Assembly: GCA_014240065.1 (NCBI GenBank)
Contig: JAAZXR010000023.1
Location: forward strand, 1-63,347
Length of the DNA: 63,347 nt
Source: Myxococcales bacterium
GTDB lineage: Bacteria > Myxococcota_A > Polyangia > Nannocystales > Nannocystaceae
Reading direction: 5' to 3'
The notes under the pieces were generated by a model that made no database searches, was not told the DNA's origin, and worked only from the letters and a program-made list of their open reading frames with translations. Shown in pieces: positions 1 to 63,347 of this stretch. Position 1 is the stretch's first letter. Each line of letters starts with the position of its first letter. The translations under genes were made by a program, and so were the position numbers.

Positions 1-692
1 CCGGGGAGGCACTCCGGTGTGTAGGGATCCGCGTACTGACATTGGGCCGCGTCGAGCTCCAGACAGTTGTCCATGCGGCAGTCCGAGACCGCAGACATAC
101 ACGCCAGTCGGACGAAGCGCTCGCCGCAGCCAACCTCATCGACGGCCAAGCCGCAAAGACCGTCGCCGCAGTCGCCAGTCTGCACGCATCCGGCGGGTGC
201 GCATCGTGGAACGTCCCCAGTGAACTCATCCCCCACGCACACCTGGCCAGGATCGCAGTCCCCGTCGGACTCGCAGCTATAGACGCACTCGCATCCCATG
301 AGAACGCTCGGCGTGTCCACACATCGTCCGAGCGGAGCCGCCGTGCACTCGTCGTGGGTGGAGCAGGCGTTGCTGGAAGACGATTCGCACGGCTCAGGAG
401 TCGCGGTGATCACCGTATCGATCGCCGCTGCACGATGGATAAACCCGTCTGCGCATCGTACATAGCCCGTGGTCTCACCGGTGACAGGATGCATCATCGG
501 TTCCGGGTCGTCGCATTGAGCGCTCCCGTCGCCGCCGCTGCCGTCGCCGGTCTCGCCAGAGGATGCGCCTTCGTCATTTCCGTGCCCGCTTGAGGCGGTG
601 CCTTCCTCGCTGCCTTCGTCCACGGACCGTTCGGTGCATCCGGCGATCACCAATGCGAGCGCGGTCCCAGCCACCAGGTGACGAATTCCCAT
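1..692 (-). CDS. Cys-rich secreted lipoprotein, truncated by window edge
   Basis: The frame reads from an ATG at 692 down to base 1 without a stop, so about 230 residues are visible and the C-terminus lies outside the window. The N-terminus is a lipoprotein signal peptide with lipobox VIAGC (Cys19). A Ser/Gly/Asp/Glu-rich linker follows (about residues 20-50), then a domain with more than 20 cysteines, including motifs such as CESDGDCDPGQVC and TGDCGDGLCG. This layout is common for surface lipoproteins of Nannocystis-type myxobacteria, and anchoring in a membrane facing the periplasm or outside follows from the lipobox. No enzymatic motif is visible and the function is unknown. A TATGAT hexamer ends 5 bases before the ATG. 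The call as a real gene is firm because signal peptide, linker and cysteine spacing are all coherent in this frame. Confidence 0.82.
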   Translation of the reverse strand, partial: MGIRHLVAGTALALVIAGCTERSVDEGSEEGTASSGHGNDEGASSGETGDGSGGDGSAQCDDPEPMMHPVTGETTGYVRCADGFIHRAAAIDTVITATPEPCESSSSNACSTHDECTAAPLGRCVDTPSVLMGCECVYSCESDGDCDPGQVCVGDEFTGDVPRCAPAGCVQTGDCGDGLCGLAVDEVGCGERFVRLACMSAVSDCRMDNCLELDAAQCQYADPYTPECLP

Positions 693-697
693 GGCAG

Positions 698-703
698 ATC
701 ATA
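698..703 (-). promoter_or_regulatory. -10 element of the lipoprotein gene
   Basis: On the minus strand TATGAT sits 5 bases before the ATG at 692. No good -35 hexamer is seen 16-18 bases further upstream. If used, transcription would begin at or next to the start codon, giving a leaderless mRNA. Confidence 0.4.
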
Positions 704-848
704 GCAGGGAGTGCCGCGAGAACTCGCCGGGCCACGGTTCGGTCGATCTTGTTCGCACCGCGCCGAATGATGCGGGTCGCGGCGCACGCGTTCCGCCGCG
801 GCCAAGCCGGGTTCAAGCGCGCACCCGGCTCATGCTGGCTCCGTCACA

Positions 849-886
849 CAAAAAAACCGCCCCACATCGGCGATGGGGGCGGGTTT
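849..886 (-). terminator. Rho-independent terminator of tRNA-Asn
   Basis: Read on the minus strand, a 7-bp stem (CCGCCCC at 857-863 against GGGGCGG at 876-882) is followed by a run of U residues from the A tract at 849-856. It begins directly after the encoded CCA of the tRNA. Confidence 0.8.
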
Positions 887-961
887 GGCTCCGGCAACAG
901 GACTCGAACCTGTGACAAGTCGGTTAACAGCCGACTGCTCTACCAACTGAGCTATGCCGGA
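886..961 (-). tRNA. tRNA-Asn (anticodon GTT)
   Basis: The minus strand folds into a complete cloverleaf. The acceptor stem TCCGGCA pairs with TGCCGGA, the anticodon stem GTCGG/CCGAC encloses loop CTGTTAA with anticodon GTT, and the T arm contains TTCGAGT. The discriminator base is G, as expected for Asn, and the 3' CCA is encoded (886-888). Mature tRNA without CCA is 889-961. It has its own promoter and terminator, so it is a single-gene unit between the lipoprotein gene and argH. Confidence 0.97.
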
Positions 962-974
962 AGGAGTGCAGGCG

Positions 975-1004
975 GGTGTAGCGGATGGGCCGGGCCTGCG
1001 TCAA
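975..1004 (-). promoter_or_regulatory. Promoter of tRNA-Asn
   Basis: On the minus strand TTGACG (999-1004) and TACACC (975-980) are separated by 18 bases. The tRNA 5' end lies 14 bases downstream of the -10. Spacing and position fit a housekeeping sigma-70 type promoter. Confidence 0.55.
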
Positions 1005-1179
1005 GCAATTCGAGGGAGGGCTCTCGTTGTTTTGTGGGGTGCGGTGGGCCGGCGCGCAAGGGAAAACTTCGCGCGTGGCCCCGAAGCGGGGTCCACGGGG
1101 CGCGAACCCCGAATTGGCTGAATATCGGCCAACTGAACGGATCAGCCGGCTGCTGTGAAGGAGACAGATCGGCGGAGGC

Positions 1180-2493
1180 CTACGAGCCGACGAACGGGGC
1201 AGCCCGACGGGTGGCGCTCGCCGCCGGGTCGAGAAGCTCGAGCAAGCTGGCGGGGAGGTCCGCCGCCGACAGGTCCTCCGCGGTGAGATCGCAGAGGCGC
1301 AGCCCCTTGGCGCGCTGCCCGGCGACCAGCGCGCCGACAGCCCCGTACGCGTCACGGAAGGACACGCCGCCCATGACCAGCGCTTCCGTGAGGTCGGTGG
1401 CGACCGCGTCGCCCTGGCGCAGCGCGTCGAGGCATTTGTCGGGGACGAGATCGATATTGCGCAGCCCGAGAGCGATCATCTTCAGGCAGTCCACGGTGCC
1501 GTCCACAGAGGAAAACAGCACCTGCTTGTCTTGCTGGAAGTCACGGTGGTAGCCCGAACCCAACCCTTGAAAGGTCTGCATGAGGGCCGTGAGCTCCCCT
1601 TGGCGCAGCGCCGACTGGGCGCGCACGAGCTCGAACAGGTCGGGGTTGCGCTTGTGCGGCATCATGGACGAGCCGCAGGCGACGGCCCCGCCGAGCGTCA
1701 CCAAGCCGTCGGAGGCGAGCTCCACCACGTCCACGCAAAACCGGTTGAGGTGCAGACCGATGCGGGCGCAGGTGAAAGCCAAGGTGAGGGCGTGGTCGCG
1801 CTGGCCGATGGCGTCGATGGGGTTCTTGGGCGGCCCGTCGAAGCCAAGCGCCTCGGCAGTCACGTCTCTTCGTAACGGAAGGGTCGATCCGCCGATGGCG
1901 CCGGCTCCGAGCGGAGACTCCGCGAGCTCGGCGGTCACGGTCGACAGCAGCGACGTGTCGCGGGAGAGCGGACTCAAGAGCGCCGCGTCGATCCATAAGC
2001 GTCCGAGCACCGGGATGGCCACTTGCCGGTGGGTGTAGGCGGGCATCGCAGCCTCGCCGTAGCGACCGATGAAATCGTGACACGCCTCGTGAACGGCGTC
2101 GATGCCGGCGGCGACCCGGGCCGTCGCGCTGCGGGACCAGAGCTTCAGGTCGGTCGCGACCTGGTCATTGCGGCTGCGCCCGGAGTGAAGTTTTTTCGAG
2201 AGCGCCCCCACCTCGCTGGCCAACAGCGCCTCGACCGACATGTGCACGTCTTCTTCGAGGGGCAACTCCACCGCGCCTGCCTTGACGTCCTCGCGAACTT
2301 TTTCGAGCCCCGCGGTGAGCGTCGCGCCCTCCTCGGCCGTGAGCAGGTTCGCGGCGACCAGCCCTTGGACGTGGGCGATGCTCCCGGCGACGTCCACGTC
2401 GAGGAGGCGCTGGTCCACGGGAAGCGAGGTCTGCCAGCGTAAAAAGTCAGGGTCGAGGTCTCCGCCGGTGGCGGCTGTGCGTGCGATGCTCAT
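1180..2493 (-). CDS. argH: Argininosuccinate lyase
   Basis: Catalyses the last step of arginine synthesis, splitting argininosuccinate into arginine and fumarate in the cytoplasm; it belongs to the fumarase/aspartase superfamily. The 437-residue protein has SGRSRNDQVATD (about 104-115), the YTH motif at 153-155 that carries the catalytic histidine region, SPLGAGAIGG near 193-202, and the superfamily signature GSSMMPHKRNPD at 274-285, in which HKR replaces the usual QKK. The length is slightly short for the family (about 460). The ATG is preceded by AAGGAA. It is the last gene of the argC-argJ/B-argF-argR-argH unit, 94 bases after argR. argG, which usually accompanies argH, is not in the window. 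Confidence 0.96.
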   Translation of the reverse strand: MSIARTAATGGDLDPDFLRWQTSLPVDQRLLDVDVAGSIAHVQGLVAANLLTAEEGATLTAGLEKVREDVKAGAVELPLEEDVHMSVEALLASEVGALSKKLHSGRSRNDQVATDLKLWSRSATARVAAGIDAVHEACHDFIGRYGEAAMPAYTHRQVAIPVLGRLWIDAALLSPLSRDTSLLSTVTAELAESPLGAGAIGGSTLPLRRDVTAEALGFDGPPKNPIDAIGQRDHALTLAFTCARIGLHLNRFCVDVVELASDGLVTLGGAVACGSSMMPHKRNPDLFELVRAQSALRQGELTALMQTFQGLGSGYHRDFQQDKQVLFSSVDGTVDCLKMIALGLRNIDLVPDKCLDALRQGDAVATDLTEALVMGGVSFRDAYGAVGALVAGQRAKGLRLCDLTAEDLSAADLPASLLELLDPAASATRRAAPFVGS

Positions 2494-2587
2494 GGGGTGT
2501 TCCTTGGGGTCGCGCGGTCGCGCGGCGCGGGGGGCAAAGGGCGTCTTGGTGGGGGTGGATGTCCGACGTGGGGGGCCGACGCCGGGC

Positions 2588-3028
2588 CTAGTCGGGCATC
2601 TCTGACAGCTCGCGCAGCCGAGCCGCGAGGCGGGGCAGCAGGGCGATGCGGGTGGGGACTACGAGCACTGTGTCGTCGCCGGCGAGGGTGCCCAAGATGT
2701 CGGGGTCGCGCAGGTTGTCGAGCTCGATGCCCACGGCTGGCGCTCGCCCGACGCGGGTGCGGACCACGAGCAGGTGTTCGTTGGTCTCCACCGACAAGAT
2801 CATCTGGGAGGGGAACGCCGCTTGGCTGCCGGACTCCAGGGTGTAGACGAGCTCGCCTTGGGCGTCGAGCCGTCGCTCTGCCCCGAGCAGCTTGAGATCG
2901 CGAGAGATCGTGCTCTGCGTGGTGTGGTGGCCTTGATCGCGCAGCAACTCGAGCAGCTCGGCTTGCGAGCCGCCGCGCCCCATCAAGAGCAGCTTGCGCA
3001 AGCTCTTGCGACGATCCTTGGCCGACAT
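2588..3028 (-). CDS. argR: Arginine repressor ArgR
   Basis: A 146-residue transcriptional regulator of arginine metabolism that acts as a hexamer with L-arginine as co-repressor. The N-terminal winged helix-turn-helix includes the recognition segment STISRDLKLLG (39-49). The C-terminal oligomerisation and arginine-binding domain includes GTLAGDDT (113-120), in which the two Asp residues are the conserved arginine contacts. Length matches the family. It lies inside the arginine operon between argF (45 bases upstream) and argH, which suggests it represses its own operon. I could not find a convincing ARG-box palindrome upstream of argC, so the operator is unresolved. Confidence 0.95.
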   Translation of the reverse strand: MSAKDRRKSLRKLLLMGRGGSQAELLELLRDQGHHTTQSTISRDLKLLGAERRLDAQGELVYTLESGSQAAFPSQMILSVETNEHLLVVRTRVGRAPAVGIELDNLRDPDILGTLAGDDTVLVVPTRIALLPRLAARLRELSEMPD

Positions 3029-3073
3029 TTGGCCAGTGTGGCGTACTTCGTCGGGCGCGTCTAGAGCACGCGA

Positions 3074-4036
3074 TCAGCCGAAGATTTTCCGCGCCAGCAG
3101 GGTCTGCACGGTCCAAAGCCGGTTCTCGGCCTGCTCCAAGATGATGCTCTGGGGTCCGCGCAAGACCTCGGCGGTCATCTCCTCGCCAGGCACGGCGGGG
3201 AGGCAGTGCATGAACACCGCGCCGGGCTTGCCGAGCGCCATGCGGGCCGCGTCCACTTGGAACGGACCGAACAGCGCGCGCACAGCGTCGCGATCCATCG
3301 CCCCCTCTTGACCCATGGACACCCACGTGTCCGTGGAGATCATGTCGGCGTCGGCCGCCGCTGCGTTGGCGTCGTGATCCACACGTACACCGTCGGCGCC
3401 CGCCGGGTGCAGGTCGCGGGCCGCCTTCACGAGCGCGGGGTCGGGGGCGCGCCCCTCGGGACACGCCGCGTGAATGATCACGCCGAGGCTCGCCGCCACG
3501 AGCATCATGGAGTGGATAATATTGTTGCCGTCGCCGAGGTAGGCCCACTTGCGTGAGGTGCCGAAGTACTCCGCCGCCGAGCCGCTGTTGGCGAGCCCTT
3601 GCTTCTTCGCGCTCTCGAACACCGTGTACGCGTCGCACAGGGACTGCAGGGGGTGCAGCTTGTCGGAGAGCAGGTTCACCACGGGCTTGCTCCCAAACTT
3701 GGCGAGCGCCTCGAGGTCTTCGTGCCCGTGCACGCGGGCGCCGATGCCATCCACCATGCTCGTCAGCACCGCCGCCCACTCCTCCATGTCTTCGCCCTTG
3801 CCGAGCTTGGTGTTGTGCGCGCCGATCTCGAGGATCTCGCCGCCGAGGCGGCGCGTGGCCACAGTGAAGCTGGTGCGGGTACGCAGGCTCGGCTTGCTCA
3901 TCACCATCGCGACGGTCTTGCCGGCGAGGGGCGCGCCCAAATCGAAGCCCTCGTGCTTGAGGCGCCAGGTGGTGTCGAGGAGGTCGAGCTGATCGGCTCG
4001 GTTCAAGTCGCGGTCGTCGAGAAAGTGCATCGTCAT
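3074..4036 (-). CDS. argF: Ornithine carbamoyltransferase
   Basis: Transfers the carbamoyl group of carbamoyl phosphate to ornithine to give citrulline (cytoplasm, arginine synthesis). In its 320 residues the carbamoyl-phosphate loop SKPSLRTRTSF (47-57), HPLQ (128-131), GDGNN (168-172), the ornithine-binding DTWVSMGQE (236-244) and HCLP (277-280) are all present. The SMGQE segment supports ornithine over acetylornithine as substrate. The ATG at 4036 is followed two codons later by another ATG; either could be used. It lies 32 bases after the argJ/B stop in the same operon. Confidence 0.95.
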   Translation of the reverse strand: MTMHFLDDRDLNRADQLDLLDTTWRLKHEGFDLGAPLAGKTVAMVMSKPSLRTRTSFTVATRRLGGEILEIGAHNTKLGKGEDMEEWAAVLTSMVDGIGARVHGHEDLEALAKFGSKPVVNLLSDKLHPLQSLCDAYTVFESAKKQGLANSGSAAEYFGTSRKWAYLGDGNNIIHSMMLVAASLGVIIHAACPEGRAPDPALVKAARDLHPAGADGVRVDHDANAAAADADMISTDTWVSMGQEGAMDRDAVRALFGPFQVDAARMALGKPGAVFMHCLPAVPGEEMTAEVLRGPQSIILEQAENRLWTVQTLLARKIFG

Positions 4037-4068
4037 GGGCTCCCACGCGGAGTGGATTTCGCGCCACC

Positions 4069-6018
4069 TTACCCGACCTTGCCCGCGAATGGTGGCGCGA
4101 GTTGCCGGGTGATCAACGTGCCCACGCCGGCGTCGGTGAACAGCTCTGCCACCAGCGCGTGCGGGAGCCGCCCGTCGATCAAATGGAGGTTGGACAGCTT
4201 TTGCGTGGTCGCGTGCCCGGCCAGCGCCAAAAGATCCCCGTCGTGGGCGTCGAAGCGGTTCGCCTTGAGCCCCACCTCGGCCTGCTCCAAAGAGAGCAGG
4301 CTCACGAGGCCGGCGCTGTCGATCAGCCCTTGGTCGTCGGCGAGCACGAGCAGCTTTTCAACGCCGAGTTTGACGCAGCGCGCCACCAGCTCGCCGGGGT
4401 TCGGGGCCATGGGGACGATCGCGAGTCCGCCCCGGTCGAGCCACCCGCCGACCACGGGCAGCACCGGATCGAAGATGCGAGCCCTGGCGGCGGTGTCGGA
4501 GAGGGCGACCCCGACGTTTTGTGCGTCGCTCGCCGTGGGGACCACCACCATGGGTCGAAGCCCCGCGTCGCAGACGAGCTCAAGGTCACGCACCACGGCG
4601 TCGAACAGGTTCGGCGTGTGCAGCACCGCGCCCTTGAGCGACACGGCCACGCGCAGCCCCGAGAATCGCCGGACGTAGGCGAGCCCGTCCACCAGCAGCT
4701 CGTGCTTGAGCTTGGGGGTGTAGGCGCCCAGCGTGATTTTGCGGCCGACGGCGCCCGACGTGGTCACCTCGAGCTGGGAGGACTCGTCGGCGTTGATGCG
4801 CACGTAGTCGTAGGTGAGGTCGCAGCCGTAGGCGGCGGCGCGGCCAGGCCCGCCGCCGATGCACACAGTCCAGCGCACCTGCGGCGCGTGCAGCCGTCGC
4901 AAGAGCTCCCCGCGGGACACGGCCGTGGGCGCGCCGCGCTCGTACACAGTGACGCCTTCGGCCTCGATACGCAGGGCCTGCGCGTCGAGGGGCGCAGGCC
5001 AGTCCGCGTCCTCGCGGTCACCGGCGTACTCGAGGCACGCTTGCCCCACCGCGGCCGCCAGGCGCCCCCACGCAGGATCGCCCGCGAACACGCTCGACTT
5101 GAACAGGCTGCTGCGACATACGGTGCGGGCGACGGCGCGCGCGGTGGCGTCATCCGTGGCCCCTTGGACCTCCACCTCGAGCAGGCGGGTGGCGCCCTCT
5201 CCGTCGGCGGCGACGGCCTTGGCGAGCGTCGTCAGCACCTCGGCCACGGCGGCAGCGAAGGCGCTCCACGCCTCGGGCGTCTCCACGCAGCAGCCGCTCG
5301 CGCCGGAGGCGAGCGCGAGCAAGGCGTCGTTGGTGGACGTGTCACCGTCCACGCAGATCGCGTTGAACGAGGCGTCGCACGCCTCGCCGAGCAGCCGTTG
5401 CAGCGCGCTCGGAGCCACGACCGCGTCGGTGCAAACAACGCCGAGGGTGGTCGCCATATTCGGATGGATCATCCCGGAGCCCTTGGCCACGCCGAACACG
5501 CGCACGGTCTGGGTCACGCCGTCGGCGTCCACGAGGCGCAGCGTGGCGTCGGCGGTCTTGGGGCCGGTGTCCGTGGTCAAGATGGCCTCCGAGAACGAGC
5601 GCGCGTCCTCGGAGAGGGCGTCGGCGAGCGCGGGCGCGGCCTCGGTGATCTTGGAGACCGCCAAGGGCACCCCGATGACGCCGGTGGAGCAGGTGAACAC
5701 CTCGTCCGCGGAGACGTCGAGGGCGGCGGCGACGGCGGCGGCCACGGAGAGGTCGTCGCGGGCGCCTTGGGGCCCGGTCAAGGCGTTGGCGTTGCCGCTG
5801 TTGATCACCACGGCGCGCGCGACGCCGCGGGGGAGCTTGGCGCGGGCGTGATCGATGCAGGCCGCGCGCACGGGGTTTTGGGTGAAGCAACCCGCGACGC
5901 TGGCGGGGCGATCGCAGGCGAGCAGCGCCAGGTCGAGGCGGGTCTTCTTGAGGCCCGCGTGCACGCCGGCGAAGGAGAATCCTTGAGGGATCGAGAGGGG
6001 GGGTGGTGCGTGGGTCAT
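4069..6018 (-). CDS. argJ: ArgJ fused to a degenerate ArgB-like domain
   Basis: Residues 1-412 are ornithine acetyltransferase (ArgJ), which moves the acetyl group from N-acetylornithine to glutamate. It has the self-processing motif KGSGMIHPNMAT with nucleophile Thr190, DGDTSTND (224-231), DGEGAT (272-277) and the family C-terminus near CDLTYDYVRINADE. Residues about 433-640 follow the acetylglutamate kinase fold: the C-terminal HLIDGRLPHALVAELFTD (612-629) is nearly perfect. However, the N-terminal KYGG phosphate loop reads VSLKG, and HGGGP is replaced by VPTASD. The kinase half therefore probably lacks activity, and a separate ArgB would be needed elsewhere. ArgJ is normally about 400 residues, so 649 residues is a true fusion in one uninterrupted frame. 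It starts 9 bases after the argC stop. The ArgJ call is firm; the role of the second domain is unknown. Confidence 0.9.
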   Translation of the reverse strand: MTHAPPPLSIPQGFSFAGVHAGLKKTRLDLALLACDRPASVAGCFTQNPVRAACIDHARAKLPRGVARAVVINSGNANALTGPQGARDDLSVAAAVAAALDVSADEVFTCSTGVIGVPLAVSKITEAAPALADALSEDARSFSEAILTTDTGPKTADATLRLVDADGVTQTVRVFGVAKGSGMIHPNMATTLGVVCTDAVVAPSALQRLLGEACDASFNAICVDGDTSTNDALLALASGASGCCVETPEAWSAFAAAVAEVLTTLAKAVAADGEGATRLLEVEVQGATDDATARAVARTVCRSSLFKSSVFAGDPAWGRLAAAVGQACLEYAGDREDADWPAPLDAQALRIEAEGVTVYERGAPTAVSRGELLRRLHAPQVRWTVCIGGGPGRAAAYGCDLTYDYVRINADESSQLEVTTSGAVGRKITLGAYTPKLKHELLVDGLAYVRRFSGLRVAVSLKGAVLHTPNLFDAVVRDLELVCDAGLRPMVVVPTASDAQNVGVALSDTAARARIFDPVLPVVGGWLDRGGLAIVPMAPNPGELVARCVKLGVEKLLVLADDQGLIDSAGLVSLLSLEQAEVGLKANRFDAHDGDLLALAGHATTQKLSNLHLIDGRLPHALVAELFTDAGVGTLITRQLAPPFAGKVG

Positions 6019-6027
6019 GGTGGGGCT

Positions 6028-6999
6028 CTAGGGGGTGCGCGCGTGGGCGTGGGCAAAGAGAGGGGTCGAGAGCACCTCGGCGTCGCGGGGCGCCGCGAGT
6101 CCGAGCGAAGGCTCCAAGCCAAACCAGTCGTTGAGCGCCACGAGGGCTTGGCTGGCGGCGCCCCGCATGAGGTTGTCGATGGTGGCGAACACCGGCACGT
6201 GTCCGCCGTGGGCCACCGGCCCCACCGCCAAAAATGCGTCGTGACTGCCCACGGCGCTCTTGAGTCCGAGCCGTCCGTCGGGCGCGTCGAGCACGTGCAC
6301 GTAGGGGTGCGACGCGTGGTGCTCCACGAGGCACGCGCGCAGGTCGGCGGGCGTGACCCCGGAGCGCGGCGCGACGAAGGCGGTGATCGTCAGCCCGCGC
6401 GCCACGGGCAAGAGCTGGGTGACGAGGCTGACCGGGGCGCCGAGGTGATGCTCGATCTCCGGTCGGTGCCGGTGATGGCCGACGTTGTAGGGGAGCACGT
6501 TGGATTCCAAATGGCAAAAGTGAAGGTCGTCACGCAGGCCTTTGCCGGCGCCGCTGGCCCCGCTCGCACCGACCACGCACGCGCCGCTGGGGTCGACGAG
6601 CGACCCGCAAACCAAAGGGGCGAGCGCGAGCAAGGTGGCGGTGGGATAGCAGCCGGGGTTCGCCACGAGCCGCGCGCCTTCGGGAGTCGGACCGCACAGC
6701 TCTCGCAGGGCGTAGTGGACGTCGTCTTCGCGGCGGTGCGAATCGGAGAGATCGAGCACTCGCCGGCACCCGGTTTGCATCAGGATCGAGGTCCACTCGA
6801 GCGCCGGCGTCGCGGGGACGGCGAGCGCCACCGCGTCCACGCCTGCGAGCGCGGCGAGGGTCGATGGATCCCCCGGGATCGCGCGGCCCGACGGGGGCAC
6901 GCGCAGCTCAAATTTCGGGTGTTCGGCGAGCAAGGTGGCGAGCACCTGGCCTGCATATCCACTGCATCCGATGAGGGCGATGGTGTTGACGTGGGACAC
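6028..6999 (-). CDS. argC: N-acetyl-gamma-glutamyl-phosphate reductase
   Basis: Reduces N-acetylglutamyl phosphate to the semialdehyde with NADPH, the third step of arginine synthesis. The 323-residue protein begins with the nucleotide-binding motif GCSGYAG (11-17) and has the catalytic cysteine in VANPGCYPTA (Cys117), with the conserved GHHRHRPEIEHHL stretch near 174-186. It is the first gene of the arginine operon. The start is a GTG at 6999, chosen because the family begins a few residues before the glycine-rich loop. No Shine-Dalgarno precedes it, but a promoter ends 7 bases upstream, so the transcript may be leaderless. Confidence 0.94.
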   Translation of the reverse strand: MSHVNTIALIGCSGYAGQVLATLLAEHPKFELRVPPSGRAIPGDPSTLAALAGVDAVALAVPATPALEWTSILMQTGCRRVLDLSDSHRREDDVHYALRELCGPTPEGARLVANPGCYPTATLLALAPLVCGSLVDPSGACVVGASGASGAGKGLRDDLHFCHLESNVLPYNVGHHRHRPEIEHHLGAPVSLVTQLLPVARGLTITAFVAPRSGVTPADLRACLVEHHASHPYVHVLDAPDGRLGLKSAVGSHDAFLAVGPVAHGGHVPVFATIDNLMRGAASQALVALNDWFGLEPSLGLAAPRDAEVLSTPLFAHAHARTP

Positions 7000-7418
7000 G
7001 AGTTATTCTCTATTACCCGCGACTAAAGGCTGTCAATCGCTTGCGTCGTTCCTTCGCCCTTATGTGGCATCTTCGGGTTTTAGCCTCATGTCAATGCATT
7101 TATTGGATGCTCATGGTCCTGCGGTATGGGGCCGGCGACGGGGTGCCGGCGGGGCTGCTCTGCGCTCGGACCCATGGACAAAATCACGGTCGATGGCGGG
7201 GGCACGGGTGCGGCCGACGGCAGTCTGGTTTGCGTGGACGTCGCCACCAATCGCTCGAAAACAGCGTTATTTAGCGAGTTGTGCCGGTGACGCACACGCC
7301 GGGGAGGCTGTCTCGTATTGAGTCGCCCGGCGGCGCAACCGGCGACGCAACCGGGGGCGCCCGGGCAAGCCCGCGTCGGGCCTATCCTAGCCCGCACGGA
7401 TCCTAGTACATTCCGGGA
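7000..7418. other. Intergenic region between argC and the giant gene
   Basis: About 420 bases between divergent genes. Apart from the argC promoter I see no gene here; a short AT-richer patch around 7085-7115 might hold regulatory sites for either side. Translations across it lack coding character. The giant gene probably starts transcription here too, since TATCCT and TAGTAC hexamers occur at 7383 and 7404, but neither has a good -35. Confidence 0.4.
7007..7036 (-). promoter_or_regulatory. Promoter of the arginine operon
   Basis: On the minus strand a perfect TTGACA (7031-7036) is followed after 18 bases by TAGAGA (7007-7012), or after 15 bases by TAATAG (7010-7015). The argC GTG begins 7 bases beyond TAGAGA, so transcription would start at or within a few bases of the start codon. 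Confidence 0.5.
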
Positions 7419-10400
7419 ATGAACGGACGACCTCTTCGGCGCGTCGTTGGCCTCGCGGGCCTTCTTAGCATTGGACTTATCCACGGGTGTTTTTCGGAGG
7501 CAGTGAGCCTCAACACCGTCGAAGATCTTGAGGCGATGCTGTCCGCGGCCGACGACGTGGGGACGTCGGACGCCACCTCCATGGGGGAGTCGGGTGAGTC
7601 GGGAACGGCCGAGGGGACGGGCGACGGGGACGGGGACGGGGACGGCGACGGCGATCCGACGACGACGGGTGACGGGGACGGCGACGGCGATCCGACGACG
7701 ACGGGCGACGGCGACGGGGACGGGGATGTGTGCGGCGACGGGATGCTCGCGGCGGGGGAGGCCTGCGACGACGGCAACATGGATGCGGGAGACGGCTGCG
7801 ACGCCGCGTGCCAGGTGGAGACCGGCTTTGAGTGTGACGATCAAGAGCCCAGCGTGTGCGACGCCGTGTGCGGTGACGGCATCGTGGTCGGGACCGAGGC
7901 CTGCGACGACGGCTTGACGATCAACGGCAGCGGGCTCTCGGACTGCATGTCCGACTGCACCCTCACCACCTGCGGCGACGACTTCAAGGGCGCCTCGGAA
8001 GAGTGCGACACCGGCGGTCTCAACGGCACCGGCAATTCCGACTGTCGATCCGATTGCAGCCTGTCGCTCTGTGGCGATGGCTTCGACGGACTCACCGAAG
8101 GGTGCGACGACGGGAACACCACCGCAGGAGACGGTTGCTCGCCGACCTGCGTGCCAGAGACCTGCGGCAACGGCACTGTGGAGGCGCCGGAGGCGTGCGA
8201 CGATTCGCAAAATGGGGACCCGGATGACGGTTGCACCGACGCGTGCCTCGAGCCCGCGTGTGGCGATGGCATCATGCAGACCACCGCGTCGCCGCAGCTT
8301 ACGATGGATGAGGCCTGCGATGACGGGCAGGCCAACCAGACGAGCGCCTCGGATTGCACCTTGCAGTGCACCGTGACCACCTGCGGCGATGGATTCAACG
8401 GGCTGTCCGAGGCCTGCGACGACGGCAACCTCGAGGCGGGGGATGGGTGCGGCGCCACCTGCTTGTACGAGGACTGCGGCAACCTCGTGGTGGATCCGGG
8501 CGAGGACTGCGACGACGGGCAAAACAACGATCAAGACGACGGCTGCACCGACTCGTGCACCACGCCCGCGTGCGGCGACGGGTACCCCCAAGCGTCGCTG
8601 GGTGAGGCGTGTGACGACGGGGCGGCCAACGGCACCGAGGCCAGCGACTGCACCGTCGACTGCATGGCGGCCGTGTGCGGGGATGGGGTCGAGAGCCTCA
8701 GCGAAGAATGCGACGACGGCAACCCCGATGCCGGTGACGGCTGTGACCCGAATTGTATGCTCGAGAGCTGTGGCGACGGGGTCGTCGATGCCCCGCTCGA
8801 GGAGTGCGACAACGGCATGGACAACGGGGTGGAGGGGTTCTCCGATTGTACGGCGGCGTGTGAGCTCACCACCTGCGGAGACGGCTACCTCGGCGATCCT
8901 GCCACCGAAGAGTGCGACGACGGCGCGAGCAACGGGCTTGAAGGGGTGACGGATTGTATGGAGGGCTGCATCTTCACCGGGTGCGGCGACGAGTACGTGG
9001 GATCGAGTGAGGCGTGTGACGACGGCGCCGCCAACAACGACAACGGCATGTGCACGGAGATGTGTACGGCGGCGTCCTGCGGGGACGGGTTTGTCTTCGA
9101 CCAAGACGGTGGCACGGAGACCTGCGACGCCGGCGCTGCCAACGGCGTGCCCGACGCCTCCGATTGCCGCAGCGACTGCCAGACGACCACCTGCGGCGAT
9201 GGTTTCGACGGGAGCTCCGAGGGATGCGACGTGGGCCCCGACACCGGGGTGGCGGACGCCTCCGACTGCACCGACACCTGCGAGATCACGTCGTGTGGGG
9301 ACGGCTTCGACGGGCTCTCCGAGGCGTGCGACGACGGCAACAACACCGACGGTGACAACTGCAGCGCGACCTGCGCCTTGGAGTCCTGCGGCAACAACGT
9401 GGTGGACTTTGGCGAGGACTGTGATGACGGCCAAGACGGTGACAACGACGATGGGTGCACGGACAATTGTTTGAACCCGCTCTGCGGAGACGGCTTCCAG
9501 CAGCCCTTGTCCAATCTCGAGCAGTGCGACGATCAAGGGGAGAGCGTGGACTGCGATGGGGACTGCACCTTCGTGTCGTGCGGTGACAACACCTGGAATA
9601 CGAGCGCCGGGGAGGGCTGTGACAACGGATCGCTCAACGGGACCTCCTCGTCTCCGTGTACGGTGGACTGTCAGCCCAATGTCTGCGGCGACGGCTACAT
9701 CAACATCTTCGGGGGTGACGAAGAGTGTGACGACGGTGTCGCCGTGAACGGCACCGGGGCCACGGACTGCAACGACACCTGCCTGCTCACCGTCTGCGGC
9801 GACGACTTCCAGGGCAACAGCGAAGAGTGCGACGACGGGAACCTCATCGACGGAGACGGATGCAGCGCGACCTGCACCTTGCCGGCGTGCGGGGACGGCG
9901 TGGTCGATCTGCAAGAGGAGTGTGACGACGGGGCGAGCAACGGCAACGGCACCTCCGAGTGCGCGGCGGACTGCCTCAACAACGTCTGCGGCGACGGCTA
10001 CGATGGTCCCAACGAGGACTGCGACGAAGGCGGGCTCAACGGCAGCGACCAGTCCAACTGTCTCGTCGACTGCACGCCCAACACCTGCGGCGATGGGGTG
10101 CAGGGTGCCTTCGAGGGGTGTGATGCCGGCGTCGACAACGGCGTCACCAACGCCTCCGACTGCACGAACGCCTGCACACCCACCACCTGCGGCGATGGAT
10201 TTGATGGGCTCGCGGAGCAATGCGACGAAGGCGCGCTCAACGGCACCTCCAACTCAGACTGTCTCGCGGACTGCACGGCCAACACCTGCGGGGATGGTGT
10301 ACAGAGCGCCTCGGAGGTCTGCGACGACGGGGCGAGCAACGGCGACGGCAACTCGTCGTGCACGGTCGGCTGCGCGCTCAACACCTGCGGCGACGGCTAC

Positions 10401-13400
10401 CACGGCCCGGGCGAGGGCTGCGACGACGGGGCGGACAACGGCGATGGCGCGGTCACCGATTGCACCGACGCGTGCCAGGTGACAGTGTGCGGCGATGGGT
10501 TCAATGGTCTCACCGAGGCCTGCGACGCTGGCGCGAACAACGACGTGGAGGGGCAGTCCGAGTGTCGCAACGTGGGCGGCGTGTGCACGGAAAATAGTTG
10601 TGGAGATGATTTTCAGAGTGCCACCGAGGCCTGCGACGACGGCACCGATCCCAACACCGGCAACGGCACCGCCAACTCCGAGTGCAGCGCGCTGTGCCAG
10701 CTCGCGAGCTGCGGCGACGGCACAGTGGGGCTCGGCGAAGAGTGCGACAACGGCACCGCCAACAACGCCGACGATGCCTCGTGTACCCTGGCGTGCGCGG
10801 ACGCGTATTGCGGGGATGGCCTGCAGTGGACCACCGACGGCGGCGCTGAGGCCTGCGACGACGGAGCGAACAGCGGCGTGGAAGGGGCCTCCGATTGCAC
10901 GGGGAACTGCCTGGTGACCACCTGCGGCGATGGTTTCTTGGGCGCGTCCGAGGCCTGCGACGACGGGGCGAACACGGGCGTCTCGAGCGCCTCGAACTGC
11001 TGGGATGTGGGGGGCGTGTGCACCGTCAATGTCTGCGGAGACGGCTTCATTGGGCTGACGGAGGCCTGCGATGACGGCGGCGCCACCGCGTCCTGCGACG
11101 CGAGCTGCAACTTGGTCAGCTGCGGCAATGGCACCATCGATGCGGGCGAAGACTGCGACGACCAAAACAGCGACAACGACGACGGCTGCACCGAGGCCTG
11201 CCTCGCTCCGTCCTGCGGCGACGGGTTCGTGCAGCCAAGCACGAACGGCGAGGAGTGCGACGACGGCGCAGCCAACGGTGACGGCACCTCGTCGTGCAGC
11301 GCGAGCTGTACCCTCAACACCTGCGGCGACGAGTACGTGTACACAGCCGGGGGCGAAGGCTGCGACGACGGGGAGGAGAACGGCCAGGGCACCACGCCGT
11401 GCAGCCAGGACTGCGCGCTCAACACCTGCGGCGACGAGTACGTGTACACCGGCGGCGGGGAGACCTGCGATGCGGGCGCGAACAATGGCGACGGATCGCT
11501 CAGCGATTGCACCTCGGCCTGTGAGGTCACCACCTGCGGGGATGGCTTCGACGGGGTCAGCGAGGTCTGCGACGACGGGAACGCCGACGAGGACGACGGC
11601 TGCACCAGCGCCTGCGCCTTGCCCACCTGCGGCGACGGCTTGCACCAACCGAGCACCAATTCCGAGGCCTGCGACGAGGGGGCGCTCAACGGGGTCGAAG
11701 ATCAGTCTGACTGCCAGAGCGATTGCACGGTCACCACCTGCGGCGACAGCTTCGACGGGCTCAGCGAGGGCTGCGACGACGGGAACCAGACCACCGAGAC
11801 CTGCACCTACGGTTCTTCGGAGCCGTGCACAGTGTGCGACGATTCGTGCAATGAGGTGGCTGGCCAGCTCACCTACTGCGGCGACGAAGTCGTGGACGGT
11901 TCGAACAACGAGGACTGCGAGGACATCCCCGGTAACGCCGTCACCGAGACCTGCCCGTACGGGGAGACCTCGTGTCCGGTGTGTGACGCGTCGTGCGTGC
12001 AGGTCAACGGCGCCACCTCCTATTGTGGCGACGGCTCCATCGACAACATCGAGGAGACCTGCGACGACGGGAACGCGGTCACAGAGGATTGCCCGTACGG
12101 GGAGCCCTCCTGCACCGTGTGTACCTCGGCGTGTGCCTATGGAGACGGCGGCAACGTCTCGTACTGCGGCGACGGGGTCGAGGACACCGGGAACAACGAG
12201 CAGTGCGACGACGGCAACACGAACACCGAGACCTGCGACTACGGCGATTCCACCGGATGCACCGTGTGCGACGCCGGATGCAATTCGGTGGCGGGCGCGA
12301 CGAGCTGGTGCGGCGATTCCATCCAAGACAACGCCAACGGCGAGGACTGCGACTTTGGAGACGGCGTCAACGGCGCCCAAGAGTGCGCCTACGGGCTGCC
12401 CTCCTGCCAGGTGTGCAGCGCCATCTGCGAGTATGAGTTCGGCGAGACCGACTATTGTGGGGACGGCACCGAGGACCCGCAGGAGGGCTGCGATGACGGC
12501 AACACCGACACCGAAGAGTGCCCGTACGGGGTGACCTCGTGTCCGGTGTGTGACGCCACGTGCAACAGCGTCGGGGGCGCCACCTCCTATTGTGGCGACA
12601 CCATCGTCGATTCCGACAACGACGAGACCTGCGACGACGGCAACGCCACGGCCGGTGACGGCTGCAGCGAGATCTGCCGCTCGGAAGTGTGCGGCAATTT
12701 CTCCGTCGATTCGGGCGAGCAGTGCGATGACGGCGCCAACGCCGACAACGACGACGGCTGCACCGTGAACTGCGCCTTCCCCACCTGCGGCGATGGGTTC
12801 GTCCAAGGCAGCCTGAACGAGAACTGTGATGACGGGAACGCGATCACCGAAGAGTGTCCGTATGGGGAGACCCAATGTTGGGTGTGCGATGAGAATTGCG
12901 ACTACGTGAACGGCGAGACCGACTATTGCGGGGACGGAACCGAGGACCCGTCGGAGGCCTGCGACGACAACAACAACGTCACGGAGACCTGTCCGTATGG
13001 GGAGACCCAATGTTGGGTGTGCGACTCGGGCTGCAACGATATCCAAGGCGAGACCTCCTTTTGCGGGGACGGGACCCCGGACCCCGGGGAGCCCTGCGAC
13101 GACGGCAACTTCAACAACGCCAGCGGGCAGTCCGACTGCCGGCAAGTGTTCGACGCGGTGGAAGGCCACGACGTGTGCGTCGCCAACATCTGCGGAGACT
13201 CGTACCAGGGCGCGACCGAGGATTGCGACGAAGGGGGGGTCCCCGCCGTCGACTGCGACGACGACTGCACCATCGTGGAGTGTGGGGACGGCAACATCAA
13301 CCCCGTTGCGGGCGAGATCTGCGACGACGGCCCCACCAACGGAGATGGGGTCAGCAGCGACTGCCATCCCATTTGGTGCACGCCCAACACCTGCGGGGAC

Positions 13401-15668
13401 GGCTACGTTGGCCCCACAGACGAGTGCGATGATGGCGTGCCGAACAGCAACAACGACAACTGCGTGGAGGACCCGATGGATTCGTCGCGGTGCATCTTCG
13501 CCTATTGTGGCGACGGCTACGTGGGGCCGGGCGAGGCCTGCGACGAGGGCGCGGCCAACAGCGACACCTCGTCCACCTGCACCGCGTCCTGCGTGGTCCC
13601 CAGCTGTGGGGACGGCCTCGTGGCGGACTCCGAGGAGTGCGACACGGGCGTGCTCAACGTCAACGACGGCTGCAGCGACACCTGCAGCGTCGAGGCGGGA
13701 TGGACGTGCGCTGGGACGCCCAGCACCTGCATCACGGACTGTGGGGACGGCATCCCAGCGGGCAACGAGAAGTGCGACGACGGCAACAACATCGTGGACG
13801 ACTGCGACTACGGGCAGCTGAGCTGCACTGTGTGCGGACCGTCCTGCACGGTGGTGCCCGGCAACGCCACCTACTGCGGGGACGGCGTGGTCGACGGCGG
13901 CAACGGGGAGAACTGTGATACGGCGCTGCCCCTCGACCCCGACACGTGTTCCAATGAAACCGGCTTCGACCGGCCCAACGGGCGAGCCCCGTGCAGCGCC
14001 GACACCTGCACCTACGATCTCACCGGCTGCGTGCAAGGGTCCATCGCCTTCTTGAGCGAGGAGAAGATGCGCGGCAACCTGGACATAGCGGGCGTTGGCA
14101 CTGGAGAGGGTGCCGCCGACCAAAACTGCCAAGACGAGGCGGAGGCCGCCGGGCTCCCCGGCACCTTCAGCGCGATGCTCGCAGGGGGGGGAAGTGATGA
14201 TGTGTTGGGGGATTTTGGCACGGAGGGGTTCTACCGGCCCGACGGGACGCCGTGGCTGTACAGGCTGGAAGACGCGTGCGTTGACCTCGACCCGGGTTCG
14301 GCTACGCCGGACATCGAAACTGGCCCCTACCTGTCCATGCTTAAACACCACGCCGACGGCAGCAGCGCCCCCTCGACGACGGTCTGGACCGGCATACGGA
14401 ACAGTGACTGCAAATCGGGGGGGAGCAATTGGAATTGCGAAGGGTGGACGTCGGGGGCCGCCACCGACACCGGGATCGCCGGCAAGACCAAAGTTGTCGA
14501 TGGCAACGCGCTGTTCGGGGAAAACGCCACCCACGGCGTGTCGAGTGATGGCAGACTCGATTGCGACGAGGAGCTTCGGGTGATCTGCGCCCAAGACGAC
14601 CAGGGGTTTGTCGCAGAGGCTGGCCCGGTCGAGGTGGGCGCCGTCACCGACGGTCGCCTCGCGTTTTTGACGGAAAACGACTACGGTCCCTCCGCGGAGC
14701 CCTGGTCCAATGCCGCATTGGCCTGTGAGAGCGAAGGCCAAGCGGCCACAGGGGACGGCACCCGGCACTTCCGACCGCTGCTGCCCATCGGCGACGACAC
14801 CATCGCCGTCACCGACTACTTCGAGGAGGTCGCTGGCGGGGTCGTCTACCGCGATGCGGACACCCCGCCGTCCATGGTCGCCTCGGGGTACAAGGTCGCC
14901 GACACCGGCTCCGATTTCTTCTCGCGTACCAACAAGCGGGCGATCTTTCAGTTTCGGTCCGACCAGTACGGCTACGACACCGACACCGGCACCGGCAACA
15001 AGATGTGGATCGGCTACAAGAACGGGCAGGACTACTTCACACCCATGACGGGGGGCAGCTCGTGCACGAGCTTCACCGCCCCGACGGGCGAAGGCAGGTC
15101 TCGCTTCATCGCGGATCCCAACTACGACGGGACAATTAGTTGCGGCAGCAATGTCCCCGTCCCGTGCCTCGAGGACTGCGACGTGGGCACGCTCAACGCC
15201 GGCGCCGATATCTGCCCGTGCTCGTTAAGTTGCGGGGAAACGGGCCTGTGGCAGAGCTTCACCGCGACCACCCAGGGGACCGACGACCAGCTGTCCATGG
15301 TGTGCTTCGAGGCCATGCTCCCCCCCGGAGGCGCCACGGCGACCCTCACCTTGTTCGAGGGGGTGGGCACCTCGGGCACGCAGTTGACGCCCGGCCAGGC
15401 GATCTGCGGGGCGGATACCGGTGGCGCCGCGCAGCAGTTCTGCGTGGGGCTCGCGAGCACGGTGCCGTTCACGGCCGGCAACGACTACACCTGGGCCCTG
15501 TCGGGCATCAACAGCGCGGACATGCCGAACACCTGCTTCGGCTTCGACGGTGGGTCGGACGCCTACCCGGGGGAGGGCAGCCTCGGGGCCGGCTTCGACT
15601 GGAACTTCGAGATCTATTCCATGGATGAATGTGGCTTTAGGACGCCGCCGCAGAGCGCGTGCCCATGA
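7419..15668 (+). CDS. Giant Cys-rich repeat surface lipoprotein (DUF4215 type)
   Basis: A 2749-residue exported protein. The signal peptide ends in a lipobox-like LIHGC (Cys24), followed by a Gly-Asp-rich linker to about residue 104. Residues 105 to about 2207 are 57 consecutive units starting CG[DN], of the form CGDG..xxx..E.CDDG..xGDGC..xC, which matches the myxobacterial disulfide repeat (DUF4215) family. Short units have four cysteines. Units 40-45, 48, 49 and 56 are longer, with an added PYGxxxC segment. The C-terminus (about 2208-2749) holds two related domains resembling DUF1554 (N-rich region AFLSEEKMRGNLD, and AFLTEND), then a beta-rich tail. The acidic DDGN/DGDG segments could bind calcium, but this is inference. 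Function is unknown; a surface, adhesive or matrix role is plausible. The size is extreme for the family. Confidence 0.9.
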   Translation: MNGRPLRRVVGLAGLLSIGLIHGCFSEAVSLNTVEDLEAMLSAADDVGTSDATSMGESGESGTAEGTGDGDGDGDGDGDPTTTGDGDGDGDPTTTGDGDGDGDVCGDGMLAAGEACDDGNMDAGDGCDAACQVETGFECDDQEPSVCDAVCGDGIVVGTEACDDGLTINGSGLSDCMSDCTLTTCGDDFKGASEECDTGGLNGTGNSDCRSDCSLSLCGDGFDGLTEGCDDGNTTAGDGCSPTCVPETCGNGTVEAPEACDDSQNGDPDDGCTDACLEPACGDGIMQTTASPQLTMDEACDDGQANQTSASDCTLQCTVTTCGDGFNGLSEACDDGNLEAGDGCGATCLYEDCGNLVVDPGEDCDDGQNNDQDDGCTDSCTTPACGDGYPQASLGEACDDGAANGTEASDCTVDCMAAVCGDGVESLSEECDDGNPDAGDGCDPNCMLESCGDGVVDAPLEECDNGMDNGVEGFSDCTAACELTTCGDGYLGDPATEECDDGASNGLEGVTDCMEGCIFTGCGDEYVGSSEACDDGAANNDNGMCTEMCTAASCGDGFVFDQDGGTETCDAGAANGVPDASDCRSDCQTTTCGDGFDGSSEGCDVGPDTGVADASDCTDTCEITSCGDGFDGLSEACDDGNNTDGDNCSATCALESCGNNVVDFGEDCDDGQDGDNDDGCTDNCLNPLCGDGFQQPLSNLEQCDDQGESVDCDGDCTFVSCGDNTWNTSAGEGCDNGSLNGTSSSPCTVDCQPNVCGDGYINIFGGDEECDDGVAVNGTGATDCNDTCLLTVCGDDFQGNSEECDDGNLIDGDGCSATCTLPACGDGVVDLQEECDDGASNGNGTSECAADCLNNVCGDGYDGPNEDCDEGGLNGSDQSNCLVDCTPNTCGDGVQGAFEGCDAGVDNGVTNASDCTNACTPTTCGDGFDGLAEQCDEGALNGTSNSDCLADCTANTCGDGVQSASEVCDDGASNGDGNSSCTVGCALNTCGDGYHGPGEGCDDGADNGDGAVTDCTDACQVTVCGDGFNGLTEACDAGANNDVEGQSECRNVGGVCTENSCGDDFQSATEACDDGTDPNTGNGTANSECSALCQLASCGDGTVGLGEECDNGTANNADDASCTLACADAYCGDGLQWTTDGGAEACDDGANSGVEGASDCTGNCLVTTCGDGFLGASEACDDGANTGVSSASNCWDVGGVCTVNVCGDGFIGLTEACDDGGATASCDASCNLVSCGNGTIDAGEDCDDQNSDNDDGCTEACLAPSCGDGFVQPSTNGEECDDGAANGDGTSSCSASCTLNTCGDEYVYTAGGEGCDDGEENGQGTTPCSQDCALNTCGDEYVYTGGGETCDAGANNGDGSLSDCTSACEVTTCGDGFDGVSEVCDDGNADEDDGCTSACALPTCGDGLHQPSTNSEACDEGALNGVEDQSDCQSDCTVTTCGDSFDGLSEGCDDGNQTTETCTYGSSEPCTVCDDSCNEVAGQLTYCGDEVVDGSNNEDCEDIPGNAVTETCPYGETSCPVCDASCVQVNGATSYCGDGSIDNIEETCDDGNAVTEDCPYGEPSCTVCTSACAYGDGGNVSYCGDGVEDTGNNEQCDDGNTNTETCDYGDSTGCTVCDAGCNSVAGATSWCGDSIQDNANGEDCDFGDGVNGAQECAYGLPSCQVCSAICEYEFGETDYCGDGTEDPQEGCDDGNTDTEECPYGVTSCPVCDATCNSVGGATSYCGDTIVDSDNDETCDDGNATAGDGCSEICRSEVCGNFSVDSGEQCDDGANADNDDGCTVNCAFPTCGDGFVQGSLNENCDDGNAITEECPYGETQCWVCDENCDYVNGETDYCGDGTEDPSEACDDNNNVTETCPYGETQCWVCDSGCNDIQGETSFCGDGTPDPGEPCDDGNFNNASGQSDCRQVFDAVEGHDVCVANICGDSYQGATEDCDEGGVPAVDCDDDCTIVECGDGNINPVAGEICDDGPTNGDGVSSDCHPIWCTPNTCGDGYVGPTDECDDGVPNSNNDNCVEDPMDSSRCIFAYCGDGYVGPGEACDEGAANSDTSSTCTASCVVPSCGDGLVADSEECDTGVLNVNDGCSDTCSVEAGWTCAGTPSTCITDCGDGIPAGNEKCDDGNNIVDDCDYGQLSCTVCGPSCTVVPGNATYCGDGVVDGGNGENCDTALPLDPDTCSNETGFDRPNGRAPCSADTCTYDLTGCVQGSIAFLSEEKMRGNLDIAGVGTGEGAADQNCQDEAEAAGLPGTFSAMLAGGGSDDVLGDFGTEGFYRPDGTPWLYRLEDACVDLDPGSATPDIETGPYLSMLKHHADGSSAPSTTVWTGIRNSDCKSGGSNWNCEGWTSGAATDTGIAGKTKVVDGNALFGENATHGVSSDGRLDCDEELRVICAQDDQGFVAEAGPVEVGAVTDGRLAFLTENDYGPSAEPWSNAALACESEGQAATGDGTRHFRPLLPIGDDTIAVTDYFEEVAGGVVYRDADTPPSMVASGYKVADTGSDFFSRTNKRAIFQFRSDQYGYDTDTGTGNKMWIGYKNGQDYFTPMTGGSSCTSFTAPTGEGRSRFIADPNYDGTISCGSNVPVPCLEDCDVGTLNAGADICPCSLSCGETGLWQSFTATTQGTDDQLSMVCFEAMLPPGGATATLTLFEGVGTSGTQLTPGQAICGADTGGAAQQFCVGLASTVPFTAGNDYTWALSGINSADMPNTCFGFDGGSDAYPGEGSLGAGFDWNFEIYSMDECGFRTPPQSACP
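7611..7730 (+). repeat. Tandem repeat encoding the Gly-Asp linker
   Basis: A degenerate array of GGGGAC/GGCGAC hexamers contains two copies of a 36-base unit encoding TTTGDGDGDGDP. It forms the linker between the lipid anchor and the first cysteine repeat. Its low complexity makes it prone to length variation. Confidence 0.75.
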
Positions 15669-15682
15669 GCGAAGGAGCGACA

Positions 15683-16768
15683 GTGAAGGTGATGAAGATG
15701 CCAATGCCAACGCACAAAACAGCCCGTCTGGTGCCGCGATCCCGCGCGCTGCGAACCAGCGTGAGCGCCGTGGTGATCGTGTCCATGGGGATGGGGACGG
15801 TGATAAGCACGCCGTCGACCGCCGCCGCAGGGGACGGGCTCGCGTTGTCGAGCCAGCGAGTCGCGGCGCCCGCCGAGTCGGACGCACCCACGGAGGGAGA
15901 GTCCAAGATGGAGCGCGGCAAGCGGCTGTACTACGAGGGCGTGACCGACTACAAGCTCGGCAAGTTCGTGCAGGCCCTCGGGAAATTCGAGGAGGCCTAC
16001 GCGCTCACCTCGGCGCCCAACATCCTCCGGAATATCGCCGTGACCCTGGGGCGGGTCTCCGAGGTGAGCGACGACACCGCCAAGCTGCGCGAGTCTCGGG
16101 CGATGTGGAAGAACTACCTCTCGGAGGTGTACAAGAACCCCGGCCTGCTCAACACGGCGAACGACGAGACGGTCGAGGACGTAGAGGAGATCGTGGACGA
16201 GCTCGACGAGAAGCTCGCGGCGCTGGAGGCCGAGGAGGAGGCGAAGGCCCGGGAGGCCGCCGAGCGCGAGCTCGCGATGGCGGAGGCGTCAAAGTCGGCG
16301 GCCTACGAGCCCATCGGTCCGGATCCAGGCGTCGCGTCGCGCAAGCGCGGGACCCTGTGGTTGGCCGTGGGCGGCGGCGTGGGCGGCGTCATGGCGGCCA
16401 CGGGGCTCGGGCTCATGGCCGCCTTTGGCGCGCGGGCGAGCGCCATCAACACGGAGGCGCGAACCAATGAGCAGACCCAGGCGGAGCTCAACTGCGGTGC
16501 TCCGGCATCGGACAACGCGATCAACCAGTGCTCCCAATTGGTGCTGGCCGCGGACGACATCAACAGCCGTGGACTCATCGCGCAGCGCAACATGTTGGTG
16601 ATCGGTCTCCCGATCACCATCGTGGGGACCGGGCTGGCGGTGGCCGGCGTCACCTTGGGGCTCATCGATCGCAAAAAGGGCGCCGACAAGACTCGCATGT
16701 GGCGGGAGGGACCGAGGGTCTCGGTCGCCCCGACGCTCGGGGGGCTCACCATCGCCGGGCGGTTTTAG
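15683..16768 (+). CDS. TPR protein with two C-terminal membrane segments
   Basis: About 361 residues. A long N-terminal signal or anchor (to about residue 49) precedes a TPR-like helical region (KLGKFVQALGKFEEAY, about 91-106). An Ala/Glu-rich coiled coil follows (about 165-205), then two hydrophobic stretches (about 226-253 and a second near AVAGVTLG), and the C-terminus LGGLTIAGRF. I chose the GTG at 15683 because GAAGGAG lies 5 bases before it; an ATG at 15665 overlapping the giant gene's stop (ATGA) is the alternative. Either way it follows the giant gene directly and may be co-transcribed. A paralog with the same architecture and ending lies at 54322-55344. Function is unknown; TPR modules usually mediate protein contacts. 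Confidence 0.82.
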   Translation: MKVMKMPMPTHKTARLVPRSRALRTSVSAVVIVSMGMGTVISTPSTAAAGDGLALSSQRVAAPAESDAPTEGESKMERGKRLYYEGVTDYKLGKFVQALGKFEEAYALTSAPNILRNIAVTLGRVSEVSDDTAKLRESRAMWKNYLSEVYKNPGLLNTANDETVEDVEEIVDELDEKLAALEAEEEAKAREAAERELAMAEASKSAAYEPIGPDPGVASRKRGTLWLAVGGGVGGVMAATGLGLMAAFGARASAINTEARTNEQTQAELNCGAPASDNAINQCSQLVLAADDINSRGLIAQRNMLVIGLPITIVGTGLAVAGVTLGLIDRKKGADKTRMWREGPRVSVAPTLGGLTIAGRF

Positions 16769-16903
16769 CGGCGCACGAAACGACGGTGCGACCGGGTGGG
16801 GTCGTCGTTCCTTGGTGGGCGCGGGCTCGCGCTGGCCGTGGAGGCGTAGAGGCGAGCTTCGCGCGCCGGGCCGTGCTCTGACGGGAGCGGCTCCAAATTC
16901 CTG

Positions 16904-16931
16904 TTGACACTGTGGTTCAGGTGCGTAGTCT
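16904..16931 (+). promoter_or_regulatory. Promoter of tRNA-Gly
   Basis: A perfect TTGACA (16904-16909), a 16-base spacer and TAGTCT (16926-16931) lie 12 bases before the tRNA 5' end at 16943. Confidence 0.75.
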
Positions 16932-16942
16932 CGCCCTCCGAC

Positions 16943-17015
16943 GCGGGAATAGCTCAGCTGGTAGAGCGCAACCTTGCCAAGGTTGAAGTCGCGAGTTCGA
17001 GTCTCGTTTCCCGCT
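16943..17015 (+). tRNA. tRNA-Gly (anticodon GCC)
   Basis: A complete 73-base cloverleaf. Acceptor GCGGGAA pairs with TTCCCGC, anticodon stem CAACC/GGTTG encloses TTGCCAA with anticodon GCC, and the T arm holds GTTCGAGTC. The discriminator is T, as expected for Gly. CCA is not encoded, unlike the tRNA-Asn at 886-961. It forms a single-gene unit with its own promoter and terminator. Confidence 0.97.
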
Positions 17016-17020
17016 CCCTG

Positions 17021-17055
17021 ACCCCCCAAAAGCTTCCACTTTCGGGGGGTTTTTT
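17021..17055 (+). terminator. Rho-independent terminator of tRNA-Gly
   Basis: CCCCCC (17022-17027) pairs with GGGGGG (17044-17049), followed by six T residues. It starts six bases after the tRNA. Confidence 0.85.
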
Positions 17056-17268
17056 CGTGGATCTGGCGGTGAAGGGGCCGCTCGCCGCGCGCCTGTCTTC
17101 GACGCGGCGAATGAACGGCCGCTCGCGCGATGCGCGAGTTCGCGGGGGCCTCGGTGTCGGCCCTCCGGACGGGGAGCGGACGTCGATCGCGCAAAACACC
17201 GTCCCGGGGCCCCGCCTCCTGTGGAGGCCCCGCGCGGCGGCCGCGTGCGCCCCAGGTGCGTCGCAGAC

Positions 17269-17297
17269 TTGCGTTCATCGGCCGCAGCATCTAGCCT
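17269..17297 (+). promoter_or_regulatory. Candidate promoter of the small secreted protein gene
   Basis: TTGCGT (17269-17274) and TAGCCT (17292-17297) are 17 bases apart, with the ATG at 17309 only 11 bases beyond. The predicted leader is a few bases at most. Confidence 0.4.
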
Positions 17298-17308
17298 CCG
17301 CAGCACCG

Positions 17309-17806
17309 ATGTCCGCCTCCGCGCACTTCGTCCCCCGGCTGCTTGGGCTGTGCATGATCGCGCTGCTCCTGACTGGGTTTGGGCGTCCCGTCTCTGCGGC
17401 GGCCGTCCCTGTATGGAGCGCCCAGGCGATGGACGAGGACGGAAGCTGCTCGGTGCGAGGAGAGTCGTCCATGGTGGTGTGCGGGCGGGAGCTGTTCGCC
17501 GGCGTGCTCGACGACCGACTGCTGACCATGCGCTCCGACGTGTGTGACGAGCTGCTCGACGGGCTCTTCGACCGCCAGACCTGCGCGCTCGATGACGCCG
17601 GGTGTCACGCTGTGAGCGCGGGCACCCTCGGGCCGCGCGCGCCGAGAATTTCCAGCTCCGACGGGCCCTCGGGCGCCGCGGACCTCGCCGGGTTGCTCGC
17701 GTGGTCGCTCCCGGGAGCCGAGACGCCGCTCGCAGAAGCGTCGCAAATCCCAGAATCATTGCGGGTCGCTCCAGAGTCACCGCCCCCCCGGTCCCCTCAG
17801 GGTTGA
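17309..17806 (+). CDS. Small secreted protein of unknown function
   Basis: A 165-residue protein starting at the ATG at 17309. The upstream part of the same open frame runs through the tRNA and is not coding. An N-terminal signal peptide (hydrophobic core LLGLCMIALLLTGFG, cleavage near SAAAV) is followed by a region with five cysteines (in GSCS, VVCG, DVCD, QTCA and AGCH) and a Pro/Ser-rich tail. I do not recognise a family. It lies 115 bases before the first thioredoxin-domain lipoprotein on the same strand, so export-linked co-expression is possible. The signal peptide and matching promoter support a real gene, but codon evidence alone is modest. Confidence 0.55.
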   Translation: MSASAHFVPRLLGLCMIALLLTGFGRPVSAAAVPVWSAQAMDEDGSCSVRGESSMVVCGRELFAGVLDDRLLTMRSDVCDELLDGLFDRQTCALDDAGCHAVSAGTLGPRAPRISSSDGPSGAADLAGLLAWSLPGAETPLAEASQIPESLRVAPESPPPRSPQG

Positions 17807-17921
17807 CCGACGGGATGTGCTCGCCGTGGGTGCGTCGCGTCATGACAGATCTGCGCCTGCGGGCGCGGATCTGGAGCGGGCCACGGCGACGATGTTGACA
17901 CTCTGACGATCTCTCACGACC

Positions 17922-19394
17922 ATGAAAAACCACCTCTGCCTCGCGGCGGCGCTCGCGCTCAGCAGCACCGCGTGTGATCGAAGCTCTCCCTCGTCCTCCA
18001 ACCTGGAGGCGGCGCCCGTCATCGATTTGGCGCGCTACGAAGTCCAACGCCTCCCCGACGACGAGGTGCTCGGGGCCAAGAACCCGTTGGTGACGTTGGT
18101 GCTGTTCAGTGACTACGCCTGCGAACCGTGCGGGCGCGCGTGGACGGTCGCCCAGCGGCTGGTGGAGCACTACCCCGACGAGCTCGCGGTGGTGTATCGG
18201 AGCTTCCGCGTCCCCGGCTACGATTCCGGGGAGATCGCCGCCGACGCCGCGTTCGCCGCGGGCGCCCAGGGCAAGTTCTGGGAGATGCACCGCGCGCTGT
18301 TCCTCAACACCGACAACTTCTCGCGCCCGAGCCTGCGCTTGGCCTCCGAGAAACTGGGCCTGGACACGGAGAAGTTCTTCGATGATCTCGACGGCGGGAT
18401 CGGCACGGGGACGAAGATTCGGCACCAGCGCCAAGCCACACAATTTGGGATCCGTGCGCTCCCGGTGGGCTTCGTGAACGGGCTGTTTTTGATGGGGTCT
18501 CCTCTGCTCAGTGAGTCGGGGATGCGCGGGTTGGTCGAGGCCGAGATAGGGCAAGCGAGGCGCTTGATGCAAGAAGGCACCCTCCGCAAAGACGTGTACG
18601 CGGCGTTCATGCGCGGCGCGCTCCGCAAGCCCGTCATCGAGAACGAGGACGCGCAGGAGCTCCGGAGCAAGCGCGCGGCGCTGCTCGGCGACAAGCCCGC
18701 GGCGAACGTGCCGAGGAATGGCCCCGACCGACGGGCTCGTTACGCGGTCCCGGTGGGCGCGCCCGGCCGTGGACCCGCGGCCGCGCCGGTGGTCGCGGTG
18801 GAGTTCGTCGATTTCATGTGTCCGTTTTGCCAACGCGCGGAGACAGACGTGGTCGAGAAGCTCGCGGCGGAGTTTGGTGACGCGCTTCGCATCGAGACCC
18901 GTCAGCTCCCGCTCCCGATGCACCAGGGGGCGGACGCGGCGGCGCGCGCATACTTGGCGGCGGCGCGGCAAGGCAAGCACGTAGAGTTCGGGGCGGAGTT
19001 GTTTGACGCCCCCGCGATCGGTCGTGAGACCTTCCTCCAGCTCGCGCGCAAGGCCGGGCTCGAGCTCGGGCAATTCACCGCCGACTTCGACGATCCGGCC
19101 CTCGGCAAGCAGGTGGAGGCAGACATCGCCCTCGCGCGGCAGCTGGGTGTCTCCGGGACCCCCGCCATGTTTGTCAACGGTCGCTACATCGACGGGCTGC
19201 AGGGCGTCGGCACCTACGCGGGCCTCGTCCGCGAGGAGCTGAGCCGCGCCGAGCAACTCACCAAATCGGGGACGCCCCGCGATGCGCTCCGCGCCGCGCT
19301 GATGGCCGACGCGCTCCCACCATCCAAGTTTCCCAACCCGACGCTCCCAGAGGAGGGCGCCGGGCTCACTGCCACTCCAGAGGCGAGTCCGTAG
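17922..19394 (+). CDS. Lipoprotein with two DsbA-like thioredoxin domains
   Basis: A 490-residue exported lipoprotein (lipobox STAC, Cys18) made of two Thioredoxin_4 (DsbA-type) domains. Domain 1 has the redox motif CEPC (67-70) but its cis-proline loop reads ALPVGFVNG rather than the usual TP. Domain 2 has CPFC (300-303) and the typical GTPAMFVNG. Between them is a charged linker (about 235-285). By homology each domain catalyses thiol-disulfide exchange outside the cytoplasm; whether as oxidase, isomerase or reductase cannot be told from sequence. It is the first of three neighbouring multi-domain thioredoxin proteins, with a fourth, TlpA-like protein after them. The unusual motif of domain 1 suggests specialisation. 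Confidence 0.88.
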   Translation: MKNHLCLAAALALSSTACDRSSPSSSNLEAAPVIDLARYEVQRLPDDEVLGAKNPLVTLVLFSDYACEPCGRAWTVAQRLVEHYPDELAVVYRSFRVPGYDSGEIAADAAFAAGAQGKFWEMHRALFLNTDNFSRPSLRLASEKLGLDTEKFFDDLDGGIGTGTKIRHQRQATQFGIRALPVGFVNGLFLMGSPLLSESGMRGLVEAEIGQARRLMQEGTLRKDVYAAFMRGALRKPVIENEDAQELRSKRAALLGDKPAANVPRNGPDRRARYAVPVGAPGRGPAAAPVVAVEFVDFMCPFCQRAETDVVEKLAAEFGDALRIETRQLPLPMHQGADAAARAYLAAARQGKHVEFGAELFDAPAIGRETFLQLARKAGLELGQFTADFDDPALGKQVEADIALARQLGVSGTPAMFVNGRYIDGLQGVGTYAGLVREELSRAEQLTKSGTPRDALRAALMADALPPSKFPNPTLPEEGAGLTATPEASP

Positions 19395-19463
19395 GCCGCG
19401 TCGCAGATGACGCCGCCGCACAAGTTCCTCGAACAACAAGAAAGCAACACAAGGAAAAAACAC

Positions 19464-21497
19464 ATGACGAAACGAATCCATTGGACCACCCTGGCGGCGA
19501 CCACGCTCGTGCTCGCCCTCGACACCGGCTGCGCGCCCCCACCCGAGGGCGGCGACGAGGCCAAGACGGAAGAGGCTGCCGCGTCTGGCAAGCTGATCAC
19601 CCACAGCGACGTGGACGACTCCATGAACAGCGTCGTCAACGAGTCGAAGCAAGAGCGCTTCCGCATCGACTTCGACGACCAAGATATGGTCAAGGGCGAC
19701 AAAGAGGCGCTCGTGACGATCATCGAGTTCTCGGACTTTCAGTGCCCGTACTGCTCCAAGTTCACGAACACCCTCAAGGAGGTCATGAAGGACGCCACCG
19801 AGACCCGCGTGGTGTTCAAGCAGATGCCGCTGGTGTCGATTCACCCCAACGCCATGCCGGCCGCGCAAGCAGCCCTCGCTGGCTTCAACCAAGACGCCGA
19901 CAAGGGCTGGGCGCTTCACGACAAGCTGTTCGAGAACGCGCGCACGCTCACCCGCGAGAACATCGAGAAGTACGCCGGTGAGGTGGGCCTCGACGTGGAG
20001 AAACTCAAGAAGGATCTCGACGACAAGACCTACGAGCAAGCTGTCAAAGACGACATGGCCTACGCTCGCAAGATGGCCGTGAACTCCACGCCCACCTTCT
20101 TCGTGAACGGTCGCATGCTCAAGGCGCGCTCGGCCGACGCCATCAAGGCCGCTATCGAGGAGGAGAAGGCGCTCGCCAAGAAGCTCATCGAGAAGGGCGC
20201 CAAGAAGGGCGAGATCTACGCGCGCCTCATGAAGGCCGCCAAGGCCGAGCGCAAGGCGCCCAAGCGCCCCGACAAGCGTCGCCCCGGAACCCCGGACCCG
20301 AAGACCAACTTCGCCGTGCCCACCGCCGACCGACCTGCCGTGGGCCCCGCCGACGCGCTGGTCACGATCGTGGAGTTCTCGGATTTCCAATGCCCGTTCT
20401 GCACGCGCGTGAATCCGACGCTCAAGAAGATCAAGGAGACGTACCCCAACGACGTCCGCGTGGTCTTCCGTAACCTCCCGCTGCCCATGCACAAGGACGC
20501 CCCCGGCGCCGCACGTGCCGGGCTCGCCGCGCATCAGCAAGGCAAGTTCTGGGAGATGCACGACGCGATGTTCGCGAAGCAAAAGACGCTCAAGCCCGCG
20601 GACCTCGAGGCCATCGCCGGCGAGATCGGACTTGACGTGGCCAAGTTCAAGGCCGCCATGGACAGCGCAGAGCTGAAGAAAGCGGTGGCAGAGGACATGG
20701 CGACCGCGAAGAAGTTCGGCGCCCGCGGAACCCCGGCGTTCTTCGTGAACGGTCGCTTCGTCTCGGGCGCGCGCCCGTTCGAGCAGTTCGACGTGGTCAT
20801 CAAGGAGGAGAAGGCCAAGGCAGAGAAGTTCCTCGCCGAGAAGGGCGTGTCCAAGGACGCGGTCTACGCGGAGATGAGCAAGGGCTGGGAGCAGGAGTTC
20901 AAGGCTCCGCCTCCACCACCGCCCGCCGACTTCAAGCGTCGCGTGGTGAAGACGGACGGACTCCCGCTCAAGGGTTCCGACTCGGCCAAGGTCACCATCG
21001 TGGAGTGCTCGGACTTCGACTGCCCGTTCTGCAAGCGCGGGGCAGGCACCGTGGAGCAGGTCGCGAAGGAGTTCGGAGACAAGGTCGCCGTGTACTACGC
21101 ACACAACCCCCTCCCCATGCACAAGCAAGCAGAGCCGGCGCACCGCGCGGCGGTGGCGGCGCAGGCCCAGGGCAAGTTCTGGGAGATGCACGACAAGCTG
21201 TTCGCGGACAAGTCCAAGCGCTCCGAGGCTGACTTCGTCGCGATCGCGACCGAGCTCGGGCTCGACGTGGACAAGTTCAAGACCGATTGGGCTGCGGCGG
21301 GTGCCAAGGTGCAAGCGGACATGACCATGTGCCGTAGCCACGGCGTGGGCGGCGTGCCCGGCTTCCTCATCAACGGTCGCCTCATGAGCGGGGCGCAGCC
21401 GTTCCCCACCTTCAAGAAGGTGATCGAAGAGGAGCTCAACGGCGGCTTCGAGGCCACCCAGAAGAAGGCCGCTGCGGCGGGCAAAAAGGCTGGCTGA
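19464..21497 (+). CDS. Lipoprotein with three DsbA-like thioredoxin domains
   Basis: A 677-residue lipoprotein (lipobox DTGC, Cys23) with three DsbA-type thioredoxin domains. The active sites are CPYC (94-97), CPFC (310-313) and CPFC (520-523). The cis-proline loops are STPTFFVNG, GTPAFFVNG and GVPGFLING, so the third has Val in place of Thr. Lys-rich linkers separate the domains. I use the ATG at 19464, preceded by AAGGA, rather than an in-frame start 19 codons upstream that would bury the signal peptide. A strong terminator closes the unit at 21523. Three tandem catalytic domains in one chain are unusual, since DsbA-family proteins normally have one. Confidence 0.9.
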   Translation: MTKRIHWTTLAATTLVLALDTGCAPPPEGGDEAKTEEAAASGKLITHSDVDDSMNSVVNESKQERFRIDFDDQDMVKGDKEALVTIIEFSDFQCPYCSKFTNTLKEVMKDATETRVVFKQMPLVSIHPNAMPAAQAALAGFNQDADKGWALHDKLFENARTLTRENIEKYAGEVGLDVEKLKKDLDDKTYEQAVKDDMAYARKMAVNSTPTFFVNGRMLKARSADAIKAAIEEEKALAKKLIEKGAKKGEIYARLMKAAKAERKAPKRPDKRRPGTPDPKTNFAVPTADRPAVGPADALVTIVEFSDFQCPFCTRVNPTLKKIKETYPNDVRVVFRNLPLPMHKDAPGAARAGLAAHQQGKFWEMHDAMFAKQKTLKPADLEAIAGEIGLDVAKFKAAMDSAELKKAVAEDMATAKKFGARGTPAFFVNGRFVSGARPFEQFDVVIKEEKAKAEKFLAEKGVSKDAVYAEMSKGWEQEFKAPPPPPPADFKRRVVKTDGLPLKGSDSAKVTIVECSDFDCPFCKRGAGTVEQVAKEFGDKVAVYYAHNPLPMHKQAEPAHRAAVAAQAQGKFWEMHDKLFADKSKRSEADFVAIATELGLDVDKFKTDWAAAGAKVQADMTMCRSHGVGGVPGFLINGRLMSGAQPFPTFKKVIEEELNGGFEATQKKAAAAGKKAG

Positions 21498-21522
21498 GTC
21501 CTCCCGGACCTCACCTAGCTCG

Positions 21523-21555
21523 AAGAGGCGCTCCTTGCGGGGCGCCTCTTTTTTT
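21523..21555 (+). terminator. Rho-independent terminator
   Basis: A perfect 9-bp stem (AAGAGGCGC at 21523-21531 with GCGCCTCTT at 21542-21550) continues into a T run. It separates the three-domain protein gene from the next transcription unit. Confidence 0.88.
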
Positions 21556-21637
21556 GCGCGAACGAGGGGCCGAAAAGGGGGGGTGTGGTGCGTCAGGAGA
21601 GAAGGGTTTAGGATGCGCAGCACAAAGAGGTGCGCGC

Positions 21638-23080
21638 GTGACCGACGTTTCCAACGACCAAGAACCAAACGGAGCCCCGAGCTCTGCTGACAGCCCGTCC
21701 ACCCCGAAACGCTCCGCGAGCAGCGTGATGGTCTTCATCGTCATGCTCGCTGCGGTCACCGCCCTGGGCTACTTCGCCGGGCAGTACGTCCAAGGGTTCT
21801 TCGCGAAGCCTGTCGAACCGCGCGACGCGAACCGCTACGAGGTTCGGTTGCGGGGGGACGAGCCCCAGCGCGGCCCCGACGACGCGCTCGTCACGATTAT
21901 TGAGTTTTCGGACTTTGAGTGCCCGTACTGCGGCAAGGCGGTGGAGCCGCTTGAGGACGCCATGGCGTCGTTCGAGGGGGACGTCCGGCTGATTTTTAAG
22001 CACTTCCCGCTCCCGGGGCACCGCAACGCGGTCCCGGCCGCGCGCACCGCCTGGGCGGCGCAGCAGCAGGGGAAGTTCTGGGAATTCCACGACTGGTTGT
22101 TTGCGTCGCGTGGGAGCATCGAGGAGCTTCCGGCCCAGGTCGAAAAGCTCGGCTTGGACGCAGATAAACTCGGGGCCGATATGCAGTCGGAGCCGTCCTC
22201 CGACGCCGTCGACGACGATCGCATCGCCGGCGGGGTCGTGGGGATCCGCGGGACGCCTGGCTTTGTCGTCAACGGTCATGTCTATCGCGGCGCGATGCAG
22301 GCCCCGCAGTGGCGCAACATCCTCCGCAGCGAGCTCGACGCGGCCGAGTCGTTGATGTCCGACGAGGGCTTGGAGCGGGCGGAGGTCTACGCCGCGATGA
22401 TGAAGACGGCCGAGAAGCAGCGCGGCCCCGGGGCGCTGCCCTCGGTGGGGAGCCGACCTGGAGCCCCGGACCCCGCGAAGCATTACCGGGTCGGAGCGGG
22501 CGAGGGGCGACCTTCGCGAGGCGCCGCGGATCCGCTGGTGACAATTGTGGAGTTCGCCGATTTTCATTGCCCGTTCTGCGCGAAGGCGGCGAAGATCGTG
22601 GCGCGGGTCGCGGACGCGTTCCCCGAGGACGTCCGCGTGGTGTATCGGCACCACCCCTTGCCCATGCACCCGCGCGCGCGCGCGGCGGCGGCGGCGGCGG
22701 TCGCGGCCCACGCCCAAGGCAAGTTCTGGGAGATGCACGATCTGATCTTTGAGCGTGAGGCCAAGTCTGGCGAGGAGCTCCGCGCGCTCGCGGAGGAGCT
22801 CGGGCTCGATCTTGAGCAGTTCGACGCCGATCTCGTAGATCCAAAGAGCGGCGAACTCATCGACGAGGACATGGCGCTCGCGCGTCAGTTCAACGCGAAC
22901 GGCACCCCCGCGTTCTTCATCAACGGTCGCTTCTTGGCGGGAGCGCGCAGCGCCCCTGAGATGCGGCAGATCGTGAAAGAAGAGCTCGACCGCGCGAAGG
23001 CCCTGGTGACGGCCGGGACCCCACGCGCGCAGGTCTTCGACAAGGTGATGGAGCGCGCCCTGACAGAGGTCGCGAAGTGA
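21638..23080 (+). CDS. Membrane-anchored protein with two DsbA-like domains
   Basis: A 480-residue protein with an N-terminal membrane anchor (VMVFIVMLAAVTALGYFAG, about 30-48) and two DsbA-type domains. These have CPYC (95-98) with GTPGFVVNG, and CPFC (311-314) with GTPAFFING. Unlike its two neighbours it has no lipobox. The GTG at 21638 follows AGAGG and leaves a normal N-terminus; the longer frame upstream overlaps the terminator. A TAGGAT hexamer at 21609-21614 is a possible -10. It overlaps the next gene by four bases (GTGA), so the two are translationally coupled. Together with the two preceding proteins it brings the local count to seven DsbA-like domains. Confidence 0.88.
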   Translation: MTDVSNDQEPNGAPSSADSPSTPKRSASSVMVFIVMLAAVTALGYFAGQYVQGFFAKPVEPRDANRYEVRLRGDEPQRGPDDALVTIIEFSDFECPYCGKAVEPLEDAMASFEGDVRLIFKHFPLPGHRNAVPAARTAWAAQQQGKFWEFHDWLFASRGSIEELPAQVEKLGLDADKLGADMQSEPSSDAVDDDRIAGGVVGIRGTPGFVVNGHVYRGAMQAPQWRNILRSELDAAESLMSDEGLERAEVYAAMMKTAEKQRGPGALPSVGSRPGAPDPAKHYRVGAGEGRPSRGAADPLVTIVEFADFHCPFCAKAAKIVARVADAFPEDVRVVYRHHPLPMHPRARAAAAAAVAAHAQGKFWEMHDLIFEREAKSGEELRALAEELGLDLEQFDADLVDPKSGELIDEDMALARQFNANGTPAFFINGRFLAGARSAPEMRQIVKEELDRAKALVTAGTPRAQVFDKVMERALTEVAK

Positions 23081-23721
23081 ACGCGAGCCCCGCCGTGGAG
23101 CCCGCGACGCCATCGAAGCGACGGGCGCCTCGCGGGGTCCGCTCCGACGGGCTCTCGGTGGTGGCGTACGTCGTCTTTGTGCTCCTGAGCGGCGTCCTCG
23201 TGTTTGGTTTCGCGAGCGCGCTCGGGCCGGCGGTGGATCAGCAGGGGGCCGGGGCGTGCCGCGCGATGCAGACGGAGGTGCGCGCGGGCAGTTTCCCCGA
23301 GTTCAGCGCCCTCGATCGCGGCGGCGAATCGGTCGAACTCGCGCAGCTCCGCGGTACGTTTGTGGTGCTCAACTTTTGGGCGACCTGGTGCGAGCCGTGT
23401 ACCCGCGAGTGGCCGGAACTCGACAAGCTCTCACGTCGATTGCAGGGTCGCGAGGACGTGGTGGTCGTGGCCGTGTCGCTCGACGAGGAGGCGGACGCGG
23501 TGGATCCCTACCTCGCGAGCATGAGCTTGGGACAGACGCCCGTGCGGGTGTGGCGAGACCCCACCGGTGAGGCCAACCGCCTGTTCGGCGGGGAGAAACT
23601 CCACGACACCTACTTTGTGAATGAGCGCGGCGAGCTCGTGGACGCCTTTGTCAACGTGCGGATGTGGGGCTCGAGCGCCGGAGTGCAGTGCGTGGAGAGC
23701 CGCGTCGGGCGGGCGGGCTAG
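23077..23721 (+). CDS. TlpA/ResA-like membrane-anchored thioredoxin
   Basis: A 214-residue protein with one N-terminal transmembrane helix (about 25-47) and a thioredoxin domain of the TlpA/ResA/CcmG family, with active site WCEPC (Cys105, Cys108). This family usually reduces apocytochrome c or CuA-site cysteines on the outer face of the inner membrane. Because no ccmG is found in the ccm operon of this window, this protein is a candidate for that role, but that is inference. It starts at a GTG overlapping the stop of the two-domain protein. Confidence 0.85.
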   Translation: MNASPAVEPATPSKRRAPRGVRSDGLSVVAYVVFVLLSGVLVFGFASALGPAVDQQGAGACRAMQTEVRAGSFPEFSALDRGGESVELAQLRGTFVVLNFWATWCEPCTREWPELDKLSRRLQGREDVVVVAVSLDEEADAVDPYLASMSLGQTPVRVWRDPTGEANRLFGGEKLHDTYFVNERGELVDAFVNVRMWGSSAGVQCVESRVGRAG

Positions 23722-23740
23722 CGCGCCGACCGCGACCCAC

Positions 23741-24727
23741 TCACGACGAAGACCTGGGATCGCCGCGCGCGAGCAGCCAGGCCACGCACTGCGCCTCGAG
23801 CCCGCTCGGCGCCTGCGGCAGCGTTGGACCGCCGTGGGTGACGAGGCGCATGGACGAGGGGAATCCGACGTGGCCGCCGGGATCGACCCGGACCACGGTG
23901 AGCGCCGCCGACGCCTTCGCGAGTGAGGGGTCCGTGGATCGCGGCGGCACCATGGGATCGTGGACCGCCTGCACGTACAGCGATGGAGTCTCCAGCGTGG
24001 GCAGGAGCGGACCGACCGAGGCGCGGGCGTAGTACTCCGAGACGTCGGCGAATCCAAACCTCGGGACGATGGTGAGCGAGTCAAAGGCGCGCACCGTCTC
24101 GACCCGCGCGACGTCGACCGCGGGGGTGGGCATGGCGTGGGTCGCGTTCGGGGTGCAGTACATCTCCTTGAGCCCGTCGAGCACGTGGCGCCGGTAGATT
24201 TTGGGTCGCAGCGTGTCCAAGACCGACGCGCCAGCGTCCAGATCGAGGGGGCTGCATACGGCGGCGCAGGCGTCCACCAGGTCGGGGCGGTGGGCGGCGA
24301 GCCCGAGGCAAAGGTGCCCGCCGAGGGAGTAGCCGAGGAGGAGGCGACGCCGCGGGCGCTCCAACAGCTTTGAGCGCAAGACGACCTCGAGGTCCGACCA
24401 CAGCCCCGCGTGGTAGAAGTCGACGCCGTCGAGCGCCGCGCCGCGCAACGAGACGAGGAGGCAGGAGACCCCCGCGCGCGCGCAGGCCTCCACGGCGCGG
24501 TGCATGTACACCGAGTCCGCGCTGCCACCGAGGCCGTGCACCACGACCACCACGGCGCCAGAATCCGCCGGGTGCCACACGCAGCGCAGGGGCACCGACC
24601 CGCGAGAAGGATCCTCCACCGTGATCGTCGTGGCGTGTCCCCGCGCGCGGGCGCGGCCCGTGGCGCCCGCGAGGAGCCCGCGCACGTGGGGCGCGAAGGT
24701 CCACCAATGTCCGCTGAGGGCGCCCAC
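23741..24727 (-). CDS. Alpha/beta hydrolase, YheT/EMB8 family
   Basis: A 328-residue cytoplasmic hydrolase with the full serine-hydrolase triad. The nucleophile elbow is GYSLGG (Ser134), the oxyanion segment VVHGLGGSAD (about 63-72), the acid Asp257 in HDPMVP and the histidine His286 in GGHVGF. The pattern matches the YheT-like esterase family, whose substrates are mostly unknown. It converges with the thioredoxin gene upstream and diverges from the ctaB operon. The GTG start follows a TAGGCT hexamer by 6 bases, with no Shine-Dalgarno. Confidence 0.85.
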   Translation of the reverse strand: MGALSGHWWTFAPHVRGLLAGATGRARARGHATTITVEDPSRGSVPLRCVWHPADSGAVVVVVHGLGGSADSVYMHRAVEACARAGVSCLLVSLRGAALDGVDFYHAGLWSDLEVVLRSKLLERPRRRLLLGYSLGGHLCLGLAAHRPDLVDACAAVCSPLDLDAGASVLDTLRPKIYRRHVLDGLKEMYCTPNATHAMPTPAVDVARVETVRAFDSLTIVPRFGFADVSEYYARASVGPLLPTLETPSLYVQAVHDPMVPPRSTDPSLAKASAALTVVRVDPGGHVGFPSSMRLVTHGGPTLPQAPSGLEAQCVAWLLARGDPRSSS

Positions 24728-24733
24728 GCGCCT

Positions 24734-24739
24734 AGCCTA
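24734..24739 (-). promoter_or_regulatory. -10 element of the hydrolase gene
   Basis: TAGGCT on the minus strand ends 6 bases before the GTG at 24727. The -35 region at 17 bases (CGAACC) is poor. The geometry equals that of the divergent promoter at 24799-24827. Confidence 0.4.
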
Positions 24740-24798
24740 GCGTGTTTTGGCGGAGAGGTTCGCGAGGAGGAGGGGAGGCGGCGGGCGCTGATGCCGCG

Positions 24799-24827
24799 TT
24801 GACCCATCCCCGCCTCGGGGCTAGGTT
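24799..24827 (+). promoter_or_regulatory. Promoter of the ctaB operon, leaderless type
   Basis: TTGACC (24799-24804), a 17-base spacer and TAGGTT (24822-24827) are followed after only 6 bases by the GTG start at 24834. Transcription would begin at the start codon. Confidence 0.6.
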
Positions 24828-24833
24828 CCGAGC

Positions 24834-25310
24834 GTGTCCACTCTTGAGCCTGCTCCCACGTACGCGACCGACGGCCCCACCGTGTGGCAAGTCCTCGGTC
24901 CGGTGTTCGTGCTCTCGGCGCTGCTCGGGGCCTTCGTCTACCAGCGCTACGCCGCCTCCGAGACCTATGTCAAGGAGGGCATCGCCCGCATGGACAAGGA
25001 GGGCCCGTCGCTCACAGCGGACGGATGCGTGGACGCGGCGCTCGAGTGGTTCAACGGCTGCGAGGCCAACAGCGCGAACGCGGCGGTGTGCGAGCAAGGG
25101 ATTAAACTCGTGGCGTTTCACTGCCTCAAGGCGGCGCCGCGCGACGAGGCGTGCGAGGCGTACCAGGGCAGCCCGAATGGGCGATGGGTCTACGGCAAGT
25201 GTGAGGAGCGCGGCCAGCGGTGCGTGAACAAGCGCGAGTGCGCCTGCGCGACCGTGTTCCGCTCCATGGAATCGTTTTGTATCAACGATCAGGAGCGCGT
25301 GCAGCTTTGA
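24834..25310 (+). CDS. Small Cys-rich membrane-anchored protein
   Basis: A 158-residue protein with one N-terminal transmembrane helix (about 20-36) and an exported domain with ten cysteines. Two pairs have identical spacing: Cys65/Cys76 and Cys86/Cys97, each C-x10-C in a helix-like stretch. A further cluster, CxxxxxCxC, lies at 130-138. I do not recognise the family. It is the first gene of an overlapping operon with heme O synthase, an ABC exporter and SCO, so a role in oxidase assembly (copper or thiol handling) is plausible but unproven. Start GTG at 24834, directly after a promoter. Confidence 0.7.
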   Translation: MSTLEPAPTYATDGPTVWQVLGPVFVLSALLGAFVYQRYAASETYVKEGIARMDKEGPSLTADGCVDAALEWFNGCEANSANAAVCEQGIKLVAFHCLKAAPRDEACEAYQGSPNGRWVYGKCEERGQRCVNKRECACATVFRSMESFCINDQERVQL

Positions 25311-26278
25311 GCGGCGCGGCGGGCAGCGGGGGCGACGGAGCGGCGGGCGCATCGGCGCTCTCCGACGACGCGCTGCCCGTGCGGGCTCGTCCGCTGCGCG
25401 CCGAGCTGTGGGCGCTGTCCAAGCCCGGCATCGTGCGGATGTGCCTCGTGACCACCGCCGGTGGGCTGTGGCTCGCGGCGAGTCAGCTCCCCGTCACGAG
25501 CAGCGTGGCGTGGGGGACCGTCGCGTGCGCGCTCGTGGGCAGCGCGCTCGCGGTGGCGTCGGCCAACGCCTGCAATATGATCTGGGAGCGCGAGACGGAC
25601 GCGCTCATGGAGCGAACCAGGCACAGGCCCTTGGCCGCGGGGCGGCTCTCGGTTCGCACCGCGAAGCGCTTCGCCGGGGTCGCGGGGGTGGTCTCCTTGG
25701 CCGTGCTCGCGCTGGGGGTCAACCTGCTCACCGCGGGGCTCGCGGCCTTCGCCATCGCGTCCTACGTGGGCGTGTACACCCCGCTCAAGTACAAGACCCC
25801 CGCGGCGCTCATCGTCGGCGCGGTGCCGGGGGCGATCCCGCCGCTGCTCGGTTGGACGGCGGTGAGCGACGCCTTCGATCCGCCGGGCCTCGCCATCTTC
25901 GCCATCCTCCTCGTGTGGCAGATCCCGCACTTCATCGCGATCTCCTTGTTTCGGGCCTCCGAGTACGAGAAAGCCGGCATTCAGGTGCTGCCGCTGGTGC
26001 GCGGGCCGCTGCAGGCGAAGCTCCACGCGGCCGCGTGGTCGGTGGGCCTCATCCCCATCTCCATGTCGCTCACGCCGCTCCACCTCACGGGCACGGTCTA
26101 CTTTGTGGTGGCGCTCGCGTTGGGGGTCGCCTACTTCGCCTATTCGCTGCTCGGGTTCTTGCCCTCGTCAGGAGATCGCTGGGCCAAGCGCTACTTCTTC
26201 GCGAGCTTGATCTACTTGCCCGCGCTGACCCTCGCGCTGATTCTCGACTTGACGCTCCAAGGGGTGGGCGCCCCGTGA
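25307..26278 (+). CDS. ctaB: Heme O synthase (protoheme IX farnesyltransferase)
   Basis: Attaches farnesyl diphosphate to heme b to make heme O, the precursor of heme A for the caa3 oxidase encoded 15 kb away. About 323 residues of UbiA-type membrane protein with multiple transmembrane helices. The first Asp-rich-type motif reads NACNMIWERETDALMERTR with RPLAAG after it, and the TPLKYKTP region is conserved. Glu replaces the first Asp of the motif. The start is uncertain: a TTG at 25307 overlaps the previous stop (TTGA), while a GTG near 25379 is closer to the family N-terminus. The next gene overlaps by four bases. Heme A synthase (ctaA) is not in the window. Confidence 0.9.
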   Translation: MSGAAGSGGDGAAGASALSDDALPVRARPLRAELWALSKPGIVRMCLVTTAGGLWLAASQLPVTSSVAWGTVACALVGSALAVASANACNMIWERETDALMERTRHRPLAAGRLSVRTAKRFAGVAGVVSLAVLALGVNLLTAGLAAFAIASYVGVYTPLKYKTPAALIVGAVPGAIPPLLGWTAVSDAFDPPGLAIFAILLVWQIPHFIAISLFRASEYEKAGIQVLPLVRGPLQAKLHAAAWSVGLIPISMSLTPLHLTGTVYFVVALALGVAYFAYSLLGFLPSSGDRWAKRYFFASLIYLPALTLALILDLTLQGVGAP

Positions 26279-27252
26279 CGCCGCCGGTGACACCGAGGCT
26301 CGCGGTGCGAAGGCTCGCGCACCGCTACGGCGATCGCGAGGTGCTCCGCGACGTCGCGTTCGACGTGGCGCCGGGTGAGGTCGTGGGCCTGCTCGGGCCC
26401 AACGGGAGCGGGAAGTCCACGGTGCTCAGCGCGCTCCAAGGCCTGCTGCGGCCGACCGCCGCCGAGGTGATGCTCGACGGGGCGCCGGTCGCCCCCGGTG
26501 GACCCAAGCTGCGCGCGCGCCTCGGCGTGGTGTTCCAGCAGCCCAGCGTGGACAAGACCTTGACCGCCCGCGAGAACCTGCGGCTCACGTTGCAGATGCA
26601 CGGCGTGTTCGGAGCGGGCCAACGCGCTCGGGTTGAGGAGCTGCTCGCCTGGGCCGGGCTGGCGGAGCGCGCAGACGAGCCGATGAAGCAGTTCTCCGGG
26701 GGGATGCTGCGCCGCATCGACCTGGTGCGCGCGGTGGCGACGAACCCGGCGCTCCTCTTGATGGACGAGCCCACCAGCGGGCTCGACGAGGCGTCATTTC
26801 GCCGGGTCTGGGCGCTCGTGGATGAGCTTCGCGCGGCCACGGGCACGTCGGTGCTGGTGGCGACCCACCGGCCCGAAGAGGCCGCGCGCTGCGACCGCCT
26901 CGTGGTCCTGCACGAAGGCGAGGTGGTGACCGTGCGCTCGCCGGCGTCGCTGATCGAGGAGATGGAGGCGGACGTGCTGGTGTTGGAGACGGGGCACCGC
27001 GAGGAGGTGCGCGACACGCTGGAGGCGGCGCTTGGTCTCACCTTGCGAGACGAGCCCTACGGCCTGAGCGCCGGATGCACCCGCGGCCACGAGCTGATCG
27101 TGGACGTCGCCCGGGCGCTGCCGCGGGAAAAGATCGGCGCCATCTCCATTCGACGACCGACCTTGGCCGACGCGTTCGTGCGCCTCGCGGGGGCCTCACT
27201 CGACGATGGCGGGTCCGCCAACGGCGCCGGTCGCGGGGAGGCCCGCAGGTGA
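26275..27252 (+). CDS. ABC transporter ATP-binding protein
   Basis: A 325-residue ATPase of the ABC-2 exporter class (DrrA/NodI/NatA-like). It has Walker A GPNGSGKST (41-49), Q-loop FQQPSVD, signature FSGGMLRRI and Walker B LLLMDEPTSGLD, followed by the H-loop ATHRPEEA. A C-terminal extension of about 100 residues follows the nucleotide-binding domain. It overlaps ctaB (GTGA) and the permease gene (GTGA). The substrate is unknown. Being locked between heme O synthase and SCO suggests a role in cytochrome oxidase biogenesis, for instance export of heme or copper-related cargo, which is inference. Confidence 0.9.
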   Translation: MTPPVTPRLAVRRLAHRYGDREVLRDVAFDVAPGEVVGLLGPNGSGKSTVLSALQGLLRPTAAEVMLDGAPVAPGGPKLRARLGVVFQQPSVDKTLTARENLRLTLQMHGVFGAGQRARVEELLAWAGLAERADEPMKQFSGGMLRRIDLVRAVATNPALLLMDEPTSGLDEASFRRVWALVDELRAATGTSVLVATHRPEEAARCDRLVVLHEGEVVTVRSPASLIEEMEADVLVLETGHREEVRDTLEAALGLTLRDEPYGLSAGCTRGHELIVDVARALPREKIGAISIRRPTLADAFVRLAGASLDDGGSANGAGRGEARR

Positions 27253-28124
27253 CCACGACCCCCGCACCGCACCTCGCGGGCACCGCGGCCCGTCCACGCG
27301 GGGCGGGGGGCGACCCCGCGGGCGTCGAGGTCGTGGCCGCCTCTCCGGGCCGCATGGTCGGCTGCGTCATCCTCAGCCTCTGGCGGCGGGACATGATGCA
27401 CCTGCTGCGAGAGCGAAGCCGGTGGATAGGCGTGATCGTGCAGCCGTTGATTTTCTGGGCGTTGATCGGCGTGGGCATGGGGGGAGCCTTGGCGCGGTTC
27501 GGCGGCGAGGGCGACTACCTGGCGTACTTTTTTCCCGGGATCGTGGCGATGATCGTGCTGTTCACGGCGGTGTTCGCGACCATGTCGGTCATCGAAGACA
27601 GGCAGCGGGGGTTCTTGCAGCAGGTGATGGTGCTGCCGTCGAGCCGGGCCGCCATCGTCCTCGGCAAGACCGCCGGGGTCACGACGATGGCTGTGGTGCA
27701 GGTGTCACTGACGATGGCGGTGGCGCCGCTCGCCGGCGTGGACCTGCTCGGGGTGCACTGGCCCTTGTTCTTCGCGGTGTTGGTGCTCGGCTGCGCGGGG
27801 CTCACGGCGCTCAATTTCTGCCTGGCGTGGGTGGTGAACTCCACCGCCGGCTATCACGGCGTCATGGCGATCGTCATGCTGCCGCTGTGGGTGCTCTCGG
27901 GGGCGATGTTCCCGGCGGGGGAGGGCTGGATGGGCTGGGCGATGCGACTCAACCCCATGGCCTATCTCGTCGACGGCCTGCGGCACGCGATGGCCGGGGG
28001 GCTCAGCGCCGACGCGAACTTTGGCGCGGGCTTCGGGCTGTCGGTGCTCGCGGTCACCGCCGCCATGTTCACAGCGCTCGCGGTGCGGACGGTGGCACGC
28101 TCCACGCAAAAGGCGAGGGTTTAG
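27249..28124 (+). CDS. ABC-2 type transporter permease
   Basis: A 291-residue inner-membrane permease with six predicted transmembrane helices and the ABC-2 family segment around RQRGFLQQVMVLPSSR, a cytoplasmic loop that typically contacts the ATPase. After an N-terminal cytoplasmic tail of about 55 residues the first helix begins near WIGVIVQPLIFWALIG. The GTG start overlaps the ATPase stop by four bases. It pairs with the preceding ATPase to form one exporter. Confidence 0.88.
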   Translation: MTTTPAPHLAGTAARPRGAGGDPAGVEVVAASPGRMVGCVILSLWRRDMMHLLRERSRWIGVIVQPLIFWALIGVGMGGALARFGGEGDYLAYFFPGIVAMIVLFTAVFATMSVIEDRQRGFLQQVMVLPSSRAAIVLGKTAGVTTMAVVQVSLTMAVAPLAGVDLLGVHWPLFFAVLVLGCAGLTALNFCLAWVVNSTAGYHGVMAIVMLPLWVLSGAMFPAGEGWMGWAMRLNPMAYLVDGLRHAMAGGLSADANFGAGFGLSVLAVTAAMFTALAVRTVARSTQKARV

Positions 28125-28126
28125 AC

Positions 28127-28825
28127 ATGGATGATTCAACAACACCTGCCCCCCCAACCCCTGATCCCACGCAGCCAGGGCCTCCTCGAGGCTATATTGG
28201 GTTCTTGCAGAGACATATTTGGGCCGTCGGGATCGTGTTCGGGCTCACCATGATCACCGGGCTGCGTCCGTTCTTGATCGAGCGGCCGGAGCCGCCGCCG
28301 GTCTACGCCCACCTGCCGGACTTTTCCCTCGTCTCCCACGAAGGGAACCCCGTCTCCCGCGCGGACATGGCGGGCACGGTGTGGGTGGTGGGCTTCGTGT
28401 TCACGCGCTGCGTGACCCTGTGTCCGCCGGTGAGCCAAGCCATGGTGCGCATGCAAGAACACCTGGGTCGCAGCCGCGTGCTCGGCGACGTGCGCTTGCT
28501 GACGGTGACCGTGGATCCGCAGCATGACACCCCCGAGGTGCTGCGAACCTACGCAGACAAAATCGGCGCGGATCTTTCTTCCTGGGATCTCGTGACGGGG
28601 GAGCTCGACGAGATCACGGAGTTCGTGACAGGGGGCTTCATGCTCGCCGTCGGGGAGCGGCAGGAGACCGCGCCGGGGATTTTTGATATCGCGCACTCGA
28701 GCAAGCTCGCGCTGGTCGATCGCAACGGAGACGTCCGCGGGGTCTACTCCACCGACGACGCGGGGCTCGAGGAGCTCTATCACCGCGTCTTCGCGGTGCT
28801 TCGAATCCCCTCGGCGGAGGGGTGA
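28127..28825 (+). CDS. SCO1/SenC copper chaperone for cytochrome oxidase
   Basis: A 232-residue membrane-anchored thioredoxin-fold protein that delivers copper to, or reduces, the CuA site of cytochrome c oxidase subunit II. After a Pro-rich N-terminus there is one transmembrane helix (about 30-48). The copper ligands are visible as Cys95 and Cys99 in CVTLCP and His190 in AHSSKLALVD. It starts two bases after the ABC permease stop and ends the ctaB operon. A second, divergent SCO protein lies at 38220-39077 beside the oxidase genes. Confidence 0.9.
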   Translation: MDDSTTPAPPTPDPTQPGPPRGYIGFLQRHIWAVGIVFGLTMITGLRPFLIERPEPPPVYAHLPDFSLVSHEGNPVSRADMAGTVWVVGFVFTRCVTLCPPVSQAMVRMQEHLGRSRVLGDVRLLTVTVDPQHDTPEVLRTYADKIGADLSSWDLVTGELDEITEFVTGGFMLAVGERQETAPGIFDIAHSSKLALVDRNGDVRGVYSTDDAGLEELYHRVFAVLRIPSAEG

Positions 28826-28862
28826 GCGGCCGCGTTGGGCGCCGCGCGTGCGCGCCGCTCAC
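28822..28862 (+). terminator. Stem-loop at the end of the ctaB operon
   Basis: A perfect 9-bp inverted repeat (GTGAGCGGC at 28822-28830, GCCGCTCAC at 28854-28862) begins inside the last sense codon and stop of the SCO gene and encloses a GC-rich loop. No T run follows, so it may be a non-canonical terminator or an mRNA-stabilising hairpin. Confidence 0.4.
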
Positions 28863-29550
28863 GATCCGACCGCGGACGTGAAGGAGGCGCTGCTCGCGGC
28901 TGCCTGGCCGCCGTTGACGGCGGTTGGCTTCGCCGTTGGCGCCGCGGAGGAGGGCACAAACGCTCGCAGAATCGCGGCGCGGCGATCTCAGATTTCTCGT
29001 TCGTGAGAGTCCTCCGTTTGGGAGGATGGAGCGGGCCTGCGCGGGACCTGCCGCGGACATCGGCGGGGCGCGAAGCCCACACGCGCATGTGATTGCCTGG
29101 TGCAGCGACGGAAACGGGGACCCGTGTGGCTGGCCTGCTCGCCGCCGGCGACCATCGATAGTTCCTATATTTACAGGAGTTTAGGGCATATCCATGGGGA
29201 GCGTTGAGGCTGCTCGCTCGCGGCGAGACTCGGCGCGGACGACGGCGCCCCACTGTTCACTGCGGTTTGAACTCCGCGAATCGGCGCGCTCGCGGCGTGG
29301 TGGTGCCCAGGCAGCCGCCGCGCGCGCTGAAACGACGGCGGACGATGTTTGTTGCGGTGAAAAGTCGGTGCTGTTAGATAGCGTCGCGAGCGGGTGACAT
29401 CCGCTCTTGTGGGCGTTGTGCCCACGCCGTGACAGCCCCCTCTTTGGGGTGTCGCACCAGGCAACTGACTCGACGACGGCGCTGCGGTGACCGTCGAATC
29501 CAAGGTCCAAGGACCACGCTCAGAAAGCACCACGGAAAGAGGACACCGAC
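28826..29550 (+). other. Long intergenic region before the ACIII operon
   Basis: About 725 bases with no convincing gene. The frames through it are Arg-rich, lack starts with ribosome sites and resemble no family. It must hold the promoter of the respiratory operon. An AT-rich patch (TATATTTA near 29168) could be part of one, and its last 130 bases contain several hairpins. Confidence 0.5.
29388..29515 (+). other. Cluster of five hairpins upstream of actA
   Basis: Successive inverted repeats are GAGCGG/CCGCTC (29388-29406), GTGGGC/GCCCAC (29409-29425), CCCC/GGGG (about 29435-29448), CGACGG/CCGTCG (29474-29496) and GGTCC/GGACC (29504-29515). They would form a structured 5' leader ending 35 bases before the actA start. 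No known riboswitch is recognised. Confidence 0.4.
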
Positions 29551-30273
29551 GTGCCGGCCATTTTCCCAAGATGGACAAATAAAATCCCACTCGCTCTCGG
29601 AGTGCTGGGGCCGCTCGCAGGGGTGGGCCTCGTGCTCTTCGTATGGGTCTACTTCTCCCCGAGCTTCACCGACGTCGGTTATCGCCCCGAGCAGCCCGTG
29701 CCGTTCAGCCACAAGCTGCACGCGGGGGAGATGGGCCTCGACTGTCGGTACTGCCACAACACGGTGGAGCGGGCCGCTCACGCCGCGATCCCACCCGCCG
29801 CGACGTGCATGAACTGCCACTCGCAGGTGAAGATAGACAGCCCGAAGCTCGCCCCCGTGCGGCGCAGCTACAACACCGGAGAGCCCGTGCCGTGGGTCCG
29901 CGTGCATCAGCTCCCCGATTTCGCCTACTTTGACCACTCCCCGCACATCGCGGCGGGTGTGGGGTGCGCGAGCTGCCACGGTCGCATCGACACCATGACG
30001 GTCGTCGCCATGGACCAGCCTTTGTCCATGGGCTGGTGTCTCGACTGTCACCGCAACCCTGAGCCGCACCTTCGGCCGCTCGACCAGGTCACGAATATGT
30101 CCTGGGGCGACTCCGAGACCGAAGACACCATGATCGACGCGCTCCGCAAACTCGCGGGCACGTCAGCGCCCGCCGAGACGGCCGGCGAACAACAAACCTA
30201 CAACTACCGCGAAGACCCCGAGCGCACCCGGCTCCCCGAGCCACCCGTGGCGTGCTCTGGTTGCCACCGATGA
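29551..30273 (+). CDS. actA: ACIII pentaheme cytochrome c subunit ActA
   Basis: A 240-residue membrane-anchored multiheme cytochrome with one N-terminal transmembrane helix (about 13-35) and exactly five CxxCH heme sites: CRYCH (65), CMNCH (86), CASCH (139), CLDCH (163) and CSGCH (235). Five hemes, an N-terminal anchor and first position before the molybdopterin-like Fe-S subunit identify ActA of alternative complex III, a quinol:electron-acceptor oxidoreductase that replaces the bc1 complex. The GTG start follows AGAGG. The hemes need the Ccm system encoded at 44-52 kb. Confidence 0.94.
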   Translation: MPAIFPRWTNKIPLALGVLGPLAGVGLVLFVWVYFSPSFTDVGYRPEQPVPFSHKLHAGEMGLDCRYCHNTVERAAHAAIPPAATCMNCHSQVKIDSPKLAPVRRSYNTGEPVPWVRVHQLPDFAYFDHSPHIAAGVGCASCHGRIDTMTVVAMDQPLSMGWCLDCHRNPEPHLRPLDQVTNMSWGDSETEDTMIDALRKLAGTSAPAETAGEQQTYNYREDPERTRLPEPPVACSGCHR

Positions 30274-30298
30274 GCTGAGACGATTGAGGTGAGCCAAG

Positions 30299-33200
30299 GT
30301 GACTAAGCCAAACGATACACTGAAGCAATACTGGCGGAGCTTGAACGACCGCCAGTCCAAACCAAAACTCGCAGTCCTCGGTCAGGGGGGCGCCGCGCAA
30401 GAGTTCCCGCCTGGCGCCGATGAGCTGGTGATCAGCAGCGGGACCTCCCGACGGAAGTTCCTGGGGATCCTCGGCGCGTCGACAGCGCTGGCTGGCCTCG
30501 AGGGGTGCGGCTACGTCCGCAAGCCCCGCGAGAACATCCTGCCGTTCGACAAGCGGCCCGAGGACCTCGTCCCCGGCGACCCGATCATGTACGCCACCGC
30601 GCTGCAGATCGGCGGCACCGTGCTCGGCGTCCTCGTCGAGAACCAAGACGGTCGCCCCACGAAGATCGAGGGCAACCCGAACCACATCTCCTCCGGCGGC
30701 GCGACCGACGTGTGGGCCCAGGCGACGATCCTGGACCTGTACGATCCTGAGCGCAGCCGGGCGCCACGCTCCACCGTGAGCGTGATGTCGGCGGACGCCG
30801 TCGAGGGTGAGGACGAGGCGGCGCTCAAGGGTCTGCTCAGCGCCGAGACCTGCGCGGCGACCTACGACCGCGTGCTCGCGAAGACCAATTCCGTGGACGC
30901 GGCGGTCAAAGCGCGGACCGCGTGCGAGGCTCGGGTGCAAGAGTCCGGGCGCTACGAGTTCGCCTCCAAGCAGAGCGCGACCTTGTGGGTCGACGCGGAG
31001 GGGCAGATCGACGCCGACTGGGGCTCGAGCTACCAGGCCCTCGACGAGCTCACCAAGAGCGCCGCGAAGACGGGCGGCGAGGGCCTCGGCCTCGTGGTCC
31101 CCCACTCGATGTCGCCGAGCTTCACCGCGAAGCTGCGCGAGTTCGCGGCGCGCATGCCCAAGGCCCGCACCTACGTGTGCGACGCCACCACGCCAGTGAG
31201 CAGCTTGCTCACCGCGGAGGCCCTCGCCGGGGCCGGCGCGCGGGTGTCGTACCACCTCTCGCGGGTGCGTCGGATCTTGTCGCTCGACAGCGACTTCTTG
31301 GGCACCGAGACCGATCATGTGCGCCTGTCGAGAGAATTCTCCATGACGCGGCGCCTGGCGAGCCCGGACGACGGGCCAAAGATGAGCCGCCTGTACGCGG
31401 TGGAGCCCACCATGACCATCACCGGCGGGTCCGCGGATCACCGCCTCCCGCTGCGGGGCAGCCAGGTCGCCGACTTCGCCGCCTTGGTCGCGGTGCTGCT
31501 GATGAATGAGTTCAAGCTCAAGCCCAGCGCGGCCGCGCTCCCCATGGTCAAGGCCCTCAAGGCGCCGAAGATGACGCCCGAGGCCGAGCGCTTCGCGGCC
31601 GCGGTGGCCAAGGACCTCTCCTCGGCAGGCAAATCGCGCGCCGTGGTCATCCCCGGCGAGCGCCAAGACCCGGCCACGCACGCCATCGCCTTCTTGCTCA
31701 ACGACCTGCTCGGGTCCTTGGGGCAGTCGGTGGGCACGCTGCCGGCGTCGCTGCACTACACCACCACCAACTACGCGGCGCGCGCGATCAAATCGCTCGC
31801 CACGGACCTGCAAGGTGGCACCATCAAGCACCTCGTGTGCCTCGGGACCAACCCGGTCTACGAAGCCCCGGGGAGCCTGAAGATGGGCGAGGCGCTCGAC
31901 AAGCTCGAGACCCTCGTGCACGCGGGCTACCGCAACGACGAGACCGGACAGCGCGCCAATTGGCACATCCCGCTCTCGCACGAGCTTGAAGCTTGGGGCG
32001 ATTTGGAGTCGAACGAAGGGGTGGTCAGCATCTGCCAGCCGCAGATCGAGCCCATGTTCGACACGCCGAGCGCGCTGGAGCTCCTGGCCCGCATCGTCGC
32101 TCCAGGGAAGGCCGCGAACGGCATGACCCTGGTGCGCAATCATTGGGCGTCCATGGTGGCATCGACCCGACGGCCGCTCACCGAGAAGGTGTGGCGCCGG
32201 TGGCTCCATGACGGCATCGCGACGGGGGTGCCGCGAGACGGGCGCCCCGCGAGTCGCTCTGGCTACGGTGTCCTCGCGAAGATCGCGTCGGTCCGCGCCG
32301 CGCCGGTGGACAAGGGGATCGAGGTGGGCTTCGCCCTCGACTACAGCACCTTCGGTGGTCGCTTCGCCAACAACGGCTGGATGCAAGAGCTCCCGGACCC
32401 CACGTCCAAGCTCGTGTGGGACAACGCCGCGATCATCGGGCCACAGCTGGCCACTTCGCTAGGCGCCTCCGACGGCGACATGCTGACGGTGAAAGTCGGC
32501 GACAACGCGATCATGGTCCCGTGCTGGATCGTGCCCGGCCAGGCGCGCAACACGGTGTGCTTGTCGCTGGGGCAGGGGCGCCAGGGCATCGGCACCGTCG
32601 CCGACGGCGCCGGCTTCGACGCCTACCAGCTCGTCGACGCGCAGAGCCCGGCCTTCGTGGCGGGTGAGGTGTCGCTCGGGGCGGGGAGCAAGCAGCTTGT
32701 GTCCACGCAAGACTGGGGCAGCCTGGATCCCGACGGAGCCGACGGCAACGCCGTGCTCGGGGTCAACTACAAGGAGCGCACGATCTATCGCGAGACGGAC
32801 GTGGAGGGCTTCAAGAAGGATCCCAACTTCGCGCAAAAGGGCGACCTGATGCCGAAGACGCGCCTCGAGTCGCTTTGGGATCACCCGAACCTCGAGTCGC
32901 GACAGCAGTGGGGCATGAGCATCGACCTCAACGCGTGCACCGGATGCAACACCTGCACCATCGCCTGCCAAGCGGAGAACAACATCCCGGTGGTGGGCAA
33001 GGAGATGTGCGCCAACGGCCGCGAGATGCACTGGATTCGTCTGGACCGCTACTACACCGGCTCCGACGAGAACAACCCCGAGGTGGTGTTTCAGCCCGTC
33101 GGCTGCCAGCACTGCGAGGCGGCTCCGTGCGAGACGGTGTGCCCCGTGGCGGCCACGGTCCACAGCCCCGACGGCATGAACGACATGGTCTACAACCGCT

Positions 33201-33618
33201 GCATCGGCACGCGGTACTGCGCCAACAACTGCCCGTACAAGGTCCGAAGGTTCAACTACTTTAACTTCAACCTGGACATCGACCCGCTCGCGCAGATGCA
33301 AAAGAACCCCGACGTCACCATCCGCTTCCGCGGCGTGATGGAGAAATGTTCCTACTGCGTGCAGCGTATCTCCCAGGCCCGGATCGACGCGCACGTGGCC
33401 GGGACTGACGAGATCGAGGACGGCGCGATCATCACGGCCTGTCAGCAGGCCTGCCCGTCCAGCGCCATCACCTTCGGTGACATCGCCAACCCTGAGTCGG
33501 CGGTGTCCAAGCAAAAACAACTATCGAGGAGCTACACGTTGCTCGCCGACCTCAACACCCTCCCGCGCACCTCCTATCTCGGCCGTGTGCGTAACCCGAA
33601 CCCTGACCTTAAGGACGC

Positions 33619-33622
<4 letters not shown>
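30299..33622 (+). CDS. actB: ACIII iron-sulfur/molybdopterin-like subunit ActB
   Basis: At 1107 residues it is the largest ACIII subunit, exported folded by the Tat route: SRRKFLG with twin Arg at 51-52. Residues about 70-870 form a molybdopterin-oxidoreductase-like region that in ACIII carries no cofactor. The C-terminal ferredoxin-like part (about 880-1085) has the cysteine sets [43 protein letters not shown] and CQQACP, which supply the four Fe-S clusters. It resembles a fusion of PsrA- and PsrB-like proteins. A GTG start lies 26 bases after actA. It overlaps actC (GTGA), so translation is coupled. Confidence 0.94.
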
Positions 33623-35017
<1,395 letters not shown>

Positions 35018-35025
<8 letters not shown>

Positions 35026-35557
35026 GCCCAATCAACCCTTTGGAATGCTGGCCGAGTACACGACGGCGCGCGAGATTTACCACGCGTGTGAGTCGGTGCG
35101 AGACGCTGGGTACGTGCGGTGGGACTCCCACACGCCGTTCCCGGTGCACAACCTCGACAAGGCGATGGGGCTCCGGCCGTCGCCGCTGCCCTGGATCGTG
35201 TTCGCGGCGGGGATCTCGGGCGCCTCGCTCGGATTTTTACTGCAGTGGTGGGTGTCCACCATCGCGTATCCCATCGTCGTGCACGGCAAGCCCTACTTCA
35301 GCTACCAGGCCTTCGTGCCGGTGACCTTCGAGCTTGGCATCTTGTTCTCTGCGTTCGGCGCGGTGCTCGGGATGCTCGGGCTCAACCGGCTGCCGCAGTG
35401 GTACCACTCGCTGTTCAACGCCCCGAAGTTCGCGCGCGCGACCGATGACCGGTTCTTCATCTCCATCGAGGTGTCGGACCCGAACTACGACCCCGAGAAA
35501 ACTCGCGCCTTGCTCGAGTCCACTGGCGCCGTGAGCGTCGAGGAGGTTGAGGACTGA
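35018..35557 (+). CDS. actD: ACIII subunit ActD (DUF3341)
   Basis: A 179-residue protein with two transmembrane helices (about 56-76 and 98-120) linked by a short loop and a cytoplasmic alpha/beta C-terminal part ending in [16 protein letters not shown]. This is the DUF3341 architecture of ActD. The ATG at 35018 follows GAGGAGG and overlaps actC by 8 bases. Confidence 0.92.
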
Positions 35558-35558
35558 G

Positions 35559-36224
35559 ATGAAGCTTCGAAGCTCACTATTGACCGCGGTGGGATCCACC
35601 GCCCTGGCGGCAGGATGCCAAGGGAACCCGTTCCCCGACCCGCCAGTTCACATCATCCAGAATATGGATTTCCAGCAGCGCTACGAGGCCCAAGAGCGCA
35701 ACGACCTCTTTGAGGATGGTCGCGCCATGCGCCGGCCCGTGGAGGGCACAGTGGCGCGCGGCGAGGTGCATCTCAAAGAGAACGACCACCTGTACCGTGG
35801 GCGTGGACCCGATGGACGGCTCGTGGACGCGCTGCCGAGCAATATCGTCGATTCGGCGGCGCTGCTCGCCCGCGGCGAAGAGCGCTTCAACATCTACTGC
35901 TCGCCGTGCCACGACAAGGCGGCCACGGGCCACGGGATCGCCACGACCCGCGGCGGGGGCTTCCAGGTGCAGCCTGCGAGCCTGCACCAAGACCGTCTGC
36001 GAGCGATGCCGCTCGGTTACTTCTTCGACGTCATCACGAACGGGAAGGGCACCATGCTCTCGTACGCGGCACAAATCCCGGCGGAAGATCGATGGGCCAT
36101 CGCGGCGTGGGTCCGCACACTTCAAACCCACGGCAAGACCAAGGGGTGGGACGAGACCACGGGCATGACGACGGTCGCGGCCGCCGAGCCCGCTGCCGAG
36201 AACGGAGCGCAAAAAGATGGGTAG
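35559..36224 (+). CDS. actE: ACIII monoheme cytochrome c lipoprotein ActE
   Basis: A 221-residue lipoprotein (lipobox LAAGC, Cys20) with one class-I cytochrome c domain. The heme site is CSPCH (114-118), and a Met in the later MPLGYFF or GKGTMLSY segments is a probable axial ligand. In ACIII this subunit passes electrons to the oxidase or a soluble carrier. The ATG lies just after the actD stop. It overlaps actF by 8 bases. Confidence 0.92.
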   Translation: MKLRSSLLTAVGSTALAAGCQGNPFPDPPVHIIQNMDFQQRYEAQERNDLFEDGRAMRRPVEGTVARGEVHLKENDHLYRGRGPDGRLVDALPSNIVDSAALLARGEERFNIYCSPCHDKAATGHGIATTRGGGFQVQPASLHQDRLRAMPLGYFFDVITNGKGTMLSYAAQIPAEDRWAIAAWVRTLQTHGKTKGWDETTGMTTVAAAEPAAENGAQKDG

Positions 36225-37689
36225 TCACGCAACGAAACCCCCTCCGTCGGGCAAGCAGATCGAGCTCGACAAGTCCTCTCTTTGGGGCAAACTTTGGCTG
36301 ATCGGCGCCGGGATGGCGGCCGCCGGACTCGGCGGGTGGTTCGCGATGAAGGGGCACGACGAAGGGCACGCCTGGAGCGCGCTCCTCACCGCCTACTTCT
36401 TCGCGTGGGCGCTCGCCCTGGGCGGCTTGTTCTTTGTGATCGTGCAGCACCTCGTGCGCGCGCAGTGGTCCATCACCGTGCGACGGACTGCGGAGCACAT
36501 GTCCCTCGGGATCCCGTTGGTGGGCCTGGTGGGCTTGCTGATCGCGTTTGGTGGCTCCCACTCGCTCTACGAGTGGACCCACGACGAGGTCCCGTTTGAG
36601 ACCACCGACCCGGCGATCTGCGGGGAGGAGGCGCTCGCGAAGGCGAAGGCGCATCAGGTGGAGCACGGGCACGGCATCGAACCCGGTGAGACGGTCGATC
36701 ACGACGGCCCGCTGTACAAGCGATCGTGGGTGAAGGGCGAGCCGGTCTCGTGCTTCAAGCTGCGACCGATCGAAGAGGACGAGATGATCTCGGCGAAGCG
36801 GGCCTACCTCAACGAGGGCAGCTTTAAGTCGCGCGCCATCGCGTTCTACCTGCTGCTCAGCGGCCTCGCCATCATGTTCTGGCGCTGGTCGACGGCACAA
36901 GACAAGCTCGATCCCGAGAAGGACCGGGAGAAGATCTTGAAGATCAGCGTGCGGGCGCGTTACTTCGCGGCGCCGGCGCTCATCATCTTCGCGATGAGCC
37001 TGACCTTCGGGGCCTTTGACTTCCTGATGTCGCTGGACCCGCACTGGTTCTCGACGATCTTTGGCGTCTATATCTTCGCCGGCTCGTCGCTCACCATGTT
37101 CAGCTTCATGGCGCTGATCCTCACCTTGCTCCGTAAGTCGGGGCATCTTGAGGGGGTGGTGACCCCCGAGCACTTCCACGATCTTGGGAAGTTCATGTTC
37201 GGCTTCACCGTGTTCTGGGCCTACATCGGCTTCTCGCAGTACTTCCTCATCTGGTACGCCGACATCCCGGAGGAGACCCAATGGTTCGCCTACCGCGGAC
37301 ACGGCCAGTGGCTGTACGTCAGCCTGGCGGTGGTGTTCGGTCGCTTCGTGGTGCCCTGGTTCGGGCTTTTGCGGCGCGGCTGGAAGCGGAACATGAACTA
37401 CCTCATCTTCGCGGCCGTCTTCATCATCGCCATGGAGTACGTGGACATGTTCTGGCTGGTGCAGCCCGCGCACGCGCACCACGCGGCGGTGGCGGCCATG
37501 ATCAACCTGGATTTCGAGACCGCGCACGCGGTGTCGACCCACGTGCATGTGGGCGCCCTCGACGCGCTGGCGCTGCTCGGCACCTTCGGGCTGTTTTTGT
37601 CGGCCTTCGGCTGGTCCTTGGCCAACAGCAAGCTCATCCCCATCAACGATCCTCGCATCCGTGATGCGATCAACCACGAGAACTTCTAG
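36217..37689 (+). CDS. actF: ACIII membrane subunit ActF
   Basis: A 490-residue membrane protein with about ten transmembrane helices, a paralog of ActC that contributes to the proposed proton path of ACIII. The polar insertion between helices 3 and 4 (about residues 125-200, Glu/His-rich) is typical of ActF. The final helices contain EYVDMFWLVQP and THVHVGALDALALLG. It completes actABCDEF and overlaps actE. Confidence 0.92.
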   Translation: MGSHATKPPPSGKQIELDKSSLWGKLWLIGAGMAAAGLGGWFAMKGHDEGHAWSALLTAYFFAWALALGGLFFVIVQHLVRAQWSITVRRTAEHMSLGIPLVGLVGLLIAFGGSHSLYEWTHDEVPFETTDPAICGEEALAKAKAHQVEHGHGIEPGETVDHDGPLYKRSWVKGEPVSCFKLRPIEEDEMISAKRAYLNEGSFKSRAIAFYLLLSGLAIMFWRWSTAQDKLDPEKDREKILKISVRARYFAAPALIIFAMSLTFGAFDFLMSLDPHWFSTIFGVYIFAGSSLTMFSFMALILTLLRKSGHLEGVVTPEHFHDLGKFMFGFTVFWAYIGFSQYFLIWYADIPEETQWFAYRGHGQWLYVSLAVVFGRFVVPWFGLLRRGWKRNMNYLIFAAVFIIAMEYVDMFWLVQPAHAHHAAVAAMINLDFETAHAVSTHVHVGALDALALLGTFGLFLSAFGWSLANSKLIPINDPRIRDAINHENF

Positions 37690-37709
37690 GTCAAGAACGG
37701 AGCGACAAG

Positions 37710-38210
37710 ATGAGTCAAGACGAACATCATGAGCACGACGGCGGACATGAACTCGAGGGCCTCAACGTGATGAGCCTGTTCAAGGTGATCGGCGTTTCCA
37801 TCGTATTGGTGTACGCCTCCATCGTGGGGGTCACGCAGCTATTTTACCAGCAGCGAGCGGGCATCATCCTGGACAACAGCGACTACACCTTCCTTGAGGA
37901 TCAGCGCGCGCAGGAGTCCAAGATGCTGGCGGGAATTGAAGGAATCTCCGCGGAGGTCGCCAAGGATCCCAAGAAGTTGGTGGCGTCCCCGCCGCCCGAA
38001 GGTTGGGTTCACCCCGACGACATCGCCGCTGGGGTGACCGCCAGCCCGGCCGCAGGCGCCGCGCCCGCGCCTGGCGCCGCAACACCGGCAGGAGCGGCGC
38101 CCGCTGCGAAGCCCGCGACCGCCGCGCCAACGCCCGCCGCGGTCGCCAAACCGGCGCCTGCGAACGCGAGCGCCAAGCCCGCCACGCCAGATACGGCTAC
38201 AAAAAAGTAG
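37710..38210 (+). CDS. Small ACIII-linked membrane protein with Ala/Pro tail
   Basis: A 166-residue protein with a His/Glu-rich N-terminus (HHEHDGGHE), one transmembrane helix (about 24-45), a short domain with EGWVHPDDIAAG, and a C-terminal tail of about 55 residues made almost wholly of Ala, Pro, Lys and Thr. It lies between actF and the SCO gene, where some ACIII operons carry an extra small subunit (ActG) or an assembly factor. The EGWxHP segment resembles short cytochrome-linked subunits, but I cannot assign it. The Ala/Pro tail could reach across the periplasm. Confidence 0.75.
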   Translation: MSQDEHHEHDGGHELEGLNVMSLFKVIGVSIVLVYASIVGVTQLFYQQRAGIILDNSDYTFLEDQRAQESKMLAGIEGISAEVAKDPKKLVASPPPEGWVHPDDIAAGVTASPAAGAAPAPGAATPAGAAPAAKPATAAPTPAAVAKPAPANASAKPATPDTATKK

Positions 38211-38219
38211 ACACGTTTG

Positions 38220-39077
38220 ATGCTCTTCACCTCTCACATTGGGCGCCTCGCCCTCGCCCTCGCCACAACGGTCGCGACCCTCGCGCCCGCAGTCGCGTGG
38301 GCGGGTGATGCGTCGACGGCCGCGCCAAACTCGGCCGAGGCGAACGAGATCGACGTGCAAGAGCACCTCGGCGAGTTTGTGGACCGCTCGCTCACGTTCA
38401 CCGACTACACCGGCGAGGAGGTGCAGCTTGGCGACTTCCTCGACGGCGAGCGCCCGATCCTTCTGACCTTGAACTACTACCGGTGTCCCGTGCTTTGTAA
38501 TGTTCAGCTCAACGCGCTGACCGAGGCGCTGCGTGAGCTGGAGTGGACCCCAGGAGACGAGCACTTCCAAGTCGTCACCATCAGCCTCGACCCACGCGAG
38601 GGGCAGACGCACGCGGAGGGCAAGCGCCGCGTGCACCTCGCCTCGCTCGAGCGCGGCGAGGACGTCGGCTGGACCTTCCTCACCGGGGACGCCATCAACA
38701 TCAAACTTTTGGCGGCGCAGCTTGGGATCGGCTACGCCTACGACAAAGAGCAAGATCAATATGCTCACCCACCCGTGGTGACGTTCGTCTCTCCGAAGGG
38801 AAAGATCGCGCGATATATCTACGGGCTTACCTACGATCCCCGTGACCTGAAGTTCGGCCTCCTTGAGGCGGCAGAGGGTCGCGTGGGCAGCACGATGGAT
38901 AAACTCATCCTCTCGTGCTTTCACTATGACGCAACACTAGGGAGGTACGGACCGTTCGCCATGGGCATTATGCGCTTGGGCGGGGGGTTCATGGTCCTGC
39001 TCCTCGGGGCCGTCCTCTACTTCTTCTGGCGCCGCGAGCGCCACTTTCCCGCGAAACCTGCGGAGGCATTGTCGTGA
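38220..39077 (+). CDS. SCO1/SenC family protein beside the oxidase genes
   Basis: A 285-residue SCO-type thioredoxin-fold protein with a cleavable signal peptide (to about AWA-GD, residue 29), copper-site cysteines Cys89 and Cys93 in YRCPVLCN, and a histidine in YAHPPVVTF near 182. Unlike the SCO at 28127 it has a C-terminal transmembrane helix (about 250-270) and is longer. Its position directly before coxB and its GTGA overlap with coxB point to CuA assembly. The ATG at 38220 is preferred over the TTG one codon earlier. Confidence 0.9.
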   Translation: MLFTSHIGRLALALATTVATLAPAVAWAGDASTAAPNSAEANEIDVQEHLGEFVDRSLTFTDYTGEEVQLGDFLDGERPILLTLNYYRCPVLCNVQLNALTEALRELEWTPGDEHFQVVTISLDPREGQTHAEGKRRVHLASLERGEDVGWTFLTGDAINIKLLAAQLGIGYAYDKEQDQYAHPPVVTFVSPKGKIARYIYGLTYDPRDLKFGLLEAAEGRVGSTMDKLILSCFHYDATLGRYGPFAMGIMRLGGGFMVLLLGAVLYFFWRRERHFPAKPAEALS

Positions 39078-40114
39078 TCGCCACGTTCATTCCACCCGAT
39101 AAGTTGGGGACACCCCCCATGTCCGAATCGCCCTGGGCGCTGCTGCCCACGGCTTCTAACCACGCCGCCGCGCTGGACACCTTGTACGTGTTCATCACCA
39201 TTTTGTGTGTGATCTCGATGATCTTGATCATCGGCGCGCAGCTGTACTTTATGGTGAAGTACCGGAAACGCTCGGACAACGACCGTACGAATCCGATCAC
39301 GCACAACACGAAGCTTGAGATCGGTTGGTCGGTGATCCCGTCGCTGTTCCTCATCGTCATCTTCGTGTGGGGTGAGGTGCAGTTCATGGACATGAGCTCC
39401 CCGCCGGCGAACGCCATCGACGTCCGAATCACCGGCCAAAAGTGGCAGTGGACCGTGGCGTATCCGCAATTCCCCGGCGGCCCCTCGCTCTCGTGCCCCG
39501 GCAACGCGGCCGACTGCGAGCCCACGGAGAAAACCCCCACGCTCTACGTGCCGCTCAACGAGCCGGTGCGCTTGACCATGAACTCTGTGGACGTGATCCA
39601 CAGCTTCTACATCCCCGCGTTCCGCGTGAAGAAGGACGTGGTCCCCGGTCGCTACAGCAACCTTTGGTTCACCGCGATTGAAGAGGGTGAGTTCCCGGTC
39701 TTCTGCACGGAATACTGCGGGGACGAGCACTCCTCCATGCTGGCCAAGGTCATCGTGCTCCCGAAGTCTGAGTGGGCCGCGACGGTGAAAAAGGCGACGG
39801 AGCTCAAGCTCGAAGAGGGCGAGACCATGGCCCACTACGGCGAGCGCTTGTACGGCATCAACGGCTGCGCCGCGTGCCACACCCTCGACGGTGAGACCAA
39901 GGTCGGACCCAGCTTCAAGGGGCTCTACGGCCGCACCGAGCAGCTGTCGGACGGCAGCAGCCTCGCCGCGGACGACAACTACATCCGCGAGTCAATCCTC
40001 GAGCCGAACGCGAAGGTCGTGGCCGGCTACTCACCCCAAATGCCCAGCTTCCAAGGCAAACTCAAAGATGAACAGATCACCGCGTTGATCGAGTTTATCA
40101 AGGCGCAAAAGTAG
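39074..40114 (+). CDS. coxB: Cytochrome caa3 oxidase subunit II with fused cytochrome c
   Basis: A 346-residue subunit II with two transmembrane helices, a CuA cupredoxin domain and a C-terminal class-I cytochrome c. CuA ligands are visible in [12 protein letters not shown] (Cys211, Cys215, His219, Met222). The upstream aromatic [11 protein letters not shown] segment is the electron entry region. The heme site is CAACH (265-269) with Met in YSPQMPSF. The fusion defines a caa3-type oxidase and means electrons can pass directly from ACIII or a cytochrome c. The GTG start overlaps the SCO stop. Confidence 0.95.
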
Positions 40115-40134
40115 GCCGAAGGAGGAATCGAACC

Positions 40135-41757
40135 ATGTCTAACCAAACGCACGACTCGGTTGAACCCAGCTACCTGGTAGCCAAGAAGGGACTGTTGTCC
40201 TGGCTCATCACGGTGGACCACAAGCGCATCGGCCTCATGTACCTCGTGGCCACGCTGTTTTTCTTTATGGTGGCGGGCTTGCTCGCCATCCTCCTGCGGA
40301 CGGAGCTGTTCACGCCCGGCCAAGACTTCATGAGCGCGCAGACCTACAACCAGGTCTTCACCCTCCACGGGGCGATCATGGTGTTCTTGTTCATCATCCC
40401 GTCGGTGCCGGCGGCCATGGGCAACTTCTTGCTGCCCCTGATGCTCGGCGCCCGCGATGTGGCGTTCCCCAAGCTCAACCTGCTCAGCTTCTATATCTAC
40501 TGCATCGCCGCGGTGATGCTGGTGTTGACGCTGGTGATGGGGTCCCTCGACACCGGGTGGACGTTCTACACGCCGTACTCCTCGACCACGGGCACCGCCG
40601 TCATCATGGCCACCCTCGGGGTGTTCATCGCCGGATTCAGCTCGATCCTCACGGGGCTGAACTTCGTGGTGACGGTCCACAAGATGCGCGCTCCCGGCGT
40701 GACTTGGAATCGGATGCCCCTGATGATCTGGGCGATCTACGCCACGGCGCTCATCCAGGTGCTCGCGACGCCCATCCTCGCCATCACCCTCATGCTGCTC
40801 TGCATCGAGCGGGTGCTCAGCATCGGCATCTTTGACCCGGCGCTCGGCGGCGACCCCGTGCTGTTCCAGCACTTCTTCTGGTTCTACAGCCACCCCGCCG
40901 TGTACATCATGGTGCTCCCGGGCTTCGGAATCGTCTCCGAGCTGATCACGGTGCACAGCCGCAAGCACATCTTCGGCTATCGCGCCATCGCGCTGTCCTC
41001 GGTGGCCATCGCCGTCATCTCCTTCCTCGTGTGGGGTCACCACATGTTTGTGTCGGGGCAGTCGGAGCTCGCGGGCGTGGTCTTCTCGTTCATCACCTTC
41101 GCCGTGGCGGTGCCCACCGCGATCAAGGTGCTGTCGTGGGTCGCCACGCTCTACGGCGGGTCCATTCGCTACACCACGCCCATGTGGTACGCGATGATCT
41201 TTTTGTGGACCTTCACTGTGGGCGGACTGACCGGGCTGTACCTCTCGACGCTGTCCACCGACGTCCACTTGCACGACACCTACTTCGTCGTGGCGCACTT
41301 CCACTACGTGATGGTGGGTGGCACGGTCATCGCCTTCCTCGGCGGGCTGTTCCACTGGTTCCCGAAGATGTTCGGGCGCATGTACAACGAGCGGGCAGGG
41401 GCCATCTCGGCGCTGCTCGTGTTCATCGGCTTCAACGTGACCTTCGGGACCCAGTTCTTCCTGGGCCACCAGGGCATGCCGCGCCGCTACTACGCGTACC
41501 TGCCTGAGTACGAGTACCTGCACCAAATCTCCACCGTGGGATCGTGGGTCCTCGCCGCCGGCCTGTTCCTGGTCCTGTTCACCCTGCTCGCAGGGCTCAA
41601 GTTCGGGAAACACGCGCCGGCCAACCCTTGGGGCGGCGTCTCCTTGGAGTGGCACACCGCCACGCCACCCATCGAGCATAACTTCCACCACATCCCGCAC
41701 GTGGAGAGTGGCCCTTACGACTTCCCAGAGATCGACTGGGACAGCGCGAAACACTGA
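40135..41757 (+). CDS. coxA: Cytochrome c oxidase subunit I (A2-type heme-copper)
   Basis: A 540-residue catalytic subunit with 12 transmembrane helices. CuB ligands are His253, His302 and His303, with the cross-linking Tyr257 in YSHPAVYI. Heme a and a3 ligands lie in [14 protein letters not shown] (His388, His390). The helix VI motif is YSHPA rather than GHPEV, so the D-channel Glu is missing and the YS pair marks the A2 subfamily. K-channel residues Thr328 and Lys331 are kept in PTAIKV. A strong AAGGAGG precedes the ATG. Translocates protons while reducing oxygen to water. Confidence 0.96.
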
Positions 41758-41780
41758 CGGACCGACGGAGAATCTCTGAA

Positions 41781-42461
41781 ATGAGCAGCTCAAACGCTTC
41801 CAACGAGCGCCCCGCGTGGGTCGCCCATCACTTCGACACTGCGGGACAGCAGGTCTCCTCCGCCAAACTCGGCATGTGGCTGTTTTTGGCCACGGAGGCC
41901 CTGATGTTCTCGGGTCTGTTCCTCGCCTACTTCCTGATTCGAAAGCTCCACCCGGACATGGTCTTGGTGGCTTCCGAGGAGCTCAACAAGGCCTACGGCG
42001 GCGTCAACACCGTGGTCCTCATCTTCTCCTCCTTCACCATGGCGCTCGGGGTTCGGGCCGCGCAGGTGGGGAATCAAAAGTCCCTCGAGCGCAACCTGAT
42101 GATCACCATCGCCTGCGCGTTCATCTTCATGGGGGTCAAGTACATCGAGTACTCCGCGAAGATTCATCACGGCCTGTTGCCGTGGAACTTCTTCGACATG
42201 GAGAAGGCGGCCCATCACAGCGCCGCGCTCGCGTCCTTTGAGTACACGCCGATGTTCTTCGGCATCTACTTCACGATGACCGGCCTGCACGGGCTCCACG
42301 TGGTCATCGGGATCGGCGTGCTCACCTGGATCCTTATTCGCGCGCGTCGCCGCGAGTTCACCCCAGACAACTACGTGGCAGTGGAGAACGTCGGGCTCTA
42401 CTGGCACATCGTTGACCTTGTCTGGATTTTCCTCTTCCCGCTCTTGTACCTGGTGAAGTGA
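41781..42461 (+). CDS. coxC: Cytochrome c oxidase subunit III
   Basis: A 226-residue subunit III with about five to seven transmembrane helices. It includes the conserved segments [30 protein letters not shown] and the C-terminal [20 protein letters not shown]. It is part of the coxBACD set and follows coxA by 23 bases. Confidence 0.94.
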
Positions 42462-42470
42462 GGTTCGATC

Positions 42471-42914
42471 ATGTCTGAATATGTCTTCTTGAACGGTAAG
42501 CGGGTGGAGAACCCGCATGAGAGTCACCACCACATCAGCCCGGTCATCGTCTACGTGGCGGTGTTTGCCGCGCTGCTCGTCCTCACAGGGCTGACCTACG
42601 CCGTGTCCTTCGCGAACTTGGGGCCGGGCTCGCTGCCGGTCGCCATGTTGGTGGCGACCATGAAGGCTTCGTTGGTGGTCGCGTTCTTCATGCACCTCGC
42701 CTACGAGGATCGCTTCTATCTCTTCATGTTTTTGACCAGCTTGGTCCTGATCGCCCTGTTCTTCGGGTTCGTGTTGTTCGACGTGAACGCCGCAGGCGCG
42801 CTCAACGACGAGCAGGCCGTGGGCGTGCCGCGCCTCGAGGAGGGGCTCAAGGCCTCGGAGACGGCGCCCGTCGCCGGTGAGGTCGAAGCGCCGGCGCCCG
42901 ACGCGGGCCACTGA
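42471..42914 (+). CDS. coxD: Cytochrome c oxidase subunit IV-like protein
   Basis: A 147-residue protein with three transmembrane helices of the bacterial subunit IV (COX4-type) family, with the conserved MKASLVVAFFMHL segment. A polar, acidic C-terminal tail of about 45 residues extends beyond the family core. It is the last gene of the respiratory operon and is followed by a terminator. Confidence 0.88.
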   Translation: MSEYVFLNGKRVENPHESHHHISPVIVYVAVFAALLVLTGLTYAVSFANLGPGSLPVAMLVATMKASLVVAFFMHLAYEDRFYLFMFLTSLVLIALFFGFVLFDVNAAGALNDEQAVGVPRLEEGLKASETAPVAGEVEAPAPDAGH

Positions 42915-42940
42915 CGTGGGCGCCGAGCGCTCACGATTCG

Positions 42941-42969
42941 AAACAACCTCGCCTCGGCGGGGTTTTTTC
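42941..42969 (+). terminator. Rho-independent terminator of the ACIII-caa3 operon
   Basis: AACCTCGC (42945-42952) pairs with GCGGGGTT (57-64 of the same hundred, one G-T wobble) around a CTCG loop, and six T residues follow. It closes a transcript of about 13 kb. Confidence 0.82.
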
Positions 42970-43079
42970 GTGGCCGCGAGGGGAGGCATCTCACCGCAGG
43001 AGCGCGGATGTTGGGGGCCCACACGGCCGTTGGTGGTGTCGCGCAACGTGGTGCGATATGGCACAGTGGACGGCGACTG

Positions 43080-44186
43080 ATGTTGGTGCGACTTCGAACG
43101 ACGACGAGCGACGCGGCCCGGGACCCAGGTGTCGCTGGCGAGCATGGGGCCGTCGCGGTCCGCGGAGTCCTGCGCGATCGGCTCGACCGCCGGGTGCGCT
43201 ACGTGCGGATGTCGCTCACAGACCGGTGCAACCTGCGCTGCACCTATTGCATGCCGCGCGAGGGCGTGGACCACGTGGACCGGGCCGAGCTCTTGACGTT
43301 TGAGGAGATCGAGCGGCTCGCGGCCGCGCTCGCGGGCCTCGGGGTCACGAAGATGCGCTTGACCGGCGGCGAGCCTACGCTGCGGAGGGATCTGCCGGAC
43401 CTCGTCCGGCGGTTGCGGTCCATCCCGTCCATCGACGCCACCGACGGCAGGCTCCGCGTGTTCATGACCACCAACGGGATCCTGCTCCCCGGACTGGCAG
43501 CCGCGCTCGCTGAGGCCGGGCTTTGCGGCCTGACGGTGAGCCTCGACACCCTCGATCCGGACAAATTCCGGGCGATCACCCGCGCAGGTGCTCTCCCGCG
43601 CGTTATCGAAGGTGTTGAGGCGGCGCGCGTCGCTGGACAACCGGGGCTCAAACTCAACACGGTCGCGATCCGGGGCTTCAACGACGAGGAGCTGCACGCG
43701 CTGTGTCGGTTCGCGTGGGCGCGGGGCATGACCCCTCGGTTCATCGAGACCATGCCGATGGCGGGAGGGGCGCTCTACGTCCCTGGAGAGCTCATGCCGG
43801 CCGCGCAGGTGCGCGCACAGATCGCTGGCCAGCTTGGGGCTTCGGTGCGGCCGCACCACGGGGGCGACTTCGAGGCCGCGGGGCCGGCGTCCTATTGGCG
43901 GGTGGACGGTGGCGCGGACGATGGGCGCGTCTTCGGCACCATCGGCGCCATGACAGAGAACTTCTGTGAGCGCTGCAACCGGCTGCGAATCTCGGCGCGC
44001 GGTCAACTGCACGGCTGCCTCGCGTATGACGACGCCTTCGATCTTCGCAGAGCCCTCCGGGATGGCGAGGAAGGCGCGGTGCGAGAGGTCCTAGGCGCGG
44101 CGCTAGGCCAGAAACGAGCCGCCCACGATTTTCGGCTCGACGGCGGGGGCGGACCGGTCAAACCCATGATAGGGATCGGGGGCTAA
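43080..44186 (+). CDS. moaA: GTP 3',8-cyclase MoaA (molybdenum cofactor synthesis)
   Basis: A radical-SAM enzyme that, with MoaC, converts GTP to cyclic pyranopterin monophosphate. In its 368 residues the N-terminal cluster is CNLRCTYC (Cys50, Cys54, Cys57). The C-terminal substrate-binding cluster uses Cys296, Cys299 and Cys313 in CERCNRLRISARGQLHGC, and the protein ends with the Gly-Gly tail. Other Moa genes are absent, so the placement between the oxidase and ccm operons is unexpected. ActB has a molybdopterin-type fold but is not thought to bind the cofactor. The ATG at 43080 is chosen; a longer frame starts at 43008. Confidence 0.94.
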   Translation: MLVRLRTTTSDAARDPGVAGEHGAVAVRGVLRDRLDRRVRYVRMSLTDRCNLRCTYCMPREGVDHVDRAELLTFEEIERLAAALAGLGVTKMRLTGGEPTLRRDLPDLVRRLRSIPSIDATDGRLRVFMTTNGILLPGLAAALAEAGLCGLTVSLDTLDPDKFRAITRAGALPRVIEGVEAARVAGQPGLKLNTVAIRGFNDEELHALCRFAWARGMTPRFIETMPMAGGALYVPGELMPAAQVRAQIAGQLGASVRPHHGGDFEAAGPASYWRVDGGADDGRVFGTIGAMTENFCERCNRLRISARGQLHGCLAYDDAFDLRRALRDGEEGAVREVLGAALGQKRAAHDFRLDGGGGPVKPMIGIGG

Positions 44187-44188
44187 CG

Positions 44189-44611
44189 ATGACCAAGCAA
44201 GTAATGTCGCAGGTGTTCGTGGGGGTCGCGCTGCTCGGGGCGGTCGGCTTTTTGACGCTGGGTCCCACCGGGGAGACCGAGGGCGTGCTCGAATACGTCT
44301 ACGTGGACGAGGTGGTGGCCCGCGCCGGCGACTTCGCGTCGCGCGAGTTCAAGGTGCATGGGATCGTGGTGGAGGGGAGCGTCCGCCAGAAGAAAAACGA
44401 GAGCGGCGACTACATGTTTGAGATCGAGCACGAGGGCAAGCGGCTCAAGGTGCACTACACCGACATGGTGCCCGACACCTTCGCGGAGGGAGGGGAGGTG
44501 GTCCTCACCGGTCACCTCAACGCCGCGGGCGACACCGTGGAGAGCAGCGAGATGTCTGCGAAGTGCCCCTCCAAGTACGAAGAGGAGCAGCGCGCGCTGC
44601 CCACGAGCTAG
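44189..44611 (+). CDS. ccmE: Heme chaperone CcmE, CxxxY variant
   Basis: A 140-residue membrane-anchored heme chaperone for cytochrome c maturation, with an N-terminal helix (about 7-24) and an OB-fold domain. The classical family has a heme-binding His in a HxxxY motif. Here the site reads CPSKY, with Cys126 replacing His and Tyr130 kept. This is the CxxxY form known from archaea and some Desulfovibrio-type bacteria. It starts two bases after moaA and heads the ccm operon. Confidence 0.93.
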   Translation: MTKQVMSQVFVGVALLGAVGFLTLGPTGETEGVLEYVYVDEVVARAGDFASREFKVHGIVVEGSVRQKKNESGDYMFEIEHEGKRLKVHYTDMVPDTFAEGGEVVLTGHLNAAGDTVESSEMSAKCPSKYEEEQRALPTS

Positions 44612-44638
44612 AGGAACGCTCCAAGGAAGACCACCGCC

Positions 44639-46705
44639 ATGACGATCTCGCTGCTCGGAACCATCACCATCCTCGTGCTGTTCTTCGTGGCGCTCGCGAC
44701 CGTGGCGCTGGCGATCCTGGGGGCGTATCAGCGCTCCGAGCGGATGGTCGACGCGGCGGTGCAGGGCACCTACACCGTCGCGACGCTCGCGTCCTTCGCC
44801 TCCGCCCTCATCATCTACGCCTTCGTCTCCGGTGACTTCTCCATCCAGTACGTGCAGCACACCAGCGACGCGACCATGCCGCTGTTTTTTAAGGTCACCG
44901 CGTTTTGGGGCGGCTTGGACGGGAGCTTGCTGTTTTGGGTGCTGCTGCTCTCCGTCTTCTCCGCGATCGCGGTGCGGGCGAATCGGCGGCGGCACGCGGA
45001 CCTGATCCCCCACGTCATCGCGACCCTCGGGCTCATCGATCTGTTCTTCATCGGGCTGTTGGTGTTCCTCAAAAACCCCTTCGAGCCATTTTTGCTCGAC
45101 GTGCCAACGTCCGGGCGGGGCCTCAACCCGCTGCTGCAAAACGCCTATATGGTGATCCACCCGCCGAGCCTCTACCTCGGCTACGTCTCGCTGGCCGTGC
45201 CCTACGCCTTCGGCATCGCGGCGCTGGTGACCGGCAAGGTGGACTCCGCGTGGCAGGCCTCCGTGCGCCGCTGGACCCTGTTCTCCTGGCTGTTTTTGAC
45301 CCTGGGCTTGGTGCTCGGGGGCTTGTGGGCCTACGAGGAGCTCGGGTGGGGCGGCTACTGGGCCTGGGACCCCGTGGAGAACGCCGGCCTGCTCCCATGG
45401 TTTACGGCGAGCGCCTTTTTGCACTCGGTGATGATTCAAGAGCGTCGCGGGATGCTGCGCGTGTGGAACCTGGTGCTGGTGATCGCGTCGTTTTGGCTGA
45501 GCATCATGGGCACCTTCATGACCCGCTCTGGGATCGTGCAGAGCGTCCACGCCTTCGGCGAAGACCCCATGCTCGCGTGGACCTTCGGCGTCTTTATCGG
45601 GGTGATCTTGGTGGTGAGTTTCGGCCTGCTGATCTGGCGGCTCCCCTTGCTGCGGGCGCGCGCGGAGCTGGAGAGCCTCCTGTCCCGGGAGTTCGCGTTC
45701 ATCCTCAACAACTGGATGCTGATGGTGATGGCGCTGTTCGTCCTCGGGGCCACCTTGTGGCCGACGCTGAGCGAGCACGTGGGGCAGCGGGTCACCATCG
45801 GTCCTCCGTTCTTTGAGCGCGTCATGGTGCCCCTGGGCTTGGCGCTGATGTTGCTCATGGGCGTAGGCCCGCTCCTCGCGTGGCGGAAGACCTCCACCGC
45901 GAGCTTGCAGCGGCAGTTCATGGCGCCGCTCCTCGCGGGCGCGGTGACCACGGTGATCGCCGCGTTGGTCTTGGTCGATCCGATGCTGACGGCGGCCGGA
46001 CAGACGGAGCTCGACATGGCCAACCTGCCTCGCGGGTTGACGTGGGGGTTGGCGTGCTTCGGCCTGTGCGGTTTCACCACCGCGACCATCACCCAAGAGT
46101 TTGTGCGGGGGATCAGCGCGGTCCGGCGCGGGACCCCCGGGACCTCGCTCGTCGACGCGAGCATTCGGCTCTTGCGCCGGGCGCGGCGTCGGTACGGGGG
46201 GTACATCATCCACCTCGGCGTGGTGCTGATGTTCTTCGGCTGGGCGGGGAACTCCTACAAGATCGAGCGCAAGGCCAACCTGCGGCCTGGCGACGCCTTG
46301 ACCCTGGGCGACTACGTGATCGTGCACGCAGGCCTGCGCACCTCGGAGGACTGGCAAAAGGAGATGATCACGGCGGACGTGGAGGTGCGCGTGGACGCGG
46401 CGGTGCAGCCGGGGACCCGCTCGCTCGCGGCCCAAGGAGAGGTGGTGGACACGCTCCAGCCCGCGCGATGGTGGTACTTTCAGCTGCCCGATCAGCCGAC
46501 CACCGAGGTCGCGCGCTACATGACCGCGGGCGCCGATGTCTACGTGTCCATGCAGACGGTGGACATGACCAGCGGGTGGACCCAGCTGCGGGTGTTTTAC
46601 AACCCGCTCGTGAACTGGATTTGGATCGGGACCTCTGTGATGTTGCTCGGGTGTGCCATCTGCATCGGGACGCGCCGACGGGATAAGGATCAGTCCCATG
46701 TGTGA
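44639..46705 (+). CDS. ccmF: Cytochrome c heme lyase subunit CcmF
   Basis: A 688-residue membrane protein with about 14 or 15 transmembrane helices that takes heme from CcmE and joins it to apocytochrome c. The tryptophan-rich WWD signature is GWGGYWAWDPVENAG (about 237-251). The heme-ligand histidine regions lie in MVIHPPSLYLGY and AFLHSVMIQERRG. A large exported domain sits before the last helix. Length matches the family. Confidence 0.95.
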   Translation: MTISLLGTITILVLFFVALATVALAILGAYQRSERMVDAAVQGTYTVATLASFASALIIYAFVSGDFSIQYVQHTSDATMPLFFKVTAFWGGLDGSLLFWVLLLSVFSAIAVRANRRRHADLIPHVIATLGLIDLFFIGLLVFLKNPFEPFLLDVPTSGRGLNPLLQNAYMVIHPPSLYLGYVSLAVPYAFGIAALVTGKVDSAWQASVRRWTLFSWLFLTLGLVLGGLWAYEELGWGGYWAWDPVENAGLLPWFTASAFLHSVMIQERRGMLRVWNLVLVIASFWLSIMGTFMTRSGIVQSVHAFGEDPMLAWTFGVFIGVILVVSFGLLIWRLPLLRARAELESLLSREFAFILNNWMLMVMALFVLGATLWPTLSEHVGQRVTIGPPFFERVMVPLGLALMLLMGVGPLLAWRKTSTASLQRQFMAPLLAGAVTTVIAALVLVDPMLTAAGQTELDMANLPRGLTWGLACFGLCGFTTATITQEFVRGISAVRRGTPGTSLVDASIRLLRRARRRYGGYIIHLGVVLMFFGWAGNSYKIERKANLRPGDALTLGDYVIVHAGLRTSEDWQKEMITADVEVRVDAAVQPGTRSLAAQGEVVDTLQPARWWYFQLPDQPTTEVARYMTAGADVYVSMQTVDMTSGWTQLRVFYNPLVNWIWIGTSVMLLGCAICIGTRRRDKDQSHV

Positions 46706-46738
46706 GCGGCAGGCTCTGGGGAGGAGCGCGGCGAGCTC

Positions 46739-47293
46739 ATGAGCGCGCGCGGACGATGGCTGCTGCTTTCGGTGACCCTCGCGGTCACGCTCGCGGGTGG
46801 CTTGATGGTGGGGATGGGCGCCGAATTCGACGCCTCCGTGCTGGTGCTCAGCTTGGCGGGCGTGGTGCTCCTCGCCACGCTCCGGCAGATGTTCGCTGTG
46901 GTGGTGGCCCTCGCGGGAGGGGATGAGGGCGCCTTGGCGCAGGCGGCGGTGGCCCCGGGCTCCGTCTCCCGATCCGCGCTGGCCCAAGAGCAACGCCGGG
47001 TGCTCCGCGCCATCAAAGAGCTCGACTTCGATCACGCCATGGGCAAGCTGTCCACGGCGGACCACACCACGATTTTGCAGCGCTACAAGCTCCGAGCGGT
47101 GGAGCTGATGCGCGGGCTCGACGAGGACGGCACGCTCCACCCGCAGACGGTGACGGCGCTGGAGCGGGGCGTGAACAGCTCCCCAGCGCGCGCCGCCTCC
47201 TCGCACGACTGCGGCGCCTGCGGGGTCAGCAACGACGCCGACGCCCGGTTTTGCAAGGCCTGCGGCGAGGGGCTCGTGGAGGCGCACACGTGA
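46739..47293 (+). CDS. Membrane protein with zinc ribbon in the ccm operon
   Basis: A 184-residue protein with two transmembrane helices (about 7-27 and 33-58), a helical segment QRRVLRAIKELDFDHAMGKL (about 85-104) and a C-terminal zinc ribbon with Cys158, Cys161, Cys172 and Cys175 (CGAC...CKAC). The LRAIKELDFDxxMGKLS stretch resembles one found in CcmI-type assembly proteins, in which it follows a membrane domain. It lies 33 bases after ccmF and overlaps the next gene (GTGA). A role as a CcmI-like assembly factor is inference. Confidence 0.75.
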   Translation: MSARGRWLLLSVTLAVTLAGGLMVGMGAEFDASVLVLSLAGVVLLATLRQMFAVVVALAGGDEGALAQAAVAPGSVSRSALAQEQRRVLRAIKELDFDHAMGKLSTADHTTILQRYKLRAVELMRGLDEDGTLHPQTVTALERGVNSSPARAASSHDCGACGVSNDADARFCKACGEGLVEAHT

Positions 47294-49380
47294 GGGCGTA
47301 CGGCGTCGGTAGGCGGGGCTCCCGGACGCTTCGCGTGGCCGTGTTGACCGCAGCGATGGGCGCAGCAGCGGCGCTCGTGGCACCGGTGGTGGCGAGCGGA
47401 GCGCCCGCCATGCCCGATCCGAGGCAGATGTCTGGGATCCCGCGCCCCGATCCCGCTGTGCCCGCGGACCAGCTCACGGTTCGCTGCTTGCTCGGGGGAT
47501 TCTCCGAGCCGGCGGTGGGCGTGGAGGTGACCCTCGCAGCCGCGGACGGAGGCCCACCGCTGACGCTGAAGGCGACCACGGACGCCGCTGGCCGCGCCAC
47601 ACTCACGGGGCTGTCTGCCGCCGTGGGGCGCTTGGTGAAGGCCTCGGCCGTGCTCGGCGAGGCGCCCGTGGAGACGCTCCCGATGAAGGTGCGGGCGGAC
47701 ATGGGATCGCGGGTGTTGCTGGTGAAGGGGGCGACCCCGGCCGCGCGAGGCGGACCGCCGGTCTCGCCGAATGTCGCGCCGGCCCACCAAGGAGCGCCCG
47801 CCCATGGCGCGAGCGCCCCCAGTGCGGGCGACGTCGACTTTCGAGAAGGGGTCCCGTTCGCGCTGCCGGCGGATGCGGCCGGCGCGCGGGGTCCGGGCAC
47901 CTTGGTGGTCGGACTCATCGAACCCAACGCCGAGCGACCCCAACCTCAAGCGGGGCAGGCGATCATCGTTGAGATTCGGCCGCCCGGACAAGAGGACGCG
48001 GCGCCGGAGCGGCGGGAGACAGTGCCCGACGCGGACGGTCGCGCGTTCTTCAAGGGGCTCACTGCGCCCGCCGTCGCCGAGGGAAGCACGATCGTCGTGG
48101 TCGCCCACGTCGTCGAGGGAGAGCCACCCCGTCGCAGCGTCCCGTTCACCATGGGGGCGACGCCGATGGCCGTGGTGTTCACCCCGTCCCGGATGCTCGA
48201 CGAGCGTCGCCCTGCGCCGCCTACCCCGACCAAGGCTGTGACCGCGCGGCCGCCCCGCCCGGACGCCGGGCTCCCGCCGGGCGTGCTGCTCGGTCAAGCG
48301 ATCGACGCGGCCGGGGCGCCCGTGGCGGGCTTGTCGATGGTCGCGGAGCGCCGTGACATGACGGGTCAGCGGAGGCGCTGGACCGCGACGACCGACGCCA
48401 GCGGCGAGGGGAGGTTTGAGGGGCTCCCGACCGGATCGGATGGGATTTACTCACTCATCGTGGAGCGTGACGGCGCCCCGTTTCGCTCTCAAATCTTCGA
48501 GCTTATCGACGCCGTGGGGGTGCGCGCGCAGGTGCGGACGTTTCCCATCTCGAATGATCGAAACCTCCTGAAATCGGCGGTCCAAGTTGAGGTCAGGCCG
48601 CTCGAGAACAATGAGTCTCAAGTCATTCAGATCTATGAGGTTTTCATAGATGGCGAGTTCGCATATTGGCCCGAGAACGAGGTGCGGATTATGGGCGCCG
48701 AGGGTGCCCACGCCTTGCAGATCATGCCGCAGGCGGAGCGCTGGCTCGACGAGCAGGAGAGCGCCCCGTTCGCGACGCTCGCTCGACCGATCGAGCCCGG
48801 CGAGATCGTCCAACTCTCCACCGCCTACCTGCTGCCCCACGACGGCGAGGCCGAGTACGAGTGGAGGGCGCCGTTCCCTCTCGTGCAGGCGACGGCCGTG
48901 CTCGCGCCGGAGCTGTCCGTGTCCGAGGGCGCCGACGGTCCGGGCCGCGCGCCGCCGCACGAGCAAGGCGCCGCCCAGGTGAAGTTGTACGAGCTCAAGG
49001 TCGGTGACTGGCAGGAGGGCGAATGTGCAGCCGGTGGGGCAGGGTGCACCACCGAGAACTGGCCCGACACCGGGGCGGGCGTCGACTTCACCGTCGCTAG
49101 CTTGCCCACGAGCGCCCAGTGGGGGAAGCAGCTCGGCGTGGTTTTGATCGTCGCCTTCAGCGGATTGATCGGCGGGAGCCTGCTGTTTCGTCGACGGGTG
49201 TCGGCGGCCGACGCCCTCGACGCCCGCCGGGCGTCGCTGCTCGAGCGCATCGCCGCGTTGGACGTGAACCCGGGCGCCGGGGATGCGGCCGCGCGCAGAG
49301 CCGCCCTCGTCGCGGCGCTCGACGAGGTCTGCCGAAAGCTCGACTCTCTGAGGGACGCCGGGCACAATCGAGGGGCGTGA
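47290..49380 (+). CDS. Large exported membrane protein of unknown function in the ccm operon
   Basis: A 696-residue protein with an N-terminal signal or anchor (about 10-35), several beta-sandwich-like modules that resemble carboxypeptidase-regulatory/Ig-like repeats (segments TTDAAGRATLTGL, VPDADGRAFFKGL and TTDASGEGRFEGL), a single C-terminal transmembrane helix (about 615-637) and a short cytoplasmic coiled coil ending at GHNRGA. Placed between ccmF and ccmA with four-base overlaps on both sides, it is probably part of cytochrome c maturation, but I know no family for it. The repeated TxDxxGxxxFxGL pattern suggests ligand or partner binding outside the cytoplasm. Confidence 0.75.
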   Translation: MRAYGVGRRGSRTLRVAVLTAAMGAAAALVAPVVASGAPAMPDPRQMSGIPRPDPAVPADQLTVRCLLGGFSEPAVGVEVTLAAADGGPPLTLKATTDAAGRATLTGLSAAVGRLVKASAVLGEAPVETLPMKVRADMGSRVLLVKGATPAARGGPPVSPNVAPAHQGAPAHGASAPSAGDVDFREGVPFALPADAAGARGPGTLVVGLIEPNAERPQPQAGQAIIVEIRPPGQEDAAPERRETVPDADGRAFFKGLTAPAVAEGSTIVVVAHVVEGEPPRRSVPFTMGATPMAVVFTPSRMLDERRPAPPTPTKAVTARPPRPDAGLPPGVLLGQAIDAAGAPVAGLSMVAERRDMTGQRRRWTATTDASGEGRFEGLPTGSDGIYSLIVERDGAPFRSQIFELIDAVGVRAQVRTFPISNDRNLLKSAVQVEVRPLENNESQVIQIYEVFIDGEFAYWPENEVRIMGAEGAHALQIMPQAERWLDEQESAPFATLARPIEPGEIVQLSTAYLLPHDGEAEYEWRAPFPLVQATAVLAPELSVSEGADGPGRAPPHEQGAAQVKLYELKVGDWQEGECAAGGAGCTTENWPDTGAGVDFTVASLPTSAQWGKQLGVVLIVAFSGLIGGSLLFRRRVSAADALDARRASLLERIAALDVNPGAGDAAARRAALVAALDEVCRKLDSLRDAGHNRGA

Positions 49381-50093
49381 GCGACTCGATCATCCCCTGC
49401 GAGCTTCGCTCCGTGGTCAAGAGCTTCGGCAGGACCGCGGTGCTGCGCGGGGTGTCGCTGCGGCTCGAAGCCGGGCAGGTGACTGGCCTGTCGGGGATCA
49501 ACGGCGCTGGTAAGACCACGTTGTTTCGTATCCTCGCGGGGCTCGATGACGCCGACGCTGGCGAGGTGTGTTTTGGATCGTCCGGGGACGTGGGCGTGCA
49601 TGAAGGGGTGCGCGAGCACGTCGCGTTCGTGACCCATGCGCCCCAGCTCTATCCCTTGCTGAGCGCGCGCGAGAACCTCGAGCTCTTCGCGGCGCTGCGG
49701 GCCGCGCGTGGCCGCGAGACCATGCCCGCGACAGAGGCGCTCGCCTCCGTCGGGCTGGAGGCGGCCAACGATCGGGCGGTGCGGACGTTCTCGCGGGGGA
49801 TGGCGCAGCGGGTGGTGTTGGCGCGGGCCGTCGCGGCGCGCCCGGCCTTGATGTTGCTCGATGAGCCGTTCACCGCCCTCGACGCCGACGGCCAAGAGCT
49901 GGTCCGCCGGATCTTGCGCGAGGCGAGGGCGCGCGGGGCCAGCGTGCTGCTGTCGTCGCACGATCTCGACCGCTTGTGCGAGGTGTCCGACAGGGTCGTT
50001 CGGCTCCACGAGGGGCGGCTCGCGCTGCCCTTGGAGCGCGGCGCCGACGAGGCGCCAGCGCGGCTGAAGGCCAGGTTGCAGGCGTCGCCCTAG
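49377..50093 (+). CDS. ccmA: Heme exporter ATPase CcmA
   Basis: A 238-residue ABC ATPase that releases holo-CcmE from the CcmABCD complex using ATP. Walker A is GINGAGKTT (40-48), the signature FSRGMAQRV and Walker B LMLLDEP. The GTG start overlaps the upstream gene. ccmB begins 131 bases after its stop, a wider gap than elsewhere in this operon. Confidence 0.92.
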   Translation: MSDSIIPCELRSVVKSFGRTAVLRGVSLRLEAGQVTGLSGINGAGKTTLFRILAGLDDADAGEVCFGSSGDVGVHEGVREHVAFVTHAPQLYPLLSARENLELFAALRAARGRETMPATEALASVGLEAANDRAVRTFSRGMAQRVVLARAVAARPALMLLDEPFTALDADGQELVRRILREARARGASVLLSSHDLDRLCEVSDRVVRLHEGRLALPLERGADEAPARLKARLQASP

Positions 50094-50224
50094 GCGCGGG
50101 ACGGGGCGTGGTGAGCGTGTCGTGGCCCCGGTGGAGGGCGCGCGCGGCGACCGTTGGTCGGGCCGCTCCGCGAGTTCGCGCTCGAAGTGGGTCTGGTGCG
50201 CCCTCCGTGCTACAAAACGGGACG

Positions 50225-50968
50225 GTGACGGCGCTTCGTCAGACATGGGTCCTCGCGCGCAACGACCTCCGCCAGGAATTGCGAGAGCTCGAGCTCGTGG
50301 TCACGTCGGTTTTCTTCACCGTCGTGATTTTGGCGCTGTACGCGGTGAGCTTCGCCGAGATGTCGAAATCGGCCCAGCCCAAGGCCGTGCCCGGGATGCT
50401 GTGGATCGCCCTCGCGTTCGTCGGCGCGCTGACCCTCACGCGGGTGTTTGAGCGGGAGCGCGAGGCCGACACCTTCGCCGCCCTGCTCGCGGCGCCGGTG
50501 AATCGGGTGGCCATCTACGGCGCGAAGTTTTCGGTGACGCTGGTGGTGCTGTGTGTCTGCGCGGCGGTGCTGGTGCCCGGGCTGTTGCTGGTGTTCCCTG
50601 GCAGCGGGGTCGAGGGCTGGTCCGCCGTCGAGATGCTCGCGACGGTGCTGCTTGGATGCGCGGGATTCGCCGCCGTCGGCACCCTCTTCGCCGCCGGGTT
50701 GGCCCACAGTGGGGGGAAGAACGTGCTGCTGTCGGTGGTGTTATACCCGCTGACGACGCCTGTGCTGATGATGAGCTTGGTGGCCACGCAGCGGGTGCTG
50801 CAAGCGCATCCGGGGGCGTGGGACATCCTGGCGAAGATCGCCGCGGTGGACGTGATCTTGGTGATCGTGGGGGGCGCGCTGTTCGAGAGCGTGCTCGTGG
50901 GCGGGGCCGCGCGGAGCTCGCGAGGCGCAGAGGCGGGGCCGGATATGCTAGGAGGGCAGTCGAGATGA
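50225..50968 (+). CDS. ccmB: Heme exporter membrane subunit CcmB
   Basis: A 247-residue membrane protein with six transmembrane helices, the permease partner of CcmA. The family segment ELRELELVVTSVFFTVVIL opens the protein. The start is a GTG at 50225 with only a weak ribosome site; the preceding frame is Arg-rich and not coding. The stop overlaps the ccmC ATG (ATGA). Confidence 0.88.
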   Translation: MTALRQTWVLARNDLRQELRELELVVTSVFFTVVILALYAVSFAEMSKSAQPKAVPGMLWIALAFVGALTLTRVFEREREADTFAALLAAPVNRVAIYGAKFSVTLVVLCVCAAVLVPGLLLVFPGSGVEGWSAVEMLATVLLGCAGFAAVGTLFAAGLAHSGGKNVLLSVVLYPLTTPVLMMSLVATQRVLQAHPGAWDILAKIAAVDVILVIVGGALFESVLVGGAARSSRGAEAGPDMLGGQSR

Positions 50969-51690
50969 GCTCGCCCCTACGATCTTTCGGGCGCCCTGGG
51001 GCGCTCTTGTGCGCCGCGCTGGTGACCTTCCCCTACGCGGTGCAGCGCGTGTTTCTCGACACCCCGATAGAGTCGGAGATGGGGACCGCTCAAAAGATTT
51101 TCTACTTCCACCTCCCGATGGCGTGGGGGCTGATGCTGTTCGCGATGATCTCGGGGATCGCCGCCGCGACGCAGCTGTCGCGCCGCTCCGAGCGCGCTGA
51201 AGACGTGGCCAAGGCTGCGGGGGAGGTGTGCGCGCTGCTCGGCGCCGGGGCGCTGGTGTCCGGCGCGATCTGGGGGGATGCCACGTGGGGGACGCCGTGG
51301 ACCGGCGACGCGCGGCTCGTCACGACCGCGCTCCTCGAGCTCGTCTTCGTGGCCTACTTGATCGTGGCGAAGTTCGGCGGACCCATGGCGGGGCGGCTCG
51401 CGGCGGCGCTCGCCGTCTTTGGCGCCCTCGACGTCCCCATCATCTACTACTCGGTCAAGATCTGGAAGACGACGCATCCCAAGGCGCAGGTGGTGCAGTC
51501 CTTGCCCCCAGAGATGTGGGCCAGTCTCTGGCCGTGCTTGTTCGCGATCCTCGCGTGCAGCTTCGCGCTGTTCGAGATTCGACTGCGACAAGAACGACTC
51601 GAGCGCTGGCTCGATGAGGCGTGGCTCGCACTGTCCGCGCGCGGCGCCGGGAACGCGGAGCACTCCGTGCCCACGGGAAGGTCACCATGA
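50965..51690 (+). CDS. ccmC: Heme handling protein CcmC, altered WWD motif
   Basis: A 241-residue membrane protein with six transmembrane helices that loads heme onto CcmE. Both axial histidines are present, in FYFHLPMAW and in WKTTHPKAQV. The usual WGTWWxWDxRLT signature is reduced to WGTPWTGDARLVT, with two tryptophans lost. This is a departure in the segment that contacts heme and CcmE, and may go with the Cys-type CcmE. AGGAGGG precedes the ATG. Confidence 0.9.
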   Translation: MSSPLRSFGRPGALLCAALVTFPYAVQRVFLDTPIESEMGTAQKIFYFHLPMAWGLMLFAMISGIAAATQLSRRSERAEDVAKAAGEVCALLGAGALVSGAIWGDATWGTPWTGDARLVTTALLELVFVAYLIVAKFGGPMAGRLAAALAVFGALDVPIIYYSVKIWKTTHPKAQVVQSLPPEMWASLWPCLFAILACSFALFEIRLRQERLERWLDEAWLALSARGAGNAEHSVPTGRSP

Positions 51691-52010
51691 ACCCCACGAT
51701 CACTACGCTGAAACAGGCCCCTCCCACCGCCGACCAAGGCGCGGCACCGGCCGCGGTTGAGGACGGCTACGAAGCTGTGACCGGGCTCGACAAGGAGACC
51801 GTCGCCCTCAAACGCAGCTACGAGGCGGAGGTGGAGGCCAAGGTGGCGAGCGACTACAGCCACATCGTGTGGGCCTACGGGATCTTGTGGTCGCTGTTTT
51901 GCGGCTTCGCGGTGGCCTTGCTCGTGCGCGGCGCTCGGCAGCAACGGGATCTGCGAGCGCTGCGACGTGAGCTCGACGCGCGCGGCGCACAACCCGTGGA
52001 TCGCCCATGA
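51687..52010 (+). CDS. ccmD: CcmD-like small membrane protein
   Basis: A 107-residue protein with a variable N-terminus and the CcmD pattern in residues about 55-95: YSHIVWAYG, one transmembrane helix, then a charged helix RQQRDLRALRREL. CcmD helps release holo-CcmE from CcmABC. The N-terminal extension of about 50 residues is longer than usual. It overlaps ccmC (ATGA). Confidence 0.75.
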   Translation: MNPTITTLKQAPPTADQGAAPAAVEDGYEAVTGLDKETVALKRSYEAEVEAKVASDYSHIVWAYGILWSLFCGFAVALLVRGARQQRDLRALRRELDARGAQPVDRP

Positions 52011-52192
52011 CGCTCGGCCACTTCATCTACATCCCGGGGATCTTGTTGCTCGGCGTGGTGATCGGCTACGTCCTCGGGGGCCGGGCCGCGGCGGTGGGGG
52101 CTGAAGACGCGCAGGCGCGCGACCGTCGCCGCGCGGCGCGAGAGGCTCGGCGGAAGGCGCGAACCGCAGACACTCCCTCGGCGGACGAATGA
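52007..52192 (+). CDS. Short single-helix membrane protein
   Basis: A 61-residue protein overlapping the previous stop (ATGA). One transmembrane helix (about 9-25, with GYVLGG at the end) precedes an Arg/Ala-rich cytoplasmic tail. It resembles a second CcmD-like peptide but has no diagnostic motif. It is the last gene of the ccm operon. Overlap and composition favour a real gene. Confidence 0.55.
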   Translation: MTLGHFIYIPGILLLGVVIGYVLGGRAAAVGAEDAQARDRRRAAREARRKARTADTPSADE

Positions 52193-52244
52193 GCCGCGCT
52201 CGGCCTGCATCCGCGCGCGTGTGAGATTTTCGCCCCGTGGTCGC

Positions 52245-52273
52245 TTGCGCCGGCGCGTGTGCGGGGATACTCA
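52245..52273 (+). promoter_or_regulatory. Candidate promoter of the acyl-CoA dehydrogenase gene
   Basis: TTGCGC (52245-52250), 17 bases, TACTCA (52268-52273). The ATG at 52331 would leave a leader of about 50 bases. Confidence 0.3.
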
Positions 52274-52330
52274 TCCATCGGGCGCACCGCGACGCGGGAG
52301 CGGTCGCGACGCGCGCCAACGAGACACACC

Positions 52331-53476
52331 ATGTTCAATCCGTCATTTTCCGAAGAACAAGAGCAACTCACCGAGGCCGCCCGCAAGTTCGTCGCAGAGC
52401 GAGTCATCCCCGGCGTCCACGAGTGGGACGAGACCGAGACCTTCCCGGTGGAGGTGTTTCGCGAGGCGTGGGAGCTAGGGTTGATGAACGTGGAGATCCC
52501 GGAGGAGTTCGGAGGCCTCGGGCTGTCCACCGTGGAGGGCTGCCTCATCTCGGAGGAGTTCTCCTACGGGTGCGCCGGCATCGGGACCTCGGTCATGTGC
52601 AACCACCTCGGCTCGCTGCCGCTGATGGTCGCGGGGACGACCGAGCAGAAAACGAAGTGGCTCGGGCGCTTGAACGACGAGTTTTGCTTCGTGAGCTACG
52701 CCTGCTCGGAGCCGGACGCGGGCTCCGACGTGGCGGCGATGAAGACCAAGATCGTCAAGGACGGTAACGAGTGGGTGATCTCGGGGCAAAAACGCTGGAT
52801 CACGAACGGCGGGCACGCCAGCTTCTACACCGGGTTCGCGACCATGGACCCCTCCATGGGACACAAGGGCATCACCGCCTTCGTCGTCGACCGCGACGCC
52901 AAGGGCGTGTCGGTGGGGAAGAAAGAGAAAAAACTTGGGCAGCGGACGTCGGACACGACCGACGTCATCTTCGACGACGTGCGGATCCCCGAGGACCAGC
53001 TCCTCGGCAAGCCGGGCGGCGGCTTCTACGTCGCGATGGAGGTGTTCGACAAATCGCGCCCGATGATCGGCTCGGGCTGCGCGGGGATCATCCGGCGCTG
53101 CCTCGACGAGTCCAAGCGCTACGCCCTTGAGCGCAAGACCTTCGGCGTCCCCATCGCGCAGCACCAGGCGATTCAGATGATCCTCGCGGACATGGCCATC
53201 TCCTACGAGGCGACGCGCCTGCTGTACACGAAGGCCGCGTGGGAGGTGGATCAAGGCCTCAAGCGCCCGACCACCTCGTCGCTCGCGAAGTGCTACGCCG
53301 CCGACGCCGCGGTCCGCTGCGCCACGGACGCCGTGCAGGTGTTTGGGGGCTACGGATACACCCGCGAGTACCCGGTGGAGAAACTCTATCGCGACGCGAA
53401 GCTGATGCAGATCTACGAGGGGACCTCGCAAGTCCAGCGCATGGTCATCGCGCGGAACCTCTTGCGGGGCGGATAG
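52331..53476 (+). CDS. Acyl-CoA dehydrogenase
   Basis: A 381-residue FAD enzyme of fatty- or branched-chain acyl-CoA oxidation. The N-terminal helical, central beta and C-terminal helical domains are of normal length. [10 protein letters not shown] and the [14 protein letters not shown] segment form the FAD and substrate region. The C-terminal [17 protein letters not shown] places the catalytic glutamate as in short- and medium-chain family members. The exact substrate cannot be inferred. It stands alone, with electron transfer flavoprotein genes not nearby. Confidence 0.92.
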
Positions 53477-53488
53477 AGCGGGGCTGGC

Positions 53489-54307
53489 GTGGACGAGCGA
53501 GCCATCGGCGTGTTCGACTCCGGGGTCGGGGGACTCACGGTCCTTCGAGCCCTCCGCGAGGCGATGCCGAGGGAGTCCTTTGTCTACCTCGGGGACACCG
53601 CCCGGCTCCCCTATGGCACGAAGGGGCCGTCGACGGTGCGGCGCTACGCGGAGCAAGCGGCGGCGCATCTCGTGGCGCGTGACGTGAAGATGATCGTCAT
53701 CGCCTGCAACACGGCGTCGGCGGTGGCCGTGGAGCACCTCCGAGAACGGCTCGATCCGGTCCCGGTGGTGGGGGTCATCGAGCCTGGCGCGCGAGCGCTG
53801 TGCGCGGCGACGACCACGAAGCGCGTGGCGGTCCTCGCGACCCCGGGCACAGTCTCGGGGGGGGCCTACGAGCAGGCGATCGCGCGAATCGATCCGGCCA
53901 CCCGCGTGATCTCCATCGCCTGTGCGCTCTTCGTCTCGCTGGCGGAGGAGGGCTGGGTCCGCGGCCCTGTCACCGAGGCGGCCGTGGAGGCCTATCTGCG
54001 TCCTTTGCTCTCTTCGGCCGAGGGGACTCCAGAGATCGACGCGTTGGTCCTGGGCTGTACCCATTTTCCGGTGCTGAGGGGCGCCGTGGAGGAGTTCCTA
54101 GGTCCAAACGTCACGGTGGTGGACTCCGCGGTCACGACCGCACAGGTCGTTTCCAGTCAACTCGCGTCCTTGGGCTTGAATACGGCGGATTTTCGGGGGC
54201 AGGTGAGGTTCCTAGCGACCGACGAGCCTGTACGGTTCGCCCAGGTCGGGCGATTCTTTATTGGCCAACCCCTGTCGGCTGCGGACGTCGAACGCATCGA
54301 CTTGTGA
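53489..54307 (+). CDS. murI: Glutamate racemase
   Basis: Interconverts L- and D-glutamate for peptidoglycan. A 272-residue cofactor-independent racemase with the two catalytic cysteines in ACNTAS (Cys73) and GCTHFP (Cys190), and the substrate motif FDSGVGGLTV near 9-18. The GTG start lies 12 bases after the previous stop, so it may share the acyl-CoA dehydrogenase transcript, although the functions are unrelated. Confidence 0.95.
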   Translation: MDERAIGVFDSGVGGLTVLRALREAMPRESFVYLGDTARLPYGTKGPSTVRRYAEQAAAHLVARDVKMIVIACNTASAVAVEHLRERLDPVPVVGVIEPGARALCAATTTKRVAVLATPGTVSGGAYEQAIARIDPATRVISIACALFVSLAEEGWVRGPVTEAAVEAYLRPLLSSAEGTPEIDALVLGCTHFPVLRGAVEEFLGPNVTVVDSAVTTAQVVSSQLASLGLNTADFRGQVRFLATDEPVRFAQVGRFFIGQPLSAADVERIDL

Positions 54308-54321
54308 TACCGTCCCTCATC

Positions 54322-55344
54322 ATGGGCAAATCCTCATTGGTCGTCTTGTCGTCGATGCTGACGGTGTCGCTGTCGCTCCCGAATGCCGCCTTCGCGGCCA
54401 GCGACGGGGGTGATGTTGATGCGCTCCGAGGGTGGGTTGAGCCCGCGGAGGAGCCCGCGGAGGAAGAGGAGGCGGAGGCAGAGGCAGACGCAGAGGCAGA
54501 CGCTGAACCGGCTGAGGACAGCGCCACGTCGGAGGAGGCGAAGCAGCTGTACAAGGACGGCAAGACCGCCTTCCGACTGGGCAAGTTCGAGGAGGCCATC
54601 GGTAAGTTTGAACAGGCCTACGCCATTTCGGGGGCGGCCGCGCTGTTGCTGAATATCGCGCTGGCCAACCAGCGGATCGGCGAGAACCGCAAAGACGTTC
54701 AAGCGCTTCGTAACTCCAGGACCGCCTATCAAAACTATCTCGGGGAGATCCGGAAAAATGATCTGCTCGACCCCAGCAAGGTGCAGCTAGAAGAGCAGAA
54801 GCTCGATGAGACCATCCGCGCCTTGGACGCTCGCATCGGGGAGCTTGAAGCGGAGACGAAAGCCAGTGAAGAAGCAGAGAACGCGGATGGGATCCTCGTC
54901 CCTGACACGGCGGCGCGCCGCGCCGCGCTGATGAAGAAGAGTAAGTTGTGGCTCGCGGGCGGTGGCGGTGGCGGGGCTGTGCTGACCGCCGCAGGCGCCG
55001 CGCTGACGGTGGTCTTCGGCCTTCGAGGCAAGTCTGCCAGCGACTCGATGGCGACTGAGATCAGCGCCTACAACGGGAATGGTTGCGGGACCTCCGCGCA
55101 GACTGGAACTACCTGCCAAGAGACGTGGGATCGAATCCAGTCGTTGAAGTCCGATGGCGACAAGGCGAACATGCTCTTGTACGCGGTGGGGCTGCCAGTG
55201 ACGGTCGTGGGCGTCGCGGTGCTCGGCGCCGGAGTTGGCATGGGGCTCAAGTTCCGCAAGCAAGCGGGGGCGATCGGCGAGGAGCCGGCGTCTGTGTCCG
55301 TGCTCCCGTCGCTCGGTGGCCTCGTGCTCCAAGGGCGATTCTAG
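54322..55344 (+). CDS. TPR protein with two C-terminal membrane segments (paralog)
   Basis: A 340-residue exported protein. The signal peptide (to about NAAFA, residue 25) is followed by a very acidic Glu/Ala linker (about 40-70), a TPR-like region with KLGKFEEAIGKFEQAY after GKTAFR, a coiled coil (about 155-190), two hydrophobic helices and the C-terminus LGGLVLQGRF. The same order and ending occur in the protein at 15683-16768, so the two are paralogs. The function is unknown. The ATG at 54322 is preferred over a GTG at 54304. Confidence 0.82.
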   Translation: MGKSSLVVLSSMLTVSLSLPNAAFAASDGGDVDALRGWVEPAEEPAEEEEAEAEADAEADAEPAEDSATSEEAKQLYKDGKTAFRLGKFEEAIGKFEQAYAISGAAALLLNIALANQRIGENRKDVQALRNSRTAYQNYLGEIRKNDLLDPSKVQLEEQKLDETIRALDARIGELEAETKASEEAENADGILVPDTAARRAALMKKSKLWLAGGGGGGAVLTAAGAALTVVFGLRGKSASDSMATEISAYNGNGCGTSAQTGTTCQETWDRIQSLKSDGDKANMLLYAVGLPVTVVGVAVLGAGVGMGLKFRKQAGAIGEEPASVSVLPSLGGLVLQGRF

Positions 55345-55884
55345 ACCTCCGCGGTCCTCCTCAGGGGCGCATCCGCGGGCGCGGGTGCGATCTCGCCTGT
55401 CGACGCCGCGAAGTCGGCCGGTTGATTGTTCTCGTGGGGAGGAGTGTGGCGTAGGGCTGTGCCCCCCTCGCCATCACGCCGTTGAGGCCGCTGCTGCCAC
55501 TCGCGGAGGAAGGCAGCGCGGAGCCAACGCCGAATGATCTCACAAGCCTTTGTTTTATCAGGGGATCTCACCGAATCCTCACGGTCGAATCCGCGCGGCC
55601 AATCGCTCGTTCTGCCCTGCTGTTGGGGCGATGGGACCGCCACTCAAGCGACGCACGGGCCAATTGGCGAGCTTCGGGCCTTCGGCGCGCTGACGCCGGA
55701 AGGAAAGCGCGATCGAGAGCGCGCCATCCTCGCGCCCTGCTCGGGAGAATCGACAAGTTGGGTTCTAGCGAAATTTCTCGCGTAGCGTCGGACACCGGTC
55801 CAAACGCGCTGATCGACGGGCGCCGCCTGTGATATAGCAGTGCTTCGAAACGCGTCATCATTGACGTTTAGGAGAATCACGCAC
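55345..55884 (+). other. Intergenic region before the TonB-dependent receptor gene
   Basis: About 540 bases with no supported gene. Open frames on both strands up to 116 codons are Arg/Ser-rich, lack ribosome sites and show no family motif. A TATAGC hexamer near 55834 may be part of the receptor promoter. AGGAG at 55870 is the ribosome site of the next gene. Confidence 0.45.
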
Positions 55885-58800
55885 GTGAAGCGCACCGTCC
55901 TCACCTCTTCGCTCTCGCTTCTCATGGCTGGCCTTCCGGCGGCCTTCACTTTGCTGTCACCGAGCGCGGCCTTGGCCGCAGACGACGGAGAAATCCGTGG
56001 CCGGGTGACGAATAGTACGGACAGGCAGCCGCTCGCTGGAGCGCTCGTGATCGTTCAGTGCTCGTGTCTGAGCAGCTCGCTCGAGGTCACCACGAACGCC
56101 CGCGGCATCTACCGGTTCTCAAACTTGCCCCCAGGCAACTACACGATCCAGGTGTTGAGCGGTGAGGCGGACGTGTCGAAGGTGACGCAGCTTCCGCGGT
56201 CTGCCCAGTTCCGCGCCGACTTCAGCCTCAACCCCAGCGTGCGGTTCGTGGAGGAAGTCGTGGTCGAGAGCACCGCGGTCCGACAAGACACCGCCTCGGC
56301 GACCACACTCGACATGGAGGCCGTCAAGAACCTCCCCGTCGGTAGCTCCACCTCGCGTGACTTCACGGCCGCGGTGGATATCGCGGCCACGGCCGGACGT
56401 GACTCCGCAGGTATCACGCTGGCGGGAACCACCGGCGCCGAGACCAAGTACACAGTCAACGGCGCGAACGTGTCCAATCCGGCCTTCGGTACGGTCGGCG
56501 CGTCGATCATCCAGGAGTTTGTCTCCACCATCGAGATCCAAGAGGCGGGGTACGACGCCGAATACGGCGGCGCCTCCGGCGGTCAGGTGTCCGCGCGACG
56601 CGTCTCCGGCACCAACACCTTCCGCGGTGAGGCCGGCGTACGCGTCGCTCCGCGCTTCGCCAACCCACGTTTCATCACCGGCACCGACGAGGCGCTGCGC
56701 GTCACGGCGGTCCCCGATCTCAACGCCCAGGCCTACGCGGTCATCCGCGGCCCGATCATCAAGGACAAGCTGTTCTTCTCGTTGGGCGTCGCTCCGGCGG
56801 GCACGCAAACCACCCTCCGTCAACAGTTCTTCAAGCGCAAAGACGGTGACGACAACGGCGCCTATGAGGACTGCCCCTACGAGAATGGGGCGAAGGACTG
56901 CGCGGAGGGGGCGGACTACATCGACAGCGAGAAGTTCGCCGAGCAGAAGTTCCGCACGGCGAACGTGGGCGTGCAGTACCTCGCCGGCCTCGACTACAAC
57001 ATCAACCCCAAGCACACCATCGGGGCGACCTACATCGGCTCCATCGGATTCGATCGCACCACGTATCGCTTGCCGTTTAGCACGGACCCCCTGGCGTTCG
57101 GTACGAATCCGCTCACCAGCCCGCTCGGCGGCTCGAGTCGCGTCGCGACCGGCGTTGTCAACGACCACTTCGGTTGGGACCGCGGTCAGCAACACACGGT
57201 CGCGCTGGAGTACGCCGGCCGCGCTGCCCAAGATACGCTCGAGATCGACGCCAACGTCAGCTACACCGAGTTTAAAAGCGAGCGCGCGTGGAAGGTGGAC
57301 AACGGCAGCAACTACAACCTGACCGCGACGCAAGAGGTGGTCAGCGGACTCAGTGATCCGCGGAACTTGTTCGAGTTCCTCGATCGCAACGGCGCGACCA
57401 ACCTCGTCGAGGGCGTGGATGAGAATTGTAACGCCTCCGACCTTCCGGGTGTCGCCTGTCCCATTCGCAACTGGCTCTCCGGTGGGCTCGGCGAGTACGG
57501 CACGAACGCCGCGCGGCGCGTTCAAGGAGATTTCGCCCTCACTCACTTCTTCGAGGCGGCAGGCTCTCACCAGCTTAAATATGGTGGCCTGATGTCGTAC
57601 GAGACCAACAGCATCTTTTCGAAGTACTCTGGGAGCAACTCCGCGGACTTCTACGACAATTGCGGCCCTGGTCAATCCGGCGGCGGGGAGTGGTGCTACG
57701 ACCCCGCCTCGGACAGCTACGACGTGAACTACTCGTCCGCGGCGACCCGCGTGAATAACAACAGGTTCATGCTCGTGAATCCGAACACGCCCGACAGCAT
57801 GGTGTCGTTTGGCTATGGGCGGGTCCGCAGGGAGCAAGATGATCTCCGGGCGCTCGCGTCTACCAGCGGCGACGGTGTGCGCGTCGAGGCCTACGACGAG
57901 ACAACTTCGACCTACAACTACGCGCTGTTCTTGCAGGACAAGTGGGCGATCATGTCCAACCTCTCCGTGAACTTCGGCGCGCGGTGGGAGGTCCAGGACA
58001 TGCGCGACATCTTGGGTCGCAACCAAATCACGATCCTCGACAACATCGCGCCACGCGTCGGCATCCTCTACGACTGGACCGACGAGGGGCGCAGCCGCCT
58101 GTTCGCCTCCTACGGGTGGTTCTTCCAGCCGCTGCCCCTGCAGCTCAACAGCCGCGTCTTCGGCGGCTTGATCAACGTGCGACGGAACTTCACGCGGAGC
58201 AGCTGCCAAGGCAAAACGACCACCGCGGGCGGCTCCGTGAACTCTCGCTGGACCGACGTGGGGGATCAGCCCACGGAGTACTGCGTGGACAACACCTCAG
58301 GGAACTCGGCGTTCACCAGCGGCCTCACCGAGGGCAACGTGGTGCCGAACTTGAAGGGGAACTACAACCAGCAGTTCCAAGTCGGCTACGAGCAGGAGGT
58401 CATCGAGGACTTGGTGCTCAGCGTACGTTGGCTCCACACAGACCTCGGTCGGGCAGTGGAGGATGTCTCCGTCAACGGCGGCCAGGACTTCATCGTCGCC
58501 AACCCTGGGGATGGGGTGAAGCAAGAGGACATCAACGCGCAGCAGGCGACCTGTGACGGCCTCCGCGGCGAGTTTGATGACCTGACGCTCGAAGACGACA
58601 ACTTCTACACCGTGTCTCGCGAGCTCCAGCGCTGCGAGTACCTGGTCGACGCCTACAAAGAGATCAACACGCTCTTTGACCGCCCGACCCGCAACTACGA
58701 CGCGTGGACCCTGCAGCTCAAAAAGCGCTTCGCGAAGAACTGGCTGCTCATCGCCAGTTACACCTACAGCCGGCTGGTCGGGAACTACGACGGCTTCGTG

Positions 58801-59391
58801 GACGTGAACAACGGCTCGATTAACATCGGCGCGAGCACCCAGTACGACATCCCCGAGCTCGTGCGAAACAGCTACGGGCCGCTGAGTTCCAACCGCCCGC
58901 ACGTGGCCAAGCTGGACGGATTTTACAGCTTCGACCTGAAGAAGGCGGGCCGCATGACGCTCGGGACCAGCGTCCGTTACCAGTCAGGCGTGCCGGTCAA
59001 TGTTCGTGGTAGCAACTTCCGCTACAACAACGCCGTGTTCGTGGTCCCACGTGGATCCGGCGGCCGCATCAACGGCTCGTACCAGTGGAACCTCAACTTC
59101 GGCTATGCCTACCCGCTCAAGAACGACCTTGAGTTGGAGTTGACCGCCCGTGTGATCAACCTGACCAACAGCAAGGCGACCCTGCGCGTGGATGACATCT
59201 ACAGCTTCCAAGCGACGCGCCCGATCGCCGGTGGTGACTTGAACGATCTCAAGCACGCCCGTCCGCAAGACGGCGCCAATCCAAACGACTTCTTCAGCCG
59301 AAACATCCTCATCCGGCAAGGCAACTACGGCGTCGCCACGAGCTTCCAGCAGCCCATGTCTGGCCAGTTCGAGGTGAAGCTCCGCTTCTAA
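55885..59391 (+). CDS. TonB-dependent receptor, Oar-like
   Basis: A 1168-residue outer-membrane protein. After the signal peptide (to about AALAA) there is a carboxypeptidase-regulatory-like domain (IRGRVTNSTDRQPLAGALV, about 37-120), then a plug domain (VEEVVVESTAVRQDTAS onward, about 125-260) and a long beta-barrel ending in the Phe-terminated strand FEVKLRF needed for barrel insertion. This order is typical of Oar-like/SusC-related receptors of myxobacteria. The substrate is unknown and no partner lipoprotein or TonB lies nearby. The GTG at 55885 follows AGGAG; the frame opens upstream at 55840 without a signal peptide at its start. Confidence 0.9.
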   Translation: MKRTVLTSSLSLLMAGLPAAFTLLSPSAALAADDGEIRGRVTNSTDRQPLAGALVIVQCSCLSSSLEVTTNARGIYRFSNLPPGNYTIQVLSGEADVSKVTQLPRSAQFRADFSLNPSVRFVEEVVVESTAVRQDTASATTLDMEAVKNLPVGSSTSRDFTAAVDIAATAGRDSAGITLAGTTGAETKYTVNGANVSNPAFGTVGASIIQEFVSTIEIQEAGYDAEYGGASGGQVSARRVSGTNTFRGEAGVRVAPRFANPRFITGTDEALRVTAVPDLNAQAYAVIRGPIIKDKLFFSLGVAPAGTQTTLRQQFFKRKDGDDNGAYEDCPYENGAKDCAEGADYIDSEKFAEQKFRTANVGVQYLAGLDYNINPKHTIGATYIGSIGFDRTTYRLPFSTDPLAFGTNPLTSPLGGSSRVATGVVNDHFGWDRGQQHTVALEYAGRAAQDTLEIDANVSYTEFKSERAWKVDNGSNYNLTATQEVVSGLSDPRNLFEFLDRNGATNLVEGVDENCNASDLPGVACPIRNWLSGGLGEYGTNAARRVQGDFALTHFFEAAGSHQLKYGGLMSYETNSIFSKYSGSNSADFYDNCGPGQSGGGEWCYDPASDSYDVNYSSAATRVNNNRFMLVNPNTPDSMVSFGYGRVRREQDDLRALASTSGDGVRVEAYDETTSTYNYALFLQDKWAIMSNLSVNFGARWEVQDMRDILGRNQITILDNIAPRVGILYDWTDEGRSRLFASYGWFFQPLPLQLNSRVFGGLINVRRNFTRSSCQGKTTTAGGSVNSRWTDVGDQPTEYCVDNTSGNSAFTSGLTEGNVVPNLKGNYNQQFQVGYEQEVIEDLVLSVRWLHTDLGRAVEDVSVNGGQDFIVANPGDGVKQEDINAQQATCDGLRGEFDDLTLEDDNFYTVSRELQRCEYLVDAYKEINTLFDRPTRNYDAWTLQLKKRFAKNWLLIASYTYSRLVGNYDGFVDVNNGSINIGASTQYDIPELVRNSYGPLSSNRPHVAKLDGFYSFDLKKAGRMTLGTSVRYQSGVPVNVRGSNFRYNNAVFVVPRGSGGRINGSYQWNLNFGYAYPLKNDLELELTARVINLTNSKATLRVDDIYSFQATRPIAGGDLNDLKHARPQDGANPNDFFSRNILIRQGNYGVATSFQQPMSGQFEVKLRF

Positions 59392-59501
59392 GATCGCCGG
59401 GGTCGCGATGCGGCCGTCATCGTCGCCGGGCGGTGGGAGGTCTGGGGTTTGTGGCCGCGCACGTCGGCGTCCGCGACGGCGTCCGCGACGCACGCGCGAT
59501 G

Positions 59502-60170
59502 CTACGGCCGCTTGCGTTGGACCAGCATGGGGATCTGCTGCCACCTCTCCATCGCTGCTTGGTCGATGGGATCGCGACCTTGGAGGAAGCGGTCGATGTG
59601 GGGCACAGAGTCCACTCCCCAAAACAGCTCACCGTCGACGACCATGGAGGGGACCCCGAACGCCCCCGCGGCGATCGCCTCGGCGGTGGTGTCGCGCAGC
59701 GCGGACTTGATGCCAGGCGACGTCGCGAGGGTCCGGAGGTTGGGCCCGTCGAGCCCGATCTCTGACGCGAGGTGCTCAAGCACGGACGGTTCGGTGACGT
59801 CTGCGCCATCGAGCCCCCACGTCGCGGTGAAGATCTTGCCAACGAGCCTGATGCGCTCCTCGATATCGGACTCTGCCAGGCACATTCGAAGCGCGAGGAG
59901 CGAGTTGAAGGGGTGGCCCGCGGGCGGGATGAGCGCTCTGCCCCGGTCATGCGCCAAGCGAAGCACGTGCTTGAAGGTGTAGACGCGTTTGGAAGGGATC
60001 TCCGCGGGCCCAAGGTGGCCGTGGTGACTGAGCATCGCGCCGAACACCACGGGCACGGGCACCAGCTCGCGCTCGTGAGCTTCACAGAGCCTGAGCACCT
60101 CGGGGAACGCGAGGTAGGCGTAGGGAGAGATGAAGTCGAAGTAAAACGTGAGGGGTGTCCGACGCGCCAT
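59502..60170 (-). CDS. DsbA-family HCCA isomerase-like protein
   Basis: A 222-residue protein of the 2-hydroxychromene-2-carboxylate isomerase / GST-kappa group, a DsbA-fold family that uses glutathione. Ser15 in FDFISPYAYLA is the active residue of this family. The cis-proline loop is FGVPSMVVDGELFWG, followed by the conserved DSVPHIDRFL. Its natural substrate here is not known. It is unrelated in function to the periplasmic thioredoxin cluster, because it lacks a signal peptide and CxxC. It sits alone on the minus strand, convergent with the receptor gene. Confidence 0.88.
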   Translation of the reverse strand: MARRTPLTFYFDFISPYAYLAFPEVLRLCEAHERELVPVPVVFGAMLSHHGHLGPAEIPSKRVYTFKHVLRLAHDRGRALIPPAGHPFNSLLALRMCLAESDIEERIRLVGKIFTATWGLDGADVTEPSVLEHLASEIGLDGPNLRTLATSPGIKSALRDTTAEAIAAGAFGVPSMVVDGELFWGVDSVPHIDRFLQGRDPIDQAAMERWQQIPMLVQRKRP

Positions 60171-60244
60171 CGAGCAGATGGTACCGCGGCCTCGCGACGG
60201 GCGGGGCGCTCGGCCCCACAGGCGCCTGCGGGGCTCGGTGAAGG

Positions 60245-63200
60245 CTAAAGAGGCGCCATGCAGAGCGCCTCCATGAGCCGAAGGACCCGCTCATCAAGGG
60301 CGTCTCCGTGGAACCCATCCTCGCGCAAGTCTCCGGAGCGATCGCGTTCGAACGCAGCGAACGCTCCATCGAGGTGGCCAGACACGAGCACCGCGGCGAG
60401 GTCGAGGCAGTCTTCGAGCGTGGACGAGAGCAAGAGCCCGTCGTCGTCGCACTCGTGCCAGGCGTCGATCTCGGCGATGACGCGTCGCCGACTCGTACTG
60501 TCGATCTCGATGGACGAGATTCCGTTGTCGAGGAGCCGATGAAAGATGGGTTCTGAGTCGTCGTGTCGGCGCGCGCGGGCCGGTTGCACGCTCGTCGCCA
60601 GCGCGTCGAGCAGGACCACGGGATGCGTCGGCTCAACGTCGGCGACGGGCGCGAGCCCGAGATCGATGGCGCACATCGCCCTGGCGACTCGAAAGCGCTG
60701 CTCGGGTCGCGCCTGATGCTGAAAATCGGGGTGGACCAACAGCCGCGGCAGCGCTGCGTTGTCGAGGGCGATCATGCCGGGTCCCAGGGGCTCTGCGACG
60801 GCGCACACGTCAACATCGATGGTGGACGAGGCGTGGAATTGCGAGAGGATCCTGCGGACGGTGCTCGCGACCCGACGGCCGTCCTCGTCGTGCTGCTCCT
60901 CGTACGGCGGGCGAGCTCCGCTGACACCGAAGGTCGCCACTTTGGCGCGAGCGACGAAGCGGGCGAGGGGCCCACACCACGACGAGGTCTTCAGGTCCTG
61001 ATTGACCAGGGCGTCCAGCGAGAGCAGCCGCGGGCGCAGGTGGCGACTCAGCCCTTGGGCTCGCCCCCCTGGAGACTGGCGAGCGGCGACCTGGTACGCC
61101 CAAAACGCGGCGTCGATGTCCCGCGAGCGCTCCGCGAGGCGACCCGCGAGGAGATAGTCTCCGGCCGTGCGACAGCGCTGCAAGCGGCTCCACTGGTTGA
61201 ACAATACGACCAGGGTCCGGTCGTGCTGGTCGGCGATGGCCGCGGCCACCGTGATGATCGCGTCGAGCCGCGCGAGGGGACCGTGTGCGCAGAGCTGATC
61301 GGCCGCCTGGCTCATCGCCTTGCACAAGAGCGCGACTCGCGTCGGCGTCGGGGCCCTGGCTCGAAGGATCAACATCACCTCGGACGCAGGGCCCATGACG
61401 AGCACTTCAGAGATCGCGCCGAACACGAGCCGGTCATCCACGTCGCCGCGCGTTCTGGCCACGTCGCGCGCGACCGCTGCCGCGAGGTCGTGGGCTCCGG
61501 TCTCGAACGCGTGCTCGATCAGCAGCGCAGAGATCTCCGGTGCGTCTGGTTGGAGGGCATGCGCGCGCTGAACGAGCGCCAGCGCACGCTTTGGATCCGC
61601 GCGGCGTTCCTGCACGGCGCGGGCAGCTCGCAGCAAGATGGAACCGAGCCTGGGATGAAGCGCGCGGCCCGAGCGGTCCGCGGGGTCCGCGGGGTCCGCG
61701 GGGGCCATCAGGATCTCGAGGGCGATGGGATCTGCGCCCGCCAAGTCGAGATAAACGCGCTCAAGATCTGAGCCCGGCGCTAGTTCGCTGAGGGCGCCGC
61801 GGCATTCCGCGAGGGCGCGCTCTCGATCACCAGATCCGACGAGCACGCCCACCAGTCGACTGGTGATCTGTTCGCGCGCGACCGGCTCGTCGTGGGTTCG
61901 AAGACAGCCTCGAATCCCTCGCAAGATGATCTCCTTTTGGTGGTCGTGAACGCACATCGACAGGGCAGACTCGAGGCGATCACGAATCCAACCCGCGGGC
62001 TCTAGCCCCGCCGTGAGGCGCTCGATCCGTTCGATATGCTCCACGTGCCGCAAGGGGGCGATCAATTCTGAGCGGCTGAGTTCGGCACACAGAGCGACGA
62101 GCAGCTCCTCGCGGCGCATGGGGTTGGGCAGCAGCGCGAGGAGCTCCTCGGCGACCAGGTCCGTGTGATTGGCGAGCAGGCGGAACACGCGGCTGGTCTG
62201 CTCACCGTCTCCCGCGCAGGCGGCGAGCGAGGGGCGGAGCAACGGCGTGAGGTGCCGTCTGGCGGCGCCATAGCGACACAGTCGATCGAGGGCGTCGCAC
62301 CGGAGTTCGGCCAAGCCTTGGCTCGAGGCCGCGTCGTCTCCCGCGGCCTCAATCGCCGATACGAACGCCTCAAACTTCCCATTACGCAGCTCTCTCATCT
62401 CAAGGATGTCGAGGGACTGGGCCCGCCCCTCCACGTTGGCGAGCCCCTTCCGCGTGAGGTGTGCGACCCAGGCTTCGACCGGCCAGCTTGCGTCCGCGTC
62501 CGCGTCTTGAGGCTCGGCGGCTCCCTCCTGCGTCGCGTCCACGACGTGGAAGCTGCCGGTGGTCGCCCCGGCCCTGTTCGCCGGTGGATCGGGGAGAGCG
62601 GCGAACGCCTCGCGCGCCGCCTGCTTGGCGAGCGACGCCGCCTGGTAGTCCTCGCCGGTCTCCCACGCGACGCTCGCGAGCGTGAGGACGCGACCTTGGG
62701 TGATGCGATCATGTGGAGGGAGGTTCGACGCCGCGATGATCAGTCCCGAGGCGATCTGGGCGGTGTCAGGGATTCGACGAACGATGGTCTCCGCTCTATC
62801 CAAAATTCGCGGTGGAATTCCGCGCTCGGAGATCGCTCGCAGCATATAGTCCAGCCGCAGCGCCTCCGAAGGGATCTCGGAGACGTACACTTCGCACAGG
62901 TCGAGCAACCGACTGGCCCGCGACGAGCCCGGCGCCATGTTGCGGAGTCCCTCTTGCCAAATCGCGGCCATGCTCTTGAGATCGCCGCCGCTGCGCTTAA
63001 GTTCGACGAGGATGTCGCGCGCCTCTGTGAGCTCTGGGTCGAGTTTGAGCGCGCGTTGGAGGTGGCGCTCAATCTCGACGTGGGTGGGCTGCTCGGCGAG
63101 CTCGATCTCACCAGCGTGGCTGTGTAGGAGCCTGGCGATTCTCAAGCAGACCCGCGCCAACTGGTGGGCCGGGAGGTCTCGCTGCGCCAGCGCGCGGAGG

Positions 63201-63347
63201 CGGGCGTGTTCTCGCCCATAGAGCTTGGCGCCGGCGAGCGCCTCCGCGAGGAGACAACCGAGCCTCCAATGCGAGGGGACCTCGTCGAAGGCGCGCTCGA
63301 GCAGGATCAGCGCCTCGTCGGTTCGGCCGAGCCGGTGGAGACAGTCG
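60245..63347 (-). CDS. Large TPR-like helical repeat protein, truncated by window edge
   Basis: The frame is open to the end of the window; 1033 residues are visible and the N-terminus is missing. A start codon at 63160 is possible, but the coding pattern continues upstream (YGREHARLRALAQRDLPAHQ), so the gene is longer. Most of it is degenerate TPR-type helix pairs, for example HLQRALKLDPELTEARDILVELK and KRALALVQRAHALQPDAPE. The last 300 residues form a distinct domain with LGPGMIALDNAALPRLLVHP and end at MEALCMAPL. No signal peptide is visible. Such proteins scaffold multi-protein assemblies; the partner is unknown. Confidence 0.78.
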   Translation of the reverse strand, partial: DCLHRLGRTDEALILLERAFDEVPSHWRLGCLLAEALAGAKLYGREHARLRALAQRDLPAHQLARVCLRIARLLHSHAGEIELAEQPTHVEIERHLQRALKLDPELTEARDILVELKRSGGDLKSMAAIWQEGLRNMAPGSSRASRLLDLCEVYVSEIPSEALRLDYMLRAISERGIPPRILDRAETIVRRIPDTAQIASGLIIAASNLPPHDRITQGRVLTLASVAWETGEDYQAASLAKQAAREAFAALPDPPANRAGATTGSFHVVDATQEGAAEPQDADADASWPVEAWVAHLTRKGLANVEGRAQSLDILEMRELRNGKFEAFVSAIEAAGDDAASSQGLAELRCDALDRLCRYGAARRHLTPLLRPSLAACAGDGEQTSRVFRLLANHTDLVAEELLALLPNPMRREELLVALCAELSRSELIAPLRHVEHIERIERLTAGLEPAGWIRDRLESALSMCVHDHQKEIILRGIRGCLRTHDEPVAREQITSRLVGVLVGSGDRERALAECRGALSELAPGSDLERVYLDLAGADPIALEILMAPADPADPADRSGRALHPRLGSILLRAARAVQERRADPKRALALVQRAHALQPDAPEISALLIEHAFETGAHDLAAAVARDVARTRGDVDDRLVFGAISEVLVMGPASEVMLILRARAPTPTRVALLCKAMSQAADQLCAHGPLARLDAIITVAAAIADQHDRTLVVLFNQWSRLQRCRTAGDYLLAGRLAERSRDIDAAFWAYQVAARQSPGGRAQGLSRHLRPRLLSLDALVNQDLKTSSWCGPLARFVARAKVATFGVSGARPPYEEQHDEDGRRVASTVRRILSQFHASSTIDVDVCAVAEPLGPGMIALDNAALPRLLVHPDFQHQARPEQRFRVARAMCAIDLGLAPVADVEPTHPVVLLDALATSVQPARARRHDDSEPIFHRLLDNGISSIEIDSTSRRRVIAEIDAWHECDDDGLLLSSTLEDCLDLAAVLVSGHLDGAFAAFERDRSGDLREDGFHGDALDERVLRLMEALCMAPL
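61675..61701 (-). repeat. Three perfect 9-base tandem repeats
   Basis: GGTCCGCGG is repeated three times without change inside the TPR gene. On the coding strand this yields an ADPADPAD-type stretch. The unit is a multiple of three, so copy-number change would keep the frame. Confidence 0.75.

Follow-up and report, generated by a model that had tools for sequence, protein, structure and literature searches.

Tandem DsbA-like proteins with a TlpA-like partner form a gene cluster conserved in a family of Myxococcota

INTRODUCTION

What does a bacterium gain from seven DsbA-like domains encoded side by side in three neighbouring genes, and on which proteins do they act? The question is raised by a stretch of 63,347 nucleotides from a member of the Nannocystaceae (Myxococcota), which we call the window. 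An earlier note on this DNA had described three adjacent exported proteins with two, three and two DsbA domains, each domain with its own CxxC motif, followed by a TlpA/ResA-like thioredoxin. It had read them as a dedicated thiol machine, and had proposed as clients a giant cysteine-rich lipoprotein next door and the cytochromes and CuA subunit of a respiratory chain further on. To our knowledge, bacterial disulfide isomerases owe their several active sites to the formation of dimers or trimers; multiple sites encoded in one chain would be an independent route to the design of eukaryotic PDI.

RESULTS

Layout of the cluster

Open reading frame positions and Pfam profiles place genes A, B, C and D in a tight cluster on the + strand, at 17922-23721. 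The genes and the neighbours discussed below are:

7419..15668, + strand: giant DUF4215 protein with 273 Cys, the client suggested in the earlier note; its position as neighbour is not conserved
17922..19394, + strand: gene A, 490 aa, probable lipoprotein with two DsbA-like domains
19464..21497, + strand: gene B, 677 aa, probable lipoprotein with three DsbA-like domains
21638..23080, + strand: gene C, 480 aa, two DsbA-like domains behind an N-terminal transmembrane anchor
23077..23721, + strand: gene D, 214 aa, membrane-anchored TlpA/ResA-like thioredoxin
23741..24727, - strand: alpha/beta hydrolase, a syntenic neighbour of the cluster
24834..25310, + strand: small protein with 10-11 Cys and one transmembrane segment, lying in synteny between the cluster and ctaB

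Gene B starts at ATG 19464, with aaggaaaa upstream. A and B are separated by 69 bases and B and C by 140 bases, and D does overlap the third gene, by 4 bases; from this spacing the four genes are likely to form one operon. Promoter and terminator scans of the cluster gave a signal no higher than that of shuffled sequence.

The earlier note held that two of the proteins are lipoproteins and that one is anchored by a helix. The helix is present in C, which has one N-terminal transmembrane segment as read from its sequence. The lipoboxes in the window are imperfect (STAC and DTGC), and the homologous Cys lies within good lipoboxes (LTGC, LGAC, LAAC) in many orthologs; by comparison with these orthologs, A and B are probably lipoproteins.

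Domains and active sites

Matches to PF01323/PF13462 identify two domains in A, three in B and two in C, with E values from 1e-31 to 3e-77, so that the assignment is far beyond chance. Against a gathering score of 25.6 bits, PF01323 gives 110 bits for A, 225 for B and 145 for C. A CxxC motif and a cis-Pro loop are present in all seven domains:

A1: CEPC at residues 67-70, cis-Pro loop LP
A2: CPFC at residues 300-303, cis-Pro loop TP
B1: CPYC at residue 94, cis-Pro loop TP
B2: CPFC at residue 310, cis-Pro loop TP
B3: CPFC at residue 520, cis-Pro loop VP
C1: CPYC, cis-Pro loop TP
C2: CPFC, cis-Pro loop TP

These are the motifs that the earlier note had listed. In the alignment of 15-16 orthologs per gene all seven CxxC motifs are kept and none is lost, and all are real. 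In one alignment row, C2 is without an aligned cis-Pro. Domain B3 has two extra invariant Cys, C515 and C623. TGA marks within some search matches had hinted at selenocysteine; for the window this was rejected, as the C2 match merely overruns the stop codon at 23078.

The residue before cis-Pro is Thr in five of the seven domains of the window. Among the aligned orthologs it is Thr without exception in A2, B1, B2 and C1, and in 15/17 for C2. It varies in A1 (L, S, G, A or V) and B3 (A or V, with T in three), and these are the only variable and consistently atypical positions; the differing loops noticed earlier therefore correspond to two consistent outliers, LP in A1 and VP in B3. The sequences CPYC and CPFC are found in oxidases too, and Thr-cis-Pro is not diagnostic of isomerases.

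Predicted structures

The structures of A and B were predicted using AlphaFold, and contain two and three complete DsbA folds respectively (A: pLDDT 84, pTM 0.53; B: pLDDT 86, pTM 0.47), in agreement with the domain numbers of the earlier note. The low global pTM is consistent with domains that are joined like beads by flexible linkers. At a pTM of 0.47 the model of B does not fix how the domains are placed, and multivalency is proposed from the covalent chain alone. Residues 1-41 of B have pLDDT <50 and form no helix in the model.

Overall, the closest structures that have been solved belong to BdbD, a Silicibacter oxidoreductase, alpha-DsbA2, Corynebacterium DsbA/TsdA and ScsC. For B they are BdbD, 3gyk and ScsC, with Z of 20-22 (ScsC Z about 21), and for A they are 3gyk, C. 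diphtheriae DsbA and ScsC. ScsC and BdbD are among the closest solved folds by sequence as well as by structure.

The TlpA-like partner

Gene D encodes an AhpC-TSA/Redoxin protein (Pfam). It resembles TlpA, ResA and CcmG in its transmembrane anchor and WCEPC motif, and its best matches are ResA and TlpA, although it scores below every NCBIfam cutoff. It differs from them in an extra invariant Cys pair, C61/C205, which flanks the domain, and, in the window only, in having His at the cis-Pro position. This position is Pro in the aligned orthologs and in a genome of the same genus (G001), and the His is possibly a base error or a recent change.

The commonest non-DsbA neighbour of tandem DsbA genes is a membrane-anchored TlpA-like protein. 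Using a profile, a D-like TlpA was found at 14 of 42 tandem loci and at none of 20 single-domain DsbA loci (Fisher p=0.0026), a count that is partly circular because the profile was built from D and from the TlpA-like neighbours themselves. With D alone as a tblastn query, it was found at 17 of 53 tandem loci (the 42 together with eleven class loci) and at 0/19 controls, these single-domain loci being few (19-20) and including other phyla. It lies directly downstream of the tandem gene in five loci (L062, L063, L067, L072 and L080), and recurs next to tandem genes in other orders as well. The loop KxP[DE][ST]Y is common to D and the recurrent TlpA-like neighbours, several of which also have the extra Cys pair of D.

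Conservation and wider occurrence

In a search of 59 relatives, 16 members of the same family, which includes Nannocystis and Plesiocystis, were found to keep the order A-B-C-D. Some relatives (G002 and G021) have A, C and D but no B in between, so that the core of the cluster may be A-C-D. A tree of the single domains places A2, B2, B3 and C2 from this family in one group with a support of 0.93; the cluster therefore grew via lineage-specific duplication of domains and genes.

When 84,980 species genomes were scanned, at least 78 loci were obtained, and a count of domains per open reading frame shows tandem proteins with two to six domains among them; at most the best 80 loci were kept, and locus frequencies are not to be read as estimates. 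Among the matches listed, tandem DsbA proteins are spread across Myxococcota, with a few in Nitrospirota that have two or three domains. Three-domain proteins occur in Corallococcus, Myxococcus, Pyxidicoccus and Hyalangium, four-domain proteins in many Polyangia-type metagenome genomes, and six domains in one locus (L111). The statement that DsbA proteins normally carry one domain is thus correct for those that have been characterised, but Myxococcota commonly have tandem forms. A search of IMG/VR, which bears on a possible phage origin, gave one weak relative. A full-text literature search, covering neither subscription papers nor preprints, turned up no account of tandem DsbA proteins that are active, and nothing relevant on tandem DsbA or myxobacterial Dsb was found. 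We conclude that the multi-domain DsbA class is real, conserved, broader than the earlier note supposed and undescribed in the literature searched. The idea that these multi-domain proteins and their TlpA partner are a conserved, dedicated thiol machine is supported.

Proposed clients

The giant DUF4215 lipoprotein is adjacent to the cluster in the window, and a diverged B paralog adjoins a six-repeat DUF4215 gene in two genomes (G022 and G015; loci L055 and L056), as might be expected if the cluster were a dedicated foldase of this lipoprotein. However, the DUF4215 gene is a neighbour in 0/16 orthologous loci, four genomes (G030, G038, G040 and G046) have tandem DsbA and zero DUF4215, and open reading frames with Cys repeats are not enriched near tandem loci (3/53, compared to 1/19 single-domain loci). 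The foldase proposal is largely refuted, and we consider it very improbable.

If the cytochromes and CuA subunit were the clients, the cluster would be a copper or heme assembly module for the linked respiratory chain, keeping CuA and CxxCH thiols reduced or carrying Cu(I). In 16 family genomes the cluster is syntenic with ctaB-actA-F-coxBAC, D and actB lying on one contig and 5-16 kb apart; Caulobacter ScsC binds Cu(I) (PMC8900818), and TlpA is discussed in connection with copper-site assembly of oxidases (PMC6696091). Against this, the cluster is unlinked to actB on the long contigs of three genomes (G003, G007 and G019) and is present in a fourth (G006) that has no actB match, and no act or cox genes were found near the 53 tandem loci outside the family. 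The unrelated arg genes on the other (upstream) side of the cluster are equally syntenic, and several of these loci retain them. Given the retained arg genes, the unlinked genomes and the absence of act/cox genes at the outside loci, the synteny is better read as general gene-order conservation. ACIII/caa3 was rejected as a dedicated client because the link does not generalise beyond the family, and the assembly module seems to us improbable. The earlier note had itself named equal occurrence in genomes without Cys-rich repeat proteins and without ACIII as part of the evidence against its client link, and by that measure the link to DUF4215 or ACIII fails or is unproven.

The small Cys-rich protein with one transmembrane segment (24834..25310), which has no known family, is a possible client candidate.

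Oxidants and electron supply

The host genome (97.7% complete) gave no match for DsbB, VKOR or Erv/ALR, and the control genomes gave the expected results in the oxidase and reductase searches. Erv/ALR was rejected as the missing oxidase, its matches being in five family genomes only and not in the host. DsbD_TM proteins are present in the host genome, none of them within the cluster. One of these (L159) is a fusion of DsbD_TM, Thioredoxin_7 and a TlpA-like AhpC/TSA domain, in which DsbD and a TlpA-like domain share one chain. Across 285 sampled genomes of the phylum, VKOR is found in 195 and DsbB in 24 (DsbB only in 14); neither is found in 76, host included, and DsbA-like matches occur in all 285. 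Plesiocystis pacifica likewise has no match for VKOR or DsbB.

These distributions bear on the question of whether the tandem proteins are DsbA-type oxidases, which would give disulfides to Cys-rich exports and be re-oxidised by VKOR or an unrecognised oxidase. The DsbA fold and the CPxC motifs fit this role, the family genomes are rich in Cys-repeat proteins, and VKOR is present in most genomes of the family as it is in most of the phylum. It is more difficult to reconcile with the host, where none of the three oxidases is matched, with the 76 genomes that have neither DsbB nor VKOR, and with a recurrent partner of the TlpA type, which is usually a reducing thioredoxin. We regard an oxidase role as less likely than the reading preferred below, though a serious candidate, given that VKOR exists in most relatives. 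That an oxidant is available to most relatives also counts against the isomerase or reductase role discussed below.

It is unlikely that multi-domain DsbA proteins, widespread in Myxococcota and with two to six active domains per chain, form with a special TlpA the main periplasmic disulfide system there, one that in about a quarter of the phylum, this genome included, would operate without DsbB or VKOR. If true, this would imply an unknown terminal oxidant or an undescribed route of disulfide formation. The host and 75 other Myxococcota that have DsbA-like proteins without DsbB or VKOR matches point to a gap in the knowledge of disulfide formation.

DISCUSSION

A proposed multivalent isomerase or reductase

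The reading that we prefer, with a probability of about one half, is that A, B and C are covalently multivalent periplasmic disulfide isomerases or reductases fed by DsbD and TlpA. It draws on the seven conserved CxxC motifs, Thr-cis-Pro in five of the seven domains, the ScsC folds, the TlpA partner, and the presence of DsbD with no match to the known oxidases in the host genome. The cluster itself contains no DsbD/ScsB, which speaks against it.

From the observed architecture, CxxC conservation and TlpA partner, we infer the direction of electron flow, an interaction of D with A, B and C, isomerase activity and the clients in the following way. A, B and C would be membrane-tethered periplasmic thiol-disulfide oxidoreductases with two or three DsbA/ScsC-type domains per chain, each of them catalytically competent. 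Carried on a flexible string, the active sites of one chain would attack a non-native disulfide, and the tandem domains would hold the mixed-disulfide intermediate and then resolve it; a tandem chain would in this way do what the ScsC trimer and the DsbC dimer do by oligomerising. D would supply the electrons, and would itself be reduced by a DsbD-type membrane protein. The clients would probably be exported disulfide proteins in general rather than a single neighbour.

In ScsC, the catalytic domain acts as an isomerase if three copies are tied to one another, and the same domain acts as an oxidase once it is truncated to a monomer (PMC5524982). Tandem DsbA proteins make it testable whether valency by itself is enough to make an isomerase of an oxidising DsbA domain.

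Comparison with known systems

The tandem proteins share with the classical DsbA/DsbB and DsbA/VKOR systems the DSBA fold (PF01323), CPxC motifs, the cis-Pro loop and a periplasmic location. They differ in having CPYC or CPFC rather than CPHC, in their tandem domains, and in a host genome with no DsbB or VKOR match. Their domains also match the model for the Rcas_1661 family of thioredoxin-like (seleno)lipoproteins (NCBIfam NF041057), a one-domain model with a cutoff of 190 bits, which B exceeds with 260 bits only as the sum of its three domains, A (101) and C (135) staying below it.

Several redox-active domains per chain are also found in PDI/ERp57 and in archaeal PDO, but the domains of PDI and archaeal PDO have the thioredoxin fold and not the DsbA fold. 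The same is true of ERp57 (PMC7687155). UGGT, a eukaryotic enzyme of glycoprotein quality control, has four consecutive DsbA-like domains, and Foldseek aligns the chain with it end to end; however, identity is 12-14% and the rmsd >14 A, and UGGT has a different topology in domain 1 and a discontinuous domain 4 (PMC7687155). Kinship with UGGT was rejected, as the match is of tandem folds only and no UGGT Pfam domain is among the matches; the resemblance is most likely a convergent use of the fold.

The ScsC/ScsD systems of Proteus, Caulobacter and Salmonella share more features with the cluster. In Caulobacter, ScsC is an isomerase with Thr-cis-Pro that forms trimers and binds Cu(I) (PMC8900818), and the Salmonella scs cluster includes ScsD, a membrane-associated thioredoxin-family protein (PMC3672137). 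The common features are DsbA-like domains with Thr-cis-Pro and the ScsC fold, a neighbouring gene for a membrane-associated thioredoxin-family protein, and a probable electron supply of the DsbD type. ScsC, however, trimerises one-domain chains through an N-terminal helix, whereas A, B and C join two or three domains (elsewhere up to six) in one chain, and the cluster has several tandem genes side by side and no scsB. Because the oligomerisation helix and an adjacent scsB are absent and the activities are predicted, we do not file A, B and C as members of ScsC. We propose that the tandem DsbA proteins probably work in the manner of ScsC/ScsD, reshuffling or reducing extracytoplasmic disulfides.

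Cysteines and active-site residues in the thiol cluster

Domain 3 of B, the three-domain DsbA-like protein, contains two invariant cysteines (ECSDFDCPFC) additional to its CxxC, namely C515 and C623 (window about 21006-21008 and 21330-21332), which could possibly form a second disulfide or a metal site. In the TlpA/ResA-like protein D (window 23077-23721), the cis-Pro position (residue 176) is occupied by His (CAC), while the aligned orthologs, including that from a genome of the host's genus, have Pro; the His may represent either a recent change or a base error of the metagenome assembly.

A small cysteine-rich neighbour, and genomes with no DsbB or VKOR match

Window 24834-25310: a small protein with one TM segment and 10 Cys

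This protein matched no family. Relatives keep a small one-TM protein with 10-11 Cys, placed between the thiol cluster and ctaB, and the window protein is plausibly a disulfide-rich client or an oxidase-assembly factor. DsbB and VKOR gave no match in the host genome and 75 other Myxococcota genomes, in which DsbA-like proteins are present.

Related proteins at other loci

Other thiol proteins of the host genome:
L159 (contig C201) 2430-4460, minus strand: DsbD_TM-Thioredoxin_7-TlpA-like fusion, uniting DsbD and a TlpA domain in one protein
L157 (contig C231) 10397-11941, at the contig end: further two-domain CPFC/CPFC protein

Tandem DsbA proteins at other loci:
L055 (about 9263-11203) and L056 (about 8488-10434), numbered after flipping so as to set B on +: diverged three-domain B paralogs
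L111 9899-13402: tandem DsbA ORF that reaches the contig end and comprises no fewer than six CPFC domains

The diverged B paralogs, each adjoined by a six-repeat DUF4215 gene, have lost the CxxC from domain 2 and carry CDAC in domain 3. The genes argJ and argC lie near a two-domain tandem DsbA locus of Candidatus Troglogloeales (Nitrospirota; L103), as they do in Nannocystaceae loci, and this shared proximity may reflect either coincidence or ancient transfer.
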